A stretch of 64,000 nucleotides of DNA, from the NCBI RefSeq assembly GCF_014196455.1, contig NZ_JACIDS010000002.1, forward strand, positions 248,001-312,000. The letters run 5' to 3'. The notes beneath the pieces are model-generated. The model had not been told where the DNA came from and searched no databases. It saw nothing but the letters and a program-made list of their open reading frames with translations. Both the position numbers and the translations under genes were made by a program. Each line of letters opens with the position of its first letter. Position 1 is the first letter of the stretch. Shown in pieces: positions 1 to 64,000 of the stretch. Origin of the DNA: Kaistia hirudinis. Lineage in GTDB: Bacteria > Pseudomonadota > Alphaproteobacteria > Rhizobiales > Kaistiaceae.

Positions 1-317
1 TCGATGCGGCCGCCTTCGCGGAACACCAGCGTATCGGGATGGCCCTTGGTGGTCAGAAAGGCGGTCTTGGCCGTCGAGCCGGTCACGATCGCGTTGATCG
101 CGTGCGTCGTGCCATGGACGAGGATGTCGCCGCGGCCGAGATAGTCGGCCAGCGGCTCGCCGACGGCCTCGGCGGCGATGCGGAGGCTGTCGATGACGCC
201 CGCGACCGGATCGGACGGCGTCGTCGATGCCTTGTGCATCGACAGGACACCGGCCTCGTCTGCGACCATCAGATCGGTGAAGGTGCCGCCGGTGTCGACG
301 GCGAAGCGAAGGCCCAT
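1..317 (-). CDS. Hydantoinase/oxoprolinase family protein, N-terminal fragment (cut by window edge)
   Basis: These are the first 105 codons of a hydantoinase/5-oxoprolinase subunit A-like protein; the rest lies beyond the left edge. The ATG is at 317. Residues 7-15 read VDTGGTFTD, the glycine-rich phosphate-binding entry of the family's actin-like N-terminal domain. HGTTHAINA follows at residues 69-77 and TTKGHPDTLVFREGGR ends the visible part, all typical of the family. Known members open cyclic amides such as hydantoins or 5-oxoproline, usually with ATP. It lies 57 bases behind the FAH-fold gene on the same strand, so the two are probably co-transcribed. The substrate is not known, and the sugar-transport context argues against simple hydantoin use. 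Confidence 0.85.
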   Translation of the reverse strand, partial: MGLRFAVDTGGTFTDLMVADEAGVLSMHKASTTPSDPVAGVIDSLRIAAEAVGEPLADYLGRGDILVHGTTHAINAIVTGSTAKTAFLTTKGHPDTLVFREGGRI

Positions 318-374
318 GGCTCGGCTCCGAATAGAGGGGTCAGGGTCGGCCGGAGGCCGCAATGGAACGGCGGC

Positions 375-1370
375 CTAGAGCGGGCGCACCACGAAAGTCT
401 TGTCGGGCACCGCCACCATACGATTGCGCAGCGGCCGGCCGAAATCCGGCACGTCGATTTCGAACTGGTCGCCCGACTGGGTCGTCACGCCATTGGCGCA
501 GGACAGAAGCGGCGCGCCGAAGAAATAGGCGTGCAGGTCGCCGGGACGGCGGAAGATGTCGTAGCGGAAATGATAGTGCTCGAGATTGCGCACCGAGTGC
601 GACATGTTCTTCTCGCCGCTCAGGAATTCGCCCTCCCAGATCGGCGCACCGTCGCGGATGACGCGGATGGTGCCGCGCGTATCCTCGGGCAGGTCGCCGA
701 CCAGAAGCTCCGGCCCGATCGAGCAGGCGCGCAGCTTGGAATGGGCGAGGTAGAGATAGTTGAGCGCCTCGGTCACCTGGTCGGAGAATTCATTGCCGAG
801 CGCGAAGCCGAGCCGCCAGGGATTGCCGTCGGGGCCGATCAGGTACAGCCCGACGATCTCGGCTTCCTCGCCGCCGGCAAGCGCGAAGGCCGGCATCGGC
901 AGGTCCGCCTCGGGCGCGACGACGGAGGTGCCGAGGCCTTTGAAGAACCATTCCGGTTGCACGCCGACTTCGCCTTCCGCCGGCTTGCCGCCTTCGAGGC
1001 CCATGCGGAAGATCTTCATCGAGTCGGTCATCTCGGCGTCGGCGCCGTGGGCGATCTCGTGCATCTTGTCGCGCGCATCGGCGCTGCCGATGTGGGTCAG
1101 GCCCGTGCCGGTGATCCAGAAACGGTTGGGCTCGGGATGGTCGAGCGCCGGCAGCAGGCGGCCTTCGGCGATGATCTCGTCATAGGACGCATGGCCGTCG
1201 CGCGGCTCGGCATCGACAATCGCGGCCAGCGACTGCCCGGCCTCGATCGCGCGGGTCGCGAGTTCATAGACCGAGGTCGAACGGGTCAGCGGCGACAGGC
1301 TGGCGCCGCCGGGCGCTGCGACGCCGACCTTGCGCTCGCCGGTACGGCTCTTGAATTGCACAAGACGCAT
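375..1370 (-). CDS. AraD1/GguC-like FAH-fold protein
   Basis: A 331-residue cytoplasmic protein of the fumarylacetoacetate hydrolase fold, closest by eye to the GguC/AraD1 group found beside sugar ABC transporters in rhizobia. The start at 1370 gives MRLVQFKS, and GGAGA sits about 8 bases upstream; longer in-frame starts have no ribosome site. The central segment GGEEAEIVGLYLIGPDG and the later GFALGNEFSD correspond to the acidic metal-binding strands of FAH enzymes. Such proteins hydrolyse or dehydrate 2-keto-3-deoxy sugar acids, and that is the inferred role. It is transcribed away from the IclR gene, and the pair of palindromes at 1654-1690 lies upstream, so IclR control is likely. The exact reaction is uncertain. 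Confidence 0.8.
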   Translation of the reverse strand: MRLVQFKSRTGERKVGVAAPGGASLSPLTRSTSVYELATRAIEAGQSLAAIVDAEPRDGHASYDEIIAEGRLLPALDHPEPNRFWITGTGLTHIGSADARDKMHEIAHGADAEMTDSMKIFRMGLEGGKPAEGEVGVQPEWFFKGLGTSVVAPEADLPMPAFALAGGEEAEIVGLYLIGPDGNPWRLGFALGNEFSDQVTEALNYLYLAHSKLRACSIGPELLVGDLPEDTRGTIRVIRDGAPIWEGEFLSGEKNMSHSVRNLEHYHFRYDIFRRPGDLHAYFFGAPLLSCANGVTTQSGDQFEIDVPDFGRPLRNRMVAVPDKTFVVRPL

Positions 1371-1777
1371 GAATGTCTCCAAGGGAATGGGATGCTGCGG
1401 CGCGCGGTACGGATCAGGAGGCGAGGCGCGGGATAGCCGCGAGGGACGGACGGGCAGACGGGACGAAGGCGAGGCCGTGATGCGGGCCGGACACCGATCC
1501 TCCGGGAGCATTGCGGCTCCCCGATACCAACCGGGTGCGACGCCAGACGAGCCTTTGACCGGGGAGCGTATCCTTGCGGATGCCGCCGAACCACGCCGCC
1601 GATCCCGGCTTTTTCTTCTCGGCCATCTTGCCCGCGCTTTGACTGATGCTATTGTTCGGCTATACAGAACAATGTTCTGTTATACAAATCGTTAGGACAG
1701 GTGGTAGGCGTTGTCAACCACGGCTGCCGGCGAGTATCGATGAGCATTCGCGTTCGCGCGGGGCAGCTGGAGTGCGG
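1371..1777. other. Divergent intergenic region between FAH-fold gene and IclR gene
   Basis: This 407-base region separates the two divergent start codons. It holds the double IclR-type operator (1654-1690). A forward promoter-like pair TTGACT (1639-1644) and TATACA (1661-1666) is spaced by 16. A reverse-strand pair, read as TTGTAT (1682-1687) and TATAGC (1659-1664), is spaced by 17. Both overlap the operator. The leftward transcript would carry a leader of roughly 280 bases before the start at 1370; I see no convincing riboswitch or small gene in it. A 70-codon reading frame at 1414-1626 (minus) has no ribosome site and looks accidental. Confidence 0.6.
1654..1690. promoter_or_regulatory. Double 17-bp operator, probably for the IclR regulator (site pair A)
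   Basis: Two tandem palindrome-like 17-mers start 20 bases apart: GTTCGGCTATACAGAAC (1654-1670) and GTTCTGTTATACAAATC (1674-1690). The first matches the reverse complement of the 2776-2792 site at 16 of 17 positions. The 20-base period equals about two helical turns, which suits side-by-side dimers on one DNA face. The pair covers the -10 regions of both divergent promoters, so repression and autoregulation by the adjacent IclR protein is the inferred function. Confidence 0.7.
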
Positions 1778-2623
1778 ATGATGAAGCAGGCAGTGGACAA
1801 GGCCGAGGGCAAGCCGGCGGCGGCTGAGGATCGCTATCCGCTGCGCAGCGTCGGGCGCGCGCTCGACGTGCTCCAGGCGCTCGGCGCCAATAGCGGCAAG
1901 GGCATGGGCGTCGGCGAGATCGCCGAGGCGATCGGCGTCTCGCGCTCGACCGCCTTCACCCTGCTGCAAACCATGGTGGCGCGCGGCTTCGTCTCGGATG
2001 TGCGGATCGGCGGCGCACGGCTCTACCGGCTTGGCCTGGCGCTGGTCCATCTCGGTGATCTCGCTGTCGCTGAAATGGGAATCACCCAGGTCGCGACGCC
2101 GATCCTGCAGCAGCTCACCGATGCGACGCAGCTGACTTCGCGCCTCGCCGTGCTCGACGACGGCTATGCGGTCGCCATCGGGCGTGTCGACGCGCCGGGT
2201 CCGTTCCGCATGACCGCATCGCTCGGCCGGCGGGAACTGCCGCATTGCTCCTCCGTCGGCAAGTCGCTGCTCTGCCGCCTTCCCGAACCGCAGATTCTTG
2301 CCATTCTGGCCCGGCTCGGCATGCCGAAGCGCACCGAGCATACGCTCACCTCGCCCGAGACGCTGCTGGCGGATCTGCGCGAGGTCGCCCGCCGCGGCTA
2401 TTCGTTCGACAATGAAGAGGACAATCTCGGCGTCGTCTGCGTCGGCTCGGCCGTGTTCGATCGCAGCGGTGCAGCCGTGGCCGCGATCAGCGTGACGAGC
2501 ATGCGGCTCGAGCGCAGCGACACGGACCTCCATCATCTCGGTGCGGTCGTGCGCGCCTTTGCCGATCGGATCAGCCATCTCCTCGGCGGCCCCGCCCATT
2601 CGGCGCTTCCCCCGCTCGCCTGA
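1778..2623 (+). CDS. IclR-family transcriptional regulator
   Basis: A 281-residue regulator. The N-terminal winged helix covers about residues 20-85, with RSVGRALDVLQAL and the recognition helix region IAEAIGVSRSTAFTLLQTM. The C-terminal effector domain carries IclR landmarks such as LPHCSSVGKSLL and GYSFDNEEDNLGVVCVGSAVFD. The start at 1778 gives MMKQ with CTGGAG upstream; ATG at 1781 is equally possible. Longer frames read back into the operator and are unlikely. It is divergent from the FAH/hydantoinase pair and precedes a sugar ABC transporter. Paired palindromes lie in front of it and in front of the transporter, so it probably controls module A in response to the imported sugar or a breakdown product. 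The effector is unknown. Confidence 0.93.
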   Translation: MMKQAVDKAEGKPAAAEDRYPLRSVGRALDVLQALGANSGKGMGVGEIAEAIGVSRSTAFTLLQTMVARGFVSDVRIGGARLYRLGLALVHLGDLAVAEMGITQVATPILQQLTDATQLTSRLAVLDDGYAVAIGRVDAPGPFRMTASLGRRELPHCSSVGKSLLCRLPEPQILAILARLGMPKRTEHTLTSPETLLADLREVARRGYSFDNEEDNLGVVCVGSAVFDRSGAAVAAISVTSMRLERSDTDLHHLGAVVRAFADRISHLLGGPAHSALPPLA

Positions 2624-2729
2624 GCCTTCTTTTCCGCAAGACTTCGAAAAAAATCCGGCCCGCCTTCGGGTGGCGGCGGCTGCGCATTCGCGCGTCGGCT
2701 GCCGCCCGAAGATCGGGCACGGCCCCGTA

Positions 2730-2792
2730 TTGACACGGCGTCATCGTCCGATAGAGTTCAATTGTACAAAACATAGTTCTGTATAGCAGAAC
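2730..2792 (+). promoter_or_regulatory. Promoter and double operator (site pair B) of the module A transporter
   Basis: TTGACA (2730-2735) and TAGAGT (2752-2757), spaced by 16, look like a sigma-70 promoter. Two 17-mers follow: GTTCAATTGTACAAAAC (2756-2772) and GTTCTGTATAGCAGAAC (2776-2792). They start 20 bases apart, exactly the spacing of pair A. The second is almost a perfect inverted repeat. The sites sit on and just downstream of the -10, the position of a repressor. The ABC transporter start at 2819 follows. Confidence 0.7.
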
Positions 2793-2818
2793 AAAATCCA
2801 GACGAGAACGGAGCTGCC

Positions 2819-3943
2819 ATGTCCTTCCTTCGGAGTCGACTGCTCGCCATGACCGGCCTTGCCGTGGTCGCGAGCCTTTCGGGTGCGGTGCTGTCCGCCC
2901 ATGCCGCCGGCGTCACGGTCCCGGATTCGGCCAAGACCCACACGATGCCCTGGGGAGAGTTCAAGCTCGCGCCGCGCATCGTCGAGAAGCTCGCCAAGGG
3001 CGAGAAGGCCAATATCGTGGTCGGAATCGAGGGCACCGGCCTGCCGATCCAGGGCGCCGAAATGCGCATGGGCACGGCCAAGGGCTGCGAGACCGCCAAC
3101 ACGATGCTGCCCGCCGATTGCCGCATGGTCGGTCCGGTCAATCCCGACACGACGCAGCAGCTCGCCGAGCTCGAGACGCTGCTGAACTCGGGCCAGGTCG
3201 ACTGCCTCGCGCTGCAGCCGCCGCTGCCGAACCAGTTCACCGCCATCATCAACAAGTATGCGGCGGCCGGCATTCCGGTCTTCACGCTCAACATCGACGC
3301 GCCGAAGGCCAAGCGTTTCGCCTTCTACGCCCTGAATGAAGTGCAGGCGGGCACGATCAACGGCGAAGAGACCGCCAAGCTGGTCAAGGCGCAGGGCATC
3401 GACGTGAAGGAGATCGCGCTCGGCAGCGGCGCGCCCGACCAGCCCTGGGCGCAGGCGCGCATGGAAGGCTTCATCAAGGGCTACAAGTCGGTCTTCCCGG
3501 ATGCGAAGTTCTTCAACGACGCGAAGAGCGGCATCCCGACGGGCAAGAACTTCACCACGCAGGAAGTGCTGAACAGCGTGACGCCGTTCCTCACCGCCCA
3601 TCCGGAAGTGACGCTGTTCTTCCACACCGACCAGGGCGTCGAAGGCGTCGGCAACGTGATCCGCAACCTGAAGCTCGGCGGCAAGGTGTTCACCTCCGGC
3701 TTCAACGTCAGCGGCGCGATCCTCGATTCGGTCGGCGCCGGCACGACGCTGGTCACGATCGACCAGGGCTTCGACAACCAGGCCCAGGCGCCGGTCGAGC
3801 AGTGCGCCAAGTACCTGACCACCGGTGAGACCCCGGCCGATCCGCTCCAGTATCTGCGTCCGATCGTGATCACGCAGAAGGGCGGCGACGCCCAGATCGA
3901 CGTCGATGCGGCGCGTGCGCGCCTCAAGGCCGCGTCGAACTAA
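2819..3943 (+). CDS. Sugar ABC transporter substrate-binding protein (module A)
   Basis: A 374-residue periplasmic binding protein of the ribose/galactose type (Peripla_BP_4 fold). Residues 1-30 form a signal peptide ending in SAHA, with cleavage expected before AGV. The mature part shows the two-lobed pattern, including NSGQVDCLALQPP, AAAGIPVFTLNID and a C-terminal TTLVTIDQGFDNQAQAPV hinge segment. The start at 2819 has GGAG about 7 bases upstream. It is the first gene of a transporter operon with a permease and an ATPase. A 9-bp stem-loop follows the stop codon, a common way to keep the binding protein more abundant than its partners. The ligand is unknown; neighbouring sugar-acid enzymes suggest a sugar or sugar lactone. 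Confidence 0.92.
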   Translation: MSFLRSRLLAMTGLAVVASLSGAVLSAHAAGVTVPDSAKTHTMPWGEFKLAPRIVEKLAKGEKANIVVGIEGTGLPIQGAEMRMGTAKGCETANTMLPADCRMVGPVNPDTTQQLAELETLLNSGQVDCLALQPPLPNQFTAIINKYAAAGIPVFTLNIDAPKAKRFAFYALNEVQAGTINGEETAKLVKAQGIDVKEIALGSGAPDQPWAQARMEGFIKGYKSVFPDAKFFNDAKSGIPTGKNFTTQEVLNSVTPFLTAHPEVTLFFHTDQGVEGVGNVIRNLKLGGKVFTSGFNVSGAILDSVGAGTTLVTIDQGFDNQAQAPVEQCAKYLTTGETPADPLQYLRPIVITQKGGDAQIDVDAARARLKAASN

Positions 3944-3962
3944 GAACTACCGAACCTAAACT

Positions 3963-3990
3963 GGCGCGGAGCGTGCAAGCCCTCCGCGCC
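3963..3990 (+). terminator. Intercistronic stem-loop after the binding-protein gene
   Basis: GGCGCGGAG (3963-3971) pairs perfectly with CTCCGCGCC (3982-3990) across a 10-base loop, and TTTCCTTT follows. It lies between the binding-protein stop and the permease start. It could terminate part of the transcripts or protect the upstream message from 3' decay. Both are inference from position and structure. Confidence 0.6.
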
Positions 3991-4019
3991 TTTCCTTTCG
4001 GTCGCTGTCCGGAGCTTCC

Positions 4020-5078
4020 ATGGCCCAGTCTTCCTCCTCCCTCCTCGGCAATCAGCGGGTGCTCAACAGCCTCCGAACACTTGGCCTGGCGCTCGCGATC
4101 GTCCTGATCGCCGTCATCGTCCAGTCGCAGCGGCCCGCCTTCCTGAGCCCGGAGAACCTGCTGACGCTGGTTCGTTCCATGGTCGCGCTCGGCATGGTCG
4201 CCTGCGCACAGATGCTCGTCATCCTGCTCGGCGAGATCGACCTCTCGGTCGGCGCGGTCTACGGCCTCGCCGCGACGGTTACCGCGACGCTGTGGCTTGG
4301 CGGCGGCAGCCTGCCCTTCACCGTGCCGCTGCTGGTTGCGCTGGCCGCGGGCCTCGCGATGGCGCTCGTCGCGGGCGGCATCAACGGGTTCCTGACCGTG
4401 CGGGCCGGCCTGCCATCCTTCATTACGACGCTCGGCATCATGAATGTCGCGGACGGGACGTCGCTGCTGATCGGCAATGCGACGACGTTCACGCCGGCCT
4501 ATAACGACCCGCTGCCGCCGGAGTGGGAGCTCGATTTCTTCCACGGCCTCGGCGGTGCGCTGATGCGATTCGACATCCCGGTCGAGACGCTCTGGCTGGT
4601 CGCGGCCTTTATCCTGTTCTGGATCCTCCGCCACCGGACCGTGTTCGGCTTCCGCCTGCTGGCGATGGGCGGCAATCCCGAGGCGGCACGCGTCGCCCGC
4701 CTGCCGCTGAAGAAGTACAAATACGCCGTCTTCCTGCTCTCGAGCCTGATGGCGGGCATCGCCGGAATCCTCGATTTCTCCTATGTCGGCTCCGTCGGCC
4801 CGACCCAGTCGAGCGCGCTCTCCTTCCAGGTCATCGCGGCCGTGGTCATCGGCGGCGCCAGTCTGAACGGCGGCCGCGGGACGATCGTCGGCACGCTGCT
4901 CGGCGTCGTGCTCCTCGCCATGCTGAACAATGGCCTCGCGCTGCTCGGCGTCGGCTCCTTTGTCCAGCTCCTCTTCATCGGCCTCGTCACGATCGCCGCG
5001 GTCTGGCTCGACCTCGTGTCGCAGAAGCTGATCCGTTCGGCCGGCCAGCGGGCGGCGCGCAGCGGAGAGGCGGCATGA
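4020..5078 (+). CDS. Sugar ABC transporter permease (module A)
   Basis: A 352-residue inner-membrane permease of the RbsC/BPD_transp_2 family. The chain is strongly hydrophobic, with about eight to ten predicted membrane helices. It contains the family hallmark GEIDLSVGAVYGLAA near residue 70 and the ATPase-contact region VIGGASLNGGRGTIVGTLLG near residue 280. The start at 4020 is preceded by CCGGAG. Its last codons overlap the ATPase start as ATGA (5075-5078), so the two proteins are translationally coupled. It presumably dimerises to form the channel for the ligand of the upstream binding protein. Confidence 0.93.
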   Translation: MAQSSSSLLGNQRVLNSLRTLGLALAIVLIAVIVQSQRPAFLSPENLLTLVRSMVALGMVACAQMLVILLGEIDLSVGAVYGLAATVTATLWLGGGSLPFTVPLLVALAAGLAMALVAGGINGFLTVRAGLPSFITTLGIMNVADGTSLLIGNATTFTPAYNDPLPPEWELDFFHGLGGALMRFDIPVETLWLVAAFILFWILRHRTVFGFRLLAMGGNPEAARVARLPLKKYKYAVFLLSSLMAGIAGILDFSYVGSVGPTQSSALSFQVIAAVVIGGASLNGGRGTIVGTLLGVVLLAMLNNGLALLGVGSFVQLLFIGLVTIAAVWLDLVSQKLIRSAGQRAARSGEAA

Positions 5079-6544
5079 TCCGGCTCTCCGGCAAGGCCAT
5101 CACCAAGCGCTATGGCGCGACGCGGGCGCTGGACGGCCTCGACCTCGACATCGCGTCGGGCGAGATCGTCGGCATCGCCGGTCCGAACGGCGCCGGTAAG
5201 AGCACGCTGACCCGCATGCTCGCCGGCGAGGAAACGGCGGATAGCGGCGAGATCACCCTGACCCGCGGCGACACCGTGGTCGACGAGGTCTGGCGCCGCG
5301 TCGCCGTGGTGCATCAGGAGCCGCATATCTGGCCCAATATGACCGTCGAGCAGAACCTCGCCGTCGGACGCGAGGGGCGCTGGTTCGGCGACATCACGCC
5401 GGAGCCCGTCTCGGCCAAGGCCGTGCTGGAGCGGCTCGGCATCGCCGGCTTCGCCCATCACGAACTCGCCGATCTGTCGCTCGCCGTGCAGCAGCGCGTC
5501 GAGATCGCGCGCGCCATGCTCAGCGACGCCGACGTCTATCTCTTCGACGAGCCGAATTCGGCGCTCACCGAGGAGGAGTCCGAGGCGCTATTCGCGACGA
5601 TGGCGGAGCTGGCGGGAAGCGGCAAGATCGTGCTGCTGATCACGCACCGCCTCAATGATTTCGTCCGCTGCTGCCAGCGGATCCTCGTGCTCCGCGACGG
5701 CCGCATACGCTGCGAGATCCGTGGCGCCGAGATCAGCGAGACCTCGATCGCGGCGCAGTTGACGCCGGCCGAGACGGCCGAGCGCGAGGCGCTTCCCGCC
5801 TCCGCGCGGACCGCGCCGAAGGCCGACGGCGCCCCGCTGCTGAAGCTTCAGTCCTGTTCGGACCGTTTCGGCGCGTTCCGCGACATCTCGCTCGATCTCG
5901 CGCCGGGCCGCGTGCTGGCGCTCTCCGGCGTCGAGGGCTCCGGGGCGCGCGAACTGGCGCAGGCCATGGGCGCTTTCCGTCCGTTCCGGGATCGGAGCGG
6001 CCAGACCTTCACCACGCTCGACCAGGCGAGCGTCGCCTATCTTGCGGCCAGCCGCCGTGACACCGTCTTCCGAAACCTGAGCGTCGGCGACAATCTCGCC
6101 TCGCGACTTGCCGGTCGCAGCCTCGGCCGCCTGCCGCCTTTCATCGATCCCGCGAAGATCGATGCGCTGGCGGCACGGGCCATCAAGCGCTACCGCGTCA
6201 AGACCGGCGGATCGCATGCGCCGATCACCTCGCTCAGCGGCGGCAACCAGCAGAAGGTGGTTCTCGGCGCTGCGATGGAGCAGGGCACCGACATCATCGT
6301 GATCGAGGAGCCGACGCGCGGCGTCGACATTTCGAGCAAGGCGGACATCTACGAGCTGCTGCGCGATTTCGCGGCACAGGGCAGGGCGGTGGTCGTATTC
6401 TGCACGGAAGTGCAGGAGATCTTCGACGTCGCCGACGATGTCGTGGTGCTCTCGCATGGCCGCATCGTCGGCCGCGTTGACATGGCCGGCATCGCGACGA
6501 TCCCCGAGCTCGCCGACCTGCTGGCGAGCTACGAGGCGGTCTGA
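5075..6544 (+). CDS. Sugar ABC transporter ATP-binding protein, two ATPase domains (module A)
   Basis: A 489-residue double-domain ATPase of the RbsA/MglA type that powers the module A importer on the cytoplasmic face. Domain 1 has Walker A GPNGAGKST near residue 37, a signature region LSLAVQQRVEIARAM and Walker B VYLFDEPNSAL. Domain 2 starts near residue 260, has the degenerate Walker A GVEGSGARELAQA usual for this class, a full signature LSGGNQQKVVLG, and a Walker B reading IIVIEEPTRGVD. The start at 5075 overlaps the permease stop by four bases. It is the last gene of the operon; a terminator-like hairpin follows. Confidence 0.93.
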   Translation: MIRLSGKAITKRYGATRALDGLDLDIASGEIVGIAGPNGAGKSTLTRMLAGEETADSGEITLTRGDTVVDEVWRRVAVVHQEPHIWPNMTVEQNLAVGREGRWFGDITPEPVSAKAVLERLGIAGFAHHELADLSLAVQQRVEIARAMLSDADVYLFDEPNSALTEEESEALFATMAELAGSGKIVLLITHRLNDFVRCCQRILVLRDGRIRCEIRGAEISETSIAAQLTPAETAEREALPASARTAPKADGAPLLKLQSCSDRFGAFRDISLDLAPGRVLALSGVEGSGARELAQAMGAFRPFRDRSGQTFTTLDQASVAYLAASRRDTVFRNLSVGDNLASRLAGRSLGRLPPFIDPAKIDALAARAIKRYRVKTGGSHAPITSLSGGNQQKVVLGAAMEQGTDIIVIEEPTRGVDISSKADIYELLRDFAAQGRAVVVFCTEVQEIFDVADDVVVLSHGRIVGRVDMAGIATIPELADLLASYEAV

Positions 6545-6574
6545 GCCGCCTCGTCCGTCATCTGCAAAATGCAG

Positions 6575-6613
6575 AAGGCCGCCCGGCGCGCCGAGGCGTT
6601 GCCAGGCGGCCTT
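6575..6613. terminator. Bidirectional terminator-like hairpin between convergent genes
   Basis: AAGGCCGCC (6575-6583) is perfectly complementary to GGCGGCCTT (6605-6613), with a 21-base loop; adjacent ATGCA and TGCAT lengthen the stem with a bulge. It sits between the ends of the rightward module A transporter and the leftward module B operon, where a shared terminator is expected. There is no long T-run. Confidence 0.6.
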
Positions 6614-6640
6614 GCATGGGGCCGGAGCGGGAGGAGCGGC

Positions 6641-7516
6641 TCAGCCCTGGAGCGGATTGTCGCCGTGCCACCAATGTTCGAACGGGTTGGACCAGATGAT
6701 CCGCTGCATCGTCTCGTCCGAGACGCGCGGCAGCTTGGTGCCCTCGACCTGCTCGTTGATGGTGAGCAGCCCGTCGACGGATTCATCGACGCGCGCGGCC
6801 GGGAAGTCCGTGCCCCAGAAGATCTTGTCCGTGATCTTGTATTCCTGGGCCGCGATCAGGATGTTGTAATATTGCCAGGGCCGGTAGAACAGCGCCGAGA
6901 TCTCGCAGAAGACATTGGGCTGCTTGCGGCTGACGACGATGCAGTCATCGTACCAGGGGTGGCCCATATGGGCGAGCACCATGACGAGATCGGGATATTG
7001 GAGCGCGATCGGCTCGACATGCAGCGAGCGCCCCATGTCGATTGGCGCATTGCGGGCATAGGTCGTGCCCATATGCATGGTCAGCGGGATGTTGTTCTTC
7101 TGCAGATACTCATAGACCGGCACGAGGCGCGGATCTGAAAGCGCGACGCCATTATAGATCGGGCCGAACTTGACGCCCTTCAGCTTCAGATCCTCGATCG
7201 CATGCACCAGCAGGTCCATGCAGTCCGGCATGCGCGGGTCGATCGCGGCGAAGCCGACGAACTTGTCGGGATATTTCGCGACCGCCGCCGCCGTCAGCTC
7301 GTCATCGCTGGCGATGCCGACCGAGTCCGCATAGCGGTTGGCGAAGATGATCGCCTTCTCGACATTGGCCATCTCGGCATAGAGCGTATCGGCATCGCCC
7401 TTCGGCGCCATGCCGCCGCTCGGGCGCACGCGCGATATCTGCGTCTCGTAGAGCGGCAGCACGTCCTCGTCGCGGAAGATGTTGACGTGGCAGTCGCAAT
7501 AGGCGCGCACGGGCAT
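6641..7516 (-). CDS. Amidohydrolase-2 family protein, copy 1
   Basis: A 291-residue TIM-barrel hydrolase of the amidohydrolase-2 group, which includes L-fucono- and L-rhamnono-lactonases and ACMSD-type decarboxylases. Near residues 7-12 the usual HxH metal motif reads CHVN, so the second histidine is asparagine. Other expected residues are present: MHMGT (barrel strand histidine), LAHMGHPWYDD and WGTDFP (late aspartate). It is the last gene of the module B operon, 39 bases behind a paralogue that is roughly 80-85% identical by eye. In this context the likely job is opening a sugar lactone made by the SDR dehydrogenase. The altered metal motif makes the chemistry uncertain. Confidence 0.85.
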   Translation of the reverse strand: MPVRAYCDCHVNIFRDEDVLPLYETQISRVRPSGGMAPKGDADTLYAEMANVEKAIIFANRYADSVGIASDDELTAAAVAKYPDKFVGFAAIDPRMPDCMDLLVHAIEDLKLKGVKFGPIYNGVALSDPRLVPVYEYLQKNNIPLTMHMGTTYARNAPIDMGRSLHVEPIALQYPDLVMVLAHMGHPWYDDCIVVSRKQPNVFCEISALFYRPWQYYNILIAAQEYKITDKIFWGTDFPAARVDESVDGLLTINEQVEGTKLPRVSDETMQRIIWSNPFEHWWHGDNPLQG

Positions 7517-7555
7517 GGCGGTCCTCCCCTCTTGTCGTCCGGTTGTTTCGATGCG

Positions 7556-8425
7556 TCAGGCCAGCGGATTGTCGCCGTGCCACCAATGCTCGAACGGGTT
7601 GGACCAGATGATCCGCTCCATCGTCTCTTGCGAGACGCGCGGCAGCTTCGTGCCTTCGAGCTGGTCGTTGATGGTGAGCAGTCCGTCGACGGATTCGTCG
7701 ACGCGGGCAAAGGGGAAATCGGTGCCGAAGAAGATCTTGTCGGTGATCTTGTATTCCTGCGCCTCGATCAGGATGTTGTAATACTGCCAGGGGCGATAGG
7801 ACAGCGCGGAGATCTCGCAGAAGACGTTCGGCTGCTTGCGCGACACGGCGATGCAGTCGCCGTACCAGGGATGGCCCATATGGGCGAGCACCATGACGAG
7901 GTCGGGATAGCGCAGCGCGACCGGCTCGACATGGATCGCCCGGCCAAAATCGACCGGTGCGTTGCGGGCGAAGGTCGTGCCCATATGCATGGTCAGCGGG
8001 ATGTTGTTCTTCTGCAGATATTCGTAGACCGGCACGAGGCGCGGATCCGCCAGCGAGACGCCGTTATAGATCGGGCCGAACTTGACGCCCTTCAGCTTCA
8101 GATCCTCGATCGCGTGGACGAGCATGTCCATGCAGTCGGCGCGGCGCGGATCGACATAGGCGAAGCCGACGAACTTGTCGGGGTATTTGGCGACCGCCGC
8201 GGCCGTCGTCTCGTCGTCGCTCTCGATGCCGATGGAGTCGCCATAGCGCAGCGCGAAGACGATCGCCTTCTCGACATGCGCCATCTCGGCATAGAGCGTG
8301 TCGGCGTCCGCCTTCGGCGCCATGGCGCCGGCGCGCACGCGGGCGAGCTGCTGGGTGTAGAGCGGAAGGACGTGCTCGTCGTTCCAGATGTTGACGTGGC
8401 AGTCGCAATAGGCGCGGGCGGTCAT
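7556..8425 (-). CDS. Amidohydrolase-2 family protein, copy 2
   Basis: A 289-residue paralogue of the following gene on this strand, with the same length and motifs: CHVN near residue 10, MHMGTTFARN, LAHMGHPWYGD and FGTDFPFARVDES. Most differences lie in the first 45 residues and around substrate-facing loops, while the C-terminal third is nearly identical. This points to a tandem duplication followed by specialisation, for example on two epimeric lactones. The start at 8425 gives MTARAYCDC, matching MPVRAYCDC of the partner. It belongs to the minus-strand operon led by the IlvD-type dehydratase, although an 82-base gap with a dispersed repeat separates it from the ATPase gene. Confidence 0.85.
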   Translation of the reverse strand: MTARAYCDCHVNIWNDEHVLPLYTQQLARVRAGAMAPKADADTLYAEMAHVEKAIVFALRYGDSIGIESDDETTAAAVAKYPDKFVGFAYVDPRRADCMDMLVHAIEDLKLKGVKFGPIYNGVSLADPRLVPVYEYLQKNNIPLTMHMGTTFARNAPVDFGRAIHVEPVALRYPDLVMVLAHMGHPWYGDCIAVSRKQPNVFCEISALSYRPWQYYNILIEAQEYKITDKIFFGTDFPFARVDESVDGLLTINDQLEGTKLPRVSQETMERIIWSNPFEHWWHGDNPLA

Positions 8426-8445
8426 GGCGTCATCTCGGCTGGCTG

Positions 8446-8492
8446 GAGCATTTTCGGGCGAGGTCGGTACCGGTTCGCGTGCAGAAAATGCG
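8446..8492. repeat. Dispersed palindromic repeat with GCATTTTC / GAAAATGC ends
   Basis: A 47-base element starts GAGCATTTTCGGGCGAGG and ends GTGCAGAAAATGCG, with 8-base inverted ends. From memory, closely similar elements are scattered between genes in many Hyphomicrobiales genomes. It lies between the ATPase and amidohydrolase genes, where it may act as an RNA stem-loop. Only one copy is visible here. Confidence 0.6.
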
Positions 8493-8507
8493 GAAGAACA
8501 AGGAGCT

Positions 8508-9317
8508 CTAGTGCGATGCGCCGGCCGCCGGGCGGCGGGAATGCAGCGACATCAGGAAATCGGTGAGCTCGATATAGGTCATGCTGGAAGTCGGCGCGTC
8601 GAGCGCGACCTCGCCGCGGTCCATGACCACCAGGCGGTCGCAGACCTCGTGCACGTGATGGATGTTGTGTTCGATATAGATGCAGGAGCGACCGCCCGCC
8701 TTGATCGAGCGGATGAAGTCGAGGACCTTCTGCACTTCCTTCAGCGCCAGCGCCACGGTCGGTTCGTCGAGCACGATCAGGTCGCTGTCGAAATGCATGG
8801 CGCGGCCGATCGCGACGCCCTGGCGCTCGCCACCCGAGAGGCGGCTGACCGGCGTGTCGACGCTGATGCCGACGCCGCGAAAGCCGATCGTGGAGCGCAT
8901 GATCTGGTCGGCGACACGCTTCTCGGCCTTCACGTCGATGAAGCCGAGGCGGTTGGTCAACGGACGCCCGACGAAGAAATTGCGCCAGAGCGGCTGCTTC
9001 TCGCCGAGCGAGGAATCCTGATAGACGGTCTCGATGCGCAGCTTGTGCGCTTCCTTCACCGTATAGGACGCGGCGTCGATCTTCTGGCCGCGGACATAGA
9101 GCGTGCCGCTCGACGGCGGCTCCACGCCGGTCAGAACCTTGATGAGCGTCGACTTGCCGGCGCCATTGTCGCCGATCAGCCCGACGATCTCGTTCGAGCC
9201 GATCTCGAGCGTGACGTTCTTCAGACTGACGACCTTGCCATATTGCTTGCCGACGTTCTCGAGCCGGACGATGGGAGTGGAAGGCGTCGCTTGGTTGCTC
9301 GTCGCTTGGCTGCTCAT
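8508..9317 (-). CDS. Sugar ABC transporter ATP-binding protein, single domain (module B)
   Basis: A 269-residue ATPase with one nucleotide-binding domain, like FrcA-type proteins, so it must work as a dimer. It shows Walker A GDNGAGKST, signature RLSGGERQGVAIGRAM, Walker B LIVLDEPTVAL and the switch histidine in CIYIEHN. The start at 9317 gives MSSQATSN. An upstream GTG at 9377 would lie inside the stem-loop at 9354-9379 and has no ribosome site, so the shorter form is preferred. It follows the binding-protein gene in the module B operon and energises the same importer as the permease at 10398. Confidence 0.9.
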   Translation of the reverse strand: MSSQATSNQATPSTPIVRLENVGKQYGKVVSLKNVTLEIGSNEIVGLIGDNGAGKSTLIKVLTGVEPPSSGTLYVRGQKIDAASYTVKEAHKLRIETVYQDSSLGEKQPLWRNFFVGRPLTNRLGFIDVKAEKRVADQIMRSTIGFRGVGISVDTPVSRLSGGERQGVAIGRAMHFDSDLIVLDEPTVALALKEVQKVLDFIRSIKAGGRSCIYIEHNIHHVHEVCDRLVVMDRGEVALDAPTSSMTYIELTDFLMSLHSRRPAAGASH

Positions 9318-9353
9318 GGGCGCGGTCCGCTTCGTGGCCTCGAGGGGGAGAGA

Positions 9354-9379
9354 GGGTGGCGCGGCGAGGCGCGCCACCC
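9354..9379 (-). terminator. Intercistronic 10-bp stem-loop after the module B binding-protein gene
   Basis: GGGTGGCGCG (9354-9363) and CGCGCCACCC (9370-9379) form a perfect 10-bp stem with a 6-base loop. It lies directly after the binding-protein stop codon at 9387 on the transcribed minus strand and before the ATPase start at 9317. There is no T-run, so mRNA stabilisation or partial termination is more likely than full termination. It resembles the hairpin behind the module A binding-protein gene in position. Confidence 0.65.
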
Positions 9380-9386
9380 GGTTGCG

Positions 9387-10370
9387 TCAGCGGATGCCGG
9401 TCTTGACCAGCGCCTCGAGCAGCTCGACGTTGTCCTTCGTCATCGAGCCGGTGCTGGTGAACATCTGCGTGTTGCCGAGGCCGTACTTCTTCTGCAGGAC
9501 GGCCGAGAGCACGCCGTAGAAGCCCTGGAGATAGGGCTGCTGGTCGAGCACGGCGGTGATGTAGCCGTCCTTGACGCCCTGGATCGAGGCGGAGGAGATG
9601 TCGAAGCCGGCAGCGGTGACCTCGCCCGGCTTCTTGCCGGCGTCCTTCAGCACCTTGGCGAGCACGGCGGTGACGCCGCCATGGCCGGGAACCAGGATCG
9701 CCTTGGTGTCGGGGTTCGACTCGAGATAGGCGACGAGCACCGGAACCGAGAGCGAGGGGTCGAGCACGGCTTCCTGCGTCCACTGCAGCGTCTCGACGCC
9801 GAGGCCGTTCTCCTTGAGATAGTCGACGGTGCCCTTGGCGGTGATCGCGCCAGCAGCGCCCTCGATGAAGGCGCCATAGACGAGCACCTTGTCACCGGCC
9901 TTCAGCTTGCCGTCCTTGACGGCGAGGTCGGCGAGGTTGCGGCCGGCGCCGTAGGAATCGGCGCCGAAATAGTTGAGGCCCGTGCCGGGCAGGTTGGTGT
10001 CGGTCAGGACGACGACGACGCCTTCTTCCTTGGCCTTGTTCAGGAAGGGGGTCATCGCGGCGACGCCGGGATGGCCCATGATGGCGATTGCGTCGGGCGC
10101 GGCGGCGAGCGCCTCGCTGGCCTGGACGAGCATCTTCTGCGGATCCCAGCCCGAATGCTGCTCGATCAGGTTGACCTTGAGGATGCGGGCCGCCTCGCGG
10201 GCGCCGAGTTCACGGGCGAGCGTGGCGGTGTCGCCGGGATTGCCGCCCATCTGGAAATACATGGTGAGGCCGGAATCGGCGGCCTCCTGGGCCTGCGCCG
10301 GGGCCGCGAGCGGCGCGACGAGGAAGGCCGAAAGTGCGAGGCCGGCAAGCCCCTTCATGAGATTGCGCAT
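9387..10370 (-). CDS. Sugar ABC transporter substrate-binding protein (module B)
   Basis: A 327-residue periplasmic binding protein of the ribose/galactose class. The signal peptide covers residues 1-28 (MRNLMKGLAGLAL to AQAQ). The mature protein has typical segments ALAAAPDAIAIMGHPGV, GVVVVLTDTNLPG, DTKAILVPGHGG and AAGFDISSASIQGVKDGYITAVLDQQPY, the last matching the family's ligand-contact and hinge region. It lies between the permease and ATPase genes on the minus strand, with a strong stem-loop after its stop. The ligand is unknown; the dehydratase and lactonase-like genes of the operon suggest an aldose, lactone or aldonate. Confidence 0.92.
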   Translation of the reverse strand: MRNLMKGLAGLALSAFLVAPLAAPAQAQEAADSGLTMYFQMGGNPGDTATLARELGAREAARILKVNLIEQHSGWDPQKMLVQASEALAAAPDAIAIMGHPGVAAMTPFLNKAKEEGVVVVLTDTNLPGTGLNYFGADSYGAGRNLADLAVKDGKLKAGDKVLVYGAFIEGAAGAITAKGTVDYLKENGLGVETLQWTQEAVLDPSLSVPVLVAYLESNPDTKAILVPGHGGVTAVLAKVLKDAGKKPGEVTAAGFDISSASIQGVKDGYITAVLDQQPYLQGFYGVLSAVLQKKYGLGNTQMFTSTGSMTKDNVELLEALVKTGIR

Positions 10371-10397
10371 GGTTCTGTTCCCTTATCCTTTCCCTGG

Positions 10398-11423
10398 TCA
10401 GTATCTCTTCACGCGGGCGCGAAGATCTTTCAGCAGCGGGACCTTGTCGGGATCCTCTATGGCTGCGTTCATGGTCACGGACACGATGAAGACGAGCCCG
10501 ATGTAGAAGCGTGTCCAGAAGCCGGCGACGCCGGAGGCGACGAGGCCGGCCTCGATGATGGCGACGATCAGCGAGCCGAAGACGGTGCCGACGATCTTGC
10601 CGGAGCCGCCGAAGATCGAGGTTCCGCCGATGAACACGGCGGCGACGACGATGAGCAGGTAGCCCATGCCGGCCTGGGCGAAGTAGGTGGTGGTCTCCAG
10701 CGTCAGCAGCACGCCGGCAAAGGCGGAGAGCAGGCCCATCAGCGTGAAGAGCTTGATCTTCTCGCGCTCGATCGGGATGCCCACGACCTTGGCGACCTTC
10801 AGGCTGTCGCCGATGAAGAGCAGGCTTTCGCCGAAGCGGTGGCGGTTCAAGATCATCCAGACCAGCACGGCGACGCCGAGCGCCCAGAAGAACTGCACCG
10901 GCAGCGGCCCGAGCCGTCCGGCGAAGACGACCTGGATCGGGTCGCCGACGATCTGGGGTATGGCGAGCGAGGCGCCGTTCGAGATCACTGTGAGAAGCCC
11001 GCCCCATAGGAAGAGCATGGCCAATGTCGCGATCAGCGATGGGATGCCGAGCTTGGTCACGACCAGCCCGTTGATGAAGCCCATCACCGTGCCGGTGGCG
11101 AGCGCGGCGATCAGCGCCAGCCAGGTCCAGTTATAGTCTTGGTAGAGGATGCAGAAGACGTAGCTGGCGAAGGCGACGACCGAGGGGAAGGAGAGGTCCA
11201 TCTCGCCCGCCACGACGACCAGCGTCAGGCCGAGCGCGATGATCATTGGCGGCGGCACATTGGCCATGAAGCTCATATAGACGCGGTAGCCGAGAAAGGC
11301 GCGCGGCGCCGTGAGCATGAACAGAATGACGAGCAGCGCGAAGACGAGGGCGATCGCCGTGCCCTCGATCTTGAAGAAGGCCGCGACGGGGTTCGATGGC
11401 GCCGACTTGTCCGCATGCGCCAT
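10398..11423 (-). CDS. Sugar ABC transporter permease (module B)
   Basis: A 341-residue inner-membrane permease of the RbsC-like family. Hydrophobic helices begin near residue 20 (TAIALVFALLVILFML). The family motif appears as GEMDLSF near residue 70 and the contact region as FIGGTSIFGGSGKIVGTVFG. The ATG at 11423 shares one base with the TGA of the RraA-family gene (TGATG), so translation is coupled; a GTG one codon earlier is also possible. It completes the module B importer with the genes at 9387 and 8508. Confidence 0.92.
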   Translation of the reverse strand: MAHADKSAPSNPVAAFFKIEGTAIALVFALLVILFMLTAPRAFLGYRVYMSFMANVPPPMIIALGLTLVVVAGEMDLSFPSVVAFASYVFCILYQDYNWTWLALIAALATGTVMGFINGLVVTKLGIPSLIATLAMLFLWGGLLTVISNGASLAIPQIVGDPIQVVFAGRLGPLPVQFFWALGVAVLVWMILNRHRFGESLLFIGDSLKVAKVVGIPIEREKIKLFTLMGLLSAFAGVLLTLETTTYFAQAGMGYLLIVVAAVFIGGTSIFGGSGKIVGTVFGSLIVAIIEAGLVASGVAGFWTRFYIGLVFIVSVTMNAAIEDPDKVPLLKDLRARVKRY

Positions 11424-12106
11424 CACAGCACCCCGTATTTTGCGTAGACATCCCGCAGGAAGCCGCCGGCCCTGAGCTCGTTCATCGAATGGTGCTCACC
11501 GTCGATCTTGTCGAAGGCCGCCTTGAGCACCTCGGCCTCGACCGCCTGCGGCACGACGACGACGCCGTCCGCATCGCCGAAGACGAGGTCTCCCGGCGCG
11601 ACGCGCACGCCGCCGCAGATCACCGGCACGTCAACGGCCTGGATCTGGCCGCGGCCCTTGGAATCGAGCGGCGCGATGCCGCCATGGAAGACGGGCAGCT
11701 TCAGCCGGCGGATCTCGATGATGTCGCGCACGAAGCCGTCGGTGACGCAGCCCGCCGCGCCGCGGGCCACCGTCGCCGTGGAGAGCAGTGAGCCCCAGGG
11801 CGCGATGCGCGGGGAGCCGCCGCAGGCGAAGACGGCAATGTCGCCGGGCTTCAGATCGTCGACGATCGCGATCTCGAGCTCATAGGGGTTCACGCCCTCC
11901 TCGAGATAGCAGACCTCCATATACATGCCCGTCCGCGCCCGGCCGCACATCTTGAGCGTATCGTCGAGCGGGCGGATGCCGGGCGCCATCGCCTGGTTGG
12001 TGATGCCGATGGCGTCGAGCGCATCGGAGAGCACGGCCGAGAACAGCTCGTCCCAACGTTCGGGCAGGGGCGGGTTCTGGCGCGACCTGAATGGGGTTCC
12101 GGACAA
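11423..12106 (-). CDS. RraA-family protein, possible 2-oxo-acid aldolase
   Basis: A 227-residue member of the RraA / 4-hydroxy-4-methyl-2-oxoglutarate aldolase family. The segment WGSLLSTATVARGAAGCVTDGFVRDI (about residues 110-135) holds the conserved arginine-aspartate pair that binds metal and substrate in the aldolases. Family members cleave 4-hydroxy-2-oxo acids to pyruvate plus a carbonyl compound; the RNase-E-inhibiting RraA is one branch. Here the gene lies between a sugar-acid dehydratase, which would make a 2-keto-3-deoxy acid, and a sugar importer. An aldolase step is therefore the natural inference. It starts 12 bases after the dehydratase stop and overlaps the permease start. Confidence 0.85.
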   Translation of the reverse strand: MSGTPFRSRQNPPLPERWDELFSAVLSDALDAIGITNQAMAPGIRPLDDTLKMCGRARTGMYMEVCYLEEGVNPYELEIAIVDDLKPGDIAVFACGGSPRIAPWGSLLSTATVARGAAGCVTDGFVRDIIEIRRLKLPVFHGGIAPLDSKGRGQIQAVDVPVICGGVRVAPGDLVFGDADGVVVVPQAVEAEVLKAAFDKIDGEHHSMNELRAGGFLRDVYAKYGVL

Positions 12107-12118
12107 TTGTGCCTCGCT

Positions 12119-13879
12119 TCAGAAGGAAACCTTGGAGGGGGGCGTGCCGCTGCCACCGACGAGGAAGTCGAAATCGACGCCCTTGTCGGCCTGCTGCACA
12201 TGGTCGATGAAGAGCTTGCCGTAGCCGCGCTCGTAATGCGGGGCCGGTGGCACGAAGGCGGCGCGACGGCGTTCCATCTCCTCGGCGTCGATCTCGACGT
12301 CGATGCGCCGCGCCTTCGTGTCGAGGACGATCATATCCCCGGTCTGCACCAGGGCGAGCGGTCCGCCGAGCGCCGATTCCGGCGCGACATGCAGCACGAC
12401 CGTGCCGAAAGCCGTGCCGCTCATGCGCGCATCGGAGACGCGGACCATGTCGGTGACGCCCTGCTTGAGCAGCTTCTTCGGCAGCGCCATGGTCCCGACT
12501 TCCGGCATGCCCGGATAGCCGCGCGGGCCGGCATTCTGCAGCACGAGCACGCTGTCGGCGTCGACATCGAGATCCGGATCGTCGATCCGGTTGCGCAGAT
12601 CCTCGGCATCCTTGAAGACCATGGCGCGGCCACGATGCTGCATCAGCTTGGGCGAGGCGGCCGAGGGCTTCAGGATGGCGCCGTCGGGCGCGAGATTGCC
12701 GCGCAGCACCACGAGCCCGCCCTCGCGCGTCAGCGGATTGTCGACCGGGCGGATGACCTCGTCGTTCCAGCTCGTCGCATTGGCGATGCGCGCGCCGATC
12801 GTGCCGCCCTCGACGGCGGGGGCGTCGAGGTTCAGTTTCTCGGCTATGCGCCGCATGACGACCGGCAGGCCGCCGGCATCGAAGAACTCTTCCATCAGGA
12901 AGCGCCCGGAGGGCTTCAGATCGACGAGGCAGGGCACGTCGCGGCCGAGTTCGTCCCAGTCATTGAGCGTGAACGGAACGCCGAGCCGGCCGGCCAGCGC
13001 CAGCAGATGGACGACGGCATTGGTCGATCCGCCGATCGCACCGGCGACCTTCACCGCATTCTCGAAGGCGGCGCGGGTCAGGATCTTCGAGATGCGGATA
13101 TCCTCGCGCACCAGCGTCACGATGCGCTTGCCCGCTTCCTCGGCCAGCACGGCACGGCGGCTGTCGGGCGCGGGGATGGTGCCGTTCATCGGCAGGCCGA
13201 TGCCGAGCGCCTCGCTGAGCAGCGCCATGGTCGAGGCGGTGCCCATCGTCATGCAGGAGCCCGCCGAACGGCTCATCGCCGCCTCGGCGGCATCGAGATC
13301 GGCCTTGGACATCTTGCCGGTGCGATAGGCCTCGTCGAGGCGGAACACGTCCGTGCCCGAGCCGAGCTCGCGGCCCTGGTAGCGTCCGTTCAGCATCGGG
13401 CCGCCGGAGACGAGAATCGACGGCACGTCGCAGCTGGCCGCGCCCATCAGCAGCGCCGGCGTGGTCTTGTCGCAGCCGGCGAGCAGCACGACACCGTCGA
13501 TCGGATTGGCGCGGATCGTCTCCTCGACATCCATGGCGACGAGATTGCGGAACATCATCGTCGTCGGCCGCATCAGCGGCTCGCCGAGGCTGGTCACCGG
13601 GAACTCGAGCGGGAAGCCGCCGGCCATCAGCACGCCGCGCTTCACGTCCTCGGCGAGGTCGCGCAGGTGGCGGTTGCAGTTGGTCAGCTGCGACCAGGTA
13701 TTGCAGATGCCGATCACGGGGCGGCCGTCGAACAGCTCGGCCGAGAAGCCTTGGCTCTTCATCCAGCTGCGCGGAATGAAGCCGTATTTGCCCTCGCGGG
13801 CGAACCATTCGCCGCTGCGCAGCGTGCGGGCAGCCCCGGACGCACTGGTCTTGTTCTCGGGCTCGTCCGGGTCGGCCAT
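12119..13879 (-). CDS. IlvD/Edd-family sugar-acid dehydratase
   Basis: A 586-residue dehydratase of the IlvD/Edd family, most like L-arabinonate/D-xylonate dehydratases rather than the amino-acid enzyme, judging by length and the N-terminal RSGEWFAREGKYGFIPRSW. Three conserved cysteines for the iron-sulfur cluster are visible in GICNTWSQLTNCN, LLAGCDKTTPA and SAGSCMTMGTASTM. The active-site serine region near the C-terminus is MSGTAFGTVVLHVAPES. It converts an aldonate to a 2-keto-3-deoxy acid. It is first in the minus-strand operon with the RraA-family gene, transporter and lactonase-like genes. A LacI-type operator lies 25 bases upstream of its start. Confidence 0.92.
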   Translation of the reverse strand: MADPDEPENKTSASGAARTLRSGEWFAREGKYGFIPRSWMKSQGFSAELFDGRPVIGICNTWSQLTNCNRHLRDLAEDVKRGVLMAGGFPLEFPVTSLGEPLMRPTTMMFRNLVAMDVEETIRANPIDGVVLLAGCDKTTPALLMGAASCDVPSILVSGGPMLNGRYQGRELGSGTDVFRLDEAYRTGKMSKADLDAAEAAMSRSAGSCMTMGTASTMALLSEALGIGLPMNGTIPAPDSRRAVLAEEAGKRIVTLVREDIRISKILTRAAFENAVKVAGAIGGSTNAVVHLLALAGRLGVPFTLNDWDELGRDVPCLVDLKPSGRFLMEEFFDAGGLPVVMRRIAEKLNLDAPAVEGGTIGARIANATSWNDEVIRPVDNPLTREGGLVVLRGNLAPDGAILKPSAASPKLMQHRGRAMVFKDAEDLRNRIDDPDLDVDADSVLVLQNAGPRGYPGMPEVGTMALPKKLLKQGVTDMVRVSDARMSGTAFGTVVLHVAPESALGGPLALVQTGDMIVLDTKARRIDVEIDAEEMERRRAAFVPPAPHYERGYGKLFIDHVQQADKGVDFDFLVGGSGTPPSKVSF

Positions 13880-13903
13880 TCGTTCCTCCGTGGTGGCAAA
13901 AAC

Positions 13904-13917
13904 ATGTAACGTTAAAT
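13904..13917. promoter_or_regulatory. LacI-type operator 1 in front of the dehydratase operon
   Basis: ATGTAACGTTAAAT is an imperfect palindrome around a central CG, the usual form of LacI-family operators. It lies between a minus-strand TTGTCG (13926-13931) and TTACAT (13904-13909), spaced by 16, so a bound repressor would block that promoter. It matches operator 2 at 15032-15045 in 12 of 14 positions. Confidence 0.7.
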
Positions 13918-13958
13918 TTGAAAACCGACAAGCGGGGTTCTTCAGTCCCGCGCAGGAT

Positions 13959-14996
13959 TCAGGTGGTGGCGCCGGCGTCGAAGTGGACGGGGAGGACGAA
14001 TTCCGGGCGCTCGAACGCGCCGGTCTCGAGCCGCTTCAGCATGGCGCGCCCGGCTTGTTCGCCGAGCGCATAGGCGGAGGAGACCACGGTCGTCAGCCGC
14101 GGGCGGGCATAGCGATGCGCCTCGAAGCCGTTGAAGCCGACGACGCGGACATCCTCCGGAACGCGGATGTCGTGATCGAAGAGATAGAGCATCGCAGCCG
14201 TGGCGATCGGGTCATTGCCGCCGATGATCGCGCCGGGGAGGGGGGCGTGGGCGAGGTGGCGCGCCACCGCGTCCTGAACATCGGCGAAGCTCTCGCTCGC
14301 CGATTCGATCACCGTCAGCCGCGCCTCGCCGCCGGCCGCGGCAATGCTCTCGCCGATCCCGCCAAGGCGCTCCTCGATGGCCGGCCAGTGCTGTGCGGGG
14401 ACGACGGCCAGGAAATCGCCGACGCGCCGCGCTAGCAAATGGTCGCCGACCAGCCGGCCGGCGCCGCGATCATCCTGGCGAACCACGCAGAAATCCGCGC
14501 CGGGAAGCTCCATCTTCTCCTGGAACAGAACGACCGGCTGGTCAAGTTCGAGCAGTTGCTGGACGGATTCGCGCCGCGCCTCCGCCGCGCCCGAGATCAT
14601 GGCGCAGAAGCCGCCGACCTCGAAATTGCGCATGATCATCGATTGCGCCAGCGCCGCGCCGGGCATGCCCTGGACCGTCAGCGTGAAATCGGCGCCGTTC
14701 AGCACATTGGCGAGGCCGGCGACCACCTGGCAGGTGAAGAAATCGGCGAGGAAGGCGGGCTGCTCGTCGACGATCACCATGCCGATCGAGCGCTGCTCGG
14801 CGACGCGCAGATTGCGCGCATTGGCCTGGCGCCGGTAGCCGAGCCGCTCGATCTCGCGCTCGACCCGCTTCTTGGTCGCGACCGAGACGAACTGCATCCG
14901 CCCGTTCAGGACGTTCGAGACCGTCATGGCCGAGACGCCGGCCGCCTTGGCCACGTCCTTGATGGTGGCGCGTCTGCCGCGCGGCCTCTCGTTCAT
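13959..14996 (-). CDS. LacI-family transcriptional regulator
   Basis: A 345-residue regulator. Residues 10-32 form the LacI-type helix-turn-helix (ATIKDVAKAAGVSAMTVSN) with the hinge helix following, and residues from about 70 form a periplasmic-binding-protein-like effector domain. Late segments VPEDVRVVGFNGFEAHRYARPRLTTV and EQAGRAMLKRLE are typical. It sits between the dehydratase operon, on the same strand, and the divergent SDR gene. Near-identical operator sequences lie in front of both, so it most likely represses module B until a sugar or lactone appears. MNERPRGRR is the only sensible start. Confidence 0.93.
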   Translation of the reverse strand: MNERPRGRRATIKDVAKAAGVSAMTVSNVLNGRMQFVSVATKKRVEREIERLGYRRQANARNLRVAEQRSIGMVIVDEQPAFLADFFTCQVVAGLANVLNGADFTLTVQGMPGAALAQSMIMRNFEVGGFCAMISGAAEARRESVQQLLELDQPVVLFQEKMELPGADFCVVRQDDRGAGRLVGDHLLARRVGDFLAVVPAQHWPAIEERLGGIGESIAAAGGEARLTVIESASESFADVQDAVARHLAHAPLPGAIIGGNDPIATAAMLYLFDHDIRVPEDVRVVGFNGFEAHRYARPRLTTVVSSAYALGEQAGRAMLKRLETGAFERPEFVLPVHFDAGATT

Positions 14997-15031
14997 CGTG
15001 CCCTTCCAGCCTCGACCAATCGTAACTTATC

Positions 15032-15045
15032 ATATATCGTTAAAT
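15032..15045. promoter_or_regulatory. LacI-type operator 2 between lacI-type gene and SDR gene
   Basis: ATATATCGTTAAAT shares 12 of 14 bases, including the CGTTAAAT half, with operator 1. It lies in the short divergent region and overlaps a possible SDR start at 15044. This supports the later start at 15074 and autoregulation of the LacI-type gene. Confidence 0.6.
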
Positions 15046-15073
15046 GGAACCAGAATCGAACACGGTCCCGATC

Positions 15074-15841
15074 ATGCCCGACGCGTCTACTGCCTTCGCC
15101 CGCTATCCGAGCCTCGCCGGCAAGGCCGTTTTGATCACGGGTGGGGCCACCGGTATCGGCGCGTCCATGGTCGAGCATTTCGCCGACCAGGGCGCACGCG
15201 TCGGCTTTCTCGACATCGATGCCGGCGCGGGGACGGCGCTCGCGGCCCGGCTCGGCGGCGCGGCCCGCTTCCTGCCCTGCGACGTGACCGACGTGGACGG
15301 GCTGAAGGCGGCGATCCATGCATTCGAGGCGGAGAGCGGGCATATCGACGTTCTCGTGAACAATGCGGCGAATGACGATCGCCACAGAGTGGACGAGGTC
15401 GACACCGCTTACTGGGACAACCGCATGGCGATCAACCTGCGTCCCCAGTTTTTCGCGGCGCAGGCCGTCCGCCCGGGCATGGCGCGCGCGGGCGGCGGCT
15501 CGATCATCAATCTGGGCTCGGTCGTCGTGCAGATGGCGGCGGCGGAGATGGTGGCCTATGTCGCGGCCAAGGCGGCCGTCTATGGCCTGACGCGGGCGCT
15601 GGCGCGCGAGTTCGGGCCGGACCGCATCCGCGTCAATTGTCTCGTGCCAGGCTGGGTCATGACCGAGCGGCAGATCCGCCTCTGGCTCGACGAAGCCGGC
15701 GAACAGCGGATCGCCGAGCGTCAGTGCCTGCCCGACAAGCTGGTCCCGGAGGATATTGCCCGCATGGCGCTGTTCCTCGCCGCCGACGACAGCCGGCATT
15801 GCACGTCGCAGAGCTTCATCGTCGACGGCGGCTGGGTTTGA
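15074..15841 (+). CDS. SDR-family dehydrogenase, probable sugar 1-dehydrogenase
   Basis: A 255-residue short-chain dehydrogenase. The cofactor motif TGGATGIG is near residue 20, NNAAND near residue 95, the catalytic serine in NLGSVVVQ, and the catalytic pair in YVAAK, the standard YxxxK. The C-terminus ends in VDGGWV as in classical SDRs. An acidic residue after strand 2 (FLDID) suggests NAD preference. It is divergent from the LacI-type gene and shares its operator. In module B it would oxidise the imported sugar to a lactone for the amidohydrolases. An ATG at 15044 would add ten residues but overlaps the operator and lacks a ribosome site. Confidence 0.88.
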   Translation: MPDASTAFARYPSLAGKAVLITGGATGIGASMVEHFADQGARVGFLDIDAGAGTALAARLGGAARFLPCDVTDVDGLKAAIHAFEAESGHIDVLVNNAANDDRHRVDEVDTAYWDNRMAINLRPQFFAAQAVRPGMARAGGGSIINLGSVVVQMAAAEMVAYVAAKAAVYGLTRALAREFGPDRIRVNCLVPGWVMTERQIRLWLDEAGEQRIAERQCLPDKLVPEDIARMALFLAADDSRHCTSQSFIVDGGWV

Positions 15842-15848
15842 GGCGGCT

Positions 15849-16952
15849 TCAGGCGAGCGTCGCCGAGACGGGCCGGCGCGGCGAATAGGGCAGCGTCGGT
15901 CCATAGCCGAAGCGCAGCACGAGGTCCGGCCGCTTGTCGGGCATGCCGACGAGCGCGGCGAGCTGCGGCCTGAGGCTCGCCACCTCGACCGGCTGGTTCA
16001 GGAAGGCGAGCCGCAATCCAAGCACGGTCGCCTGCAGCGCAAAGCGCTGGCAGGCACGCCCCACCTTCATCCAGTGTTCGGGATCGGCCGCATCGCCAAC
16101 GAACACCGCGAGCCCGGCGGAGGAATCGACCTGCCGCGCCGCCTTCGCGCTTTCGCCCTTTGCGGTGACGAAGAGGTCGAAGGCGATCCGCCCGATCGCA
16201 TCCGGCATGAGCGGGTTGCCCGATGCGGGGGCGAAGAGCCCGTCGCCCGTGGTCATGGCGCTCCACGCGCTGAAGCGGAGCCACTGCTTCAGCTCCGCCA
16301 TGAAGGCCGGGTCGCGCATCTGGATATCATTGCCGGAGACGATCAGGTCGCGCACGGCGTCGATCCGGCTGCGTTCGGTGAGAAGCACGAGCGCGACGCC
16401 CTCTTCTTCGGCGGCCTTCGCCAACAGATCGAGTTCGGCCGGCGGCACGGGCCGCCCGTCATAGAGCGTGCGCGACGATTGCCGGCGGGCGATGGCCGGG
16501 AAGAGCGGATCGTCGATGGGCCGCGATGGGGCGAGCGAGAAGGCGAGCGCGGCGCCGTCCGCAGGCTGGAGGCTCTCGCAGCTCCGCCCGCCGGCTCGCG
16601 CGGCAATCGCGAGGTTCTCGGCCGCGCAGCCGAGGCTGACGAAGAGGTGGTGGTCGTCCGGATCGACCACCGGCGTGCGCCGTTCCCAGTCCGGCAGGAT
16701 GTCGATGCGGGTGTCACTGACGCGGAAGCGCCAGGGCTGCGTATTATGGCCGTTGGCCGCCAGCGTGGCGTGGCGCACGAGTTCGGTCAGGTCCGGATTG
16801 GTCGGGAGACCCGAGCGGAGTTCCGCCGCATAGGCATCGTAGTCGGCCATCGACCCCGCCTCCCGTCGCCAGACGAAGGTGCCGGCACCGCCCGCGGCCA
16901 CGACGGCAGCGCCGGCTCCGATGAGCAGGCCTCTTCGGTTGATCGCCGCCAT
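15849..16952 (-). CDS. Acg-like nitroreductase-family protein with twin-arginine leader
   Basis: A 367-residue flavoprotein-type protein of the Acg/nitroreductase superfamily. The N-terminus INRRGLLIGAGAAVVAAGGAG is a twin-arginine signal or anchor. It is followed by LVRHATLAANGHNTQPW, a flavin-phosphate contact segment of nitroreductases, and a second half repeat containing SAGLAVFVGDAADPEHWMKVGRACQRFALQATVLG. Two fused nitroreductase-like halves match the family's usual length. Its start at 16952 is 82 bases behind the alcohol dehydrogenase stop, and both may be read from the FNR-box promoter near 18118. Some actinobacterial Acg proteins belong to hypoxia regulons, which fits. The substrate is unknown. 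Confidence 0.82.
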   Translation of the reverse strand: MAAINRRGLLIGAGAAVVAAGGAGTFVWRREAGSMADYDAYAAELRSGLPTNPDLTELVRHATLAANGHNTQPWRFRVSDTRIDILPDWERRTPVVDPDDHHLFVSLGCAAENLAIAARAGGRSCESLQPADGAALAFSLAPSRPIDDPLFPAIARRQSSRTLYDGRPVPPAELDLLAKAAEEEGVALVLLTERSRIDAVRDLIVSGNDIQMRDPAFMAELKQWLRFSAWSAMTTGDGLFAPASGNPLMPDAIGRIAFDLFVTAKGESAKAARQVDSSAGLAVFVGDAADPEHWMKVGRACQRFALQATVLGLRLAFLNQPVEVASLRPQLAALVGMPDKRPDLVLRFGYGPTLPYSPRRPVSATLA

Positions 16953-17034
16953 GGAGCCTCGTGCGTCCGTACAGCGCCGGTCGCCCGCGCCGTCATTTCA
17001 GGGAAGGCGGCGGCCTGGACCGCCGCCGACGCGC

Positions 17035-18060
17035 CTAGTTGAGGTTCAGCACGATGCGGCCGTCAATGCCACCCTTTTCCATGGTGTCGAAGATAGCATT
17101 GATGTTCTCGAGCTTGTCCCACGAGAAATGCGCCTTGACCGCCCCGTCGCCGGCAAAGTCGAGCGCCTCTTCGAGATCCTGTCGCGTACCGACGATCGAG
17201 CCGCGCACCGTGATCCGCTTCAGGACCGTATCGAAGATCGGCATGGCGAACTGTCCCGGCGGCAGGCCGACCAGCGCCATGGTGCCATGCGCGCGCAACA
17301 CGCCGAAGGCCTGCTCGAACGCCTTGGGCGAGACGGCGGTGACAAGCACGCCGTGCACGCCGCCGACCGCCTTCTGGAGTGCGGCGACGGGATCCTCCTC
17401 CCGCGCGTTGACGGCGATCTCGGCGCCGAGGCTGCGGGCGAGCTTCAGCTTGTCCGGATGCACATCGATCGCGGCGACATGCATGCCCATGGCCTTGGCA
17501 TATTGGACCGCCATGTGGCCGAGCCCGCCAATGCCCGAGATCGCGACCCATTCGCCGGGTTTCACCTCGGTTTCCTTGAGCCCCTTGTAGACGGTGACGC
17601 CGGCGCAGAGCACCGGCGCGGCCGGGCCCCATTCCAGCGTATCGGGCAGGCGGCCGACGAAATTGGGATCGGCGAGGGCATATTCGGCGAAGGAGCCGTT
17701 GACGGAATAGCCGGTGTTCTGCTGCGAACCGCACAGTGTCTCCCAGCCGGTGCGGCAATAGGGGCAGTAGCCGCAGGCGGTGTGCAGCCACGGCACGCCG
17801 ACGCGATCGCCTTCCTTGACGCGCTTCACATTGCGGCCGAGCGCGACGACCGTGCCGACGCCCTCATGGCCGGGAATGAAGGGCGGCTTCGGCTTCACCG
17901 GCCAGTCGCCCTTGATGGCGTGGAGATCGGTATGACAGACGCCCGTCGCGGCGAGGCGGACGAGGATCTGATCCGGGCCAGGCTCGGGCACCGGCAGATG
18001 CTCGATCGTCAGCGGCTTGCCGAACTCATGCGCGACCGCAGCCTTCATCATGTTCGTCAT
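17035..18060 (-). CDS. adhP: Zinc-dependent alcohol dehydrogenase AdhP
   Basis: A 341-residue medium-chain alcohol dehydrogenase that interconverts ethanol-type alcohols and aldehydes with NAD. The catalytic zinc ligands are seen in CHTDLH and GHEGVG. The structural zinc cysteines are in ACGYCPYCRTGWETLC, and the Rossmann motif GIGGLGHMAVQYAKAMG follows near residue 175. The start at 18060 (MTNMMKAAV) has an AGGT-containing site upstream; a longer frame reaching 18240 runs through the FNR box and is rejected. A perfect FNR/FixK box is centred 99 bases upstream. This predicts induction at low oxygen, as for fermentation-type alcohol dehydrogenases. Confidence 0.93.
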   Translation of the reverse strand: MTNMMKAAVAHEFGKPLTIEHLPVPEPGPDQILVRLAATGVCHTDLHAIKGDWPVKPKPPFIPGHEGVGTVVALGRNVKRVKEGDRVGVPWLHTACGYCPYCRTGWETLCGSQQNTGYSVNGSFAEYALADPNFVGRLPDTLEWGPAAPVLCAGVTVYKGLKETEVKPGEWVAISGIGGLGHMAVQYAKAMGMHVAAIDVHPDKLKLARSLGAEIAVNAREEDPVAALQKAVGGVHGVLVTAVSPKAFEQAFGVLRAHGTMALVGLPPGQFAMPIFDTVLKRITVRGSIVGTRQDLEEALDFAGDGAVKAHFSWDKLENINAIFDTMEKGGIDGRIVLNLN

Positions 18061-18152
18061 GGGGGACCTCGCTTCGAGGGATCGTGACGGCGTCGGCGTC
18101 GTGCCGGCCGGCTCGCGGCAAAACACTACGCATGGTTGACCAGCGCGGCCAT

Positions 18153-18166
18153 TGATCTCCATCAAG
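18153..18166. promoter_or_regulatory. FNR/FixK-type box upstream of adhP
   Basis: TTGATCTCCATCAA is a perfect match to the TTGAT-N4-ATCAA consensus. Placed at -41.5 it would set adhP transcription at about 18118. A minus-strand TAGTGT (18124-18129) could serve as the -10. Low-oxygen activation of adhP, and perhaps the nitroreductase gene, is inferred. Confidence 0.7.
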
Positions 18167-18227
18167 GCCCCCCCCGCGATGGTCTCGGCTTCGTGAGACC
18201 GACAGGTGCGCGCTTGACAGATGTCCC

Positions 18228-18241
18228 CTTGTGCGGACAAC
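18228..18241. promoter_or_regulatory. GntR-type operator C1 before the barrel-protein gene
   Basis: CTTGTGCGGACAAC follows a TTGACA hexamer (18214-18219). It matches the C2 operator (19735-19748) at 11 of 14 positions and the C3 operator (28420-28433) at 11 of 14. Its position in the promoter of the first module C gene suggests repression by the UTRA-type GntR protein encoded at 26029. Confidence 0.65.
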
Positions 18242-18284
18242 TCGTCATCAAACCACCGAACCCGCGCCGAGGAGCCCCGCCGCC

Positions 18285-19469
18285 ATGCACCTGTCCATGT
18301 GGAGCTATCCCTGGGATCTCGACGATCTTGGCCTCGATCAGGCGATTGCCGAGCTGTCGGGCACGGCCGCGCTCAACACGATCAGTCTGGCGACCTCCTA
18401 TCACGCCGGCCGCTTCCTCCAGGCGCGCAGCCCGGTGCGCAAGGCCTATTTCCCCGAGGACGGCACGATCTATTTCAAGCCCGATCCCGCCGCCTGGGAT
18501 GGCGTGCGGGTCGTGCCGCAGGTCGCCTCGATCGTCGAGCGGCGCGACGTGCTGCGCGAACTCGTGCAGCGGCGCGATGCCGGCGGCATGGCGGTCTCCT
18601 GCTGGACGGTCTGCCTGCACAACACCCGCATCGGCATGCTCTATCCGGACATCGTCACGCGCAACGCCTTTGGCGACCCGAACTATTACAATCTCTGCCC
18701 GTCGCATCCCGATGCCCGCGCCTATGTCCGGGCAGTGGTCGGCGACGTGACACGGAACTACCGTCCCGACGTGATCGAACTCGAAAGCCCTTGCTTCATG
18801 GGCTTTGCGCATGAGTATCATCACGAGAAGGACGGCGTCGGCATGACCCCGGAGGATGATTTCCTCCTCTCGCTGTGCTTCTGCGACGCCTGCCTCGTTC
18901 GCGCCGCCAGGGCAGGCGTCGACGGTCGCAAGGCGCAGGCGACCGTGAAGCGCTGGATCGTCGAAGCCTGCGAGCGCGAAGTCCCGGCGCCGCGTTTCCC
19001 CGATTTCCCTGCGGCCGGCCTCGACGTCTTCCGTCCGTTCCCCGAGGTGCACGACTATCTGATGTGGCGCTTCGAGCCGGTCACCAGCCTCGTCGGGGAA
19101 CTGCGTGATGCGGCCGATCCGGCGACGAAGGTCTATCTGATCGATTTGAAGGATGGCTGGCTCGGCGGCTGCGACATCGCCGCGATCGGCAAGGTGTGCG
19201 ACGGCGCGATCCTCTGTGCCTATTGGATGGACGCCGCGGCCACCGGCGCGCTGATGCGCGAGGGCAGGGCGGCGCTCGGCCCCGACAAGTTCCTCGGCGC
19301 AGGCTTCCGCGTCTTCTATCCGGAAATGCCCGGGCCGGAGGAACTCGCCACCCGCAGCCGCGCGGCGATCGCGGGCGGTGCCAACGGCATCAACTATTAC
19401 AATTACGGCCTGATCCCGCAGAAGCGGCTCGGCTGGATTCGAAGCGCGGTCGAGGGTCTCGGGGGCTGA
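18285..19469 (+). CDS. Uncharacterised protein, possible TIM-barrel glycoside-hydrolase-like
   Basis: A 394-residue cytoplasmic protein that I cannot place in a named family. There is no signal peptide or membrane segment. Features include YHAGRFLQARSPVRKAYF near residue 45, NYYNLCPSHPDARAYV near 130, IELESPCFMGFAHEYHHEKDG near 165 and a cysteine cluster LCFCDACL near 200. The late segment ANGINYYNYGLI looks like a barrel strand. The alternation of strands ending in acidic or histidine residues, plus the CxCxxC cluster, recalls poorly studied glycoside-hydrolase-like barrels. ATG 18285 has GAGGAG upstream. It leads module C behind operator C1, so a role in breaking or converting the imported compound is likely. 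Confidence 0.75.
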   Translation: MHLSMWSYPWDLDDLGLDQAIAELSGTAALNTISLATSYHAGRFLQARSPVRKAYFPEDGTIYFKPDPAAWDGVRVVPQVASIVERRDVLRELVQRRDAGGMAVSCWTVCLHNTRIGMLYPDIVTRNAFGDPNYYNLCPSHPDARAYVRAVVGDVTRNYRPDVIELESPCFMGFAHEYHHEKDGVGMTPEDDFLLSLCFCDACLVRAARAGVDGRKAQATVKRWIVEACEREVPAPRFPDFPAAGLDVFRPFPEVHDYLMWRFEPVTSLVGELRDAADPATKVYLIDLKDGWLGGCDIAAIGKVCDGAILCAYWMDAAATGALMREGRAALGPDKFLGAGFRVFYPEMPGPEELATRSRAAIAGGANGINYYNYGLIPQKRLGWIRSAVEGLGG

Positions 19470-19494
19470 TTCGTCCAGCGCGGGAGGGCACTTT

Positions 19495-19621
19495 TTCACC
19501 TCTCCCTGAGGGAGAGGTCGGACCGAAGGTCCGGGAGAGGGTTTACGCCCTTTCCGGATGGTTCCCTAAACCCTCTCCCGCCGGCCTGCGGCCGTCGACC
19601 TCCCCCTCAGGGGGAGGTGAA
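19495..19621. repeat. 127-bp inverted repeat of the CCTCTCCC type
   Basis: The outer arms are 19495-19520 and 19596-19621, complementary at 24 of 26 positions; each is itself a hairpin (CCTCTCCCTGAGGGAGAGG). Inner arms GGGAGAGGGTTTA (19533-19545) and TAAACCCTCTCCC (19567-19579) are perfectly inverted. The element looks like the mobile intergenic palindromes common in rhizobial genomes. It would form a large cruciform or RNA hairpin and could end transcription from the barrel-protein gene. Confidence 0.75.
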
Positions 19622-19734
19622 GAGGGAGCCAGCCATCGTCCGTCTGCTGGACGGGAGGCACGCGTTCACCCCCTTGCCCAACCGCCGGTCACATTCCCAC
19701 AGCGCCCACGAAACAAGCACCACCAACTTGACTC

Positions 19735-19748
19735 CTTGTATGGACAAG
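19735..19748. promoter_or_regulatory. GntR-type operator C2 in the transporter promoter
   Basis: CTTGTATGGACAAG has perfect 5-base inverted arms (CTTGT / ACAAG). It occupies the spacer between TTGACT (19728-19733) and TAGCAT (19750-19755), so a bound repressor would exclude RNA polymerase. It resembles operators of HutC/UTRA-type GntR proteins, and such a protein is encoded at the end of this operon. Confidence 0.72.
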
Positions 19749-19810
19749 TTAGCATGCCGTCAGTCGGAGCCTGGCAGACGGCCCGGCGCAGAGAGAAGAG
19801 GGATCGGGAC

Positions 19811-20815
19811 ATGAAGCAGGGAATTCGCATGCTCGCCACCGCCGCCGTTCTGACGGCCGGCCTTGCGAGTGCGGCCTTCGCGGCCGAGAAGAAGTACACG
19901 ATCGGCTACGACAACTATTTCATGGGCAACAGCTGGTCGGTCCAGCTGGCGGCCGAGTTCAAGGCCGAGGCCGAGAGGCACAAGGACCAGGTCGACGTCG
20001 TCTATGTCGAGTCGGCCGGCGACACGCAGAAGCAGATCGCCAATATCGAAGACCTGATCACCAAGAAGGTCGACGCAATCATCACGACGCCGACCTCGCC
20101 GACGGCTCTGATCCCGGCGCTCAAGAAGGCGCGCGCGGCCGGCATCAAGGTCATCCTGCTCGCCTCGACCATCAAGTCGCAGGACTATGACGCGCTCGTC
20201 ACCGTCGACGACGTCGCCTTCGGCCGCGCCGGCGCCGAGTGGCTGGTCAAGCAGCTGAACGGCAAGGGCGACATCATCGTCCTGAACGGCATCGCCGGCC
20301 TCTCGACCAGCGACGACCGCTTCAAGGGCGCGAAGGAAGTGTTCGACAAGTATCCGGACATCAAGATCGTCGCGGCCGTCAACGCGTCCTGGGACTATGC
20401 GCAGGGCAAGCAGGCGGTCTCGAACCTCCTCGCCGCCAACCCGAAGATCGACGGCGTCTGGTCGCAGGGCGGCGCGATGACCCTCGGCGCCATCGACGCC
20501 TTCGAGGCGGCGCAGCGTCCGCTCGTGCCGATGACCGGCGAGGACAATAATGGCTATCTGAAGCGCTGGAAGGCGCTCGAGGGCAAGGGCTTCGATTCGA
20601 TCGGCACGTCCAAGCCGACCTGGCTCGGCTCCGAGGCTCTGCTCGTCACGATCAAGCTCTTGAACGGCGAGACCGTCGAGAAGGATATGATCCTGCCGGT
20701 GCCGACGATCACCGCGGCCGACCTCGACAAGTTCGTGAAGCCGGATCTGTCGGACTCCTTCTGGGCCGGCACCCGCCTCACTGACGACCAGGTCAAGGCG
20801 ATCTTCGCCAACTGA
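19811..20815 (+). CDS. ABC transporter substrate-binding protein (module C)
   Basis: A 334-residue periplasmic binding protein of the ribose class. The signal peptide is residues 1-24 (MKQGIRMLATAAVLTAGLASAAFA). The mature protein begins with KKYTIGYDNYFMGNSWSVQ and shows QIANIEDLITKKVDAIITTPTSP, GDIIVLNGIAGLSTSDDR and a ligand-side segment PMTGEDNNGYLKRW. ATG 19811 has a purine-rich GAGGGA site upstream; a longer frame would run through the repeat and operator. It is followed after two bases by the ATPase gene. The ligand is unknown, but nearby lactonase-like, creatininase-like and kinase genes suggest a polyol, cyclitol or sugar derivative. Confidence 0.92.
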   Translation: MKQGIRMLATAAVLTAGLASAAFAAEKKYTIGYDNYFMGNSWSVQLAAEFKAEAERHKDQVDVVYVESAGDTQKQIANIEDLITKKVDAIITTPTSPTALIPALKKARAAGIKVILLASTIKSQDYDALVTVDDVAFGRAGAEWLVKQLNGKGDIIVLNGIAGLSTSDDRFKGAKEVFDKYPDIKIVAAVNASWDYAQGKQAVSNLLAANPKIDGVWSQGGAMTLGAIDAFEAAQRPLVPMTGEDNNGYLKRWKALEGKGFDSIGTSKPTWLGSEALLVTIKLLNGETVEKDMILPVPTITAADLDKFVKPDLSDSFWAGTRLTDDQVKAIFAN

Positions 20816-20817
20816 CC

Positions 20818-22360
<1,543 letters not shown>

Positions 22361-22371
<11 letters not shown>

Positions 22372-23305
22372 GGGCTCCCTCCGCATCAACCTGCTGCTCG
22401 GCGTCCCGGCGCTCCTGCTCGCGGCCGCCGTCGTCGCCGTCGCGGCGATCTGGTCGGGCGATTTCTTCGCCGCCGGCAATCTGGGTAACCTCGTCAACCG
22501 CGTGCTGCCGCTGGCGCTGACCGCGCTCGGCCAGGCCTTCGTGCTGTTCGCGGGCCGGATCGATCTCTCGGTCGGCTCGATCATCAGCCTCGCCACCGCG
22601 ATCCTCGCCACGACGTCGAACGAGCTCGGCTGGCTCGCCATCCCGCTGGTGCTCGCCGCCGGCCTCGCCTGCGGCGCGCTCAACGCGGCCGGCGTGATCT
22701 GGCTGCGCATCAACCCGCTGATCATGACGCTCGCCACCGCGGCCGTCGTGAAGGGCATCGCCATGCTGCTGCTGCCCTCGCCGGGCGGCGAGGTCGATTA
22801 CGGCTTCTACGATCTCTTCTACGGGCAGGACCTCCTCGTCGGCTGGCCGCTCGCCGTCATCGTCGCCGTGTTCGCGCTCGCCTTCATCATGCTCGGCTTC
22901 ACGCGGTTCGGCCGGCGCATCTATGCGCTCGGCTCCGACGAGCGCGCGGCCTATGCGAATGGCGTCGATGTCAGGCGCGTCGAATGGTCCGTGTTCCTGC
23001 TCTCGGGCCTCTTCTCGGCGGCGGCGGGTATCGCGGTCGGCATCAAGATCCTGTCCGGCGATCCGCTGATCGGCGACAGCTTCACGCTCGACGCCATCGC
23101 GGCGGCCGTGCTCGGCGGCGTGGCGCTCACCGGCGGGCGCGGGGGCGTGCTCGGCGTCCTCGCCGGCTCGATCGCGCTGGTCCTCATCGCCAATGCCTTC
23201 AACCTGCTCGAGCTCGATCCGAACCTGCAGCAGATCGCCAAGGGCCTGATCTTCGTCGTCGCGCTGATGCTGTTCATGCGCGGTGCAGCCAAGAGGGCAG
23301 CATGA
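22361..23305 (+). CDS. ABC transporter permease 1 (module C)
   Basis: A 314-residue RbsC-like inner-membrane permease with about eight or more hydrophobic helices. The hallmark AGRIDLSVGSIISLATAI is near residue 65 and the contact region VLGGVALTGGRGGVLGVLAG near residue 250. ATG 22361 lies within the end of the ATPase gene and has AAGGAG upstream, indicating coupled translation. A second, different permease gene follows, so the channel is probably a heterodimer, unlike modules A and B, which have one permease gene each. Confidence 0.92.
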
Positions 23306-23315
23306 GGAGGACCGC

Positions 23316-24275
23316 ATGAGCGCGAACGCCTATCTCGTCCGCATGAAGCCGGCGCCGGCGAGCCTGCGCGCCGTCGTGCTGCTCGTCCTGCTGCTCGCGG
23401 CCTTCTTCGTCTCGGCACGGGTCTTCTCGCCGCTGCTCCTGCTCGACAATATCCGCCAGGCGGCGCCGCTCGGCGTCGTCGTGCTCGGCCAGGCGCTGGT
23501 GCTGATGATGGGCCGGCTCGACCTTTCGGTCGGCGCGACAGCCTCGATGGCGAATATCGTGCTTTGCGCGACGTTCAACGGCGACATGGCCAATCTGGTA
23601 CCGGCGCTGGCGCTGACGCTGGGTGCCGGCGCGCTGGTCGGCCTGGCCAACGGCATCATGGCGACCAAGCTGAAGATCCCGGCCTTCCTCGCGACGCTCG
23701 CCACCTCGATGATCGTCGCCGGCCTCGTCGTCTTCTTCACCGGCGGCTCCCCGCGCGGCGCTGTCCCGGCGCAGTTCCGCGCCGTGACTGAGGCCTGGCT
23801 CTTCGGAATCGTGCCCTGGTCGGCGCTGATCTGGCTGGTCCTGCTCATCGGGTTGATGCTGCTGGTGCATTACACCATGCTCGGCCGCAAGATGATCCTG
23901 TCCGGTGCCAATCTCGTCGCGGCCCGCCATAGCGGCATTCCCTCCGACGGGTTGATCGTGCTCTCCTTCGTGCTCTGCAGCCTGCTCGCGGCCACGGGAG
24001 GCATCCTGCTCTCTGCGATCACCGGCATGGCCTCGATCGGCGTCGGCAACGGCTTCACGCTCGATTCGATCGCCGCGGCGGTGATCGGCGGCGCGCTGTT
24101 CTCCGGCGGCGTCTTCCTGCCGCTCGGCGCCATGGCCGGCGCGCTGATCCTGTTCGTCGTGCAGAGCCTGCTTTATCTGCTGGCGCTGCCGCCAGCTGCC
24201 AAGTTCATCGTGCAGGGTGGCATCATCGTGCTCGCCCTGGCACTCGCCAGTTTCAGGAAAGGGAGGTCCTCATGA
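23316..24275 (+). CDS. ABC transporter permease 2 (module C)
   Basis: A 319-residue RbsC-like permease paired with permease 1. It contains MGRLDLSVGATASMANIV near residue 60 and the cytoplasmic contact segment VIGGALFSGGVFLPLGAMAG near residue 260. ATG 23316 follows a strong GAGGAGG ribosome site (23304-23310); the frame extends further upstream but without a site. Its stop overlaps the phosphotriesterase-like gene start by four bases. The split into two permeases is seen in autoinducer-2 (Lsr) and several polyol importers. Confidence 0.92.
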   Translation: MSANAYLVRMKPAPASLRAVVLLVLLLAAFFVSARVFSPLLLLDNIRQAAPLGVVVLGQALVLMMGRLDLSVGATASMANIVLCATFNGDMANLVPALALTLGAGALVGLANGIMATKLKIPAFLATLATSMIVAGLVVFFTGGSPRGAVPAQFRAVTEAWLFGIVPWSALIWLVLLIGLMLLVHYTMLGRKMILSGANLVAARHSGIPSDGLIVLSFVLCSLLAATGGILLSAITGMASIGVGNGFTLDSIAAAVIGGALFSGGVFLPLGAMAGALILFVVQSLLYLLALPPAAKFIVQGGIIVLALALASFRKGRSS

Positions 24276-25243
24276 GCTTCATCCGCACGCTCTCCGGCGA
24301 CATCGATCCGAAGGATCTCGGGCTCACCTATGCGCACGACCATCTCTTCTGCATTCCTCCGCTCTGGAAGGAGAAGGGGCAGACCGATTTCCTGATCGAC
24401 GACCTCGAAGCCTCGATCAAGGATGTCGAATTGTTCGTGCAGGCGGGCGGCCAGGCCGTTTATGACGCCACCGCAATCGACTATGGCCGCGATCCCGTCG
24501 CGCTGAAGGCGATCTCCGACCGGACCGGCATCAAGATCATCGCCACCGCCGGCTTCAACAAGGCGGTCATGTGGCCCGGCCACATGAAGGACGGGCAGAC
24601 CTTCCAGGCCTTCATCGATTCGAAGAGCCGCGCCGAACTCGCGGCGCATATCGCAAGTGAGGTCACCACCGGCCTCGACGGCACGGATCTGAAGGGCGGC
24701 GTCGTCAAGTTCGGCACCGGCTACAACACGATCTCCGACGCCGAGGACAAGGCGATGCGCGCGACGCTCGACGCGCACAAGGAGACCGGCGCGCCGATCC
24801 ATTCCCATACCGAGCTCGGCACGCTGATCCTGGAGCAACTCGCCATCGTGAAGGCCGAGGGCGTCGACCCGACGCGTCTCACCATCGCCCATGTCGATCG
24901 CAACCCGGATCCCTGGGTTCACCGCAAGGCGGCCGAGACCGGCGTCTTCATGTGTTTCGACGGCATTTCGCGCATCAAGTACCACCCCGAAAGCGTGCTG
25001 ATCGACTGCATCCTCAAGCTGGTCGCCCGCGGCCACGAGAAGCAGATCATGATCGGCGGCGACATCGCGCGGCGCACCATGTATCGCAACTATGGCGAGG
25101 GTGGCCTCGGCCTCGGCTACATCCTGGAGAGCTGGGTGCCTCGCTTCATCGAGGAGGCCGGCGAGGCCGGCTTCGACGGAGCGAAGCTGATCCACACCTT
25201 CATGGTCGAAAATCCGCAGCGCGCCTTCGCGTTCACCAGCTGA
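24272..25243 (+). CDS. Phosphotriesterase-family protein, probable lactonase
   Basis: A 323-residue metal-dependent hydrolase of the phosphotriesterase-like family, cytoplasmic. All metal ligands are recognisable: HDH near residue 24 (YAHDHLF), the bridging lysine in VVKFGTG, histidines in HSHTE and AHVDRN, and the late aspartate in IGGDIARR. Most bacterial members are lactonases rather than phosphotriesterases. It overlaps the permease stop (ATGA, 24272-24275) and precedes the creatininase-family gene. The inferred role is hydrolysis of a lactone formed from the imported compound. Confidence 0.9.
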   Translation: MSFIRTLSGDIDPKDLGLTYAHDHLFCIPPLWKEKGQTDFLIDDLEASIKDVELFVQAGGQAVYDATAIDYGRDPVALKAISDRTGIKIIATAGFNKAVMWPGHMKDGQTFQAFIDSKSRAELAAHIASEVTTGLDGTDLKGGVVKFGTGYNTISDAEDKAMRATLDAHKETGAPIHSHTELGTLILEQLAIVKAEGVDPTRLTIAHVDRNPDPWVHRKAAETGVFMCFDGISRIKYHPESVLIDCILKLVARGHEKQIMIGGDIARRTMYRNYGEGGLGLGYILESWVPRFIEEAGEAGFDGAKLIHTFMVENPQRAFAFTS

Positions 25244-25251
25244 GGCCCATC

Positions 25252-26013
25252 GTGCAGAGCAAAGAAGCCGAGATCGAGAGGCTGAACGATACCGAGGCGC
25301 GCGCGCTGATCGCGGAGTGCCCGGTGGCGCTCTTGCCGATCGGCGCCGTCGAGGCGCATGGCGATCATCTGCCCGCCGGCACCGACAATATCCTCGCCCG
25401 CCGCCTCGCCGCGGCGCTGGTCGAGCGGATCGCCGGTTCGGTTCCGGTCATGCTGCTGCCGCTACTGCCATTCGGACAGGTCTGGTCGCTGGCCGACCAG
25501 GCGGCCTCGATCTCGATCTCGAACGAGACGGTATCGCAAACAATCGTCGAGATCGGGCGGTCGCTGAAGGCGAAGGGCATTGTGACGATCGCGATGGTGA
25601 ATGCCCATTACGGCAATGTCACCGCGATCCGCGATGCGCAGCGCCGCCTCCGCGAAGAGGGCGTGAAGCTGGCGCTGTTCAATTATCCCGGCGCCGCCGA
25701 GCCGACCCGCGCGGTACGCGAGAAGCCTGCCGCCCACCCCGCCTATATGCATGCCTGCGAGATCGAGACCTCCTACATGCTGCATATGGCGCCGGAGGCG
25801 GTGCGCATGGACCAGGCGATCGCCAATTATCCGGAATTCCCGGACGATTTCGCCGAGATCCCCTATCGCTGGAGTGAGTTCTCGGCGAGCCCGGTGCTCG
25901 GCGACGCCACCGCGGCGAGCGCCGAAAAGGGCAGGATAATCCTCGACGCCGTGCTCGCGCGCATGGCCGAACTCGTCGCCGCGCTCTATGCTCGCCAGTC
26001 CGAGAAGGACTAG
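25252..26013 (+). CDS. Creatininase-family hydrolase
   Basis: A 253-residue protein of the creatininase family (metal-dependent amide or ring hydrolases). The metal motifs are clear: PIGAVEAHGDHLPAGTDN near residues 30-46 supplies Glu, His and Asp, VNAHYGN near residue 115 supplies a His, and ACEIETSYML near 165 supplies the late Glu. GTG 25252 is the first start after the preceding stop; ATG alternatives would cut the first strand. Family functions include creatinine, formamide and guanine-ring hydrolysis, and IolN, which opens a diketo-inositol ring. Next to a sugar-type importer, a carbocycle or lactone ring-opening role is more plausible than creatinine use. Confidence 0.88.
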   Translation: MQSKEAEIERLNDTEARALIAECPVALLPIGAVEAHGDHLPAGTDNILARRLAAALVERIAGSVPVMLLPLLPFGQVWSLADQAASISISNETVSQTIVEIGRSLKAKGIVTIAMVNAHYGNVTAIRDAQRRLREEGVKLALFNYPGAAEPTRAVREKPAAHPAYMHACEIETSYMLHMAPEAVRMDQAIANYPEFPDDFAEIPYRWSEFSASPVLGDATAASAEKGRIILDAVLARMAELVAALYARQSEKD

Positions 26014-26028
26014 ACCGGGGGAGCTCCG

Positions 26029-26829
26029 TTGAAAGCCGACGTCGCCGTGCGCGATCACCGTCCGATCTATATCCAGATCGCCGAGACGCTGCGCGCGCGG
26101 ATTCTCTCGGGCTACTACAAGGACAAGATCGACGGCGAACTGAAGCTCGTGCAGGAGTTCAAGGTTTCGCGCCGTACCATCCAGCAGGCGCTGGAGATCC
26201 TGGTGCAGGAAGGGCTGCTCGGCCGCCAGCAGGGCACCGGCACTTTCGTCAATCACAGCGCTGTCGCCAAGCGCTACCGCGCCATTACCTCGATCACCGA
26301 CGGCATCCAGGCGCAGGGGCTCAAGGTCTCCTATCGCGTCCTCGCCAGCGGCGCCGAGCCGGCGCCTCCTGAGGCGGCGGCCTTTTTCGGCCTGCCCGAG
26401 GGAGCGCCGGTCTATCGCCATGTCCGCCTCGTGCTGGGCGACGAACGGCCGCTCGCGATCGCCAATACGCTGCTCAATGCGCATCTGCTCGAAGGGATCG
26501 AGCTCTCGCATCTCGACCGTGGCCTCTACGACACGATCCGCCGCCGGCACGGCCGCACCGTCGTGCATGCCGAGGACAGCTACCGCCCCGTGATCGCGCC
26601 GGCCGCGACGGCCGAACTGCTCGGCCTCGCGCCGGGCGCCGCGATCTTCGTCGCCGAGCGTCGCGCCTATGATCAGGAAGGCTCGCCGATCGAGCTCTCG
26701 GTGATCGAAATGCTGCCGGTCCCCCTCGACATCTCGATCTCACAGATCGGCGCCGACCGCATCGACAAACCCCAACCCCCGGCCGACCCTTGGGCTTACA
26801 GCGTGGGTTTCGGGGATTTCAAGGGGTGA
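26029..26829 (+). CDS. GntR-family regulator, HutC/UTRA type
   Basis: A 266-residue repressor-type protein. The winged helix is at about residues 10-75, with PIYIQIAETLRARILSGYY and VSRRTIQQALEILVQEGLLGRQQGTGTFV. A UTRA effector domain follows, ending in a typical strand GSPIELSVIEML. The start is TTG at 26029, with GGGGAG ahead of it, 15 bases after the creatininase-family stop. As last gene of the operon it would be autoregulated. Operators C1, C2 and C3 have the short CTTGT-type symmetry seen for this subfamily and lie before the barrel gene, the transporter and the FGGY kinase. The effector is unknown. Confidence 0.92.
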   Translation: MKADVAVRDHRPIYIQIAETLRARILSGYYKDKIDGELKLVQEFKVSRRTIQQALEILVQEGLLGRQQGTGTFVNHSAVAKRYRAITSITDGIQAQGLKVSYRVLASGAEPAPPEAAAFFGLPEGAPVYRHVRLVLGDERPLAIANTLLNAHLLEGIELSHLDRGLYDTIRRRHGRTVVHAEDSYRPVIAPAATAELLGLAPGAAIFVAERRAYDQEGSPIELSVIEMLPVPLDISISQIGADRIDKPQPPADPWAYSVGFGDFKG

Positions 26830-26882
26830 GGGTAGGCGACGGGGCGGGCTCTCCACCCTGTCGGCGACTCGCTTGAGCGCCG

Positions 26883-28403
26883 CTACACCTTCACCCGATA
26901 GCTCGGCGCGACGCGGTCGAGCAGGGCGTCGGAGGCGAGGCGGAAGCGCTGGAAGCCCTGTTCATAGGCTGCGGCGGTGGTGACGTCCGGTTCGTGCCGG
27001 CGGCGTGTGCGATAGGTCGCCCGGCTGGCCGTGCGGATGTCGGGGAACCAGCCGATCACGGTGGCGGCGAGCAGCGCCGCGCCCTTGGCGCCGAACTCGC
27101 TGCCCTCCGGCACTTCGACGGGCGTGCCGGTGATGTCGGCGATCATCTGGGCCCAGAACGGGCTGCGGGAGGCGCCGCCGACCAGACGGATGGCGGAGAT
27201 CGGCCGGTCGATGCGCTCAAAGCAATCGCGGATCGCATAGGCGAGGCCCTCATAGACCGAGCGGACCAGATCGGGCCGGCCGTGATCGGGGTTGAGGCCG
27301 AAGAAGCCGGCGCGGGCGCCGGGTTCCAGCCGCGGCGCGATGATGCCGATATGCGAGAGATAGGGCACATAGCCGGCGCCGCCCGCGCCCGGCGTGCTCG
27401 AGGCGGCGAGCTCCGCCAGTGCCTGATAGGCGTCCGGCCGACCGGCGAGATCCGGGCAGAGCGCGGTGAGCGCCCAGTCGAGATTGGTCGTGCCGGCGAC
27501 GTTCACCATCGTCTTGATCCAGAGATTGCCCGGCACGGTAAAGAGAATGCCCATATCGCGCGGCGTGAACACCGGCGCCTCCGAGACCACGCCGTTGAGG
27601 CAGGTCGTACCGACAACCGAGCAGGCGATGCCGGCGTCGACAGCGCCTGCCCCCAGCACGCAGGCCGGCAGGTCGCCGGCGCCAATGGCGACGGGCGTTC
27701 CGGCGCGAAGCCCGGTCGCGGCCGCAGCGGCCTCGGTAAGCAGCCCCGCAAAGGCTTCGGACGGCAGAACGTCGGGCAGCAGGGCGGCAAGCGCGGCGAG
27801 GCCGAAGCGATCGAGCAGAGCGGGGTTGAAGCCCCGTGTGCGCGCGCTGCCCGGGCCGATCGCCGCGTCGCTCTCATCCGTGCCGACATGGCCGGTGAGG
27901 CGCATGCGCAGCACGTCCTTGGCGGCGAGAATCTTGTGCGCCCGCGCCACCAGATGCGGCTCGTTCTCGGCCAGCCAGGCGAGCACCGGCAGCGTGCAGC
28001 CGAGTTGCATCACCTGGCCGGAACTGTCGAACAGCTTCGACATCAGCGCCGGGTCGCGGGCGAGATGGCGATCGAGCAGCCTCTGCGCGCGGCCGTCGTT
28101 CCAGAGGATTCCGGGGCGCAGAGCATGGCCCGCCTCGTCGATCAGCCAGCCGCCGATCATGATGCCGGAGATCGCCAGCCCCTCGACCTGTTCGCCGTCC
28201 ACGCCCGTCGCGGCGAGCAGGTCGCGGCATGCGGAAGCGGCGGCGGCGAACAGAGTGTCGGCGTCCATCTCGTACCAGCCGGGATGGGGCGAGCGAACCT
28301 CGGTCCGCCGGCCGCTCGCGCCGATCTCGCGGCCGTCGCGGTCGAACAGCGCGGCCTTGGTGACCGAGGTTCCGATATCCAGCCCCAGCACATATCCGGC
28401 CAT
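26883..28403 (-). CDS. FGGY-family carbohydrate kinase (module C)
   Basis: A 506-residue sugar or polyol kinase of the xylulokinase-like FGGY group. The phosphate-binding GLDIGTSVTKAALFD is at residues 7-21, GILWNDGRA near 115, and the C-terminal ATP site IRLVGGASRSPFWAQMIADITG near 405. It lies opposite the GntR gene, tail to tail, 53 bases apart. Operator C3 sits 17 bases ahead of its start, so it belongs to the same regulon. It would phosphorylate the product of the module C hydrolases. Substrate prediction is not safe from sequence alone. Confidence 0.92.
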   Translation of the reverse strand: MAGYVLGLDIGTSVTKAALFDRDGREIGASGRRTEVRSPHPGWYEMDADTLFAAAASACRDLLAATGVDGEQVEGLAISGIMIGGWLIDEAGHALRPGILWNDGRAQRLLDRHLARDPALMSKLFDSSGQVMQLGCTLPVLAWLAENEPHLVARAHKILAAKDVLRMRLTGHVGTDESDAAIGPGSARTRGFNPALLDRFGLAALAALLPDVLPSEAFAGLLTEAAAAATGLRAGTPVAIGAGDLPACVLGAGAVDAGIACSVVGTTCLNGVVSEAPVFTPRDMGILFTVPGNLWIKTMVNVAGTTNLDWALTALCPDLAGRPDAYQALAELAASSTPGAGGAGYVPYLSHIGIIAPRLEPGARAGFFGLNPDHGRPDLVRSVYEGLAYAIRDCFERIDRPISAIRLVGGASRSPFWAQMIADITGTPVEVPEGSEFGAKGAALLAATVIGWFPDIRTASRATYRTRRRHEPDVTTAAAYEQGFQRFRLASDALLDRVAPSYRVKV

Positions 28404-28419
28404 TGCGCCCGCCTGTCTA

Positions 28420-28433
28420 CTTGACCTGACAAC
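28420..28433. promoter_or_regulatory. GntR-type operator C3 before the FGGY kinase gene
   Basis: CTTGACCTGACAAC matches operator C1 at 11 of 14 positions and keeps the CTTG and GACAA blocks of C2. It lies 17 bases upstream of the kinase start at 28403, within the expected promoter or leader. This links the kinase to module C. Confidence 0.6.
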
Positions 28434-28633
28434 ACGTCATGTGCGTCCCGCCGCTGTCCGTCAAGCCGCCGCGCATCGTCACTGGCAGCCCGCGCCGCCG
28501 CAAGTCTGGAGACCGGGGCCCCTTCGCCGCGCCGGCCCAAAGCTGCAGCGCGGACGCAGCCACCGGGCTCGGATCCATCGTTGCGCCGCCGGCCGCTGCC
28601 AGAGCCTTGTTGCAATGCACAAGCCTGTCCGCT

Positions 28634-28651
28634 ATCCCTGTATACAGGGAT
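28634..28651. promoter_or_regulatory. Perfect 18-bp palindrome, operator D1
   Basis: ATCCCTGTATACAGGGAT reads the same on both strands. TTGCAA (28610-28615) and TATCCC (28633-28638), spaced by 17, form a possible promoter that it overlaps. The core GTATACAG recurs at 30415-30428 in front of the FCD-type GntR gene, so that protein is the likely ligand. Confidence 0.72.
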
Positions 28652-28667
28652 GCAGAAAGGATCGGGA

Positions 28668-29393
28668 ATGAAGTCCGCCGAATTCATGTCGGAGCAGGCC
28701 GTCCGCGAGGATCTGGCCGCCGTCTACAGACTCATCGCCCGCTTCGGCATGGACGATCTCATCCACACCCATGTCTCGGCGCGGTTGCCGCAGGAGCCCG
28801 ACAAGCTGCTGATCAACCGCTATGGCGATCTCTTCCGCGAGGTGACGCCGGATTCGCTGCTCGTCATCGATCATGACGGCAATCAGGTCCGCGGCACGCA
28901 GGCGCCGATCAATACGGCCGGCATCGTGATCCACACCGCGATCCATGCCGCGCGGCCCGATGCGATGTGCGTGGTCCACACCCATACGGTGGCCGGCGTT
29001 GCGGTCAGCTGCTTGGAGGAGGGGCTGCTGCCGCTCAACCAGACGGCGCTGCTGTTTCACGGCCGCGTCAGCTATCACGCCTTCGAAGGCATCGCGCTCG
29101 ATCGCGACGAGCAGGTCCGCCTCGTGGCCGATCTCGGCACCAACAACACCATGATCCTGCGCAATCATGGCCTGCTAACCGTCGGTCGCACGGTCGGCGA
29201 GGCGTTCGGGCTCATGTATAATCTGGAGCAGGCCTGCAAGATGCAGCTCGCTGCCATGGCGTCGGGCGCCAGGCTGGTGATCCCGCCCGAAAGCGTCCAG
29301 GCCCGCACGGTTGGGCAGTATGATGCCGATCCAGACGGTGCCGCCGGGCTCGAATGGCAGGCGCTGCGCCGCCTCGCCGCTTTGCCGTTCTAG
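28668..29393 (+). CDS. Class II aldolase/adducin-family protein
   Basis: A 241-residue protein of the class II (zinc) aldolase/epimerase family that includes fuculose-phosphate aldolase and ribulose-phosphate epimerase. Metal ligands are visible as HTHTVAG near residues 103-107 and ILRNHGLLTVG near 165; the catalytic glutamate position is in the INTAGIVIHTAIH region with altered spacing. HTHVSARLP near residue 28 is the substrate-loop motif. ATG 28668 has AAAGGA upstream and lies just after operator D1. It starts the short operon with a hydroxyacid reductase and perhaps the GntR gene. It may split or epimerise a phosphorylated sugar acid. Confidence 0.88.
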   Translation: MKSAEFMSEQAVREDLAAVYRLIARFGMDDLIHTHVSARLPQEPDKLLINRYGDLFREVTPDSLLVIDHDGNQVRGTQAPINTAGIVIHTAIHAARPDAMCVVHTHTVAGVAVSCLEEGLLPLNQTALLFHGRVSYHAFEGIALDRDEQVRLVADLGTNNTMILRNHGLLTVGRTVGEAFGLMYNLEQACKMQLAAMASGARLVIPPESVQARTVGQYDADPDGAAGLEWQALRRLAALPF

Positions 29394-29404
29394 GGGTGCC
29401 GGGC

Positions 29405-30349
29405 GTGGTCCGCGTGCTCCTCGCCGACCCGCTCGCCCATGGCGCAGCCTTCGCCGCGGCGCTGGCCGCTGCGGTGCCCGACGTCGCGATGGTGCGCTGG
29501 CCGGACGAGGCGGCGGACCGTCCCTACGACGTGCTCGCCGCCTGGCAGTTGCCGCCCGATTTTCCGCCGCTCCCCGAAAGCCTCGCGTTGGTCTTCTGCT
29601 TCGGCGCGGGCGCGGACCATCTCCTCGCCGATCGGCGCATCCCGGCGCGCGTCCCGATCGTGCGCCTGATCGATGACGGGCAGGCGGCGGAGCTCGCCGA
29701 CTATGCCTGCCACGCTGCGTTCTCCTTCCTGCTCGACGACCAGAAATATCGGATTGACCAGGCGAGGTGCGTCTGGGACCCCGTCTTCGCGCAAAGGCGG
29801 ACGCGCGCGGAGACCCGCGTAGCGGTGCTCGGCCTCGGACCGATCGGCAGGACCGCCGCGATCGCGCTGGCCGCTGCCGGGTTCAAGGTGCGGGCCTGGT
29901 CTCGTGCGCCGCGGCAGCTTGAGGGCGTCGAGACCTTCGGCGGTCCCGATGGGCTCGCGGACTGCGCCGACGGCGCTCACGTGCTGGTCAATCTCCTGCC
30001 GCTCGCGCCGGAGACGGCCGGTATCCTGTCGGCAGCCATGCTCGCCCGTCTCGCGCCCGGTGCCTATCTGGTCAATCTCGGCCGTGGCGGCCATCTCGAC
30101 GAGGCGGCGCTGCGCGACGCGCTCGATGCGGGGCAGATCGGTTGCGCCTTTCTCGATGCCTTCGCGGAGGAGCCGCTGCCGCAAGCGCACTGGATGTGGT
30201 CGCATCCGCGCATCCGCCTGACGCCGCATATTGGCGGCCTGCCGACCCCAACCGGGGCGGCCCGCTCGCTCGCCGCCGCGATCGATGCCCTCAGGACCGG
30301 CGCATCGCTGCCGGGTCTCGTCCGTGCCGCAGCAACGGCGCCGCCATGA
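29405..30349 (+). CDS. Glyoxylate/hydroxypyruvate reductase A-like dehydrogenase
   Basis: A 314-residue NAD(P)-dependent 2-hydroxyacid dehydrogenase of the GhrA type. The Rossmann motif VLGLGPIGRTAAIAL is near residue 140. The catalytic arginine lies in NLGRGGHLDEAALRDAL, the glutamate in FLDAFAEEPLP, and the histidine in TPHIGG. GTG 29405 has TAGGGG 8 bases ahead; GTG 29396 and ATG 29354 are in frame, but the latter overlaps the aldolase gene and has no site. It follows the aldolase gene by 11 bases. It could reduce the glyoxylate or tartronate-semialdehyde type product released by that enzyme. Confidence 0.88.
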   Translation: MVRVLLADPLAHGAAFAAALAAAVPDVAMVRWPDEAADRPYDVLAAWQLPPDFPPLPESLALVFCFGAGADHLLADRRIPARVPIVRLIDDGQAAELADYACHAAFSFLLDDQKYRIDQARCVWDPVFAQRRTRAETRVAVLGLGPIGRTAAIALAAAGFKVRAWSRAPRQLEGVETFGGPDGLADCADGAHVLVNLLPLAPETAGILSAAMLARLAPGAYLVNLGRGGHLDEAALRDALDAGQIGCAFLDAFAEEPLPQAHWMWSHPRIRLTPHIGGLPTPTGAARSLAAAIDALRTGASLPGLVRAAATAPP

Positions 30350-30414
30350 ACGCGCGTCGTGGAGGCAGATCGGTCCCCGGGCCACTTGCCGCTTGACACC
30401 GTTCCAATCTGGAC

Positions 30415-30428
30415 ACCAGTATACAGCC
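30415..30428. promoter_or_regulatory. Operator D2 directly before the FCD-type GntR gene
   Basis: ACCAGTATACAGCC shares the GTATACAG core and 10 of 14 positions with the centre of operator D1. It touches the ATG at 30429. This predicts autoregulation and leaves no room for a ribosome site, so a leaderless or read-through message is possible. Confidence 0.55.
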
Positions 30429-31142
30429 ATGCTGACATTCAACTCCCCCATCGATCCCGCCCAGTCCGGCAAGCGCGACACGATCTCGGCGCGGGCCTGC
30501 ATCGAGCTGCGCGAGGCGATCGTCACGGCGCGGCTGAAGCCGGGCACCAGCATCTCGGAGACCGAAGTCGCGAAGTCGATGGGCATCAGCCGCACCCCGG
30601 TGCGCGAGGCCTTCGCGCGCCTGTTCGACGAGGGGCTGATCGAAATCTCGCCGCAGAGCGGCACGCTGGTCTCCCGCATCGACATGCAGCGCGTCCGTGA
30701 GGCGGTGTTCATTCGTTCCGCCCTCGAAAGCGCCGTTGTCGCCCGCACCGACGTGACGCCGGATCCGGCGGCGCTCGATGAACTGGAAATGCTGCTGCGC
30801 GAGCAGGAGCGCTCGATCGACAAGAACGACCGGGCCGCGCTGCACCGCGCCGACATGCGCTTCCATTCCGGCCTGATGCGCGCTTTCGCCGTCGAGCGGG
30901 CTTGGACCGCCTGCCTGCATGTCAGCGCCGATATGATGCGCGTCCAGTTCCTGATCGGCATGCGCCGCGACCACATCGAGGCGATCGTCGAGGAACACAA
31001 GGGCGTGCTGGCTGCGGTCCGCGCCGGCGACCCGGCGCTGGCCTCGGCACGGCTCGCCGCCCACATCCGTAATGTCGACATCGACCAGGCCGACCTGAAG
31101 GCCCTGAACGCCGACTATTTCCGCCTGTCCGAAGAGATCTGA
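30429..31142 (+). CDS. GntR-family regulator, FadR/FCD type
   Basis: A 237-residue regulator. The winged helix covers residues 20-85 (ACIELREAIVTARLKPGTSI, MGISRTPVREAFARLFDEGLIEI) and an all-helical FCD effector domain follows, with metal-type histidines in HRADMRFHSGLM and near the end in RLAAHI. No ribosome site precedes ATG 30429, and the GTATACAG motif abuts it. It follows the reductase gene by 79 bases and probably controls module D through D1 and D2. It could also affect the polyamine-type transporter operon downstream, which has no regulator of its own. Confidence 0.92.
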   Translation: MLTFNSPIDPAQSGKRDTISARACIELREAIVTARLKPGTSISETEVAKSMGISRTPVREAFARLFDEGLIEISPQSGTLVSRIDMQRVREAVFIRSALESAVVARTDVTPDPAALDELEMLLREQERSIDKNDRAALHRADMRFHSGLMRAFAVERAWTACLHVSADMMRVQFLIGMRRDHIEAIVEEHKGVLAAVRAGDPALASARLAAHIRNVDIDQADLKALNADYFRLSEEI

Positions 31143-31182
31143 TCCGCCGCGCTGCCGCGACGGTCACCAACCAGAGACATAG

Positions 31183-31271
31183 CGCCGGGTCAGCCCGGCG
31201 AGGAACGAGAACCGGAAGCGACAGGCGGCATCGGCAACGATGTCGCCCCGGCAATCCGGTCGGTCCGACCG
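31183..31271. other. Hairpin and palindrome before the module E operon
   Basis: CGCCGGG (31183-31189) and CCCGGCG (31194-31200) form a 7-bp stem with loop TCAG, 41 bases after the GntR stop; it may end that transcript. A second perfect inverted repeat CGGTCGG-T-CCGACCG lies at 31257-31271 and could be a regulator site or RNA hairpin for the operon starting at 31388. I see no clear -10/-35 pair. Confidence 0.4.
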
Positions 31272-31387
31272 TCGTCCTTTTCGGGACGCCGGGACCGGGC
31301 CAAGAGCGCGAGACGGGAAACCCGCCACGCTCGGGCTTTGGGAAACGCCGTAGGCCAAGAGCACACCAGAGACCAGCAGGGAACACC

Positions 31388-32491
31388 ATGTCGACACATC
31401 GATTCAGCAAGGACAGCGCCGAAATTGCGCTGGAGAAATTCCGCACCGGCAAGCTCGATCGCCGCACCTTCCTGACCGCCATGGCCGGCCTCGGCCTCGC
31501 CGTCGCCATCCGCCCGACCTCCGCGTCCGCCGAGGCCAATGAGATCGTGATCTGCAACTGGGGCGGCGCCGCGCTCGAGGCGTTCCAGAAGGCCTATGGC
31601 GCCCCGTTCACGGCTGCCACCGGCACGCCCGTCTCGGTCGACGGCGCCGGCCCGGCCACGGGCGCCATCCGCGCCATGGTCGAATCGAAGAACGTCATCT
31701 GGGACGTGACCGATGGCGGCATGGTCGATGCGGTCGTGCTCGGCACGGGCGGCTTCGTCGAGCCGATCGACTATTCGATCGTCGACAAGACCCTGGTCGG
31801 TCCCGACATGGCGGCCGAGTTCGGCATCTGCAATTACACCTTCGCCAATGTCCTCGCTTACGACGCCAAGAAGACCGGCGGCAAGGTCCCGACCGGCTGG
31901 GTCGATTTCTTCGATCTGGAGAAGTTCCCCGGCAAGCGCACCATGTGCAAATGGATCCAGGGCCAGCTCGAATCCGTGCTGCTCGCCGACGGCGTCAAGC
32001 CCGAGGACATGTATCCGCTCGACGTCGACCGCGCCTTCAAGAAGCTGGAGCCGCTGCTGCCGCACATCATCTTCTGGGAAGGCGGCGCGCAGAGCCAGCA
32101 GCTCTTCCGCGATGGCGAGGTCGTGCTCGGCAATGTCTGGCACACCCGCGCCAATCTCCTGCACAAGGAGAATCCGGACTTCGCCTGGACCTGGGCCCAG
32201 CAACTGCTCTTCTCCAGCGCCTGGTCGGTGCCGAAGGGCAATCCGGCCGGCAAGAAGGTGTTCGACTTCATCAATTCCTCGCTCCAGCCCGAGGGTCAGG
32301 TCACGCTGCTGCGCCTGATGGGCAACGGCCCGTCCAATCCGAAGGCGCTGGCGCTGATGACGCCGGAGGACAAGGCGGTCTACCCGCTCGCGCCGGAGAA
32401 CGCGGCCACGGCGCTGAAGATCCAGGCGGCCTATTACGCCGCCAACGAGGCCGAGCTGCAGAACCGCTTCCTCGACTTCATCTCCCGCTGA
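31388..32491 (+). CDS. Polyamine-type ABC transporter substrate-binding protein, Tat-type leader
   Basis: A 367-residue periplasmic binding protein of the PotD/PotF-like class (SBP_bac_8 fold). The leader KLDRRTFLTAMAGLGLAVAI at residues 22-41 has a twin-arginine motif, so export of a folded protein is likely. The mature start NEIVICNWGGAALEAFQKAYG is typical, as are GPATGAIRAMVESKNVIWDV and the late GEVVLGNVWHTRA. It opens a five-gene transport operon with two permeases, a guanidine-hydrolase-like enzyme and an ATPase. The embedded enzyme suggests a guanidino or amidino compound as ligand rather than spermidine or putrescine. Confidence 0.92.
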   Translation: MSTHRFSKDSAEIALEKFRTGKLDRRTFLTAMAGLGLAVAIRPTSASAEANEIVICNWGGAALEAFQKAYGAPFTAATGTPVSVDGAGPATGAIRAMVESKNVIWDVTDGGMVDAVVLGTGGFVEPIDYSIVDKTLVGPDMAAEFGICNYTFANVLAYDAKKTGGKVPTGWVDFFDLEKFPGKRTMCKWIQGQLESVLLADGVKPEDMYPLDVDRAFKKLEPLLPHIIFWEGGAQSQQLFRDGEVVLGNVWHTRANLLHKENPDFAWTWAQQLLFSSAWSVPKGNPAGKKVFDFINSSLQPEGQVTLLRLMGNGPSNPKALALMTPEDKAVYPLAPENAATALKIQAAYYAANEAELQNRFLDFISR

Positions 32492-32568
32492 CGGGCACCG
32501 ACCCGGCTGCCGGCATGCGCCGGCGGCCGTGCCGGCGCGCATGACGAGAGCCGCAAGACGAGGGCCAT

Positions 32569-33408
32569 ATGACCCGCTTCCAGCGCTGGGCGCTCGCGCT
32601 CACCGTGCCGGCTGCCGTGTTGGCGATCGGCCTCTATGTGTTTCCCATTTTCCAGGTTCTGGCGCTGAGCTTCCTCGAGCCGAAACCGGGGTTCGGGAAC
32701 TATGTGAGCCTGTTCGGCAATGCCGCGATCGGCCGCGTGGTCCGCACGACGATCATCGTCTCGGTGCTGACGACGGCGATCACGGTGGTGCTCGCCTATG
32801 TCGTCGCCTTCGCCATCGTCCAGATGCCGCGCGGCCGACGCCGCGTCGCGCTGTTCCTCGTCATGGTGCCGTTCTGGATCTCCGTGCTGGTGCGCGCCTT
32901 TTCCTGGATCACCATCCTGCGCCGCAACGGCGTCCTCAACACGGTGCTGACCGAGGCGGGCGCGATCTCGGAGCCGCTCGACCTCGTCTACAACCAGTTC
33001 GGCGTCATCGTCGGCATGGTCCACTACATGATGCCGTTCGCGATCCTGCTGCTCGTCGCCAATCTCGGCGATATCGACCGCCGCATCATCCAGGCGGCCC
33101 GCTCGCTGGGCGCGCAGCCGGCGACGGTGTTCTGGCGCGTCTGGCTGCCGCTGAGCCTGCCGGGAGTTTCGATCGCGACGCTCTTTACCATCATCTTCTC
33201 GCTCGGCTTCCTGGTCACGCCGGCGATCCTCGGCGCCGGCCGCGTGCTGATGATCGCCGAGTACCTCTCCGTGCAGATCTCCTCGACGCTGCGCTGGGGC
33301 GTGGCGACGGCGCTCTCGACGCTGATGCTGGTCGCCGTCGGGCTGCTGGTGGCGGGCGCCATGCGGCACCCGGCGATGCGCGCCGCCTTCGGGGGAGGAC
33401 GCGCATGA
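32569..33408 (+). CDS. Polyamine-type ABC transporter permease 1 (PotB-like)
   Basis: A 279-residue inner-membrane permease of the binding-protein-dependent type 1 fold with about six helices. The cytoplasmic EAA loop that docks to the ATPase reads AARSLGAQPATVFWRVWLPLSLPG near residue 180. The first helix is LALTVPAAVLAIGLYVFPIF. ATG 32569 has CGAGGG upstream. It overlaps the second permease gene by four bases (ATGA, 33405-33408). Confidence 0.92.
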   Translation: MTRFQRWALALTVPAAVLAIGLYVFPIFQVLALSFLEPKPGFGNYVSLFGNAAIGRVVRTTIIVSVLTTAITVVLAYVVAFAIVQMPRGRRRVALFLVMVPFWISVLVRAFSWITILRRNGVLNTVLTEAGAISEPLDLVYNQFGVIVGMVHYMMPFAILLLVANLGDIDRRIIQAARSLGAQPATVFWRVWLPLSLPGVSIATLFTIIFSLGFLVTPAILGAGRVLMIAEYLSVQISSTLRWGVATALSTLMLVAVGLLVAGAMRHPAMRAAFGGGRA

Positions 33409-34247
33409 GCCCCGCCCGCCGCCTGGTGCAGATCGGCCTTCCCAAGCTCGCCGCCTGGCTGCTGCTCGCCTTCCTCTTCGTGCCGATCCTCGTCGTTATC
33501 CCGGTGTCGCTGACCGATCGCGACTATCTCTCGCTGCCGCAGGACGGCGTCTCGCTCGCGCACTACGCCGCGCTGCTCGACTGGCGCGCCGGGTGGCTTT
33601 CCAGCATGGCGACGAGCCTCGCCATCGCCTTGGCCTCGAGCGTCCTCGCGACCGCCGTGGCGGCGGCCTATGCCATCGGCGCCTTCGTCTATGTCGGCCG
33701 TTGGCCGTCGCTGCTGCGCGTCGTGCTCCTGTCGCCGCTGATCGTGCCGCCGATCATCTATGCGGTCGGCATGGTCAAGCTCTGGTCGCGCTTCGGGCTG
33801 CTCGACAGCTGGATCGGTGTCACCATCGTGCATGTGATGCTGGCGATCCCGCTCGCTGTCCTGGCGATCGGCGCGAGCCTCTCCAATCTCGATCCGCGCA
33901 TGGTCCAGGCGGCCCGCTCGCTCGGCGCGCGTCCGCCGACGATCTTTCTCCGCGTCATCCTGCCGAACCTCGATTCCGGCATCGGCGCGGGCGCGATCCT
34001 CGCCTTCATCACCTCCTGGGACGAGATCACGGTGACCTTGTTCATCACGGGGCGGCGGATCGTGACGCTGCCGCGCCGGATCTGGACCTCGATCGCCGAT
34101 TCCGTCGATCCCGCACTCGCCGCGATCGCCTCGGCGCTGCTGCTGGCGACGCTCCTCGCCCTTCTCATCCGCCTGTTCGTGTTCGAGCGCGGCGGCTCCC
34201 TCTCACGATCAAATCCGAAAATTGCTGCGAAAGGAACGTCCTCATGA
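33405..34247 (+). CDS. Polyamine-type ABC transporter permease 2 (PotC-like)
   Basis: A 280-residue type 1 permease, partner of the preceding gene. Helix 1 is AAWLLLAFLFVPILVVIPVSL and the EAA loop AARSLGARPPTIFLRVILPNLDSG is near residue 170. ATG 33405 follows a GGGGGAGG site inside the end of permease 1. Its stop overlaps the next start (34244-34247), so the hydrolase gene is translationally tied to the transporter. Confidence 0.92.
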   Translation: MSPARRLVQIGLPKLAAWLLLAFLFVPILVVIPVSLTDRDYLSLPQDGVSLAHYAALLDWRAGWLSSMATSLAIALASSVLATAVAAAYAIGAFVYVGRWPSLLRVVLLSPLIVPPIIYAVGMVKLWSRFGLLDSWIGVTIVHVMLAIPLAVLAIGASLSNLDPRMVQAARSLGARPPTIFLRVILPNLDSGIGAGAILAFITSWDEITVTLFITGRRIVTLPRRIWTSIADSVDPALAAIASALLLATLLALLIRLFVFERGGSLSRSNPKIAAKGTSS

Positions 34248-35284
34248 ACGCCCTCGTCAAGCCGAATGCGAGCGCGCATACGCCCGCGATGAGCGAGCAC
34301 GAATACAAGGAGGCGAAGTTCTTCCAGACCTTCGGCTCGGTTCCGTCGCCGGCCTTCGACGATCCGGACGAGCAGACTCGCGTCTGGGGCCGCCCCTGGG
34401 GCTGCACCACCGATGTCGGCAAGCTGCGCGCCGTGCTCATGCACCGGCCGGGCGACGAGTTGAACATCGTCGAGGACAAGCCGATGCCGGAGATCGGCGG
34501 CTTCGGCGATCCGGAAAAGGGCTGGTACTGGATCGGCAAGACGCTGCCGGATCTTCCCGCCATGCAGGAAGCGCACGACAAGTTCACCGCGCTGCTGCGC
34601 GCCGAGGGCGTCGACGTCGTCCTGATTGACAAGGCCGCACCCGGCGCGATGAAGCAGATCTATTGCCGCGACAGCGTGATCTCGGTGAAGGGCGGCGCGA
34701 TCGTCACGCGCCTCGCCCGCAAGGTCCGCCGCGGCGAGGAACTGGCCGTGACGCAGGCGCTCGCCAAGGCCGGCTGCCCGATCCTCGGCACGCTGCATGG
34801 CGAGGCCGTGTTCGAGGGCGGCGGCTTCGCGATCCTCGACGAGAAGACGGCCGTCTGCTCCGTCTCGGTCGCCTGCAATCCGGAAGGCGTGCGCCAGGTC
34901 GAGATGCTCTTGAACAGCGTCGGCGTCGAACTGATCAAGGTGCCGATGCCGGGCTATCGCATCCATATCGACGGCTCCTTCATCATGATCGACCACGACA
35001 AGGCGATCGTGAACATCAACGAGCTGCCCTACATCTTCATCCAGGAGCTGGTGAAGCGCGGCATCCAGATGATCGAACTGCCGCCGGAGGACAACGCCTT
35101 CTCGCTCAACTGTCTGGCGCTTGCCCCCGGCCGCGTGCTCATGCACGAGACCCGCACGCCGCGCCTTGCCGACCGGCTCGACAAGGCGGGCGTCGAGGTA
35201 CTGACGATCGACTATGAATGCGTCGAGCTCGGCGGCGGCGGCATCCACTGCTCGACCGGTCCGCTCGCCCGCGACCCGGCCTGA
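34244..35284 (+). CDS. Amidinotransferase/dimethylarginine-dimethylaminohydrolase-like protein
   Basis: A 346-residue cytoplasmic enzyme of the guanidine-modifying superfamily (pentein fold). Motifs seen are IYCRDSVISVKGG near residue 140, FEGGGFAILDEK near 190, IHIDGSFIMIDHDKAIVN near 240 and the C-terminal GGGGIHCSTGPLARD, whose cysteine is the expected nucleophile. Family members hydrolyse arginine, agmatine or methylarginines at the guanidine group, or transfer the amidino group. Its gene lies between permease 2 and the ATPase gene, with a 4-base overlap on one side and a 2-base gap on the other. The transported ligand is therefore probably its substrate. Whether it releases citrulline-, urea- or amine-type products is unknown. 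Confidence 0.88.
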   Translation: MNALVKPNASAHTPAMSEHEYKEAKFFQTFGSVPSPAFDDPDEQTRVWGRPWGCTTDVGKLRAVLMHRPGDELNIVEDKPMPEIGGFGDPEKGWYWIGKTLPDLPAMQEAHDKFTALLRAEGVDVVLIDKAAPGAMKQIYCRDSVISVKGGAIVTRLARKVRRGEELAVTQALAKAGCPILGTLHGEAVFEGGGFAILDEKTAVCSVSVACNPEGVRQVEMLLNSVGVELIKVPMPGYRIHIDGSFIMIDHDKAIVNINELPYIFIQELVKRGIQMIELPPEDNAFSLNCLALAPGRVLMHETRTPRLADRLDKAGVEVLTIDYECVELGGGGIHCSTGPLARDPA

Positions 35285-35286
35285 CC

Positions 35287-36354
35287 ATGGCGTTTCTCGA
35301 CATCCGCCGCCTGCGGAAATCCTATGGCGCGGCGGTGGCGCTCGGCGGGGTCGACCTCTCGGTCGAGGAGGGTGAGTTCATCACCCTTCTCGGCCCCTCG
35401 GGTTCGGGCAAGACGACGCTGCTGATGTCGATCGCCGGTTTCATCAAGCCGGACGAGGGCGGCATCGTCCTCGCCGGCACCGATGTCACCGATCTGGAGC
35501 CGGAGGATCGCAATTTCGGGCTGGTCTTCCAGGGCTATGCGCTGTTCCCGCATCTCTCTGTCCGCGACAATGTCGCGTTCCCGCTGAAGGTGCGCAAATG
35601 GGAAAAGCGCGCCATCGCCGAGCGCGTCGAGGCGATGCTGGCGCTGGTCGGGCTCGATCAACTCGCTGCCCGCAAGCCGCGCGAACTCTCGGGCGGACAG
35701 CAGCAGCGCGTCGCGCTTGCCCGCGCGCTCGCCTACAGCCCGCGCCTTCTCCTCCTCGACGAGCCGCTCTCCGCGCTCGACCGCTCGCTGCGCGAGACCA
35801 TGCAGCGGGAACTGAAGCGGCTGCATCGCGAGACGGGCGTGACCTTCATCTTCGTCACCCACGACCAGGAGGAGGCCTATGCGATGTCGGATCGCATCGC
35901 CGTCTTCCAGAACGGCCGCATCGTCCAGATCGGCGCGCCGCGCGATATCTACCGCAATCCCGCCTCGCGCTTCGTCGCCGGCTTCATCGGCGGCAACAAT
36001 CTGATCCGCGCCCGCTTCTCGCCCGAGACCGGCACGCTGTCGCTGCTCGGGCGCGAGATCGCGGCGCCGCAGCATTTCGACGTGGCGCTGCACCATCGGG
36101 ACGGCGACGTCTCGGCCTGGATCCGCTCGGAGGACATCGCGATCGGCGGCGCCGAAGCCGGCTTCGAGAGCTTCGACGTGACCGTGATCGATCGCGCCTT
36201 CATCGGCACTGGCGAGCGCATCGCCGTCCGCACCGGCGACGACGAGGAACTGGCGCTCGTCATCCCCGACGGGGCCGCCGACGCGGTTGTCGTCGGCGCG
36301 CCCTTGCAATGCCGGGTCCGGCCTGACCTGATCGGCTTCCTGCTTCCCGATTGA
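35287..36354 (+). CDS. Polyamine-type ABC transporter ATP-binding protein (PotA-like)
   Basis: A 355-residue ATPase. Walker A GPSGSGKTT is near residue 36, the signature LSGGQQQRVALARAL near 138, Walker B LLLLDEPLSALD near 155 and the switch histidine in FVTHDQEEA. A C-terminal TOBE-like regulatory domain begins near residue 240 (NNLIRARFS). ATG 35287 is two bases after the hydrolase stop. It completes the importer with the genes at 31388, 32569 and 33405. Confidence 0.93.
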   Translation: MAFLDIRRLRKSYGAAVALGGVDLSVEEGEFITLLGPSGSGKTTLLMSIAGFIKPDEGGIVLAGTDVTDLEPEDRNFGLVFQGYALFPHLSVRDNVAFPLKVRKWEKRAIAERVEAMLALVGLDQLAARKPRELSGGQQQRVALARALAYSPRLLLLDEPLSALDRSLRETMQRELKRLHRETGVTFIFVTHDQEEAYAMSDRIAVFQNGRIVQIGAPRDIYRNPASRFVAGFIGGNNLIRARFSPETGTLSLLGREIAAPQHFDVALHHRDGDVSAWIRSEDIAIGGAEAGFESFDVTVIDRAFIGTGERIAVRTGDDEELALVIPDGAADAVVVGAPLQCRVRPDLIGFLLPD

Positions 36355-36410
36355 AGCGTTGGCGCCGCCATCACCCCCGCAACCCTCTTCGAACCATCCA
36401 GCGAGACCCC

Positions 36411-37766
36411 ATGTCGATAGCGCTCCGCCCCATCACCCTTCCCGATTTCGGCACCCCGCTCGCGCGCCCGCTCATCCCCGCGCAGACCTATGCGGGGCGG
36501 GCCGAGGCGGCCCGTGCGGCGGCCGGGACGGATTGGCTCGTCGTCTATGCCGACCGCGAGCACTTCGCCAACATCGTCTTCCTGACCGGCTTCGAGCCGC
36601 GCTTCGAGGAGGCGCTGCTGTTGCTCGGGCCGAAGGGCGAACGCATCATCGTCGCCGGCAACGAGAATATGGACTACGCGCCGATCGCGGGCCTCCCCGA
36701 CGTCTCGGTCCGGCTCTGCCAGGCGCTGAGCCTGATGGCGCAGGATCGCAGCCTCAAGCCGAACCTTGCCGCCGTGTTGCGCGAGCTCGGCATCGGCAAG
36801 GGCGACAGCATCGGCCTCGCGGGGTGGAAATATGTCGTGCCGGAGGAGTGGGATGGACCGAAGCCGACCTTCTTCGTTCCGGCCTATGTGGTCGACAGCC
36901 TGGCGCTGGTCGCCGGCGCGATCACGGACGCGACGCATGTATTGATGCATCCGACGCATGGCCTCCGCGCCGTCGTCGACGCCGACCAGATCGCCGAGGC
37001 GGAATGGGCCGCGACCCGCGCCTCGCTCGCCGTCTGGCGCATCGTCTCCGGCTTCACGCTCGGCGACAACGAGCTCCTCGCCGCCTCGCGCATGGGTTAT
37101 GCCGGCGAGCCGATGAATTGCCACCCGATGTTCACGACCGGTGACGCGTCCCGGCCGGTGATCGGCCTCAAGAGCCCGTCCGCGCGGCAGGCGGCGCGCG
37201 GCGACGGCGTCACCACGGCGGTCAGCTTCTGGGGTGGGCTGACCGCCCGCGCCGGCCTGGTCAGCGATCATGACGAGGATTTCGTCGCCGTCGCCAGCGC
37301 CTATTTCAAGGGCCTGCTCGCCTGGTACGAGACCGCCGATATCGGCGTCGAGGGCGGCGCGATCCACGAGGCGGTCGTCTCGACGCTCGCCGCAGGCGGC
37401 CTCCGCCCGGCGCTCAATCCGGGCCATCTCACCGGCCATGACGAGTGGATGAACTCGCCGATCTGCCCCGGCTCGAGCGAGAAGATCGCCTCCGGCATGC
37501 CGTTCCAGATCGACATCATCCCCGCGCCGATGCCGGCCGGCTGGGCACTCAATTGCGAGGATCCGGTCACCTTCGCCGATGCGGCGCTCAAGGCCGAGAT
37601 CGCCGCGCGCCATCCCGAGGTCGCCGCCCGCTTCGAGGCCCGGCGTGCCTTCGTGCGCGACCAGATCGGCGTCGCGGTGAAGGAGAATGTCCTGCTTCTC
37701 TCCGCGATCCCGCTCGTGCTGCCGCCGCTCTGGCTGAAGAAGGGCTATGCGCTGACGAGGGGCTGA
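36411..37766 (+). CDS. M24 (creatinase/aminopeptidase P fold) protein lacking metal ligands
   Basis: A 451-residue protein with the N-terminal creatinase domain and C-terminal pita-bread M24 fold. In metal-dependent members the first aspartates lie in a DxG...D motif; here the matching stretch GVTTAVSFWGGLTARAG has none. Histidines remain in CHPMFTTG (238) and PGHLTGH (339, 343), and the later glutamate site reads PFQIDIIP. Loss of metal ligands with retained histidines is the pattern of creatinase, which hydrolyses a guanidino amino acid without metal. Ectoine hydrolase is a further relative. It lies 56 bases behind the guanidine-hydrolase/transporter operon, so a role on the same compound or its product is likely. 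Confidence 0.82.
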   Translation: MSIALRPITLPDFGTPLARPLIPAQTYAGRAEAARAAAGTDWLVVYADREHFANIVFLTGFEPRFEEALLLLGPKGERIIVAGNENMDYAPIAGLPDVSVRLCQALSLMAQDRSLKPNLAAVLRELGIGKGDSIGLAGWKYVVPEEWDGPKPTFFVPAYVVDSLALVAGAITDATHVLMHPTHGLRAVVDADQIAEAEWAATRASLAVWRIVSGFTLGDNELLAASRMGYAGEPMNCHPMFTTGDASRPVIGLKSPSARQAARGDGVTTAVSFWGGLTARAGLVSDHDEDFVAVASAYFKGLLAWYETADIGVEGGAIHEAVVSTLAAGGLRPALNPGHLTGHDEWMNSPICPGSSEKIASGMPFQIDIIPAPMPAGWALNCEDPVTFADAALKAEIAARHPEVAARFEARRAFVRDQIGVAVKENVLLLSAIPLVLPPLWLKKGYALTRG

Positions 37767-39253
37767 GGCGCCAGCAGATCCGGCCGGCGCGCGGCCTTCG
37801 CCTTATCGAAACGGCGACGGAGTTCGGCGGTCTCCGCACTCGACCGCGGTTCGGTCGCCGGGCCTTGCGGTGCGACGAGCTTTCGGGCGCTGGCGAGGCT
37901 GCCGCCGAACCAGCCGATGCCGACGCCCGCGATCAGTCCCGCCCCGAGCGTCGAGGCATCGGCGACCGAGGCGCTGACGACCGGCAGGCCGCTGATATCG
38001 GCGAGAAGCTGCGGCCAGAAGGGCAACCGCGCGCCGCCGCCGGAAAAAAGGATGCGCCTGCGCGGTGCGATGGCGCCGAGGAGATCGAGGCTCGCGGCGA
38101 CATCGGCACTGACGCCTTCGAGGATCGCGCGCAGCATATGCGCGCGGCCATGCGCCATGGAGAGGCCGAGAAAGGCCCCGCGGGCCGCATTGTCGAAGGT
38201 CGGGCTGCCGCCGCCGGAGAGATAGGGCAGGAAGATCAGCCCGTCCGAGCCGGTCGGGACCCGCGCTGCCTCTTCCGCGATCGGCGCGATGAAGGCCGGG
38301 TCTGGCCGCGCCGCGCCGGAGAGCAGCGCGGTCAGCCAGGCGATCGCGCCGCCGCCGCCGAAATGCGAGGCGATGGCGTAGAGCTGGGGTCCCTCGGGAT
38401 AGGGCAGCGTGTTCATGCGCCCGACCAGCGCCGGCTCCACCCCCGGCAGGCCGGCGATGACGTTCGCGCTGGTGCCGATGGTGACCGACATGTCGCTGGC
38501 AAGGTCCATGCCCGCGCCGAGCAGCATGGCCGGCATGTCGGCCGCGCCCGTGACCACGGGAATGCCGGCCGGCAGCCCCAGCGCCGCCGCTGGCCCCGGC
38601 AGGAGCGGGCCGGCGATCGCGTCGGTCTCGCGCAGCCGCGGCAGCTTGTCGAAGGCGATGCCAGCGGCTGCGGCCAGATCCTCCGCGAAGCCCCAGCGTC
38701 CGGCCTCGAACAGCATGGAATTGCCGGCGTCGGTCGGATCGCTCGCGACATCGCCGGTCATCCAGAGGCGCAGCCAGTCCTTCGGCCCGAGGATCGCGGC
38801 AGTCTGCGCCCAGACCTCCGGCGCATGATCGCGCCACCACATCAGCTTCGGCAGCGTCAGATGCGTTCCGGGCAGGTTGCCGGTGCGCCGCGCCAGAGCA
38901 TCCGCCAGCGCCGGAGCGATGCAATCTGCCTCGGCGGCGGCGCGCTGGTCGGTGATGGTGTGGCAGGGCCCGAGCGCTGTGCCATCGGCGCCCACCAGCA
39001 CCGGCGCGCTCATATGGCCGGAGAACGAGATCGCCGCGACGGCGACATCACCCGCCGCATCAAGCGCCGCGCGCACCGCCCCGATCGCCGCCTCGCGCCA
39101 ATCCTCCGGCCGCTGCTCGGAAAGCCCCGGTCCCGGCTGCGCCGTCGCATAGGCGACCCGCCCACCCGCGATCACCCGCGCCGATTGATCGACCAGAACG
39201 GCCTTGACGGAAGAGGTTCCGATATCGATGCCGAGCACGGCGGGAAGAGGCAT
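37745..39253 (-). CDS. FGGY-family carbohydrate kinase (second copy)
   Basis: A 502-residue FGGY kinase, xylulokinase-like. GIDIGTSSVKAVLVD is near residue 8, SFSGHMSAPVLVG near 77, TGAADMPAMLLGAG near 245 and the ATP-binding RRILFSGGGARLPFWPQLLADI near 400. ATG 39253 is chosen; a TTG five codons upstream has no site. It is only distantly related to the kinase at 26883. Its last 22 bases overlap the end of the convergent M24 gene. No operator could be assigned. It may phosphorylate a ketose or polyol imported by one of the neighbouring systems. Confidence 0.92.
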   Translation of the reverse strand: MPLPAVLGIDIGTSSVKAVLVDQSARVIAGGRVAYATAQPGPGLSEQRPEDWREAAIGAVRAALDAAGDVAVAAISFSGHMSAPVLVGADGTALGPCHTITDQRAAAEADCIAPALADALARRTGNLPGTHLTLPKLMWWRDHAPEVWAQTAAILGPKDWLRLWMTGDVASDPTDAGNSMLFEAGRWGFAEDLAAAAGIAFDKLPRLRETDAIAGPLLPGPAAALGLPAGIPVVTGAADMPAMLLGAGMDLASDMSVTIGTSANVIAGLPGVEPALVGRMNTLPYPEGPQLYAIASHFGGGGAIAWLTALLSGAARPDPAFIAPIAEEAARVPTGSDGLIFLPYLSGGGSPTFDNAARGAFLGLSMAHGRAHMLRAILEGVSADVAASLDLLGAIAPRRRILFSGGGARLPFWPQLLADISGLPVVSASVADASTLGAGLIAGVGIGWFGGSLASARKLVAPQGPATEPRSSAETAELRRRFDKAKAARRPDLLAPQPLVSA

Positions 39254-39363
39254 GGGATCAGTCCGCAAAGGGTGTGTCGCGGCTGTTTCGTATAGGCTTT
39301 TTCCGCCGAGGGGAATGCGCAGCCACCGCCCTCTCGCGCTGAGCCGAACGCAGCACAGTGCTT

Positions 39364-39469
39364 GTCATTGCCGGGCTTGACCCGGCAATCCAGACTTTCC
39401 TTTTCTCGCAAACCGTCTTTCGCGGCGGGGCAGCAAGCGCTGGATTGCCGGGTCAAGCCCGGCAATGAC
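39364..39469. repeat. Inverted pair of 30-bp palindromic repeats (ATTGCCGGG type)
   Basis: The arms 39364-39393 and 39440-39469 are perfect inverted copies separated by 46 bases. Each arm is itself a hairpin (ATTGCCGGG...CCCGGCAAT). The type GTCATTGCCGGGCTTGACCC is, from memory, a very common intergenic repeat of Hyphomicrobiales. It lies between divergently oriented ends, and the structure could terminate the DUF4287 transcript. Confidence 0.75.
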
Positions 39470-39505
39470 AGCGGAGCGAGCCCCGGAGGCATCGTTCCGC
39501 CCGTC

Positions 39506-39724
39506 CTAAGCCTTCCGGTCCTCGGCCAGCGTATGGGCCACCAGCGCATTGGCATGGCCGTGGCCGAGCCCGTGCCTCTCCTTGAGGAACGCGACGAGCT
39601 GCATATGCGTCAGCCCCGATTGCGCGCGGATCAGAGCTTTCCAATGCGCGATGGGCTGGCCGTATGTCTTCTCGATCGAGGGAAAGTAGCTCGCCGGTCC
39701 CATGACCTTCTCGGTGTCTGCCAT
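39506..39724 (-). CDS. DUF4287-family small protein
   Basis: A 72-residue soluble protein of the DUF4287 type. The core MGPASYFPSIEKTYGQPIAHWKALI followed by HMQLVAFLKERHGLGHGHANALVAHTL is characteristic. The function is unknown; a related module is sometimes joined to DUF5655. GGAGGAAA precedes the ATG at 39724. It is monocistronic, with palindromic repeats on its 3' side. Confidence 0.85.
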   Translation of the reverse strand: MADTEKVMGPASYFPSIEKTYGQPIAHWKALIRAQSGLTHMQLVAFLKERHGLGHGHANALVAHTLAEDRKA

Positions 39725-39987
39725 CTGGTTTCCTCCGCTTGCCGTGCGCCAAAAGCAGGCTGCACCGTCCCCCGATCCGGGGCAAGTCGCATGGCATCAA
39801 GCCACAGGCCGTGTATCCAACCTGGGCTCCTGTCCGACTCGTGCTGCGCGTTGTCCGAAGGTGCGAGAGGCGGAGTGTCCCTCGGTGAAGCTGCGTCGAG
39901 CCGCCATCGAGCAGAACTAAACCCCTGTTTGCCGCTCCTAAACCACTGGCGGGTCATGTTCGGTGCGGTCCGAACCGGAGGCGCGAT

Positions 39988-40779
39988 GTGGAGACGTCCC
40001 TTTATGAGCCCGTCAAACGCTTCCTGGAGCAGTTCGGCTACACCGTCAAAGGCGAGGTCGGGCACTGCGATATTGTCGCTCTGAGGGATGATGATCCCGC
40101 GGTGGTGGTGATCTGCGAACTGAAGTTGGCGTTCAATCTCGAACTCATCCTTCAGGGCGTCGACCGGGCAACCATGGGCGACGAGATCTGGCTGGCGGCT
40201 CAGCTTTCGATCCGGGGGAAGGGGCGGGAGAGCGATCCGCGCTATCGCAATCTCTGTCGCCGCCTCGGCTTCGGCTTGCTGGGCGTTGCGACATCGGGCG
40301 CCGTCGAGATCCTCGTTTCTCCGACCGCACCGATGCCGCGGAAGGATTTGCGCCGGCGCTCGCGTCTGGTGGAAGAGCACAAGCGGCGCAGCGGCGATCC
40401 TGTCGCCGGCGGCGGGACCCGGAAGCCAATCATGACAGCCTATCGACAGCAGGCACTCGCCTGTGCCGCCGCCATGGCGTCGTCGCCGCAAAGGCCGCGT
40501 GACCTCAAGCCGTCGTTCCCCGACGCCCAGAAGATTCTTCGCCGCAATGTCTATGGCTGGTTCGAGCGCTCGGCGCGTGGCGTCTACGCGTTGACCGATA
40601 CGGGGCGGAGCGCATTGGCGTCGTGGCTTCCCGGGGCCGCCGTCGGCGCGATGCCCGAAGGCGCCCTGGCCGGCGACGCGCCATACTCCGAGGAGGCGCG
40701 CGAGGTCGGCCAAGGGGGCAAGTCCTCTGACCAGCGCGTCCGGCTGCGGCCGGACGCCTGGGAAAGTCCTGCGTCGTAA
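39988..40779 (+). CDS. DUF2161-family PD-(D/E)XK-like protein
   Basis: A 263-residue protein. The N-terminal 110 residues match DUF2161: METSLYEPVKRFLEQFGYTVKGEVGHCDIVALRDDD (given only as landmarks: GHCDIVAL then VICELK), which reproduce the D...ExK nuclease-type active site. The C-terminal half has a winged-helix-like segment KPIMTAYRQQALACAAAM and GWFERSARGVYALTDTG. GTG 39988 has CGGAGG upstream; no ATG in this frame is better. The biochemical role is unknown, and a nuclease or phosphodiesterase activity is only suggested by the fold. Confidence 0.82.
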   Translation: METSLYEPVKRFLEQFGYTVKGEVGHCDIVALRDDDPAVVVICELKLAFNLELILQGVDRATMGDEIWLAAQLSIRGKGRESDPRYRNLCRRLGFGLLGVATSGAVEILVSPTAPMPRKDLRRRSRLVEEHKRRSGDPVAGGGTRKPIMTAYRQQALACAAAMASSPQRPRDLKPSFPDAQKILRRNVYGWFERSARGVYALTDTGRSALASWLPGAAVGAMPEGALAGDAPYSEEAREVGQGGKSSDQRVRLRPDAWESPAS

Positions 40780-40806
40780 CGTCGGATGGCTCGACGTTCG
40801 GGGGAC

Positions 40807-41247
40807 TTACTTCACCGAAATGGCCATGCCGCTGAGATCGACATTGATCTGGAGGCCGACCTGCTTGCCGGTGAGTTCGAGCTGCGCGCCCTTCTCGTTG
40901 GTCATGACGATCACCTGACCGCCCTTGACGGCCGCGCCGCCGCCGCCCGCCGCCGCATAGACGCCGGCTACGTCCGACGCGCGACGAATATTGCGCACCT
41001 TGCCCTGGAAGTAGGTCTTCGACGCGCCGAAGGCGAGCCCGCCCGAAAGGCCGGCGATCGCAATGGGATAATTGCGGCCCTTGAAGGTCAACGTGCCTTC
41101 GCCGCCCGAGCCGCCGATGAAGAAGGCGGCCTTGTAGACGGCGAAGCGGATCGTGCCGGTATCGGCGTGCGCCGCGCTGGCGGCGCTGACGGCCAGGCCG
41201 GCGATGACGGCAACCGCAGCTGAACGAAGACGGGGCGAGATGTTCAT
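40807..41247 (-). CDS. Secreted protein of unknown function
   Basis: A 146-residue protein with a clear signal peptide (residues 1-29, SAAVAVIAGLAVSAASAAHA). The mature part is rich in glycine and short strands: FAVYKAAFFIGGSGGEGTLTF, YPIAIAGLSGGLAFGASK, GVYAAAGGGGAAVKGGQVIVM. This pattern is weakly reminiscent of the SYLF/DUF1134-type envelope proteins of alphaproteobacteria, but I cannot assign it. It stands alone between the convergent DUF2161 gene and the SIS-domain gene. Confidence 0.8.
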   Translation of the reverse strand: MNISPRLRSAAVAVIAGLAVSAASAAHADTGTIRFAVYKAAFFIGGSGGEGTLTFKGRNYPIAIAGLSGGLAFGASKTYFQGKVRNIRRASDVAGVYAAAGGGGAAVKGGQVIVMTNEKGAQLELTGKQVGLQINVDLSGMAISVK

Positions 41248-41399
41248 GGTGTCAGTTCCTCGAGAGCGGCCCTGACCCGCCGGGTCGGGCTCTTCGGCAT
41301 CTTACCAAAGCTCCCATTGAACCGTCTCGCCCGTGATTGGTTCCACGCGCGGATTTGCCGGCATGCTTACCGCGGGCTCTCCCTGATCCTGCTGAAGGA

Positions 41400-42128
41400 T
41401 CAAAGGTGGGGGTTGCGCGCGCGATATCTCTCGACGAGCCTTTTGTTGTGCTCGTTGGCCCCCGGCATATTGGCGCTGCGATAGACAGGGGCTTCGAGAC
41501 CTCTCTCGGCGAGATCGGCAGCCGCCTGGACCAGCACGGCATTCAGCATCGCCGCGCCGAGAAGCGTCGAGACGGGACCGGCCGAAACCTCGTCATCGAT
41601 GGGAACGACGGCGTCGCCGGCCGGCGCGCCGCTGTCGATCACGACGTCGGAAACATCGGCGAGGCGCTGGCGGCCATTGGCGGCGGCGGTCGAATAGGCA
41701 AGCGAGGTGACGCCGATCACCGGCGTGCCCTGCGTGCGGGCATAGCGGGCGGCCTCGACGGGCACCGCATTGACGCCGCTGGTCGAGAACACGAACAGCG
41801 CATCGTCAGCGCCGAGCGGATAGCGGGCAAGGATCACGTCGGCGAGCCCGGACATGCGCTCCATCCTGGTGCTGGCGATCGCGCCCTCATGCACCATGAC
41901 GGTCGTCGACAGGATCGGCACCACGCAGGCGAGCCCCCCGGCGCGGAAATGTCCTTCCTCGGCCATGAGATGCGAATGGCCGGTGCCGAAGATGTAGATG
42001 ACGCCGCCGCGGGCGATCGCCTCGGTGCAGAGCGCGGCAGCGCGCAGGATCGCGTCCGATTGCGTCTGCGCTGCCGTCGAAAGAAGGTCTTGGGCCGCCT
42101 TCAGATAGATCTGGGCCGCGTTGCTCAT
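41400..42128 (-). CDS. SIS-domain protein (UPF0309-like)
   Basis: A 242-residue cytoplasmic sugar-isomerase-domain protein. The phosphosugar-binding loops are IFGTGHSHLMAEE near residue 46 and FVFSTSGVNAVPVEAARYA near 112, and the C-terminus EHNKRLVERYRAR is typical of the UPF0309 group. Such proteins bind or isomerise phosphosugars. A minus-strand TTGACA (42179-42184) lies ahead of TATAGC (42154-42159) with a long 19-base spacer. A short hairpin GATCCT...AGGATC overlaps the stop. It is monocistronic, and its link to the neighbouring oxidase cluster is unclear. Confidence 0.87.
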   Translation of the reverse strand: MSNAAQIYLKAAQDLLSTAAQTQSDAILRAAALCTEAIARGGVIYIFGTGHSHLMAEEGHFRAGGLACVVPILSTTVMVHEGAIASTRMERMSGLADVILARYPLGADDALFVFSTSGVNAVPVEAARYARTQGTPVIGVTSLAYSTAAANGRQRLADVSDVVIDSGAPAGDAVVPIDDEVSAGPVSTLLGAAMLNAVLVQAAADLAERGLEAPVYRSANMPGANEHNKRLVERYRARNPHL

Positions 42129-42328
42129 GCGTTCGTGCTCCCGGGTGCGAGGCGCTATACCATCGACGTCGTGCAGGCTGTCAAGTAGCGCGGCCCTTGG
42201 GGCACGATTTCCCGAAAATGCCCGTGAGAAGCTATTTCTGCGAGAGAACGCCGCACGATAGGCGGGGGCAGGGCGGTGCGGATCCGCGTGAGAAGAGGAC
42301 GTCGGTCAACGCCGTGCGCGACCGCGTA

Positions 42329-42493
42329 TTAGCGCGGGCGCTTGTCCTGCGGCGGCGGTTCGTCCGTCAGGATGCGCAGCGCGTCGCCGTCCAGGTCGTC
42401 GAACTGGCCGCTGCGATAGGCCCACAGGAAGGCGGCGAGGCCGAGCGCGCCGAGGCCGAGCGCGATCGGGATGAGGAACAGCAGATTGTTCAT
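42329..42493 (-). CDS. ccoS: cbb3 oxidase assembly protein CcoS
   Basis: A 54-residue protein read from the ATG at 42493: MNNLLFLIPIALGLGALGLA begins the single membrane helix, followed by WAYRSGQFDDLDGD, the signature of CcoS. It is required for maturation of cbb3-type cytochrome oxidase, probably for haem or copper insertion together with CcoI. The start overlaps the CcoI stop (ATGA). It is the last gene of the block. Confidence 0.9.
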   Translation of the reverse strand: MNNLLFLIPIALGLGALGLAAFLWAYRSGQFDDLDGDALRILTDEPPPQDKRPR

Positions 42494-44781
42494 CCGAACC
42501 GCACCTCCGGCCGATAGGCGGCCGCCGGCGGGGCGGAGACCTTTGCTTCGTCCCTGAGCTTCAGCCGCAGCCGCAGCGAATTGCCGACGACGATCAGCGA
42601 CGAGGTCGACATGGCGATGGCGGCGCCGAGCGGGGTGACGAGGCCGATCACGGCGAGCGGCACGGCGATCATGTTGTAGCCGATGGCGAGCGCCATGTTT
42701 TCCCGCACACAGGCGAGCACGGCCTTCGAGACGACGAGACTGTCGGATACGGCCGTGAGCGAGCGGCCGGTGAAGACGAAGTCGGCATTGGCGCGGCCGA
42801 CCTCGGAGGCGTCTGCCGGCGTGATCGAGACATGCGCCGCGCCGAGCGCAGGGGCGTCGTTGATGCCGTCGCCGACGAAGAGAACCGGGCCCTCCGCGGC
42901 CTCCAGTTGCGCGATCCGCTCGGCCTTGCCGGCCGGGCTGACCCGTGCGCCGACATGATCGGGGGAGAAGCCGAGGCGCGCGCCGACTTCAGCGGCCGGC
43001 TCGGGGGCGTCGCCCGAGAGGAGATAGCGCGGCAGGCGGGCGCGGTCGAAGGCCTGCATCGCCGCCTCGCTGCCCGGACGCAGTTCCGCGCGCATGCGGA
43101 TGGGCGTCGCCCGCGCGCCGCCAATGGCGAACCAGAGATCGCCCGTGCCGGCCTCGTCCTCGTCCGCGGCGATCGCCTGCACGAAGTCGCGGCGTCCGAG
43201 CCGCGCGGGCAGGCCGCCGATCCGTCCCTCCATGCCGAAGCCCGGCCGCTCGACGACCTCCGTCGCCTCGGGCGGCACGATACCGCGGAGCCGTGCTTCC
43301 GCCGCGATCGCGACCGACAGCGGATGGCGGCTGCGCGCGGCGAGCGACGCCATGCGGGCGAGATCCGCATCGCCGGTCTGCTGGTCGAGGGCGAGCGTCG
43401 GCAGCGTGAGCGTGCCCGTCTTGTCGAACACGACGACCTTGGCTTCCGCCATGCGCTCGAAGGCGGATCCGGTGCGCACCAGGATGCCGCGCTTCAGCAG
43501 CAGGCCGGCGCCGACGACCTGCGCCACCGGCACGGCGAGGCCGAGGGCGCAGGGGCAGGTGATGATAAGGACGGCGACCGCGGCGGAAAACGCCGCATGG
43601 GCACTGTGGCCGGTCAGCATCCAGCCGGCGAAGGTCAGCGCCGCGGCGAGATGGACGAACGGCGCGTAGATCGACGAAATCCGGTCGCCGAGGCGCACAT
43701 AGGAGGCCTTGCCCTGTTCCGCCGCCTCCATCAGCCGCATCATCTCCTGGATGAGGCTGTGCTCGGCATCGGCCGTGGCTTCCATGCGCACCGGCGCAGA
43801 GAGGTTCAGCGCGCCGGCCTCGATCCTGTCGCCGGCGCGGACCGGAACCGGCAGGCTCTCGCCGGTCGCGAGCGAGCGATCGATGTCGCTCGCCTGGCCG
43901 GCGGCGATCACGCCATCGACCGGGAAGCGCTCGCCGGCCGCGACCTCGAGTACCATGCCCGGCCGGATCTCCTCGACCGAGATGAAGCTGGATGCGCCGT
44001 CGGCGCCGATGCGGATCGCGCCGCGCGCCGCGATACGGCTCAGATTGCTGATGCCGCTCCGCGCCTTCTCGCGCATGACATGGTCGAGCACACGGCCGAC
44101 CAGCAGGAAGAAGATCAGCATCACCGGCGCTTCGAACCAGGTCTCGCCGCCGCCGATCGTCGCCTCGTAGAAACTGTTGCCGAGCGTCAGCAAGACGCCG
44201 ATCGCAATCGGCACGTCCATGTTGAGCTGCCCGCGACGCAGGGCGCCATAGGCCGAGCGATAGAACGGCTGCCCGGCATAGAGGACGGCCGGCACCGCGA
44301 TCAGGCCGGAAATCAGCTGAAAGAGGGCGCGTGTCGCATGATCGGCGCCGGCCCAGATCGAGACCGACAGCAGCATGACATTGGCCGCGCCGAAGCCGGC
44401 GACGACCAGCGCACGCATCAGGCCGGCGAGGACGGGGTCGCGGCCATTGTCGTTCGCCGTCCCGACGAGGACTGGATAGCCCAGCTTCTCCACCGTGCGG
44501 ACGATCTCGAACGGATCGGCCAGCGCCGCCGACGCCGCGACGGCGACGCGGCGGGTCGAGAAATTGACCCGGGCCTGGCAGACGCCCGGCGTCTTGGTCA
44601 GCGCGTTCTCGAGCTTCACGATGCAGTCGGCGCAATGGATCGACGGCACGGTCAGCATGTAGTGCGTCAGCCCGTGACCATCGTCGCGGCCGGACCGGAC
44701 GAATTCCTCCGCGCGCAGACGGCCTTCCTCGATCTGGACAGCATCCTCAGATCCAAGGCCCGGCGCGCAGCAGGTGCTCAT
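42490..44781 (-). CDS. ccoI: Copper-transporting P-type ATPase CcoI (FixI)
   Basis: A 763-residue P1B-type ATPase that exports copper for cbb3 oxidase assembly. An N-terminal cysteine pair (MSTCC) and a heavy-metal domain with CADC near residue 49 come first. The membrane metal site TCPCALGLAVP is near residue 405. The phosphorylation motif FDKTGTLTLP and the hinge VGDGINDAPALG follow in order. Length and helix pattern match FixI/CcoI rather than detoxifying CopA. It overlaps ccoH upstream and ccoS downstream by four bases each. Confidence 0.95.
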   Translation of the reverse strand: MSTCCAPGLGSEDAVQIEEGRLRAEEFVRSGRDDGHGLTHYMLTVPSIHCADCIVKLENALTKTPGVCQARVNFSTRRVAVAASAALADPFEIVRTVEKLGYPVLVGTANDNGRDPVLAGLMRALVVAGFGAANVMLLSVSIWAGADHATRALFQLISGLIAVPAVLYAGQPFYRSAYGALRRGQLNMDVPIAIGVLLTLGNSFYEATIGGGETWFEAPVMLIFFLLVGRVLDHVMREKARSGISNLSRIAARGAIRIGADGASSFISVEEIRPGMVLEVAAGERFPVDGVIAAGQASDIDRSLATGESLPVPVRAGDRIEAGALNLSAPVRMEATADAEHSLIQEMMRLMEAAEQGKASYVRLGDRISSIYAPFVHLAAALTFAGWMLTGHSAHAAFSAAVAVLIITCPCALGLAVPVAQVVGAGLLLKRGILVRTGSAFERMAEAKVVVFDKTGTLTLPTLALDQQTGDADLARMASLAARSRHPLSVAIAAEARLRGIVPPEATEVVERPGFGMEGRIGGLPARLGRRDFVQAIAADEDEAGTGDLWFAIGGARATPIRMRAELRPGSEAAMQAFDRARLPRYLLSGDAPEPAAEVGARLGFSPDHVGARVSPAGKAERIAQLEAAEGPVLFVGDGINDAPALGAAHVSITPADASEVGRANADFVFTGRSLTAVSDSLVVSKAVLACVRENMALAIGYNMIAVPLAVIGLVTPLGAAIAMSTSSLIVVGNSLRLRLKLRDEAKVSAPPAAAYRPEVRFG

Positions 44782-45272
44782 GGACGTGCCTCCGGCGTGT
44801 CGCTCAGGATCACGCGATGGGTGGAGAGATAGGTCTCGCCGCTGTCCGCCGTGACCGTCACCGTCGCATCCCAGGAGCCGGACGTCAGGCTTGTCGGCAT
44901 GCTGACGGGACCATAGCCGTTCGCCTCGCCCTTCAGTTCATGATCGTCGCGATCGGTGGTCGGGCGGGTCATCTCGACGTCGATCACGCCGCGGATCGGC
45001 GTGCCATGGCTGTCGCGGGCATCGACGACGACCGCATCCTCGCGCACGGCGACATCGACCTTCCAGCCGAGCGCGGACTGGCGGCGCATGGCGTCCAGCT
45101 TCTCGTTGAAGTGCTGGCTCGCGACATAGGAGTTCTCGACGACGAGACCCGCGAAGGAGGACGTCGCCGAATAGGCCATGAAGATGTTGACCACGATCAC
45201 GACCGTGAAGAACGAAACCATGATCAGCAGCATATGCGTGCCGGTGAAGCGGCGTTCGACCGTCTCGCTCAT
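44778..45272 (-). CDS. ccoH: cbb3 oxidase assembly protein CcoH (FixH)
   Basis: A 164-residue membrane-anchored protein. The N-terminal helix MLLIMVSFFTVVIVVNIFMAYSATSSF is the strongly conserved FixH segment, followed by SYVASQHFNEKLD and a periplasmic beta-type domain. It stabilises the cbb3 complex during assembly. ATG 45272 overlaps the ccoG stop, and its own stop overlaps ccoI. Confidence 0.93.
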   Translation of the reverse strand: MSETVERRFTGTHMLLIMVSFFTVVIVVNIFMAYSATSSFAGLVVENSYVASQHFNEKLDAMRRQSALGWKVDVAVREDAVVVDARDSHGTPIRGVIDVEMTRPTTDRDDHELKGEANGYGPVSMPTSLTSGSWDATVTVTADSGETYLSTHRVILSDTPEARP

Positions 45273-46828
45273 CGTCCATCCTCCTTTGGCATCTCGAATA
45301 CGGCGGCGCTGCGGCTGGTTTCGCCAGCGGTCGCGTCGCTCGCGACAATGCTGAAATCGAGCCGCTCGCCCTTGGCGGCCTCCGGCGGCAGCGCGACCAG
45401 CAGGCGCAGCGTCTCGACCTGGTCCGGCGGCAGCGCGATATCGGCCGTGTTGCCGACCACGGTGCGCCCGGGCAGGGCTATGGTCGCGCCCGGCAGCCCG
45501 TCGATCGAGAGGCTGACGGTGCGCGGCTGGTTGGTCATGTTCGAGACCTTGACCGTATAGGCGTTGCGGATGCCGCCGTCGGACAGACGCACATAGAGCG
45601 GGTTGCGGTCGTGCAGGACCGAAGTCTCGAGCCGCTGGCGGGTCGCGAGCGAATAGGCCATCGCGACGCCGATCGCGGACCAGAGCACGAGATAGATCAG
45701 TGTGCGCGGTCGCACGAGATGGCGCCAGTTGAAATGGGCGAGGCCTGCCTTCAGCGGGCCGGTGCCGTTCTCGCGGACATTGCGCGGATCGATCGCCCCG
45801 CTGTTCCCGCGGGCGATCGCCATGTTGGTGTTGTAGTCGGCGAGCGTCGCATAGGAGATGAGGCCGTGATCCCGGCCGATCTTGTCCATGACGCTGTCGC
45901 AGGCATCGATACACAGCGCGCAGGTGATGCATTCCATCTGCTGGCCGTCGCGAATGTCGATGCCCTGCGGACAGACGGCGACGCAGGCATTGCAGTCGAC
46001 GCAGTCGCCGACGCTTTCGCCGGCCGCCAGCGCGCGCTTCTGGTGCCGCGAGCGCGGCTCGCCGCGCCAGTCATTATAGGTGACCGTGAGCGACTGCTCG
46101 TCGAGCATGGCCGACTGGATGCGCGGCCAGGGGCACATATAGGTGCAGACCTGCTCACGCATGAAGCCGCCGAGGATGAAGGTCGTCGCGGTCAGGATGG
46201 CGACGGTGATGTAGGCGACGGGGGCCGCCTGCAGCGTGAAGACCTCGCGCGCCAGTGTCGGGGCGTCGGCGAAATAGAAGATCCACGCGCCGCCCGTCGC
46301 GACGGCGATGAGTAGCCAGACCGCATATTTGGCGCTGCGCTTCGTGAACTTGTCCAGCGACAGCGGCGCCTTGTCGAGCGCGATGCGCTTGTTGCGATCG
46401 CCTTCGAAGAAGCGCTCGACCACGAGGAACAGGTCGACCCAGACCGTCTGCGGGCAGGTGTAGCCGCACCACACGCGTCCGGCGACCGACGTCACCAGGA
46501 ACAGTCCGAGACCGGCCATGATCAGCAGGCCGGCGACATAGAAGAATTCCTGCGGCCAGATTTCGATGAAGAAGAAATAGAAGCGCCGGCTGGCAAGATC
46601 CACCAGCACGGCCTGATCGGGTGCATGCGGTCCGCGATCGAACCGCAGCCAGGGCGTCAGGTAGTAGATGCCCAGCGTCACGGCCATGATGATCCACTTC
46701 AAGCGGCGGAAGGCACCTTCCGCACGCTTGGGGTGGATCTTGGTCCGCGCCGCGAAGAGCGGCCCGCGTCGGCCGGCGCTGTTGACAGCCTCGGCATTCA
46801 ACCGGTCGACGCTTTCCTGCACGCTCAT
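45269..46828 (-). CDS. ccoG: cbb3 oxidase accessory protein CcoG (FixG/RdxA)
   Basis: A 519-residue membrane iron-sulfur protein that handles electrons for copper reduction in cbb3 assembly. The chain shows helices from residue 45 (WIIMAVTLGIYYLTPWLRF), GYTCPQTVWVDLF, and a double 4Fe-4S ferredoxin region CVDCNACVAVCPQGIDI then CITCALCIDACD. A C-terminal Ig-like FixG domain follows. The start at 46828 (MSVQESVDRLN) is preferred over an upstream frame that enters ccoP. It follows ccoP by 13 bases. Confidence 0.94.
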   Translation of the reverse strand: MSVQESVDRLNAEAVNSAGRRGPLFAARTKIHPKRAEGAFRRLKWIIMAVTLGIYYLTPWLRFDRGPHAPDQAVLVDLASRRFYFFFIEIWPQEFFYVAGLLIMAGLGLFLVTSVAGRVWCGYTCPQTVWVDLFLVVERFFEGDRNKRIALDKAPLSLDKFTKRSAKYAVWLLIAVATGGAWIFYFADAPTLAREVFTLQAAPVAYITVAILTATTFILGGFMREQVCTYMCPWPRIQSAMLDEQSLTVTYNDWRGEPRSRHQKRALAAGESVGDCVDCNACVAVCPQGIDIRDGQQMECITCALCIDACDSVMDKIGRDHGLISYATLADYNTNMAIARGNSGAIDPRNVRENGTGPLKAGLAHFNWRHLVRPRTLIYLVLWSAIGVAMAYSLATRQRLETSVLHDRNPLYVRLSDGGIRNAYTVKVSNMTNQPRTVSLSIDGLPGATIALPGRTVVGNTADIALPPDQVETLRLLVALPPEAAKGERLDFSIVASDATAGETSRSAAVFEMPKEDGR

Positions 46829-46841
46829 CTGCGTTTGTCCG

Positions 46842-47726
46842 TTACTGGCTTGCGGCCGTGGCCGTTCCGCCGCCGAGCGAATAGACATAGGCGGCAAGTT
46901 CCTTCACGGCGACGGGGCCGAGACGCGGCTCCCAGGCGGGCATGACGCCCATCTTGGGATTGTTGATCTGCGCGATGATCGCGTTCTGGTCCGGGGAACG
47001 GAGCCAGATCGCGTCCTTGAGCGACGGCGCGCCGACATCCTGCTTGCCGCCGCCGTCCACGCCGTGGCAGCTCGCGCAATTGTCGGCGAAGACGGTCGCC
47101 CCTTCCGAGGTCACGCCGAAGCGCGGCGTCAGACCGGACAGCGTCATCACATAGGCCGAGACATTGACGATCTGGTCCTGCTTCAGGATGCCGTCATGGC
47201 CGAAGGCCGGCATGACCGACATATGCGTGGCGGGATCCTCGCTGCGGATGCCATGCGCGATCGTGGTGCGGATCTGCTCGGGCGAGCCGCCCCACAGCCA
47301 GTCATCGTCCTGCAGGTTCGGATAGCCGACGCTACCCTGCGCACCGGAGCCGTGGCACTGGACGCAGTTGACCAGGAAGGCGGAGCGACCGGCGCGCGTC
47401 GCGAACTGGAGCAGTTCGGGATTGGCGATGATCTGGTCCATGGAGGCATTCGCGATCTGGTCGCGATAGGCCGTCTGGGCCGCCTGGGCGGTCGCGATCT
47501 CGGTCCGCACCGCATCGCGCGAGGACCAGCCGAGCACGCCGTTCGTCGCGCGGCTCACCAGCGGGATCGCGGGATAGAGGATGACATAGACGAGGGCGAA
47601 CAGGATCGTGGCGTAGAACGTCCACAGCCACCAGCGCGGCATGGGCGTGTCGAGTTCCTTGATCCCGTCCCAGGTATGGCCGGTGGTCGGGGTACCGGTG
47701 AGTTCGTCGATTTCCCTATCGGCCAT
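46842..47726 (-). CDS. ccoP: cbb3 cytochrome oxidase subunit III, dihaem CcoP
   Basis: A 294-residue membrane-anchored dihaem cytochrome c. The N-terminal part ELDTPMPRWWLWTFYATILFALVYVILYP is the typical anchor. Two haem sites are seen, NCVQCHG near residue 120 and NCASCHG near 210, with later methionines (SVMPAFG, GVMPAW) as axial ligands. ATG 47726 lies inside the end of ccoQ; an ATG three codons earlier (47735) is possible. It passes electrons to CcoO and CcoN in the periplasm. Confidence 0.95.
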   Translation of the reverse strand: MADREIDELTGTPTTGHTWDGIKELDTPMPRWWLWTFYATILFALVYVILYPAIPLVSRATNGVLGWSSRDAVRTEIATAQAAQTAYRDQIANASMDQIIANPELLQFATRAGRSAFLVNCVQCHGSGAQGSVGYPNLQDDDWLWGGSPEQIRTTIAHGIRSEDPATHMSVMPAFGHDGILKQDQIVNVSAYVMTLSGLTPRFGVTSEGATVFADNCASCHGVDGGGKQDVGAPSLKDAIWLRSPDQNAIIAQINNPKMGVMPAWEPRLGPVAVKELAAYVYSLGGGTATAASQ

Positions 47727-47883
47727 GGGACTCATCCTCTTTGAACGGGATCTCTGCCGCGTCGCGGGCGAACTTCTTGGCGTTGGGGCGGAAGAGCGCG
47801 AACATCGCCGCGCAGAAGAAGAACGCGAACATGAAGAGAAGCCCCCACGAGTCCGCGAACTCACGCATCACGTGGTAGTTCAT
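47716..47883 (-). CDS. ccoQ: cbb3 cytochrome oxidase subunit CcoQ
   Basis: A 55-residue single-helix protein: [20 protein letters not shown] begins it, and [19 protein letters not shown] completes the helix and basic boundary. It stabilises the core oxidase. Its start overlaps the ccoO stop by ATGA, and its end overlaps ccoP by 11 bases. Confidence 0.92.
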
Positions 47884-48644
47884 GGGTTTGCATCCTGCTT
47901 GGCGCTGGGCGCGGGCGTATAGGAGTCGACGTCGACGAGCGTGCCGAGCATCTGGAGATAGGCGACGAGCGCGTCCATCTCGGTGATCTCGCCGGGATTG
48001 CCGTCGAAATCGCGCGCATTGGCCTTGGGGTAGCGCGCCTGCAGGCCGGTCGGATCCATGTTCGGATCGGCCTGTGCCCGGAGGTCCGCCGCCGCGTCGG
48101 CGATCATGTCCTCGGTATAGGGCACGCCGACGATGCGGTTGGTCTTGAGGTCGCCGGCGATCATCGACGTGTCGAGCGGCGTCTGGGCCAGGAAGCCGTA
48201 GGTCGGCATGATCGATTCCGGCACCACGGCGCGCGGATCGGTCAGGTGGGCGACATGCCATTCGTCGGAATAGCGGCCGCCGACGCGGGCGAGGTCCGGG
48301 CCCGTGCGCTTCGATCCCCACTGGAAGGGATGGTCGTACATCGACTCCGCCGCCAGCGAATAGTGACCGTAGCGCTCGACCTCGTCGCGGAACGGCCGGA
48401 TCATCTGGCTGTGGCAGACATAGCAGCCCTCGCGGACGTAGATGTTGCGGCCCGCGAGCTCCAGCGGCGTATAGGGCCGCATGCCGTCCACCTTCTCGAT
48501 CGTGTTCTGCAGGTAGAACAGCGGCACGATCTCGACGATGCCGCCGATCGTCACGACGACGAAGGAGAGCACCAGCAGAAGCGTGGCGTTCTTCTCGACG
48601 ACCTGGTGGTTCAGGAACAGGTTCTTGGGATTGAGGAAGGACAT
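47880..48644 (-). CDS. ccoO: cbb3 cytochrome oxidase subunit II, CcoO
   Basis: A 254-residue monohaem cytochrome c with an N-terminal membrane helix ([23 protein letters not shown]). The haem site [24 protein letters not shown] near residue 72 is diagnostic of CcoO, as is [16 protein letters not shown]. The methionine ligand is in [10 protein letters not shown]. It lies 10 bases behind ccoN and overlaps ccoQ. Confidence 0.95.
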
Positions 48645-48654
48645 CGGCGCGCTC

Positions 48655-50265
48655 CTATTCCGCCGCCACGACGCCGGCCGCGGTCGGCACGCTCTTCGCG
48701 CCGCGCACGGTCTGGGCGAGGTTGTAGGCCATCACCAGAGCGCCGCTGAGATAGAGCAGGCCGCCGACGAGGCGCATGAGGTAGTAGGGGTGCAGGGCCG
48801 CCACGGTCTCCGCGAAGGAGTAGACGAGGTATCCCTGCGCATCGAACTCGCGCCACATCAGGCCCTGGGTGATGCCGGACACCCACATCGACGCCGCGTA
48901 GATCACGATGCCGATGGTGGCGAGCCAGAAGTGCCAGGAGACGAGGCGGAGGCTGTAGAGGCCATCACGGTTCCACAGGCGCGGGAACAGATAGTAGAGC
49001 GCGCCAAAGGTGATCATTCCGTTCCAGCCGAGTGCGCCGGAGTGCACATGGCCGATGGTCCAGTCGGTGTAGTGGCTGAGCGAGTTGACCGTCTTGATCG
49101 ACATCATCGGACCTTCGAAGGTCGACATGCCGTAGAAGGCGACCGCGAGGATCATCATGCGGATGACGGGGTCGGTCCGGAGCTTGTCCCAGGCGCCGGA
49201 GAGCGTCATCAGGCCGTTGATCATGCCGCCCCAGGAGGGCATCCACAGCATGATCGAGAACACCATGCCGAGCGTCTGTGCCCAGTCGGGCAGCGCCGTG
49301 TAGTGCAGGTGATGCGGGCCGGCCCAGATATAGAGGAAGATCAGCGACCAGAAGTGGATGATCGACAGGCGGTAGGAATAGACCGGGCGGTTGGCCTGCT
49401 TCGGCACGAAGTAATACATCATGCCGAGGAAGCCGGCGGTCAGGAAGAAGCCGACCGCGTTATGGCCGTACCACCACTGCGTCAGCGCATCCTGGACACC
49501 CGAGAAGACGGAATAGGACTTGGCGCCGAGGAAGCTGACCGGGACGGACAGGTTGTTGACCACGTGCAGCAGCGCCACGGTGACGATGAATGCGAGGTAG
49601 AACCAGTTCGCGACATAGATGTGCGGCTCGTTCCGCTTCAGGATCGTGCCGAGATAGACGACGAGATACGCCACCCAGACGACCGTGAGGAACAGGTCGA
49701 CATACCATTCGGGCTCGGCATATTCGCGGCCCTCGGTGATGCCGAGCAGATAGCCGGTCGCGGCGAGGGCGATGAAGATCTGGTAGCCCCAGAACACCCA
49801 CCAGGCGAGGCTGCCGCCGAAGAGGCGCGCCCGGCTGGTCCGCTGCACGACATAGAAGGACGTCGCGATCAGCGCGTTGCCGCCGAAGGCGAAGATCACG
49901 GCCGAGGTATGAAGCGGCCGGACGCGGCCGAAATTCAGCCAGGGCTCGAAATTGAGATGGGGGAAGGCCAGCTGCGCAGCGACGACCACGCCGACGAGGA
50001 AGCCGACCACGCCCCAGAAGGCCGTCGCGATGACGCCGGCGCGGATGACGCCGTCATCATAGGGGCCGTCATCCGAGGCGCCGAAGATCGACACCGTCCG
50101 CCCCTCGCCGACCTCGGCCTTCAAGAGGAAGATCGTTCCCGTCGCGAGGAGCAGGAACAAGACATAGGCATGCGCCCGGAACGCGGCATCTGCGGCGAAT
50201 CCGGCGCCCAGTAGCGCCAGGAACGCGAAGAAGCCGACGATGATCGCCTGCATCCCGAATTTCAT
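48655..50265 (-). CDS. ccoN: cbb3 cytochrome oxidase catalytic subunit I, CcoN
   Basis: A 536-residue membrane haem-copper oxidase subunit that reduces oxygen with high affinity. Haem and copper ligand regions are visible: [44 protein letters not shown] and [15 protein letters not shown]. The first helix starts near residue 5. ATG 50265 is the first gene of the leftward block. A perfect FNR/FixK box is centred 99 bases upstream, with a TATCAC -10 (50330-50335, minus strand) exactly placed for a -41.5 activator. Confidence 0.96.
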
Positions 50266-50357
50266 AGATCAAACCCCCTTAACGGTCCGAACGGGCACGC
50301 CGCCCGTTGCCCGGCGATCCCATTGGGTCGTGATAGGGGGAGGTCAGGGGATCCACT

Positions 50358-50371
50358 TTGACATTCATCAA
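50358..50371. promoter_or_regulatory. FNR/FixK box 1, ccoN promoter
   Basis: TTGACATTCATCAA, within the longer palindrome CTTTGA-N6-TCAAAG (50356-50373), matches the FNR/FixK consensus. With a minus-strand -10 TATCAC at 50330-50335, the predicted ccoN transcription start is 50323, giving the class II distance of -41.5. Confidence 0.8.
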
Positions 50372-50427
50372 AGCTGCCGGTGTCGCGAATGTCGCGGTCG
50401 CTCCAAACGTGGAACGGGCAGGGATGA

Positions 50428-50441
50428 TTGATCGCCGTCAA
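50428..50441. promoter_or_regulatory. FNR/FixK box 2, phosphoketolase promoter
   Basis: TTGATCGCCGTCAA fits TTGA-N6-TCAA. Read to the right, a class II site here would start transcription near 50476, about 46 bases before the phosphoketolase ATG. TATTGG (50463-50468) is a possible weak -10. It could also assist ccoN from an upstream position. Confidence 0.7.
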
Positions 50442-50521
50442 CAGGTTGAGATTTAGCCCGTCTATTGGTGCATGATCCGACCTCGGCCTGACGGCCGCCG
50501 CAGATCTGAAGGAGGCGAAGC

Positions 50522-52930
50522 ATGCAGTCCGCAACGGAAAACGCGAGCGCTACGATCGACGAGACCGAGCTCGCGCTGATGGACCGGTACTGGCGCGCCG
50601 CCAATTATCTGTCGGTCGGCCAGATCTACCTGATGGGCAATCCGCTGCTGAAGCAGCCGCTGCAATTCGAGGACGTGAAGCCGCGCCTGCTCGGGCACTG
50701 GGGCACGACGCCGGGTCTCAACTTCATCTATGTCCACCTCAACCGGGTGATTCGCGCCCGCGACGTCGACGTCATCTATATCTGCGGTCCGGGGCATGGC
50801 GGCCCGGGCATGGTCGCCAACACCTGGCTCGAGGGCACCTATAGCGAGATCTATCCGAACGTCAGCGAGGACGCGGAGGGGATGCGCAAGCTCTTCCGCC
50901 AGTTCTCCTTCCCCGGCGGCATACCGAGCCACGCCGCGCCGGAAACGCCCGGATCGATCCATGAGGGCGGCGAGCTCGGCTATGCGCTCGTCCACGCCTA
51001 TGGTGCGGCGTTCGACAATCCCGACCTCGTCGTCGCCTGCGTCGTCGGCGACGGCGAAGCGGAGACCGGGCCGCTCGCCGCCTCATGGCATTCGAACAAG
51101 TTCCTCAATCCCGTGCATGACGGCGCCGTCCTGCCGATCCTGCATCTGAACGGCTACAAGATCGCGAACCCGACCATCCTCGGCCGCATGAGCGACGAGG
51201 AAGTGCGCAGCCTCTTCGTCGGCTACGGCTATGAGCCGCTCTTCGTCGAGGGCAGCGACCCGGCGACGATGCACCGGGCGATGGCGGCGACCATGGATCA
51301 GGCGTTCGACCGGATCCGCTCGATCCAGGCCGAGGCGCGCGCGAGCCAAGCCGCGCCGGCGCGTCCGTGCTGGCCGATGATCATTCTACGCTCGCCCAAG
51401 GGCTGGACCGGCCCGAAGGAAGTCGACGGCAAGATGGTCGAGAATTTCTGGCGCGCGCATCAGGTGCCGATCCCGACCGTGCGCGGCAATGAGGGCCATC
51501 TGAAGCTGCTCGAATCCTGGATGCGCTCCTACGATCCCGAGGATCTTTTCGACGAGACCGGGCGCCTCGTGCCCGAGCTCCGCGCGCTCGCGCCGGCGGG
51601 CACCAAGCGCATGAGCGCCAGCCCGCATGCCAATGGCGGTGTGCTGAAGCGCGACCTGCGCCTGCCCGACTATCATGACCACGCCATCGACGTGACGACC
51701 CCCGGCGGCGCGACCGCCGAGGCGACGCGGGCGATGGGCAATTTCCTGCGCGACGTCATCAGCCTCAATGCCGAGCAGCGCAATTTCCGCCTGATGGGGC
51801 CTGACGAGACCGCCTCGAACCGCCTCGACGGCGTCTTCGACGTGACCGACCGCGTCTGGATGGAGCGGATCGAGCCTTACGACGTGCATCTGTCGACCGA
51901 AGGCCGGGTGATGGAGGTGCTCTCCGAGCATCTCTGCCAGGGCTGGCTGGAGGGCTATCTGCTCACCGGCCGGCACGGCTTCTTCTCCTGCTACGAGGCG
52001 TTCATCCACATCGTCGATTCGATGTTCAACCAGCACGCCAAATGGCTGAAGGTGACACGCGACCTGCCGTGGCGCCGGCCCATCGCCTCGCTCAACTATC
52101 TCCTGACCTCGCATGTCTGGCGGCAGGACCATAACGGCTTCAGCCATCAGGATCCGGGCTTCGTCGACCTCGTCGCCAACAAGAAGGCGGATGTCGTCCG
52201 CCTCTATTTCCCGCCGGATGCCAACACGCTGCTCTGGGTCACGGACCACTGCCTGAAGACCTATAACCGCATCAACGTCATCGTCGCGGGCAAGCAGCCG
52301 GCGCCGCAATGGCTGACCATGGACGAGGCGGAGACGCACTGCGAGGAGGGCGTCGGCATCTGGGACTGGGCCGGAAACGAACCCGACGACGCGGAGCCGG
52401 ACGTGGTGATGGCATGCGCCGGCGACGTGCCGACGCTGGAGACGCTCGCCGCCGTCGACCTGCTGCGCAAGGCGCTGCCGGATCTCAAGATCCGCGTCGT
52501 CAACGTCGTCGATCTGATGGCGCTGCAGCCGGAGGATCGTCATCCGCACGGCCTGTCCGATCGCGACTTCGAGAGCATCTTCACGCCCGACAAGCCGGTG
52601 ATCTTCGCCTATCACGGCTATCCCTATCTCATCCATCGCCTGACCTATCGCCGCGCCAACCACGTCAACATCCATGTCCACGGCTTCCAGGAGGAGGGGA
52701 CGACGACGACGCCGTTCGACATGGCCGTGCTGAACGAGATCGACCGTTTCCATCTCGCCATTGCGGTCATCGATCGCGTGCCCGGTCTCGGTGCGGTCGC
52801 GGCGAAGGCGAAGCAGCGCTTCCGCGACAAGCTGCTCGAGCACCGTCGCTATGTGCGCGAACACGGCGAGGACATGCCGGAGATCGCCGACTGGACCTGG
52901 CCCTATGGTCGGGGCGCCGCCACCGCCTGA
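50522..52930 (+). CDS. xfp: Phosphoketolase (xylulose-5-phosphate/fructose-6-phosphate)
   Basis: An 802-residue thiamine-diphosphate enzyme that cleaves xylulose 5-phosphate or fructose 6-phosphate with phosphate to acetyl phosphate plus a triose or tetrose phosphate. Landmarks are [18 protein letters not shown] near residue 57, [19 protein letters not shown] near 95, the thiamine motif [22 protein letters not shown] near 180, and [21 protein letters not shown] near 490. ATG 50522 follows GAAGGAGG. Full length matches the family. Divergence from ccoN with FNR boxes between them predicts expression at low oxygen. Confidence 0.95.
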
Positions 52931-53006
52931 CGCTATGGGCCGGCCGGTGCCGCGATGGGCGCCGGCCGGCCCCCGCAGCTTGACGGTGTCGTGGGGTGAT
53001 GATAAC

Positions 53007-53028
53007 TGACGAATATCGAAATTCATCA
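53007..53028. promoter_or_regulatory. TetR-type palindromic operator at the regulator's own promoter
   Basis: The 22-base stretch has inverted arms TGACGAAT and ATTCATCA around ATCGAA, symmetric at 18 of 22 positions. It overlaps the TAACTG -10 (53003-53008), which is 17 bases after TTGACG (52980-52985). Autorepression by the TetR protein that follows at 53042 is inferred. Confidence 0.65.
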
Positions 53029-53041
53029 GCCAAGCAGTTCC

Positions 53042-53665
53042 ATGGCCGTGCACGCCCTCCAGTCTCCGGGATCAAGCGAGTCCGACGCACGGCGCGTCGA
53101 GACGAGCGAGCGCATCCTCGACGAGGCCGAGCGGCTGTTCCGGCACTATGGCTTCGGCAAGACGACGGTTGCCGACATCGCCCGCGAGCTGGGCATGTCG
53201 CCGGCCAATGTCTACCGCTTCTTCCCCAGCAAGTCCGCCATCCACGAGGCCATCGCCACGCGGATGCTGGCGATGCAGGAAGTGGCTTTGCAGCGCATCT
53301 CGGAGCTGCCGATCCCGGCAGCCGAGAAGCTGCGCCGCTTCGTCGTGGACCGCTATCATTCGACATTGGCGCTGATGATCGACGAGACCAAAGTGCACGA
53401 GATGGTCACCGCGGCGCTCGACGAGCACTGGTCGGTCATCGACCGGCATTTGCAGCGCGTCACCGAAATCCTGACCCACATCATGGAGCAGGGGATTGCT
53501 GCCGGCGAGTTCGCGGCGCAGGACCCCGAGGCGGCTGCCCGCGGCTTCAAGGTCGCCGTCGTGTCGGCGATCCACCCTTCGATCATGGCGCAGTGTCGCA
53601 AGGATCCTGACTTTCCCACCCCGGAAGAGGTGGCCGATTTCGCTATTCGGGCCCTGAAGGCCTGA
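53042..53665 (+). CDS. TetR-family transcriptional regulator
   Basis: A 207-residue repressor-type protein. The helix-turn-helix is in residues 20-65: ERILDEAERLFRHYGFGKTTVADIARELGMSPANVYRFFPSKSAI. The C-terminal ligand domain is all helical and resembles the group controlling RND efflux. ATG 53042 lies just downstream of its palindromic operator. The efflux genes follow 83 bases later on the same strand, and a partial copy of the operator overlaps their start. Confidence 0.92.
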   Translation: MAVHALQSPGSSESDARRVETSERILDEAERLFRHYGFGKTTVADIARELGMSPANVYRFFPSKSAIHEAIATRMLAMQEVALQRISELPIPAAEKLRRFVVDRYHSTLALMIDETKVHEMVTAALDEHWSVIDRHLQRVTEILTHIMEQGIAAGEFAAQDPEAAARGFKVAVVSAIHPSIMAQCRKDPDFPTPEEVADFAIRALKA

Positions 53666-53732
53666 GGCGAGGACTATCCGCTGAGAGAAACGCGCTGCCT
53701 TGGGCGGCGTCGGCTTTGTATTGCCTGAAGAC

Positions 53733-53754
53733 TGAGGGAATTCGAAAAATGTCA
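53733..53754. promoter_or_regulatory. Possible second TetR site at the efflux gene start
   Basis: This stretch shares the TGA...TTCGAAA...TCA frame of the 53007-53028 operator, 14 of 22 positions. It covers the ribosome site and ATG of the adaptor gene. The match is moderate and may be chance. Confidence 0.35.
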
Positions 53755-54870
53755 CTCGTCAATCGAAAGGCGCATGCCCCGGCCTTCGCGTTGCTCGCCC
53801 TGGCGCTGCCTCTCTTCCTGGCCGCTTGCGAGCAGAAGCAAGCCGAGGCGCCGGAGCCGGTGCGGCCGGTCAAGGTGGCCAAGGTCGCGCCGCGGCAGGA
53901 TACGCGCATGATCAGCTATTCCGGCTCGGTCCGGGCGAAGACGGAGGCCGGGCTTGGCTTCCGGGTCGGCGGCAAGATCGTCGAGCGGAACGTCGATGTC
54001 GGTGACCGGGTCGAGCCGGGCACCGTCCTCGCGCGCCTCGATACCGCCGATCTCGCCCTCAGCCTCAAGAGCGCCGAGGCGGCCCTCGCCGGGGCGCAGT
54101 CGCAGCTCGCGGTGGCGCAGAGCGCCTATGACCGGGCGCAGAAGCTGTTCGCGAACGGCTTCACCTCGCGCTCGATCCTGGATGATCGCAAGCTCGCCCT
54201 CGACCAGGCCACCTCCAGTCTCGATTCTGCCCGTTCGGCGCGCGACCAGGCCGTCAACCAGAATGCCTATTCGCAGCTGACCTCCGACATCGCCGGCGTC
54301 GTGACGTCGGTCAATGCGGAGGCCGGGCAGGTGGTCGCGGCGGGCACGCCCGTCGTCACCGTCGCGCGCGACGGCGACAAGGAGGTGGCGATCGCCGTTC
54401 CCGAGAGCGAGATCCGCTTCTTCCACGAAGGCGATCCGCTGTCGGTGCGCTACTGGGCCGATCCCGCGCTGCACCAGACCGGCACGGTGCGCGAGATCGC
54501 CGGAAGCGCCGATCCGACGTCGCGCACCTTCGCGATCCGCGTCGCGCTTCCCGCCGATCCGGCGGTCCGGCTCGGCATGACCGCGATGCTGGAGGCGGCG
54601 GTTCCCGTCGCCAGCGGCGGCATCGTCGTGCCGCTTGCCGCGCTGGCGCAGCGGGATGGCGAGCCCACGGTCTGGGTCGTCGATCCGGCGAGCAAGACCG
54701 TCTCGCCGCGCGAGGTGGTCACGGCGTCCTTCGCCGAGGACGGCGTCCGCGTCGAGAAGGGCCTGAAGCCCGGCGAGTGGATCGTGACGGCCGGCGCGCA
54801 GTTCATGACGCCGGGCAAGGCCGTCCGCCTCGACGTCGAGAGCGAACGCACCGCCATGGCGGCACGCTGA
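53749..54870 (+). CDS. RND efflux membrane-fusion (adaptor) lipoprotein
   Basis: A 373-residue periplasmic adaptor. Residues 1-27 form a lipoprotein signal ending in the lipobox LAAC (Cys27). The lipoyl/barrel part starts at SYSGSVRAKTEAGLGFRVGGKI, a helical hairpin follows (LALSLKSAEAALAGAQSQLAVAQ), then SDIAGVVTSVNAEAGQVVAAGTPVVTVA. ATG 53749 has GAGGGA upstream. It joins the inner-membrane pump encoded 23 bases later. No outer-membrane channel gene is present here, so a TolC-like protein from elsewhere must complete the complex. Confidence 0.93.
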   Translation: MSLVNRKAHAPAFALLALALPLFLAACEQKQAEAPEPVRPVKVAKVAPRQDTRMISYSGSVRAKTEAGLGFRVGGKIVERNVDVGDRVEPGTVLARLDTADLALSLKSAEAALAGAQSQLAVAQSAYDRAQKLFANGFTSRSILDDRKLALDQATSSLDSARSARDQAVNQNAYSQLTSDIAGVVTSVNAEAGQVVAAGTPVVTVARDGDKEVAIAVPESEIRFFHEGDPLSVRYWADPALHQTGTVREIAGSADPTSRTFAIRVALPADPAVRLGMTAMLEAAVPVASGGIVVPLAALAQRDGEPTVWVVDPASKTVSPREVVTASFAEDGVRVEKGLKPGEWIVTAGAQFMTPGKAVRLDVESERTAMAAR

Positions 54871-54893
54871 AGAATGGCCGCAGGGGCGATACG

Positions 54894-57800
54894 ATGACGG
54901 ACACGCATTCCACGTCGAACCGCCCGGTGCGCGGCGGCTTCAATCTCTCGCGCTGGGCGATCCAGCATCAGGGCATCACCCGCTTCCTGTTCTTCGTGAT
55001 CCTCATCGCCGGCGTCATCGGCCTCCTGCGCATGGGCCAGAAGGAAGACCCGGACTTCACCTTCCGCGTGATGATCGTCCAGGCCGTCTGGCCCGGCGCA
55101 TCGCTGGCGGACATGCAGGACCAGGTCGTCAACAAGATCGAGCGCAAGCTCCAGGAAGTGCCGCATCTCGACTATCTGCGGTCCTTCACCAGAGCCGGCA
55201 GCACGATCATCACCGTTGCGATCAAGGGCGATGCCAATGGTCCCGATGTCGCCGACGCGTTCTATCAGGTGCGCAAGAAGGTCGGCGACATCGCGCCGGA
55301 ACTGCCGAGCGGGCTCTACGGCCCCTATTTCAACGACGAGTTCGGCGACACCTTCATCACGCTCTACGCCATCACCGGCGACGGCTATTCGTTCCCCGAG
55401 CTGAAGGGCTTCGCCAAGGCGGCGCGCGATCAGCTGCTGCGGGTCCCCGGCGTCGAGAAGGTCTCGATCATCGGCGACCAGGACCAGAAGATCTTCATCG
55501 ACGTCTCGTCGAAGGTTCTGGCCGAGCGCGGCATCTCGGCGCTCGATATCCAGCGCGCCATCGCCGGCCAGAACGATGTCGACGCTGCCGGCAATGTCGA
55601 GGCGGCCGGCCGTTCGGTCCGCGTCTCGGTCGATGGCGACCTGCGCACCGCGAAGGACGTCGCCGATCTCAGGCTGCGTCTCGGCAAGGAGGTGGTCCGC
55701 CTCGGCGACATCGCGACCGTGACCGACGGGCTCGAGGATCCCTTCACGCGCAAATACCGCTTCAACGGCCAGGAGGCCGTCGAGGTCGGCGTCGTGATGG
55801 CTAAGGGCTTTAACGTCACCACGGTCGGCAAGGATGTCGAGGCGGCCCTCAAGACCTTCGAGGGCAGCCTGCCGACCGGCGTGGAAATCGGCCAGATCTC
55901 GGATCAGCCCGAAGTGGTGACGGAGGCGATCGGCGAGTTCGCCCGCGCGCTGATCGAGGCCCTCATCATCGTGCTCGTGGTCTCGTTCATCTCGATCGGC
56001 TGGCGCGCGGGGCTCGTGGTCGCCATCACGATCCCGCTCGTGCTCGCCGGAACCTTCGCGGTCCTGTCGGAACTCGGCATCGACCTGCAGCGCATCTCGC
56101 TCGGCGCGCTGATCATCGCGCTCGGCCTTCTCGTCGACGACGCAATGATCGCGGTCGAGATGATGGAGCGCAAGCTCGAGGAGGGCTTCGCCAAGCTCGA
56201 AGCCGCCAGCTTCGCCTATCGTTCGACGGCCTTCCCGATGCTGACCGGCACGCTCATCACCACGGCCGGCTTCATCCCCGTCGGCTTCGCGGAATCGACC
56301 GCCGGCGAATATGTCCGCACGCTGTTCTACGTCGTCGGCATCGCGCTGATCGTCTCATGGCTGGCCGCGGTCTATTTCACGCCCTGGCTCGGCACCATGC
56401 TGCTCAAGGAACGCCGCCATGCGGAGGGCGAGCATCGCGACGTCTATGGCTCGGCCTTCTACAGGACGCTGCGCGCGACCATCGGCTGGTGCGTGAACCA
56501 TCGCGGCATCGTGCTGCTCGCGACGATGGTCGCGTTCGGCGCCAGCGTCTATTCCTTCCAGTTCATCCCGAAGAACTTCTTCCCGCAGTCCTCGCGGCCG
56601 GAGATCCTCGTGGATATGTGGCTGCCCGAGGGCTCGAACACCAAGGAGACCGAGGCGCAGGCCAAGGCTTTCGAGGCGAAGATGCTGTCCGATCCGGACC
56701 AGCGCTTCATCGCGACCTATGTCGGCGAGGGCGCGCCGCGCTTCTTCCTGCCGCTCGACCAGCAGCTCCGCAATCCGAACTTCGCGCAGCTTCTCGTCAT
56801 GGCGAAGGACGTGGAGGCGCGCGAGCGGCTGATCACCAAGATGCGCGGCCTCCTGGCGGAGGATTTCCCGTCCGTGCGCTTCAAGGTCGACCGGTTGTTC
56901 CTCGGGCCTCCGGTCGGCTGGGCCGTGCAGCTTCGGGTCGCCGGCCCCGACCGCGACGAGGTTCGCCGGATCGCGGGCGATGTCGAGGATGTCTACCGAA
57001 CCGATCCGCGCCTCGGCTCGATCCACACCGACTGGCTCGAACCGGTCACGGAGATGCGCCTCGTTGTCGATCAGGATCGGGCGCGCGCCCTCGGCGTCAG
57101 CTCGCAGCGCATCCGCCAGACCTTGCAGGCGAGCCTCTCCGGCGTGCCGCTCGCCTCGGTGCGCGACGGCGAGGAGACGATCGACATCGTCATGCGCCAG
57201 CCGCAGGCGGAACGCACGCTGCTGTCGGCGGTCGAATCGACCTATGTCGCCTCCGATCTCGGCGGGTCGGTGCCGGTGTCCCAGCTCGCGCGGGTCGTTC
57301 CGGTCCTCGCGCCGGGCATCGAATGGCGCCGCGACCGCCTGCCGACCGTGACGGTCCGCGCCACCGTGCCGGACGATGTCCAGGCCAACGATGTGTCGGC
57401 CGAAATCTTCGCCAAGACGGCGGCGCTGCGCGCGCAGCTGCCGGCCGGCTACTCGATCGCCATTCAGGGCGGGGCGGAGGATGCGGCCGAGAGCCAGGCC
57501 TCGATCGCGGCCAAGGCGCCGATCATGATCTTCATCATCCTGGTGCTGCTCATGATCCAGCTGCAGCATTTCGGCAAGGCGATGCTCGTCCTCATGACCG
57601 GACCGCTCGGCCTGATCGGCGCGGCGGCGGCGCTGCTCGTGACCGGGTCGCCCTTCGGCTTCGTGGCGATCCTCGGCGTGATCGCGCTTCTCGGCATCAT
57701 CATGCGCAATTCGGTGATCCTGCTCGACCAGATCGACCAGGACCTCGCGAGCGGGCTCGACCCGATGGAGGCGGTGGTCGGCTCGGCGGTGCGCCGCTTC

Positions 57801-58043
57801 AGGCCGATCATGCTGACGGCCGCCGCCGCCGTGCTCGCGCTGATCCCGATCGCGCAGTCCGTCTTCTGGGGCCCGCTTGCCTACGCGATGATGGGCGGCA
57901 TCATCGTCGCGACCGTGCTGACCATCCTGGTCCTGCCGGCGGCCTATGCCTTCTTCTTCCGGATCGGGCGGAGCGCCAAGGGAGCGAAGGGTGCCGCGCC
58001 GGCAGCGGGCGATGCCGCTCCGGGCGCGATCCCGGCCCCATGA
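54894..58043 (+). CDS. RND-family efflux pump, inner-membrane transporter
   Basis: A 1049-residue proton-driven pump of the AcrB superfamily with the usual duplicated twelve-helix layout. Helix 1 is near residue 30 (FLFFVILIAGVIGLL). The proton-relay aspartates of helix 4 appear in ALGLLVDDAMIAVEMMERK near residue 410. Large periplasmic loops are at about 55-340 and 570-870, and the second set of helices begins near 880 (IMIFIILVLLMIQLQ). ATG 54894 was chosen; a longer frame lies inside the adaptor gene. Substrates are unknown. Confidence 0.94.
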   Translation: MTDTHSTSNRPVRGGFNLSRWAIQHQGITRFLFFVILIAGVIGLLRMGQKEDPDFTFRVMIVQAVWPGASLADMQDQVVNKIERKLQEVPHLDYLRSFTRAGSTIITVAIKGDANGPDVADAFYQVRKKVGDIAPELPSGLYGPYFNDEFGDTFITLYAITGDGYSFPELKGFAKAARDQLLRVPGVEKVSIIGDQDQKIFIDVSSKVLAERGISALDIQRAIAGQNDVDAAGNVEAAGRSVRVSVDGDLRTAKDVADLRLRLGKEVVRLGDIATVTDGLEDPFTRKYRFNGQEAVEVGVVMAKGFNVTTVGKDVEAALKTFEGSLPTGVEIGQISDQPEVVTEAIGEFARALIEALIIVLVVSFISIGWRAGLVVAITIPLVLAGTFAVLSELGIDLQRISLGALIIALGLLVDDAMIAVEMMERKLEEGFAKLEAASFAYRSTAFPMLTGTLITTAGFIPVGFAESTAGEYVRTLFYVVGIALIVSWLAAVYFTPWLGTMLLKERRHAEGEHRDVYGSAFYRTLRATIGWCVNHRGIVLLATMVAFGASVYSFQFIPKNFFPQSSRPEILVDMWLPEGSNTKETEAQAKAFEAKMLSDPDQRFIATYVGEGAPRFFLPLDQQLRNPNFAQLLVMAKDVEARERLITKMRGLLAEDFPSVRFKVDRLFLGPPVGWAVQLRVAGPDRDEVRRIAGDVEDVYRTDPRLGSIHTDWLEPVTEMRLVVDQDRARALGVSSQRIRQTLQASLSGVPLASVRDGEETIDIVMRQPQAERTLLSAVESTYVASDLGGSVPVSQLARVVPVLAPGIEWRRDRLPTVTVRATVPDDVQANDVSAEIFAKTAALRAQLPAGYSIAIQGGAEDAAESQASIAAKAPIMIFIILVLLMIQLQHFGKAMLVLMTGPLGLIGAAAALLVTGSPFGFVAILGVIALLGIIMRNSVILLDQIDQDLASGLDPMEAVVGSAVRRFRPIMLTAAAAVLALIPIAQSVFWGPLAYAMMGGIIVATVLTILVLPAAYAFFFRIGRSAKGAKGAAPAAGDAAPGAIPAP

Positions 58044-58158
58044 GACTACCCTCTACTTCCTGCGGCGCCCCTACACGCCGCCGGAAGCCGCGGGTCCGCC
58101 GGAATTCCGGCGGACCCGCATTCGCTTGATCGATCGTGCCGGATGCGGTACTGAACCA

Positions 58159-58176
58159 ATCAGTTATTTAACTGAT
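58159..58176. promoter_or_regulatory. ArsR-type palindromic operator
   Basis: ATCAGTTATTTAACTGAT has perfect 8-base inverted arms around a TT centre. It overlaps an ATG at 58175, so the true start of the ArsR gene is more likely 58187. AT-rich palindromes of this form are usual for ArsR-family autorepressors. Confidence 0.68.
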
Positions 58177-58186
58177 GAGTTCAATT

Positions 58187-58531
58187 ATGTCTGCCGACCG
58201 CTTGAGCGCGACGCTCTCCGCACTCGCCGACCCGACCCGCCGCGCCATTCTCGCGCGGCTTTCGCACGGCGAGGCGAGCGTGACCGAACTCGCCGAGCCC
58301 TTCGCGATGAGCCTGCCGGCCGTGTCGAAGCATCTGAAGGTGCTCGAACGCGCCGGGCTGATTTCGCGCGGGCGGGAGGCGCAGTGGCGCCCGTGCCGGC
58401 TGGAGGCGGCGCCGCTCAAGGAACTCGCCGGCTGGATCGAGACCTATCGGCGCTTCTGGGAGGCGAGCTTCGACCGGCTCGATGACTATCTGCGCGAGAT
58501 CCAGGAGGGCGATCCGCGCGACCGGCATTAA
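58187..58531 (+). CDS. ArsR-family transcriptional regulator
   Basis: A 114-residue winged-helix protein: LSALADPTRRAILARLSHGEASVTELAEPFAMSLPAVSKHLKVLERAGLI spans the DNA-binding core (landmarks ADPTRRAIL and PAVSKHLKVLE). No metal-binding cysteine motif is present, so it is of the non-metal class that pairs with SRPBCC genes. The start at 58187 is preferred because ATG 58175 overlaps the operator. A C-terminal helix WEASFDRLDDYLREI is shared in style with the next gene's end. Confidence 0.9.
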   Translation: MSADRLSATLSALADPTRRAILARLSHGEASVTELAEPFAMSLPAVSKHLKVLERAGLISRGREAQWRPCRLEAAPLKELAGWIETYRRFWEASFDRLDDYLREIQEGDPRDRH

Positions 58532-58557
58532 GGCACACCGAAGGGAGGAGGAAATTC

Positions 58558-59037
58558 ATGTCCGTAACCGAGACGCTTCTGCCGCCGGCGGAGCAGGAAC
58601 TGGTGATGTCCCGCGTCTTCGACGCGCCGCCAGCGCTGCTGTTCCGCCTCTGGACCGATCCGGTGCACGCGCTTCGATGGTGGGGCCCGCGCGATCATCC
58701 GCTGACGAAGATCGAGATGGATGTACGGCCCGGCGGGACCTGGCGCGGCTGCCTGACGGCGATAGCGGACGGCCGGGAGCTCTGGCAGAGCGGCCGCCTG
58801 CTCGAGCTCGATCCGCCGCGCCGCCTCGTCTTCACCTTCGCCTGGGAGAATGAGGGCGAGCGCGGACCGGACTCCGTGGTGAGCATCGACTTCACCCCAG
58901 AGGGCGCCAAGACACGGATGGATTTCCGCCAGACGCCTTTCCGCTCGGTCGATTCGCGCGAAGGCCATCGCGGCGGCTGGAGCAGCGCCTTCGATCGTCT
59001 GGACGACTATCTGGCCGCGATCGAGCCGGGTCGCTAG
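58558..59037 (+). CDS. SRPBCC (AHSA1-like) domain protein
   Basis: A 159-residue protein with a helix-grip fold for small hydrophobic ligands. VMSRVFDAPPALLFRLWTDPVHALRWWGP and DVRPGGTWRGCL, then GRLLELDPPRRLVFTFAW, are the AHSA1/polyketide-cyclase-like signature. ATG 58558 follows a strong GGAGGAGG site. It is 26 bases behind the ArsR gene and probably co-transcribed. The cellular role of such pairs is not established. Confidence 0.9.
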   Translation: MSVTETLLPPAEQELVMSRVFDAPPALLFRLWTDPVHALRWWGPRDHPLTKIEMDVRPGGTWRGCLTAIADGRELWQSGRLLELDPPRRLVFTFAWENEGERGPDSVVSIDFTPEGAKTRMDFRQTPFRSVDSREGHRGGWSSAFDRLDDYLAAIEPGR

Positions 59038-59084
59038 TGGCGGCTCCACGATTGTCCATGCACCCGATGCGAGGAGGAAGCACC

Positions 59085-59495
59085 GTGCAGGCTCATACCT
59101 ATCTGATCTTCAACGGCGATTGCCGCGAGGCGTTCGAGACCTATGCCAGGATCCTCGGCGGGCGGATCGAGACGATCACGACCTTCGCCGGCACGCCGGC
59201 CGAGGGCTATGTGCCGCCGCAATGGAAGGACAAGATCCTGCACGCGGTCCTGCGCTTCGGCGACACCACGCTGTTCGGCTCCGACGCCGGCTCGCCCAAC
59301 TACGAAAAGCCGCAAGGCTTCGGCGTCGCGCTGGTACTCGACGACCCGGCCGAAGCCGAACGCATCTTCAACGCGCTTGCCGAAGGCGGCACGATCACCA
59401 TGGCCTTCTCCCAGACCTTCTGGGCCCACCGCTTCGGCATGGCAACCGACCGCTTCGGCATCCCGTGGATCGTGAATTGCGAGAAGGCGGGCTGA
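59085..59495 (+). CDS. VOC-superfamily protein, PhnB-like
   Basis: A 136-residue protein of the glyoxalase/bleomycin-resistance fold, PhnB-like branch. YLIFNGDCREAFETYARILGG at the start, KILHAVLRFGDTTLFGSDA in the middle and WAHRFGMATDRFGIPWIVN at the end are characteristic. GTG 59085 is chosen because GAGGAGG (59071-59077) lies ahead; an ATG at 59037 lacks a site. It completes the ArsR-SRPBCC-VOC trio. The substrate is unknown. Confidence 0.9.
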   Translation: MQAHTYLIFNGDCREAFETYARILGGRIETITTFAGTPAEGYVPPQWKDKILHAVLRFGDTTLFGSDAGSPNYEKPQGFGVALVLDDPAEAERIFNALAEGGTITMAFSQTFWAHRFGMATDRFGIPWIVNCEKAG

Positions 59496-59727
59496 GGCTC
59501 GCGAGCACGGATCGATCGAGGAGCGATCCGCCTCCGACGGGAGGCGGGCAGGATCGTGCGGCCAGATCTTCGTGATCGTCCGATCGGCACAAAAGCAAAC
59601 GCTGCTCCATGTGCCAGAGGCGTTTGGGCGCGGCGTGCAGCCCGTTGCCGGAATACTTGCGCGGCGCTCGACAAACGCGGATGCCCTCACTAATGGTTGT
59701 CGGCCTTGGACATGGGGAGTCTCCGGC

Positions 59728-60690
59728 GTGCTGGCTGATGCATTTCGGGATCCGAACGGCTATTTTCAGCGCGCTCGGTTCCGCTTCTCTGAATGGCGTT
59801 CGGGCTATGAGACGGAGCGGCGGCTGTTCGAGGAGCGGCACGGCTATCCGCTGGATCTCGAAAATCCGAAGAGCTTCAGCGAGAAGATCTGCTGGAGAAA
59901 GCTCTTCGACCGGAACCCTCTTCTGCAGCGCGTCGTGGACAAATATGCCGTGCGCTCCTATGTGACCGAGATTCTCGGCAAGGAACGCGCCGACGAGGTT
60001 CTGATCCCCCTTCTTGCCGTAGCGACCGACCCGGCCGACATTCCGTTCGATAAGCTGACGGGCAACTATATCCTCAAGGCCAATCACGGCTCGGGCCTCA
60101 ATCGTCTGGTCCGCGATGACCGGCAACCCGATGTGCCTGCCATCATCAACCAATGCCGGGAGTGGCTGTCGCAGTCCTACGGGACCTACAAGCACGAATG
60201 GGCTTATGAGGCGATGCGCCGGCGCATCGTCGTCGAGGCGCTGATCGACGACGGCAAGGGCCTGCCGGTGCGCGAGTGCAAGTTTCAGATGTTCGGCGGA
60301 AAATGCGCGCTGATCCAGGTGCTCAATGATGGCTCCTGGTATGATGGCGTCAATTACCTGGGAGACGGGCTGCCGACGCTCACCTACTTCACGCCCGACT
60401 GGAAGCCGCTGGACGTCTCCTGGTATTACTATTGGATCGACCTCAATTTTCCCTCCGCGCCGTCGCAGCCGCGGCCGAAGAACCTTGATGCCATGATCGA
60501 GCTGGCGGAGGCGCTGTCCAAGCCGTTCGACTATATGCGCGTCGACCTCTACGAACTGCCCGACGGTATCCGCTTCGGCGAGCTGACGCCCTATCATCTG
60601 AGCGGCCACAGCCGGATCACACCCCGCGAATTTGACTTCGAGCTCGGTTCGCTCTGGCAATTGCCCGGCCGTCGGGGGGCGCGGACATGA
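59728..60690 (+). CDS. TupA-like ATP-grasp protein
   Basis: A 320-residue protein of the ATPgrasp_TupA family, thought to form amide or peptide bonds on cell-surface glycans. Diagnostic segments are NPKSFSEKICWRKLFDRNP near residue 50, VVDKYAVRSYV, GNYILKANHGSGLNRLV near 115 (nucleotide lysine and glycine-rich loop) and MRVDLYELPDGIRFGELTPYHLSG near the end. GTG 59728 has GGGGAG about 9 bases ahead; an earlier frame start at 59572 is unsupported. It opens the cluster that continues to the right edge. Its stop overlaps the next gene (60687-60690). Confidence 0.85.
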   Translation: MLADAFRDPNGYFQRARFRFSEWRSGYETERRLFEERHGYPLDLENPKSFSEKICWRKLFDRNPLLQRVVDKYAVRSYVTEILGKERADEVLIPLLAVATDPADIPFDKLTGNYILKANHGSGLNRLVRDDRQPDVPAIINQCREWLSQSYGTYKHEWAYEAMRRRIVVEALIDDGKGLPVRECKFQMFGGKCALIQVLNDGSWYDGVNYLGDGLPTLTYFTPDWKPLDVSWYYYWIDLNFPSAPSQPRPKNLDAMIELAEALSKPFDYMRVDLYELPDGIRFGELTPYHLSGHSRITPREFDFELGSLWQLPGRRGART

Positions 60691-61388
60691 CGACCGGGCT
60701 CGCCGGCTGGCCGCTGCGGAGCGCCTCTCTTGACGATCTCGCCTGGCTCTGGCCGGCTGATTCCGGGCCCATCGTCGAATTGCCGAAGGACCTGGTGGAC
60801 CGTCTCTCGATCAAGCGGCTTCGAGGATTGCTCGAGCGTGTCGACGTCCCGGTTTCCCTTGCCGGCACGACGGATCTCGCGCGCCTCGGCGGGATGGATT
60901 GGGAGCTCTATCAGCGCTATCTCGACATCCAGATCGCGCAACTGCACTTCCTGGGAGCGACGCTGTTCCGCGGCTTCCTCCAGGCGGAGACGCAGGAAGA
61001 GTTCCGCCGGGCACTGGATCGCCTGAAGGCCTATGCGGCGACGCACGCCGATGTCGAATTCGTCCTCGAAACCCACAATGGCTGGGAAACGACGCTCTCC
61101 GGGCTGACGGAGCTTCTTGCCGACACGCCGTTCCGCCTGGTGGTCGATTTCGCGAATATCGAGCATGCCGACGCGAAGGAGTTCATCCTCGAAGGTGGCA
61201 TTGGAGGCCGGATCGCCTATTTCCATACCCGCAGGCTGCCGGAATCGGGCGATCGTTCGGCGATCTCCGTAACCGAGCGGCGGGCTCGCGCGGCTTATCC
61301 GGAGCACGCCTTCCTGTGGGAGCCGAAGTCCATCGGGACGCGGCGCGCTCTCGAGGTGTGGCGCTCGCGGGGCGGGCGTTCGGGTTGA
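60687..61388 (+). CDS. TIM-barrel protein, xylose-isomerase-like
   Basis: A 233-residue cytoplasmic protein that fits the xylose-isomerase/AP-endonuclease-type barrel. Candidate metal or substrate residues lie at strand ends: FVLETHNGW near residue 128, VVDFANIEHAD near 155, AYFHTRR near 178 and FLWEPKS near 212. It is shorter than usual family members (about 260-290). ATG 60687 overlaps the ATP-grasp stop, so the two are coupled. It may isomerise or epimerise a sugar used by the cluster; I cannot name the reaction. Confidence 0.75.
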   Translation: MTTGLAGWPLRSASLDDLAWLWPADSGPIVELPKDLVDRLSIKRLRGLLERVDVPVSLAGTTDLARLGGMDWELYQRYLDIQIAQLHFLGATLFRGFLQAETQEEFRRALDRLKAYAATHADVEFVLETHNGWETTLSGLTELLADTPFRLVVDFANIEHADAKEFILEGGIGGRIAYFHTRRLPESGDRSAISVTERRARAAYPEHAFLWEPKSIGTRRALEVWRSRGGRSG

Positions 61389-61489
61389 GTCGAGGCGTGG
61401 CCAGCCTTACGTCTGACGCCGACCGAAGGGGCGGCAGGCCGATGTGGACCGAGTTCGAAACCAAAACCAACTCCTGACTTGAGACAGCA

Positions 61490-63025
61490 TTGGCGCCCTC
61501 CCTCAACATTGAAAAGCTCATCGAGAGCATTGGTCTACCGGCTGCGGAGCTGAGAGCCTATCTCATCGACGAGATCGACGAATTCCTCGCCGCGAGCGAC
61601 CCGGCTCATCTGGAAGACGAGTTCGGCGACGTTCTCTTCGCCTTGTTGTCCATGGCCTGGGCGCATACGGGACGTCACTATCCGCTGCGCCTCGATCTTG
61701 CCGAGGCCAAGCTGCAGCAGCGACTTGGCCGATATGGAACGATCAGCCGCCACGCGCCCAAATACACCGACGATCGCATCGCCGAGATGGAGGTGGGCGT
61801 CGTCCATTTCGTCCTCGGCCAGTTCGGCGGCCAGTGGCAACGCTTCGACGCGCTTCAGAACGGCACGGTCGCGGAAATCTCCGCGCTGACGGATGCGCCG
61901 TTCGGCGAGCCGGATCGCCTGACGAACCACTGCATCGTGACCTTCGGCGATGTCGACGAGATTTCGTACGAGATCATCTATTCCGCGGCGACACAGCGCG
62001 CCGGCAACACGATCCGCTGCCGTATTCCGGATTTCCTGTTCCTGCGCGCAAAGAAGGGCCTCATCTTCGATCAGCTTGCCGGGCTGATGGCGTTGCAGGT
62101 TTCGGCCGCGCTGGACGGCATACGCCTGTCTCCCTCGGCGATAGCCCATTTCCACAGCTGGGAATCCGGATTTCTGACCGATTCGGTCTCGTTCTGGCGG
62201 CGGATCGCGACGATGAAGACGATCTTCTCGCCCTATCTGACGACGGGCCGTCTCAAGGCATTGATCGAGAGCCGCGGCGGCACAGGGTGGACGATGACGC
62301 CGGACGAGCTTCGCGTCGCCGCGGAATATGAGCGCAAGCTCAGCCAGGCCTGCATGCGCGTCGTGCTGGAGAGTTCGCTCGATCGGGAGTTCTTCACCTC
62401 CTGGGTTCACCCCGAGCGTCTCGACCTGCGCTCCTTCGCCGTTGATCGCCAGGCCTCGTTCGCAGTGGAGCCACCGCGCGCCGGCCGGCTGACCTTCATT
62501 GCCGGCGGACGCCCGGTTCGCGAAAAGGGCTTCGTCGAGCTTTGCCGGGAATTCGCCGCGGTTCGTGACTGGGCGAAGGACGAGGGGGTCGACGTCTCGC
62601 TGGCCATCCTGTGTCGCGAGCGCAATCGCAGCAAGGGCCAGGAATACATCGTCGATATCGAGCGCGTCATCGCCGAGAAAAACCTCGGTGATTGCGTATC
62701 GATCGAGCCGAAAGTCTCCCTCGACGAACTAAAACAACGAATCCGGGAATCGGACGCGTTGATCGTGCCGTCGATCTACGATCCCTATTGCCTGATGCCG
62801 ACCTATTCGGTGGAGGAGAAGCGGCCGTCTTTCGTGTCCACGCATGCGGGGATCGCGGAGAATATCAGATCGCCTGAATTCACCTTCGATCCCGAGCTTG
62901 AGGGCGACCTTGTTCGTGCCATTCGTGCATGGTACGCGAAGCCCTCTGTCTTCGCGTTCGAGTCCCGCTTCGCAAGTTATCTCGGCTTATATCTCGCCAA
63001 AGAGTCTCGGCCGCTATGGGAATAG
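61490..63025 (+). CDS. MazG-like pyrophosphohydrolase fused to a GT-B glycosyltransferase domain
   Basis: A 511-residue two-part protein. Residues 15-85 match the MazG NTP pyrophosphohydrolase helix bundle, with intact catalytic acids in the ExxE-x12-ExxD arrangement (E28, E31, E44, D47; segment EDEFGDVLFALL). Residues from about 335 form the C-terminal half of a GT4-like GT-B transferase: LTFIAGGRPVREKGFVELC, VSIEPKVSLDELKQRIRESDALIVPS and FVSTHAGIAENI. The GT4 ExxxxxxxE motif is changed to D-x7-Y (DPYCLMPTY). The start is TTG 61490, without a strong ribosome site. It lies between the barrel protein and the aminotransferase, which it overlaps by 10 bases. Confidence 0.78.
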   Translation: MAPSLNIEKLIESIGLPAAELRAYLIDEIDEFLAASDPAHLEDEFGDVLFALLSMAWAHTGRHYPLRLDLAEAKLQQRLGRYGTISRHAPKYTDDRIAEMEVGVVHFVLGQFGGQWQRFDALQNGTVAEISALTDAPFGEPDRLTNHCIVTFGDVDEISYEIIYSAATQRAGNTIRCRIPDFLFLRAKKGLIFDQLAGLMALQVSAALDGIRLSPSAIAHFHSWESGFLTDSVSFWRRIATMKTIFSPYLTTGRLKALIESRGGTGWTMTPDELRVAAEYERKLSQACMRVVLESSLDREFFTSWVHPERLDLRSFAVDRQASFAVEPPRAGRLTFIAGGRPVREKGFVELCREFAAVRDWAKDEGVDVSLAILCRERNRSKGQEYIVDIERVIAEKNLGDCVSIEPKVSLDELKQRIRESDALIVPSIYDPYCLMPTYSVEEKRPSFVSTHAGIAENIRSPEFTFDPELEGDLVRAIRAWYAKPSVFAFESRFASYLGLYLAKESRPLWE

Positions 63026-64000
63026 GTAATCTTCTTCTCGGCGATATCGAACAATTGCTCACTGATCGGGCGATCGGTCGACGCAAGCTGCACCGCATGT
63101 TCGGCGCGGAGTCCCAATGCTGGATCGCGGAGAACGAGATCCAGAAGATGTATCCCGGCACATCGTGCCTGCTGCTCCCCTCCGCGACCGTCGGTCTGGC
63201 GCTCGCGCTCGAAGCGCTCGACTTCGAGCCTGGCAGCGAGGTCCTCATTTCCGGCTTCGGTTGGCTTTCCAACTGGTCCTGCATCCACCGGGCCGGCCTC
63301 GTTGCGAAGTTCCTGCCCCTTGATGACAATCTGCAGTTGCGGGCGGAGGACGTCCGCGAACGGATCACCGAACGGACCCGGGCGGTCATCGTCACCCATC
63401 TCATGGGGCGCGGCCAGCAAGCGGTGGCGGATATCGCCTCGATCTGCGCCGAGCGCGGCGTCGTTCTGCTCGAGGATATCGCGCAGTCCTTCGGCGTCTC
63501 CGTTCGTGGCCGTCGGGCCGGGACGTTCGGTCTCGCCGCGTGGTGCTCGTTCAACCACCACAAGCTGCTCAGCACCGGCGATGGCGGCTGCATCCTGTCG
63601 ACCGACCCGGAGTTCTTCGCCCGCATGAGCGGCCTGCATGACCACGGGCTCGTGATGAAGGGCGGCAAGCGCCGGCCGGGCGCGTCGATCCAGCCCGGAA
63701 TGTCGTTGCGCTCGAGCGAGGTCGTCGGAGCGGTGCTGCGGGGGCAACTGGCGCGCTTCAACCTGATCCGCACGAAGATCCTCATGCAGTACGACGCGAT
63801 GGCACAGGCTTGCCAGCGTCGTCTGCAGGTCCGGCTGATCGATCCGAATCCCGGTGATCTGCCCTTCACGGTCCTCTTCGAGCGTCCGGATCGCCTGATC
63901 TATCCGACGCTCGTCGACTCGGGTTGGCACGTGGCCTCCAACGTGCCGTGGCAGCGCGAGTCTTTCGAAGGCGCACTCGCGTCGGATCCGGCCCTGGCAG
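63016..64000 (+). CDS. DegT/DnrJ/EryC1-family aminotransferase, C-terminus cut by window edge
   Basis: The first 328 codons of a PLP-dependent sugar aminotransferase read from ATG 63016. PSATVGLALALEALDFEPGSEVLI is the N-terminal PLP-phosphate region, LLEDIAQSFG holds the cofactor aspartate, and SFNHHKLLSTGDGG contains the lysine that forms the internal aldimine. Family members aminate keto-sugars bound to nucleotides (for example UDP- or dTDP-linked). The first 10 bases overlap the MazG-glycosyltransferase gene. It indicates that an amino sugar is a building block of the cluster's product. Confidence 0.88.
   Translation, partial: MGIGNLLLGDIEQLLTDRAIGRRKLHRMFGAESQCWIAENEIQKMYPGTSCLLLPSATVGLALALEALDFEPGSEVLISGFGWLSNWSCIHRAGLVAKFLPLDDNLQLRAEDVRERITERTRAVIVTHLMGRGQQAVADIASICAERGVVLLEDIAQSFGVSVRGRRAGTFGLAAWCSFNHHKLLSTGDGGCILSTDPEFFARMSGLHDHGLVMKGGKRRPGASIQPGMSLRSSEVVGAVLRGQLARFNLIRTKILMQYDAMAQACQRRLQVRLIDPNPGDLPFTVLFERPDRLIYPTLVDSGWHVASNVPWQRESFEGALASDPALA

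Follow-up and report, generated by a model that had tools for sequence, protein, structure and literature searches.

A MazG-type domain joined to a GT-B-type glycosyltransferase in one reading frame of a genus-variable operon of Kaistia hirudinis

The window analysed here is a stretch of 64,000 nucleotides from Kaistia hirudinis (contig NZ_JACIDS010000002.1, forward-strand positions 248,001 to 312,000). It contains the beginning of an operon of eight same-strand genes, which are separated by gaps of -4, 101, -10, -1, -11, 3 and 45 bases and encode, in this order, a TupA-like ATP-grasp protein, a TIM-barrel protein, the fusion protein studied here, a DegT aminotransferase, a LOG-like protein (Lysine_decarbox), a GNAT-type acyltransferase, a GT2 plus methyltransferase protein and a Gb3-synthase-like glycosyltransferase. 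Comparison of the third product with known families confirmed that a MazG-type domain (residues ~5 to 85) is joined to a GT-B-type glycosyltransferase (residues ~100 to 511) in one frame. Coordinates of the features are presented in Table 1.

Table 1. Features of the fusion gene and of its surroundings, in window numbering
Feature	Position	Strand	Remarks
Fusion gene, MazG-type plus glycosyltransferase	61490..63025	+	511 codons, TTG start
MazG-type domain, residues ~1-85	61490..61744	+	E28, E31, E44, D47, K74 and R78 present; no GFDW-type motif; S54 in place of the conserved Asn
Linker, residues ~86-99, up to possible internal ATG (M100, 61787)	61745..61786	+	presumed boundary
GT-B-type glycosyltransferase, residues ~100-511	61787..63022	+	C-terminal half by profile, N-terminal half presumed
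Glycosyltransferase motifs			FHSWESG from residue 221; GGRPVREKG near 339; D431...Y439 at the EX7E place
Island gene 1, TupA-like ATP-grasp	59572..60690	+	PF14305, E 7.7e-33; start codon unsettled
Island gene 2, xylose-isomerase-like TIM barrel	60687..61388	+	PF01261, 25.7 bits, below cut-off 31.1
Island gene 4, DegT/DnrJ/EryC1 sugar aminotransferase	63016..64000	+	continues to 64140 outside the window; 10-base overlap with the fusion gene
Island, in-window part	59480..64000	.	total ~9 kb, to ~68449

The first-pass annotation had described a single uninterrupted frame at this position, and all 511 codons are indeed open from the TTG. In a start-codon scan of the frame, this TTG is the sole ATG, GTG or TTG upstream of residue 52; its Shine-Dalgarno sequence is weak and agrees with the consensus at three of six places, while that of the internal M100 agrees at two of six. 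The G+C content over the three codon positions is 0.674/0.40/0.726 for residues 1 to 95, 0.605/0.459/0.834 for residues 96 to 300 and 0.63/0.441/0.735 for residues 301 to 511, and on this ground all three parts look translated in the fusion frame. The G+C content of the gene as a whole is 0.613, against 0.669 for the window.

Identification of the N-terminal domain relies on several comparisons. The Pfam MazG model (PF03819) matched residues 20 to 56 with an E-value of 0.0014 and 19.3 bits in hmmscan, where the cut-off is 22, and reached 22.6 bits against the same cut-off in a six-frame search of the genome. Residues 1 to 95 alone matched E. coli MazG (3CRA/3CRC) with an E-value of 4.4e-4, residues 28 to 80 being aligned with 174 to 230, while the whole fusion protein gave only 0.067. 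The NCBIfam model PRK09562 matched residues 1 to 95 with an E-value of 3.3e-4 and 20.4 bits, far below its full-length cut-off of 208. A profile of our own, built without the query from the C-terminal domains of 20 of the 22 available MazG proteins (loci L027 and L036 being excluded), gave 32.4 bits for residues 1 to 95 and 30.1 for the whole protein, scores which are biased towards the query as most members had been found through it. Residues 96 to 511 scored -0.2 with this profile, the reversed sequence 1.9 and 2000 shuffled sequences at most 6.3 bits.

All four metal-binding acids of the ExxE...ExxD motif occur at the residues named in the first-pass annotation (E28, E31, E44 and D47), and the last helix has its Lys and its Arg as K74 and R78. 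In the alignment, E28, E44, G46, D47, F50, K74 and R78 are identical in all 20 MazG relatives. The column of E31 holds a Glu in 12 of the 20, which we attribute to a misplaced gap, since a pattern search found E..E...E.GD...K...R in the query and in each of the 20 relatives. In M. tuberculosis MazG, the counterparts of the four acids are Mg2+ ligands (PMC10014863). That the catalytic residues are kept speaks for hydrolase activity. Two features present in all 20 relatives are absent from the query, namely the GFDW-type motif, in place of which it has GLPA, and a conserved Asn, replaced by S54; the alignment also places one extra residue in the query behind the GD helix motif. Both missing features are typical of MazG C-terminal domains, and we know of no formal definition of the family by them. 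Their loss suggests a different nucleotide substrate, and could equally reflect lost activity.

The host genome also has a separate two-domain MazG, as do 13 other searched genomes of the genus. Derivation of the MazG part from this protein is not favoured, the two being 29% identical over 89 residues. An accessory match on contig C3 is, by our own reading, HisE beside hisF.

The remainder of the protein resembles GT4-type glycosyltransferases. It matched PF00534 with an E-value of 6e-5 and 23.1 bits (cut-off 26.4), PF13692 with 22.7 bits (cut-off 27) and NCBIfam EpsE (NF041876) with an E-value of 1e-7 and 31.6 bits, far below the full-length cut-off of 400. A profile of our own from seven of eight glycosyltransferase loci gave 67.0 bits, a score that favours the query because all seven had been found through it; 2000 shuffles scored at most 5.9 and residues 1 to 99 scored -3.1. 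The eighth locus was excluded as it resembles, by our own reading, a mechanosensitive channel. The closest solved structure is a weak match (6kih, E-value 0.31). Residues 100 to 311 found no match in the profile libraries searched, where the best-matching stretches begin at 312 to 356. That these residues form the N-terminal Rossmann half is suggested by their length, by the FHSWESG motif and by what looks like a strand at their start, following M100. The first-pass annotation had proposed an N-terminal MazG domain followed by a C-terminal GT-B half; the two-domain architecture holds on comparison with known families, and the second part is probably a whole GT-B rather than its C-terminal half alone. 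The canonical EX7E motif does not occur in this part, its place being taken by D431...Y439. Glycogen synthases also have a Tyr at the second of these places. A role in defence was rejected, the GT4-conflict model PF20706 giving 21.5 bits (cut-off 26). The PADLOC comparison covered the fusion protein and four of the other seven island proteins, and gave no match at an E-value of 0.01.

The genes flanking the island are about 9.0 kb apart here, against 44 bases in the congener G025 and 1052 bases in G015. Four congeners were compared at this site, and in the other two (G022 and G019) the compared stretch holds the right flank only. Of 14 genomes of the genus, three (the host, G015 and G025) matched the left flanking gene at an E-value of 1e-20, and all 14 matched the right one at 1e-100. 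As the island is absent between the same flanks in two congeners, it is variable within the genus, and we infer an acquisition in the host, not losses in the congeners.

Both halves of the fusion were found together in one protein in the host only, in the family sample (one of 28 genomes), the class sample (one of 385) and, at an E-value of 1e-4, the order sample (one of 377). The phylum sample gave matches in 31 of 398 genomes at 0.01, the host included; the other 30 matched through one part only, within residues 14 to 101 (21 matches), 323 to 503 (eight) or 235 to 288 (one). These four samples overlap, and those of class, order and phylum were scored with up to three or four candidates per genome. 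Sets of viral contigs, plasmids and phages contained no relatives of the fusion. A scan of genome contigs with six exact eight-residue patterns, which detects close relatives only, matched 22 stretches, one of them a relative, an ordinary Bacteroidales MazG. No full-length homologue was found in these searches, the relatives being ordinary MazG proteins or ordinary glycosyltransferases that correspond to one half each. By these samples and close-relative scans the architecture is rare, which does not imply that it is unique. The first-pass annotation knew of no described enzyme of this architecture, and we likewise found none in searches of the open-access PMC literature and no second such protein in the genome samples.

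The closest known systems each resemble the fusion in part. It has in common with the C-terminal domain of E. coli MazG (3CRA/3CRC; PRK09562; PF03819) the catalytic acids, the Lys and the Arg, but contains one MazG domain instead of two and a joined glycosyltransferase, and is set apart from the MazG relatives by the lost GFDW-type motif and Asn and by one extra residue behind the GD helix motif. With GT4-type GT-B enzymes (PF00534; EpsE, NF041876) it appears to have in common the R/K-containing GGRPVREKG loop, the usual order of segments and the C-terminal half. Unlike them, it scores below every Pfam cut-off, has D431...Y439 for EX7E, has an unmatched N-terminal glycosyltransferase half and bears an extra N-terminal MazG domain. 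In YabN a pyrophosphohydrolase of the superfamily is likewise joined to a second enzyme, which is however a methyltransferase and not a glycosyltransferase; the YabN model of NCBIfam matched the fusion weakly (E-value 0.031). HisIE (PMC10242683) is likewise a fusion of an all-alpha NTP pyrophosphohydrolase, whose partner is a cyclohydrolase and not a glycosyltransferase.

We tentatively favour, with rather less than even confidence, the reading that the protein is a real two-domain enzyme in which a competent nucleotide hydrolase acts in cis with the transferase and clears a nucleotide of the transfer reaction. The operon would be one for a surface glycan and laterally variable, and the GT-B part would, as is usual for its family, transfer a sugar from a nucleotide sugar. 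The MazG part, whose catalytic centre is kept in sequence, would be a magnesium-dependent nucleotide pyrophosphohydrolase, and would convert a nucleotide linked to the transferase into the monophosphate, the first candidate being the released nucleoside diphosphate and otherwise a competing triphosphate. Product inhibition would thereby be relieved, and the transfer would run in one direction only. The MazG domain probably also dimerises the enzyme. Clearing of the released diphosphate is chemically plausible because dimeric dUTPases, members of the superfamily to which MazG belongs, accept dUDP in addition to dUTP (PMC12524310). This reading gains from the catalytic pattern common to the query and all 20 relatives, from the difference between this MazG part and the housekeeping two-domain MazG of the genome, from the absence of the GFDW-type motif and Asn of the relatives and from the packing of the gene into a glycan operon. 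Against it count the PF03819 score, which lies at the cut-off, and the changed Asn and GFDW-type motif, which may equally mean lost activity. Ordinary MazG is moreover described for triphosphates (PMC6850273) and not for products of glycosyltransferases. The fusion is also a single example in the samples searched, so that selection for the join finds no support.

A more specific form, a glycosyltransferase with a built-in pyrophosphohydrolase of altered substrate range, which destroys its own nucleotide by-product or a competitor and so drives the transfer forward, we hold to be doubtful. If the coupling is true, a MazG domain would serve for something other than nucleotide housecleaning, a transferase would be seen to be pushed forward by on-the-spot nucleotide removal, and practical use in enzymatic glycan synthesis could follow.

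The join itself may be accidental or neutral, which we regard as somewhat unlikely though a serious contender: neighbouring small MazG and glycosyltransferase genes of a shuffled glycan island would have lost their boundary, the halves would be independent, and M100 may start the glycosyltransferase alone. That none of the samples contained another protein with the two halves fits such an origin, as does the position of M100, which appears to stand directly before the first strand of the glycosyltransferase like a native start, and so does a TTG start with a weak Shine-Dalgarno sequence after a 101-base gap. However, the catalytic pattern is intact, as it need not be in a decaying passenger, the codons show the pattern of a translated gene, and the Shine-Dalgarno sequence at M100 is no better than that of the TTG.

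The putative MazG bundle could instead be a non-catalytic module that dimerises the transferase or binds a regulatory nucleotide. MazG proteins form dimers or tetramers (PMC10014863), and neither the conserved Asn nor the GFDW-type motif is left, but the four metal-binding acids and K74 and R78 are kept and would be unneeded for pure dimerisation, and we consider this module unlikely. It is more improbable still that the MazG part edits the donor before transfer, by hydrolysing either a nucleotide sugar that is unusual or unwanted or a nucleotide competing with it. The unusual motifs of both halves (D431 and Y439 in one, the missing GFDW-type motif and Asn in the other) are in line with such editing, and the neighbouring genes, among them one for an aminotransferase and an isomerase-like one, point to a rare sugar. 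However, the Tyr at the second EX7E place recurs in glycogen synthases, so that the donor need not be unusual on this account, and to our knowledge no MazG acts on nucleotide sugars, which counts against editing.

Several neighbours of the fusion gene deserve mention. The LOG-like gene two places downstream (L006:8141-8644, or 64140-64643 in window numbering, outside the window) matched PF03641, and its protein gave a weak match (E-value 0.0016) to a family containing nucleoside-monophosphate phosphoribohydrolase. It could act on the product of the MazG part, a possibility on which we build nothing. The protein has PGGLGTLAS, without the Glu of the usual motif, PGGxGTxxE; its activity may be lost or changed, and it is given no weight. 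The TIM-barrel protein (60687-61388) is as isolated as the fusion, matching only itself among 385 class genomes at an E-value of 1e-5, and the DegT aminotransferase matched only itself in 189 genomes at 1e-40. The TupA-like protein was matched in six of 181 genomes including the host, which has a second copy; four of the six other TupA places were compared with the fusion protein, and none of the four matched it at an E-value of 0.1. A frame of 2066 codons in a class genome (L070:7109-13306, genome G095) includes a TupA-like stretch and perhaps encodes a large multidomain glycan protein. The operon also contains a second fusion (L006:9579-11570; 65578-67569 in window numbering), in which a GT2-type glycosyltransferase domain is followed by a methyltransferase (PF13704 and PF13578).
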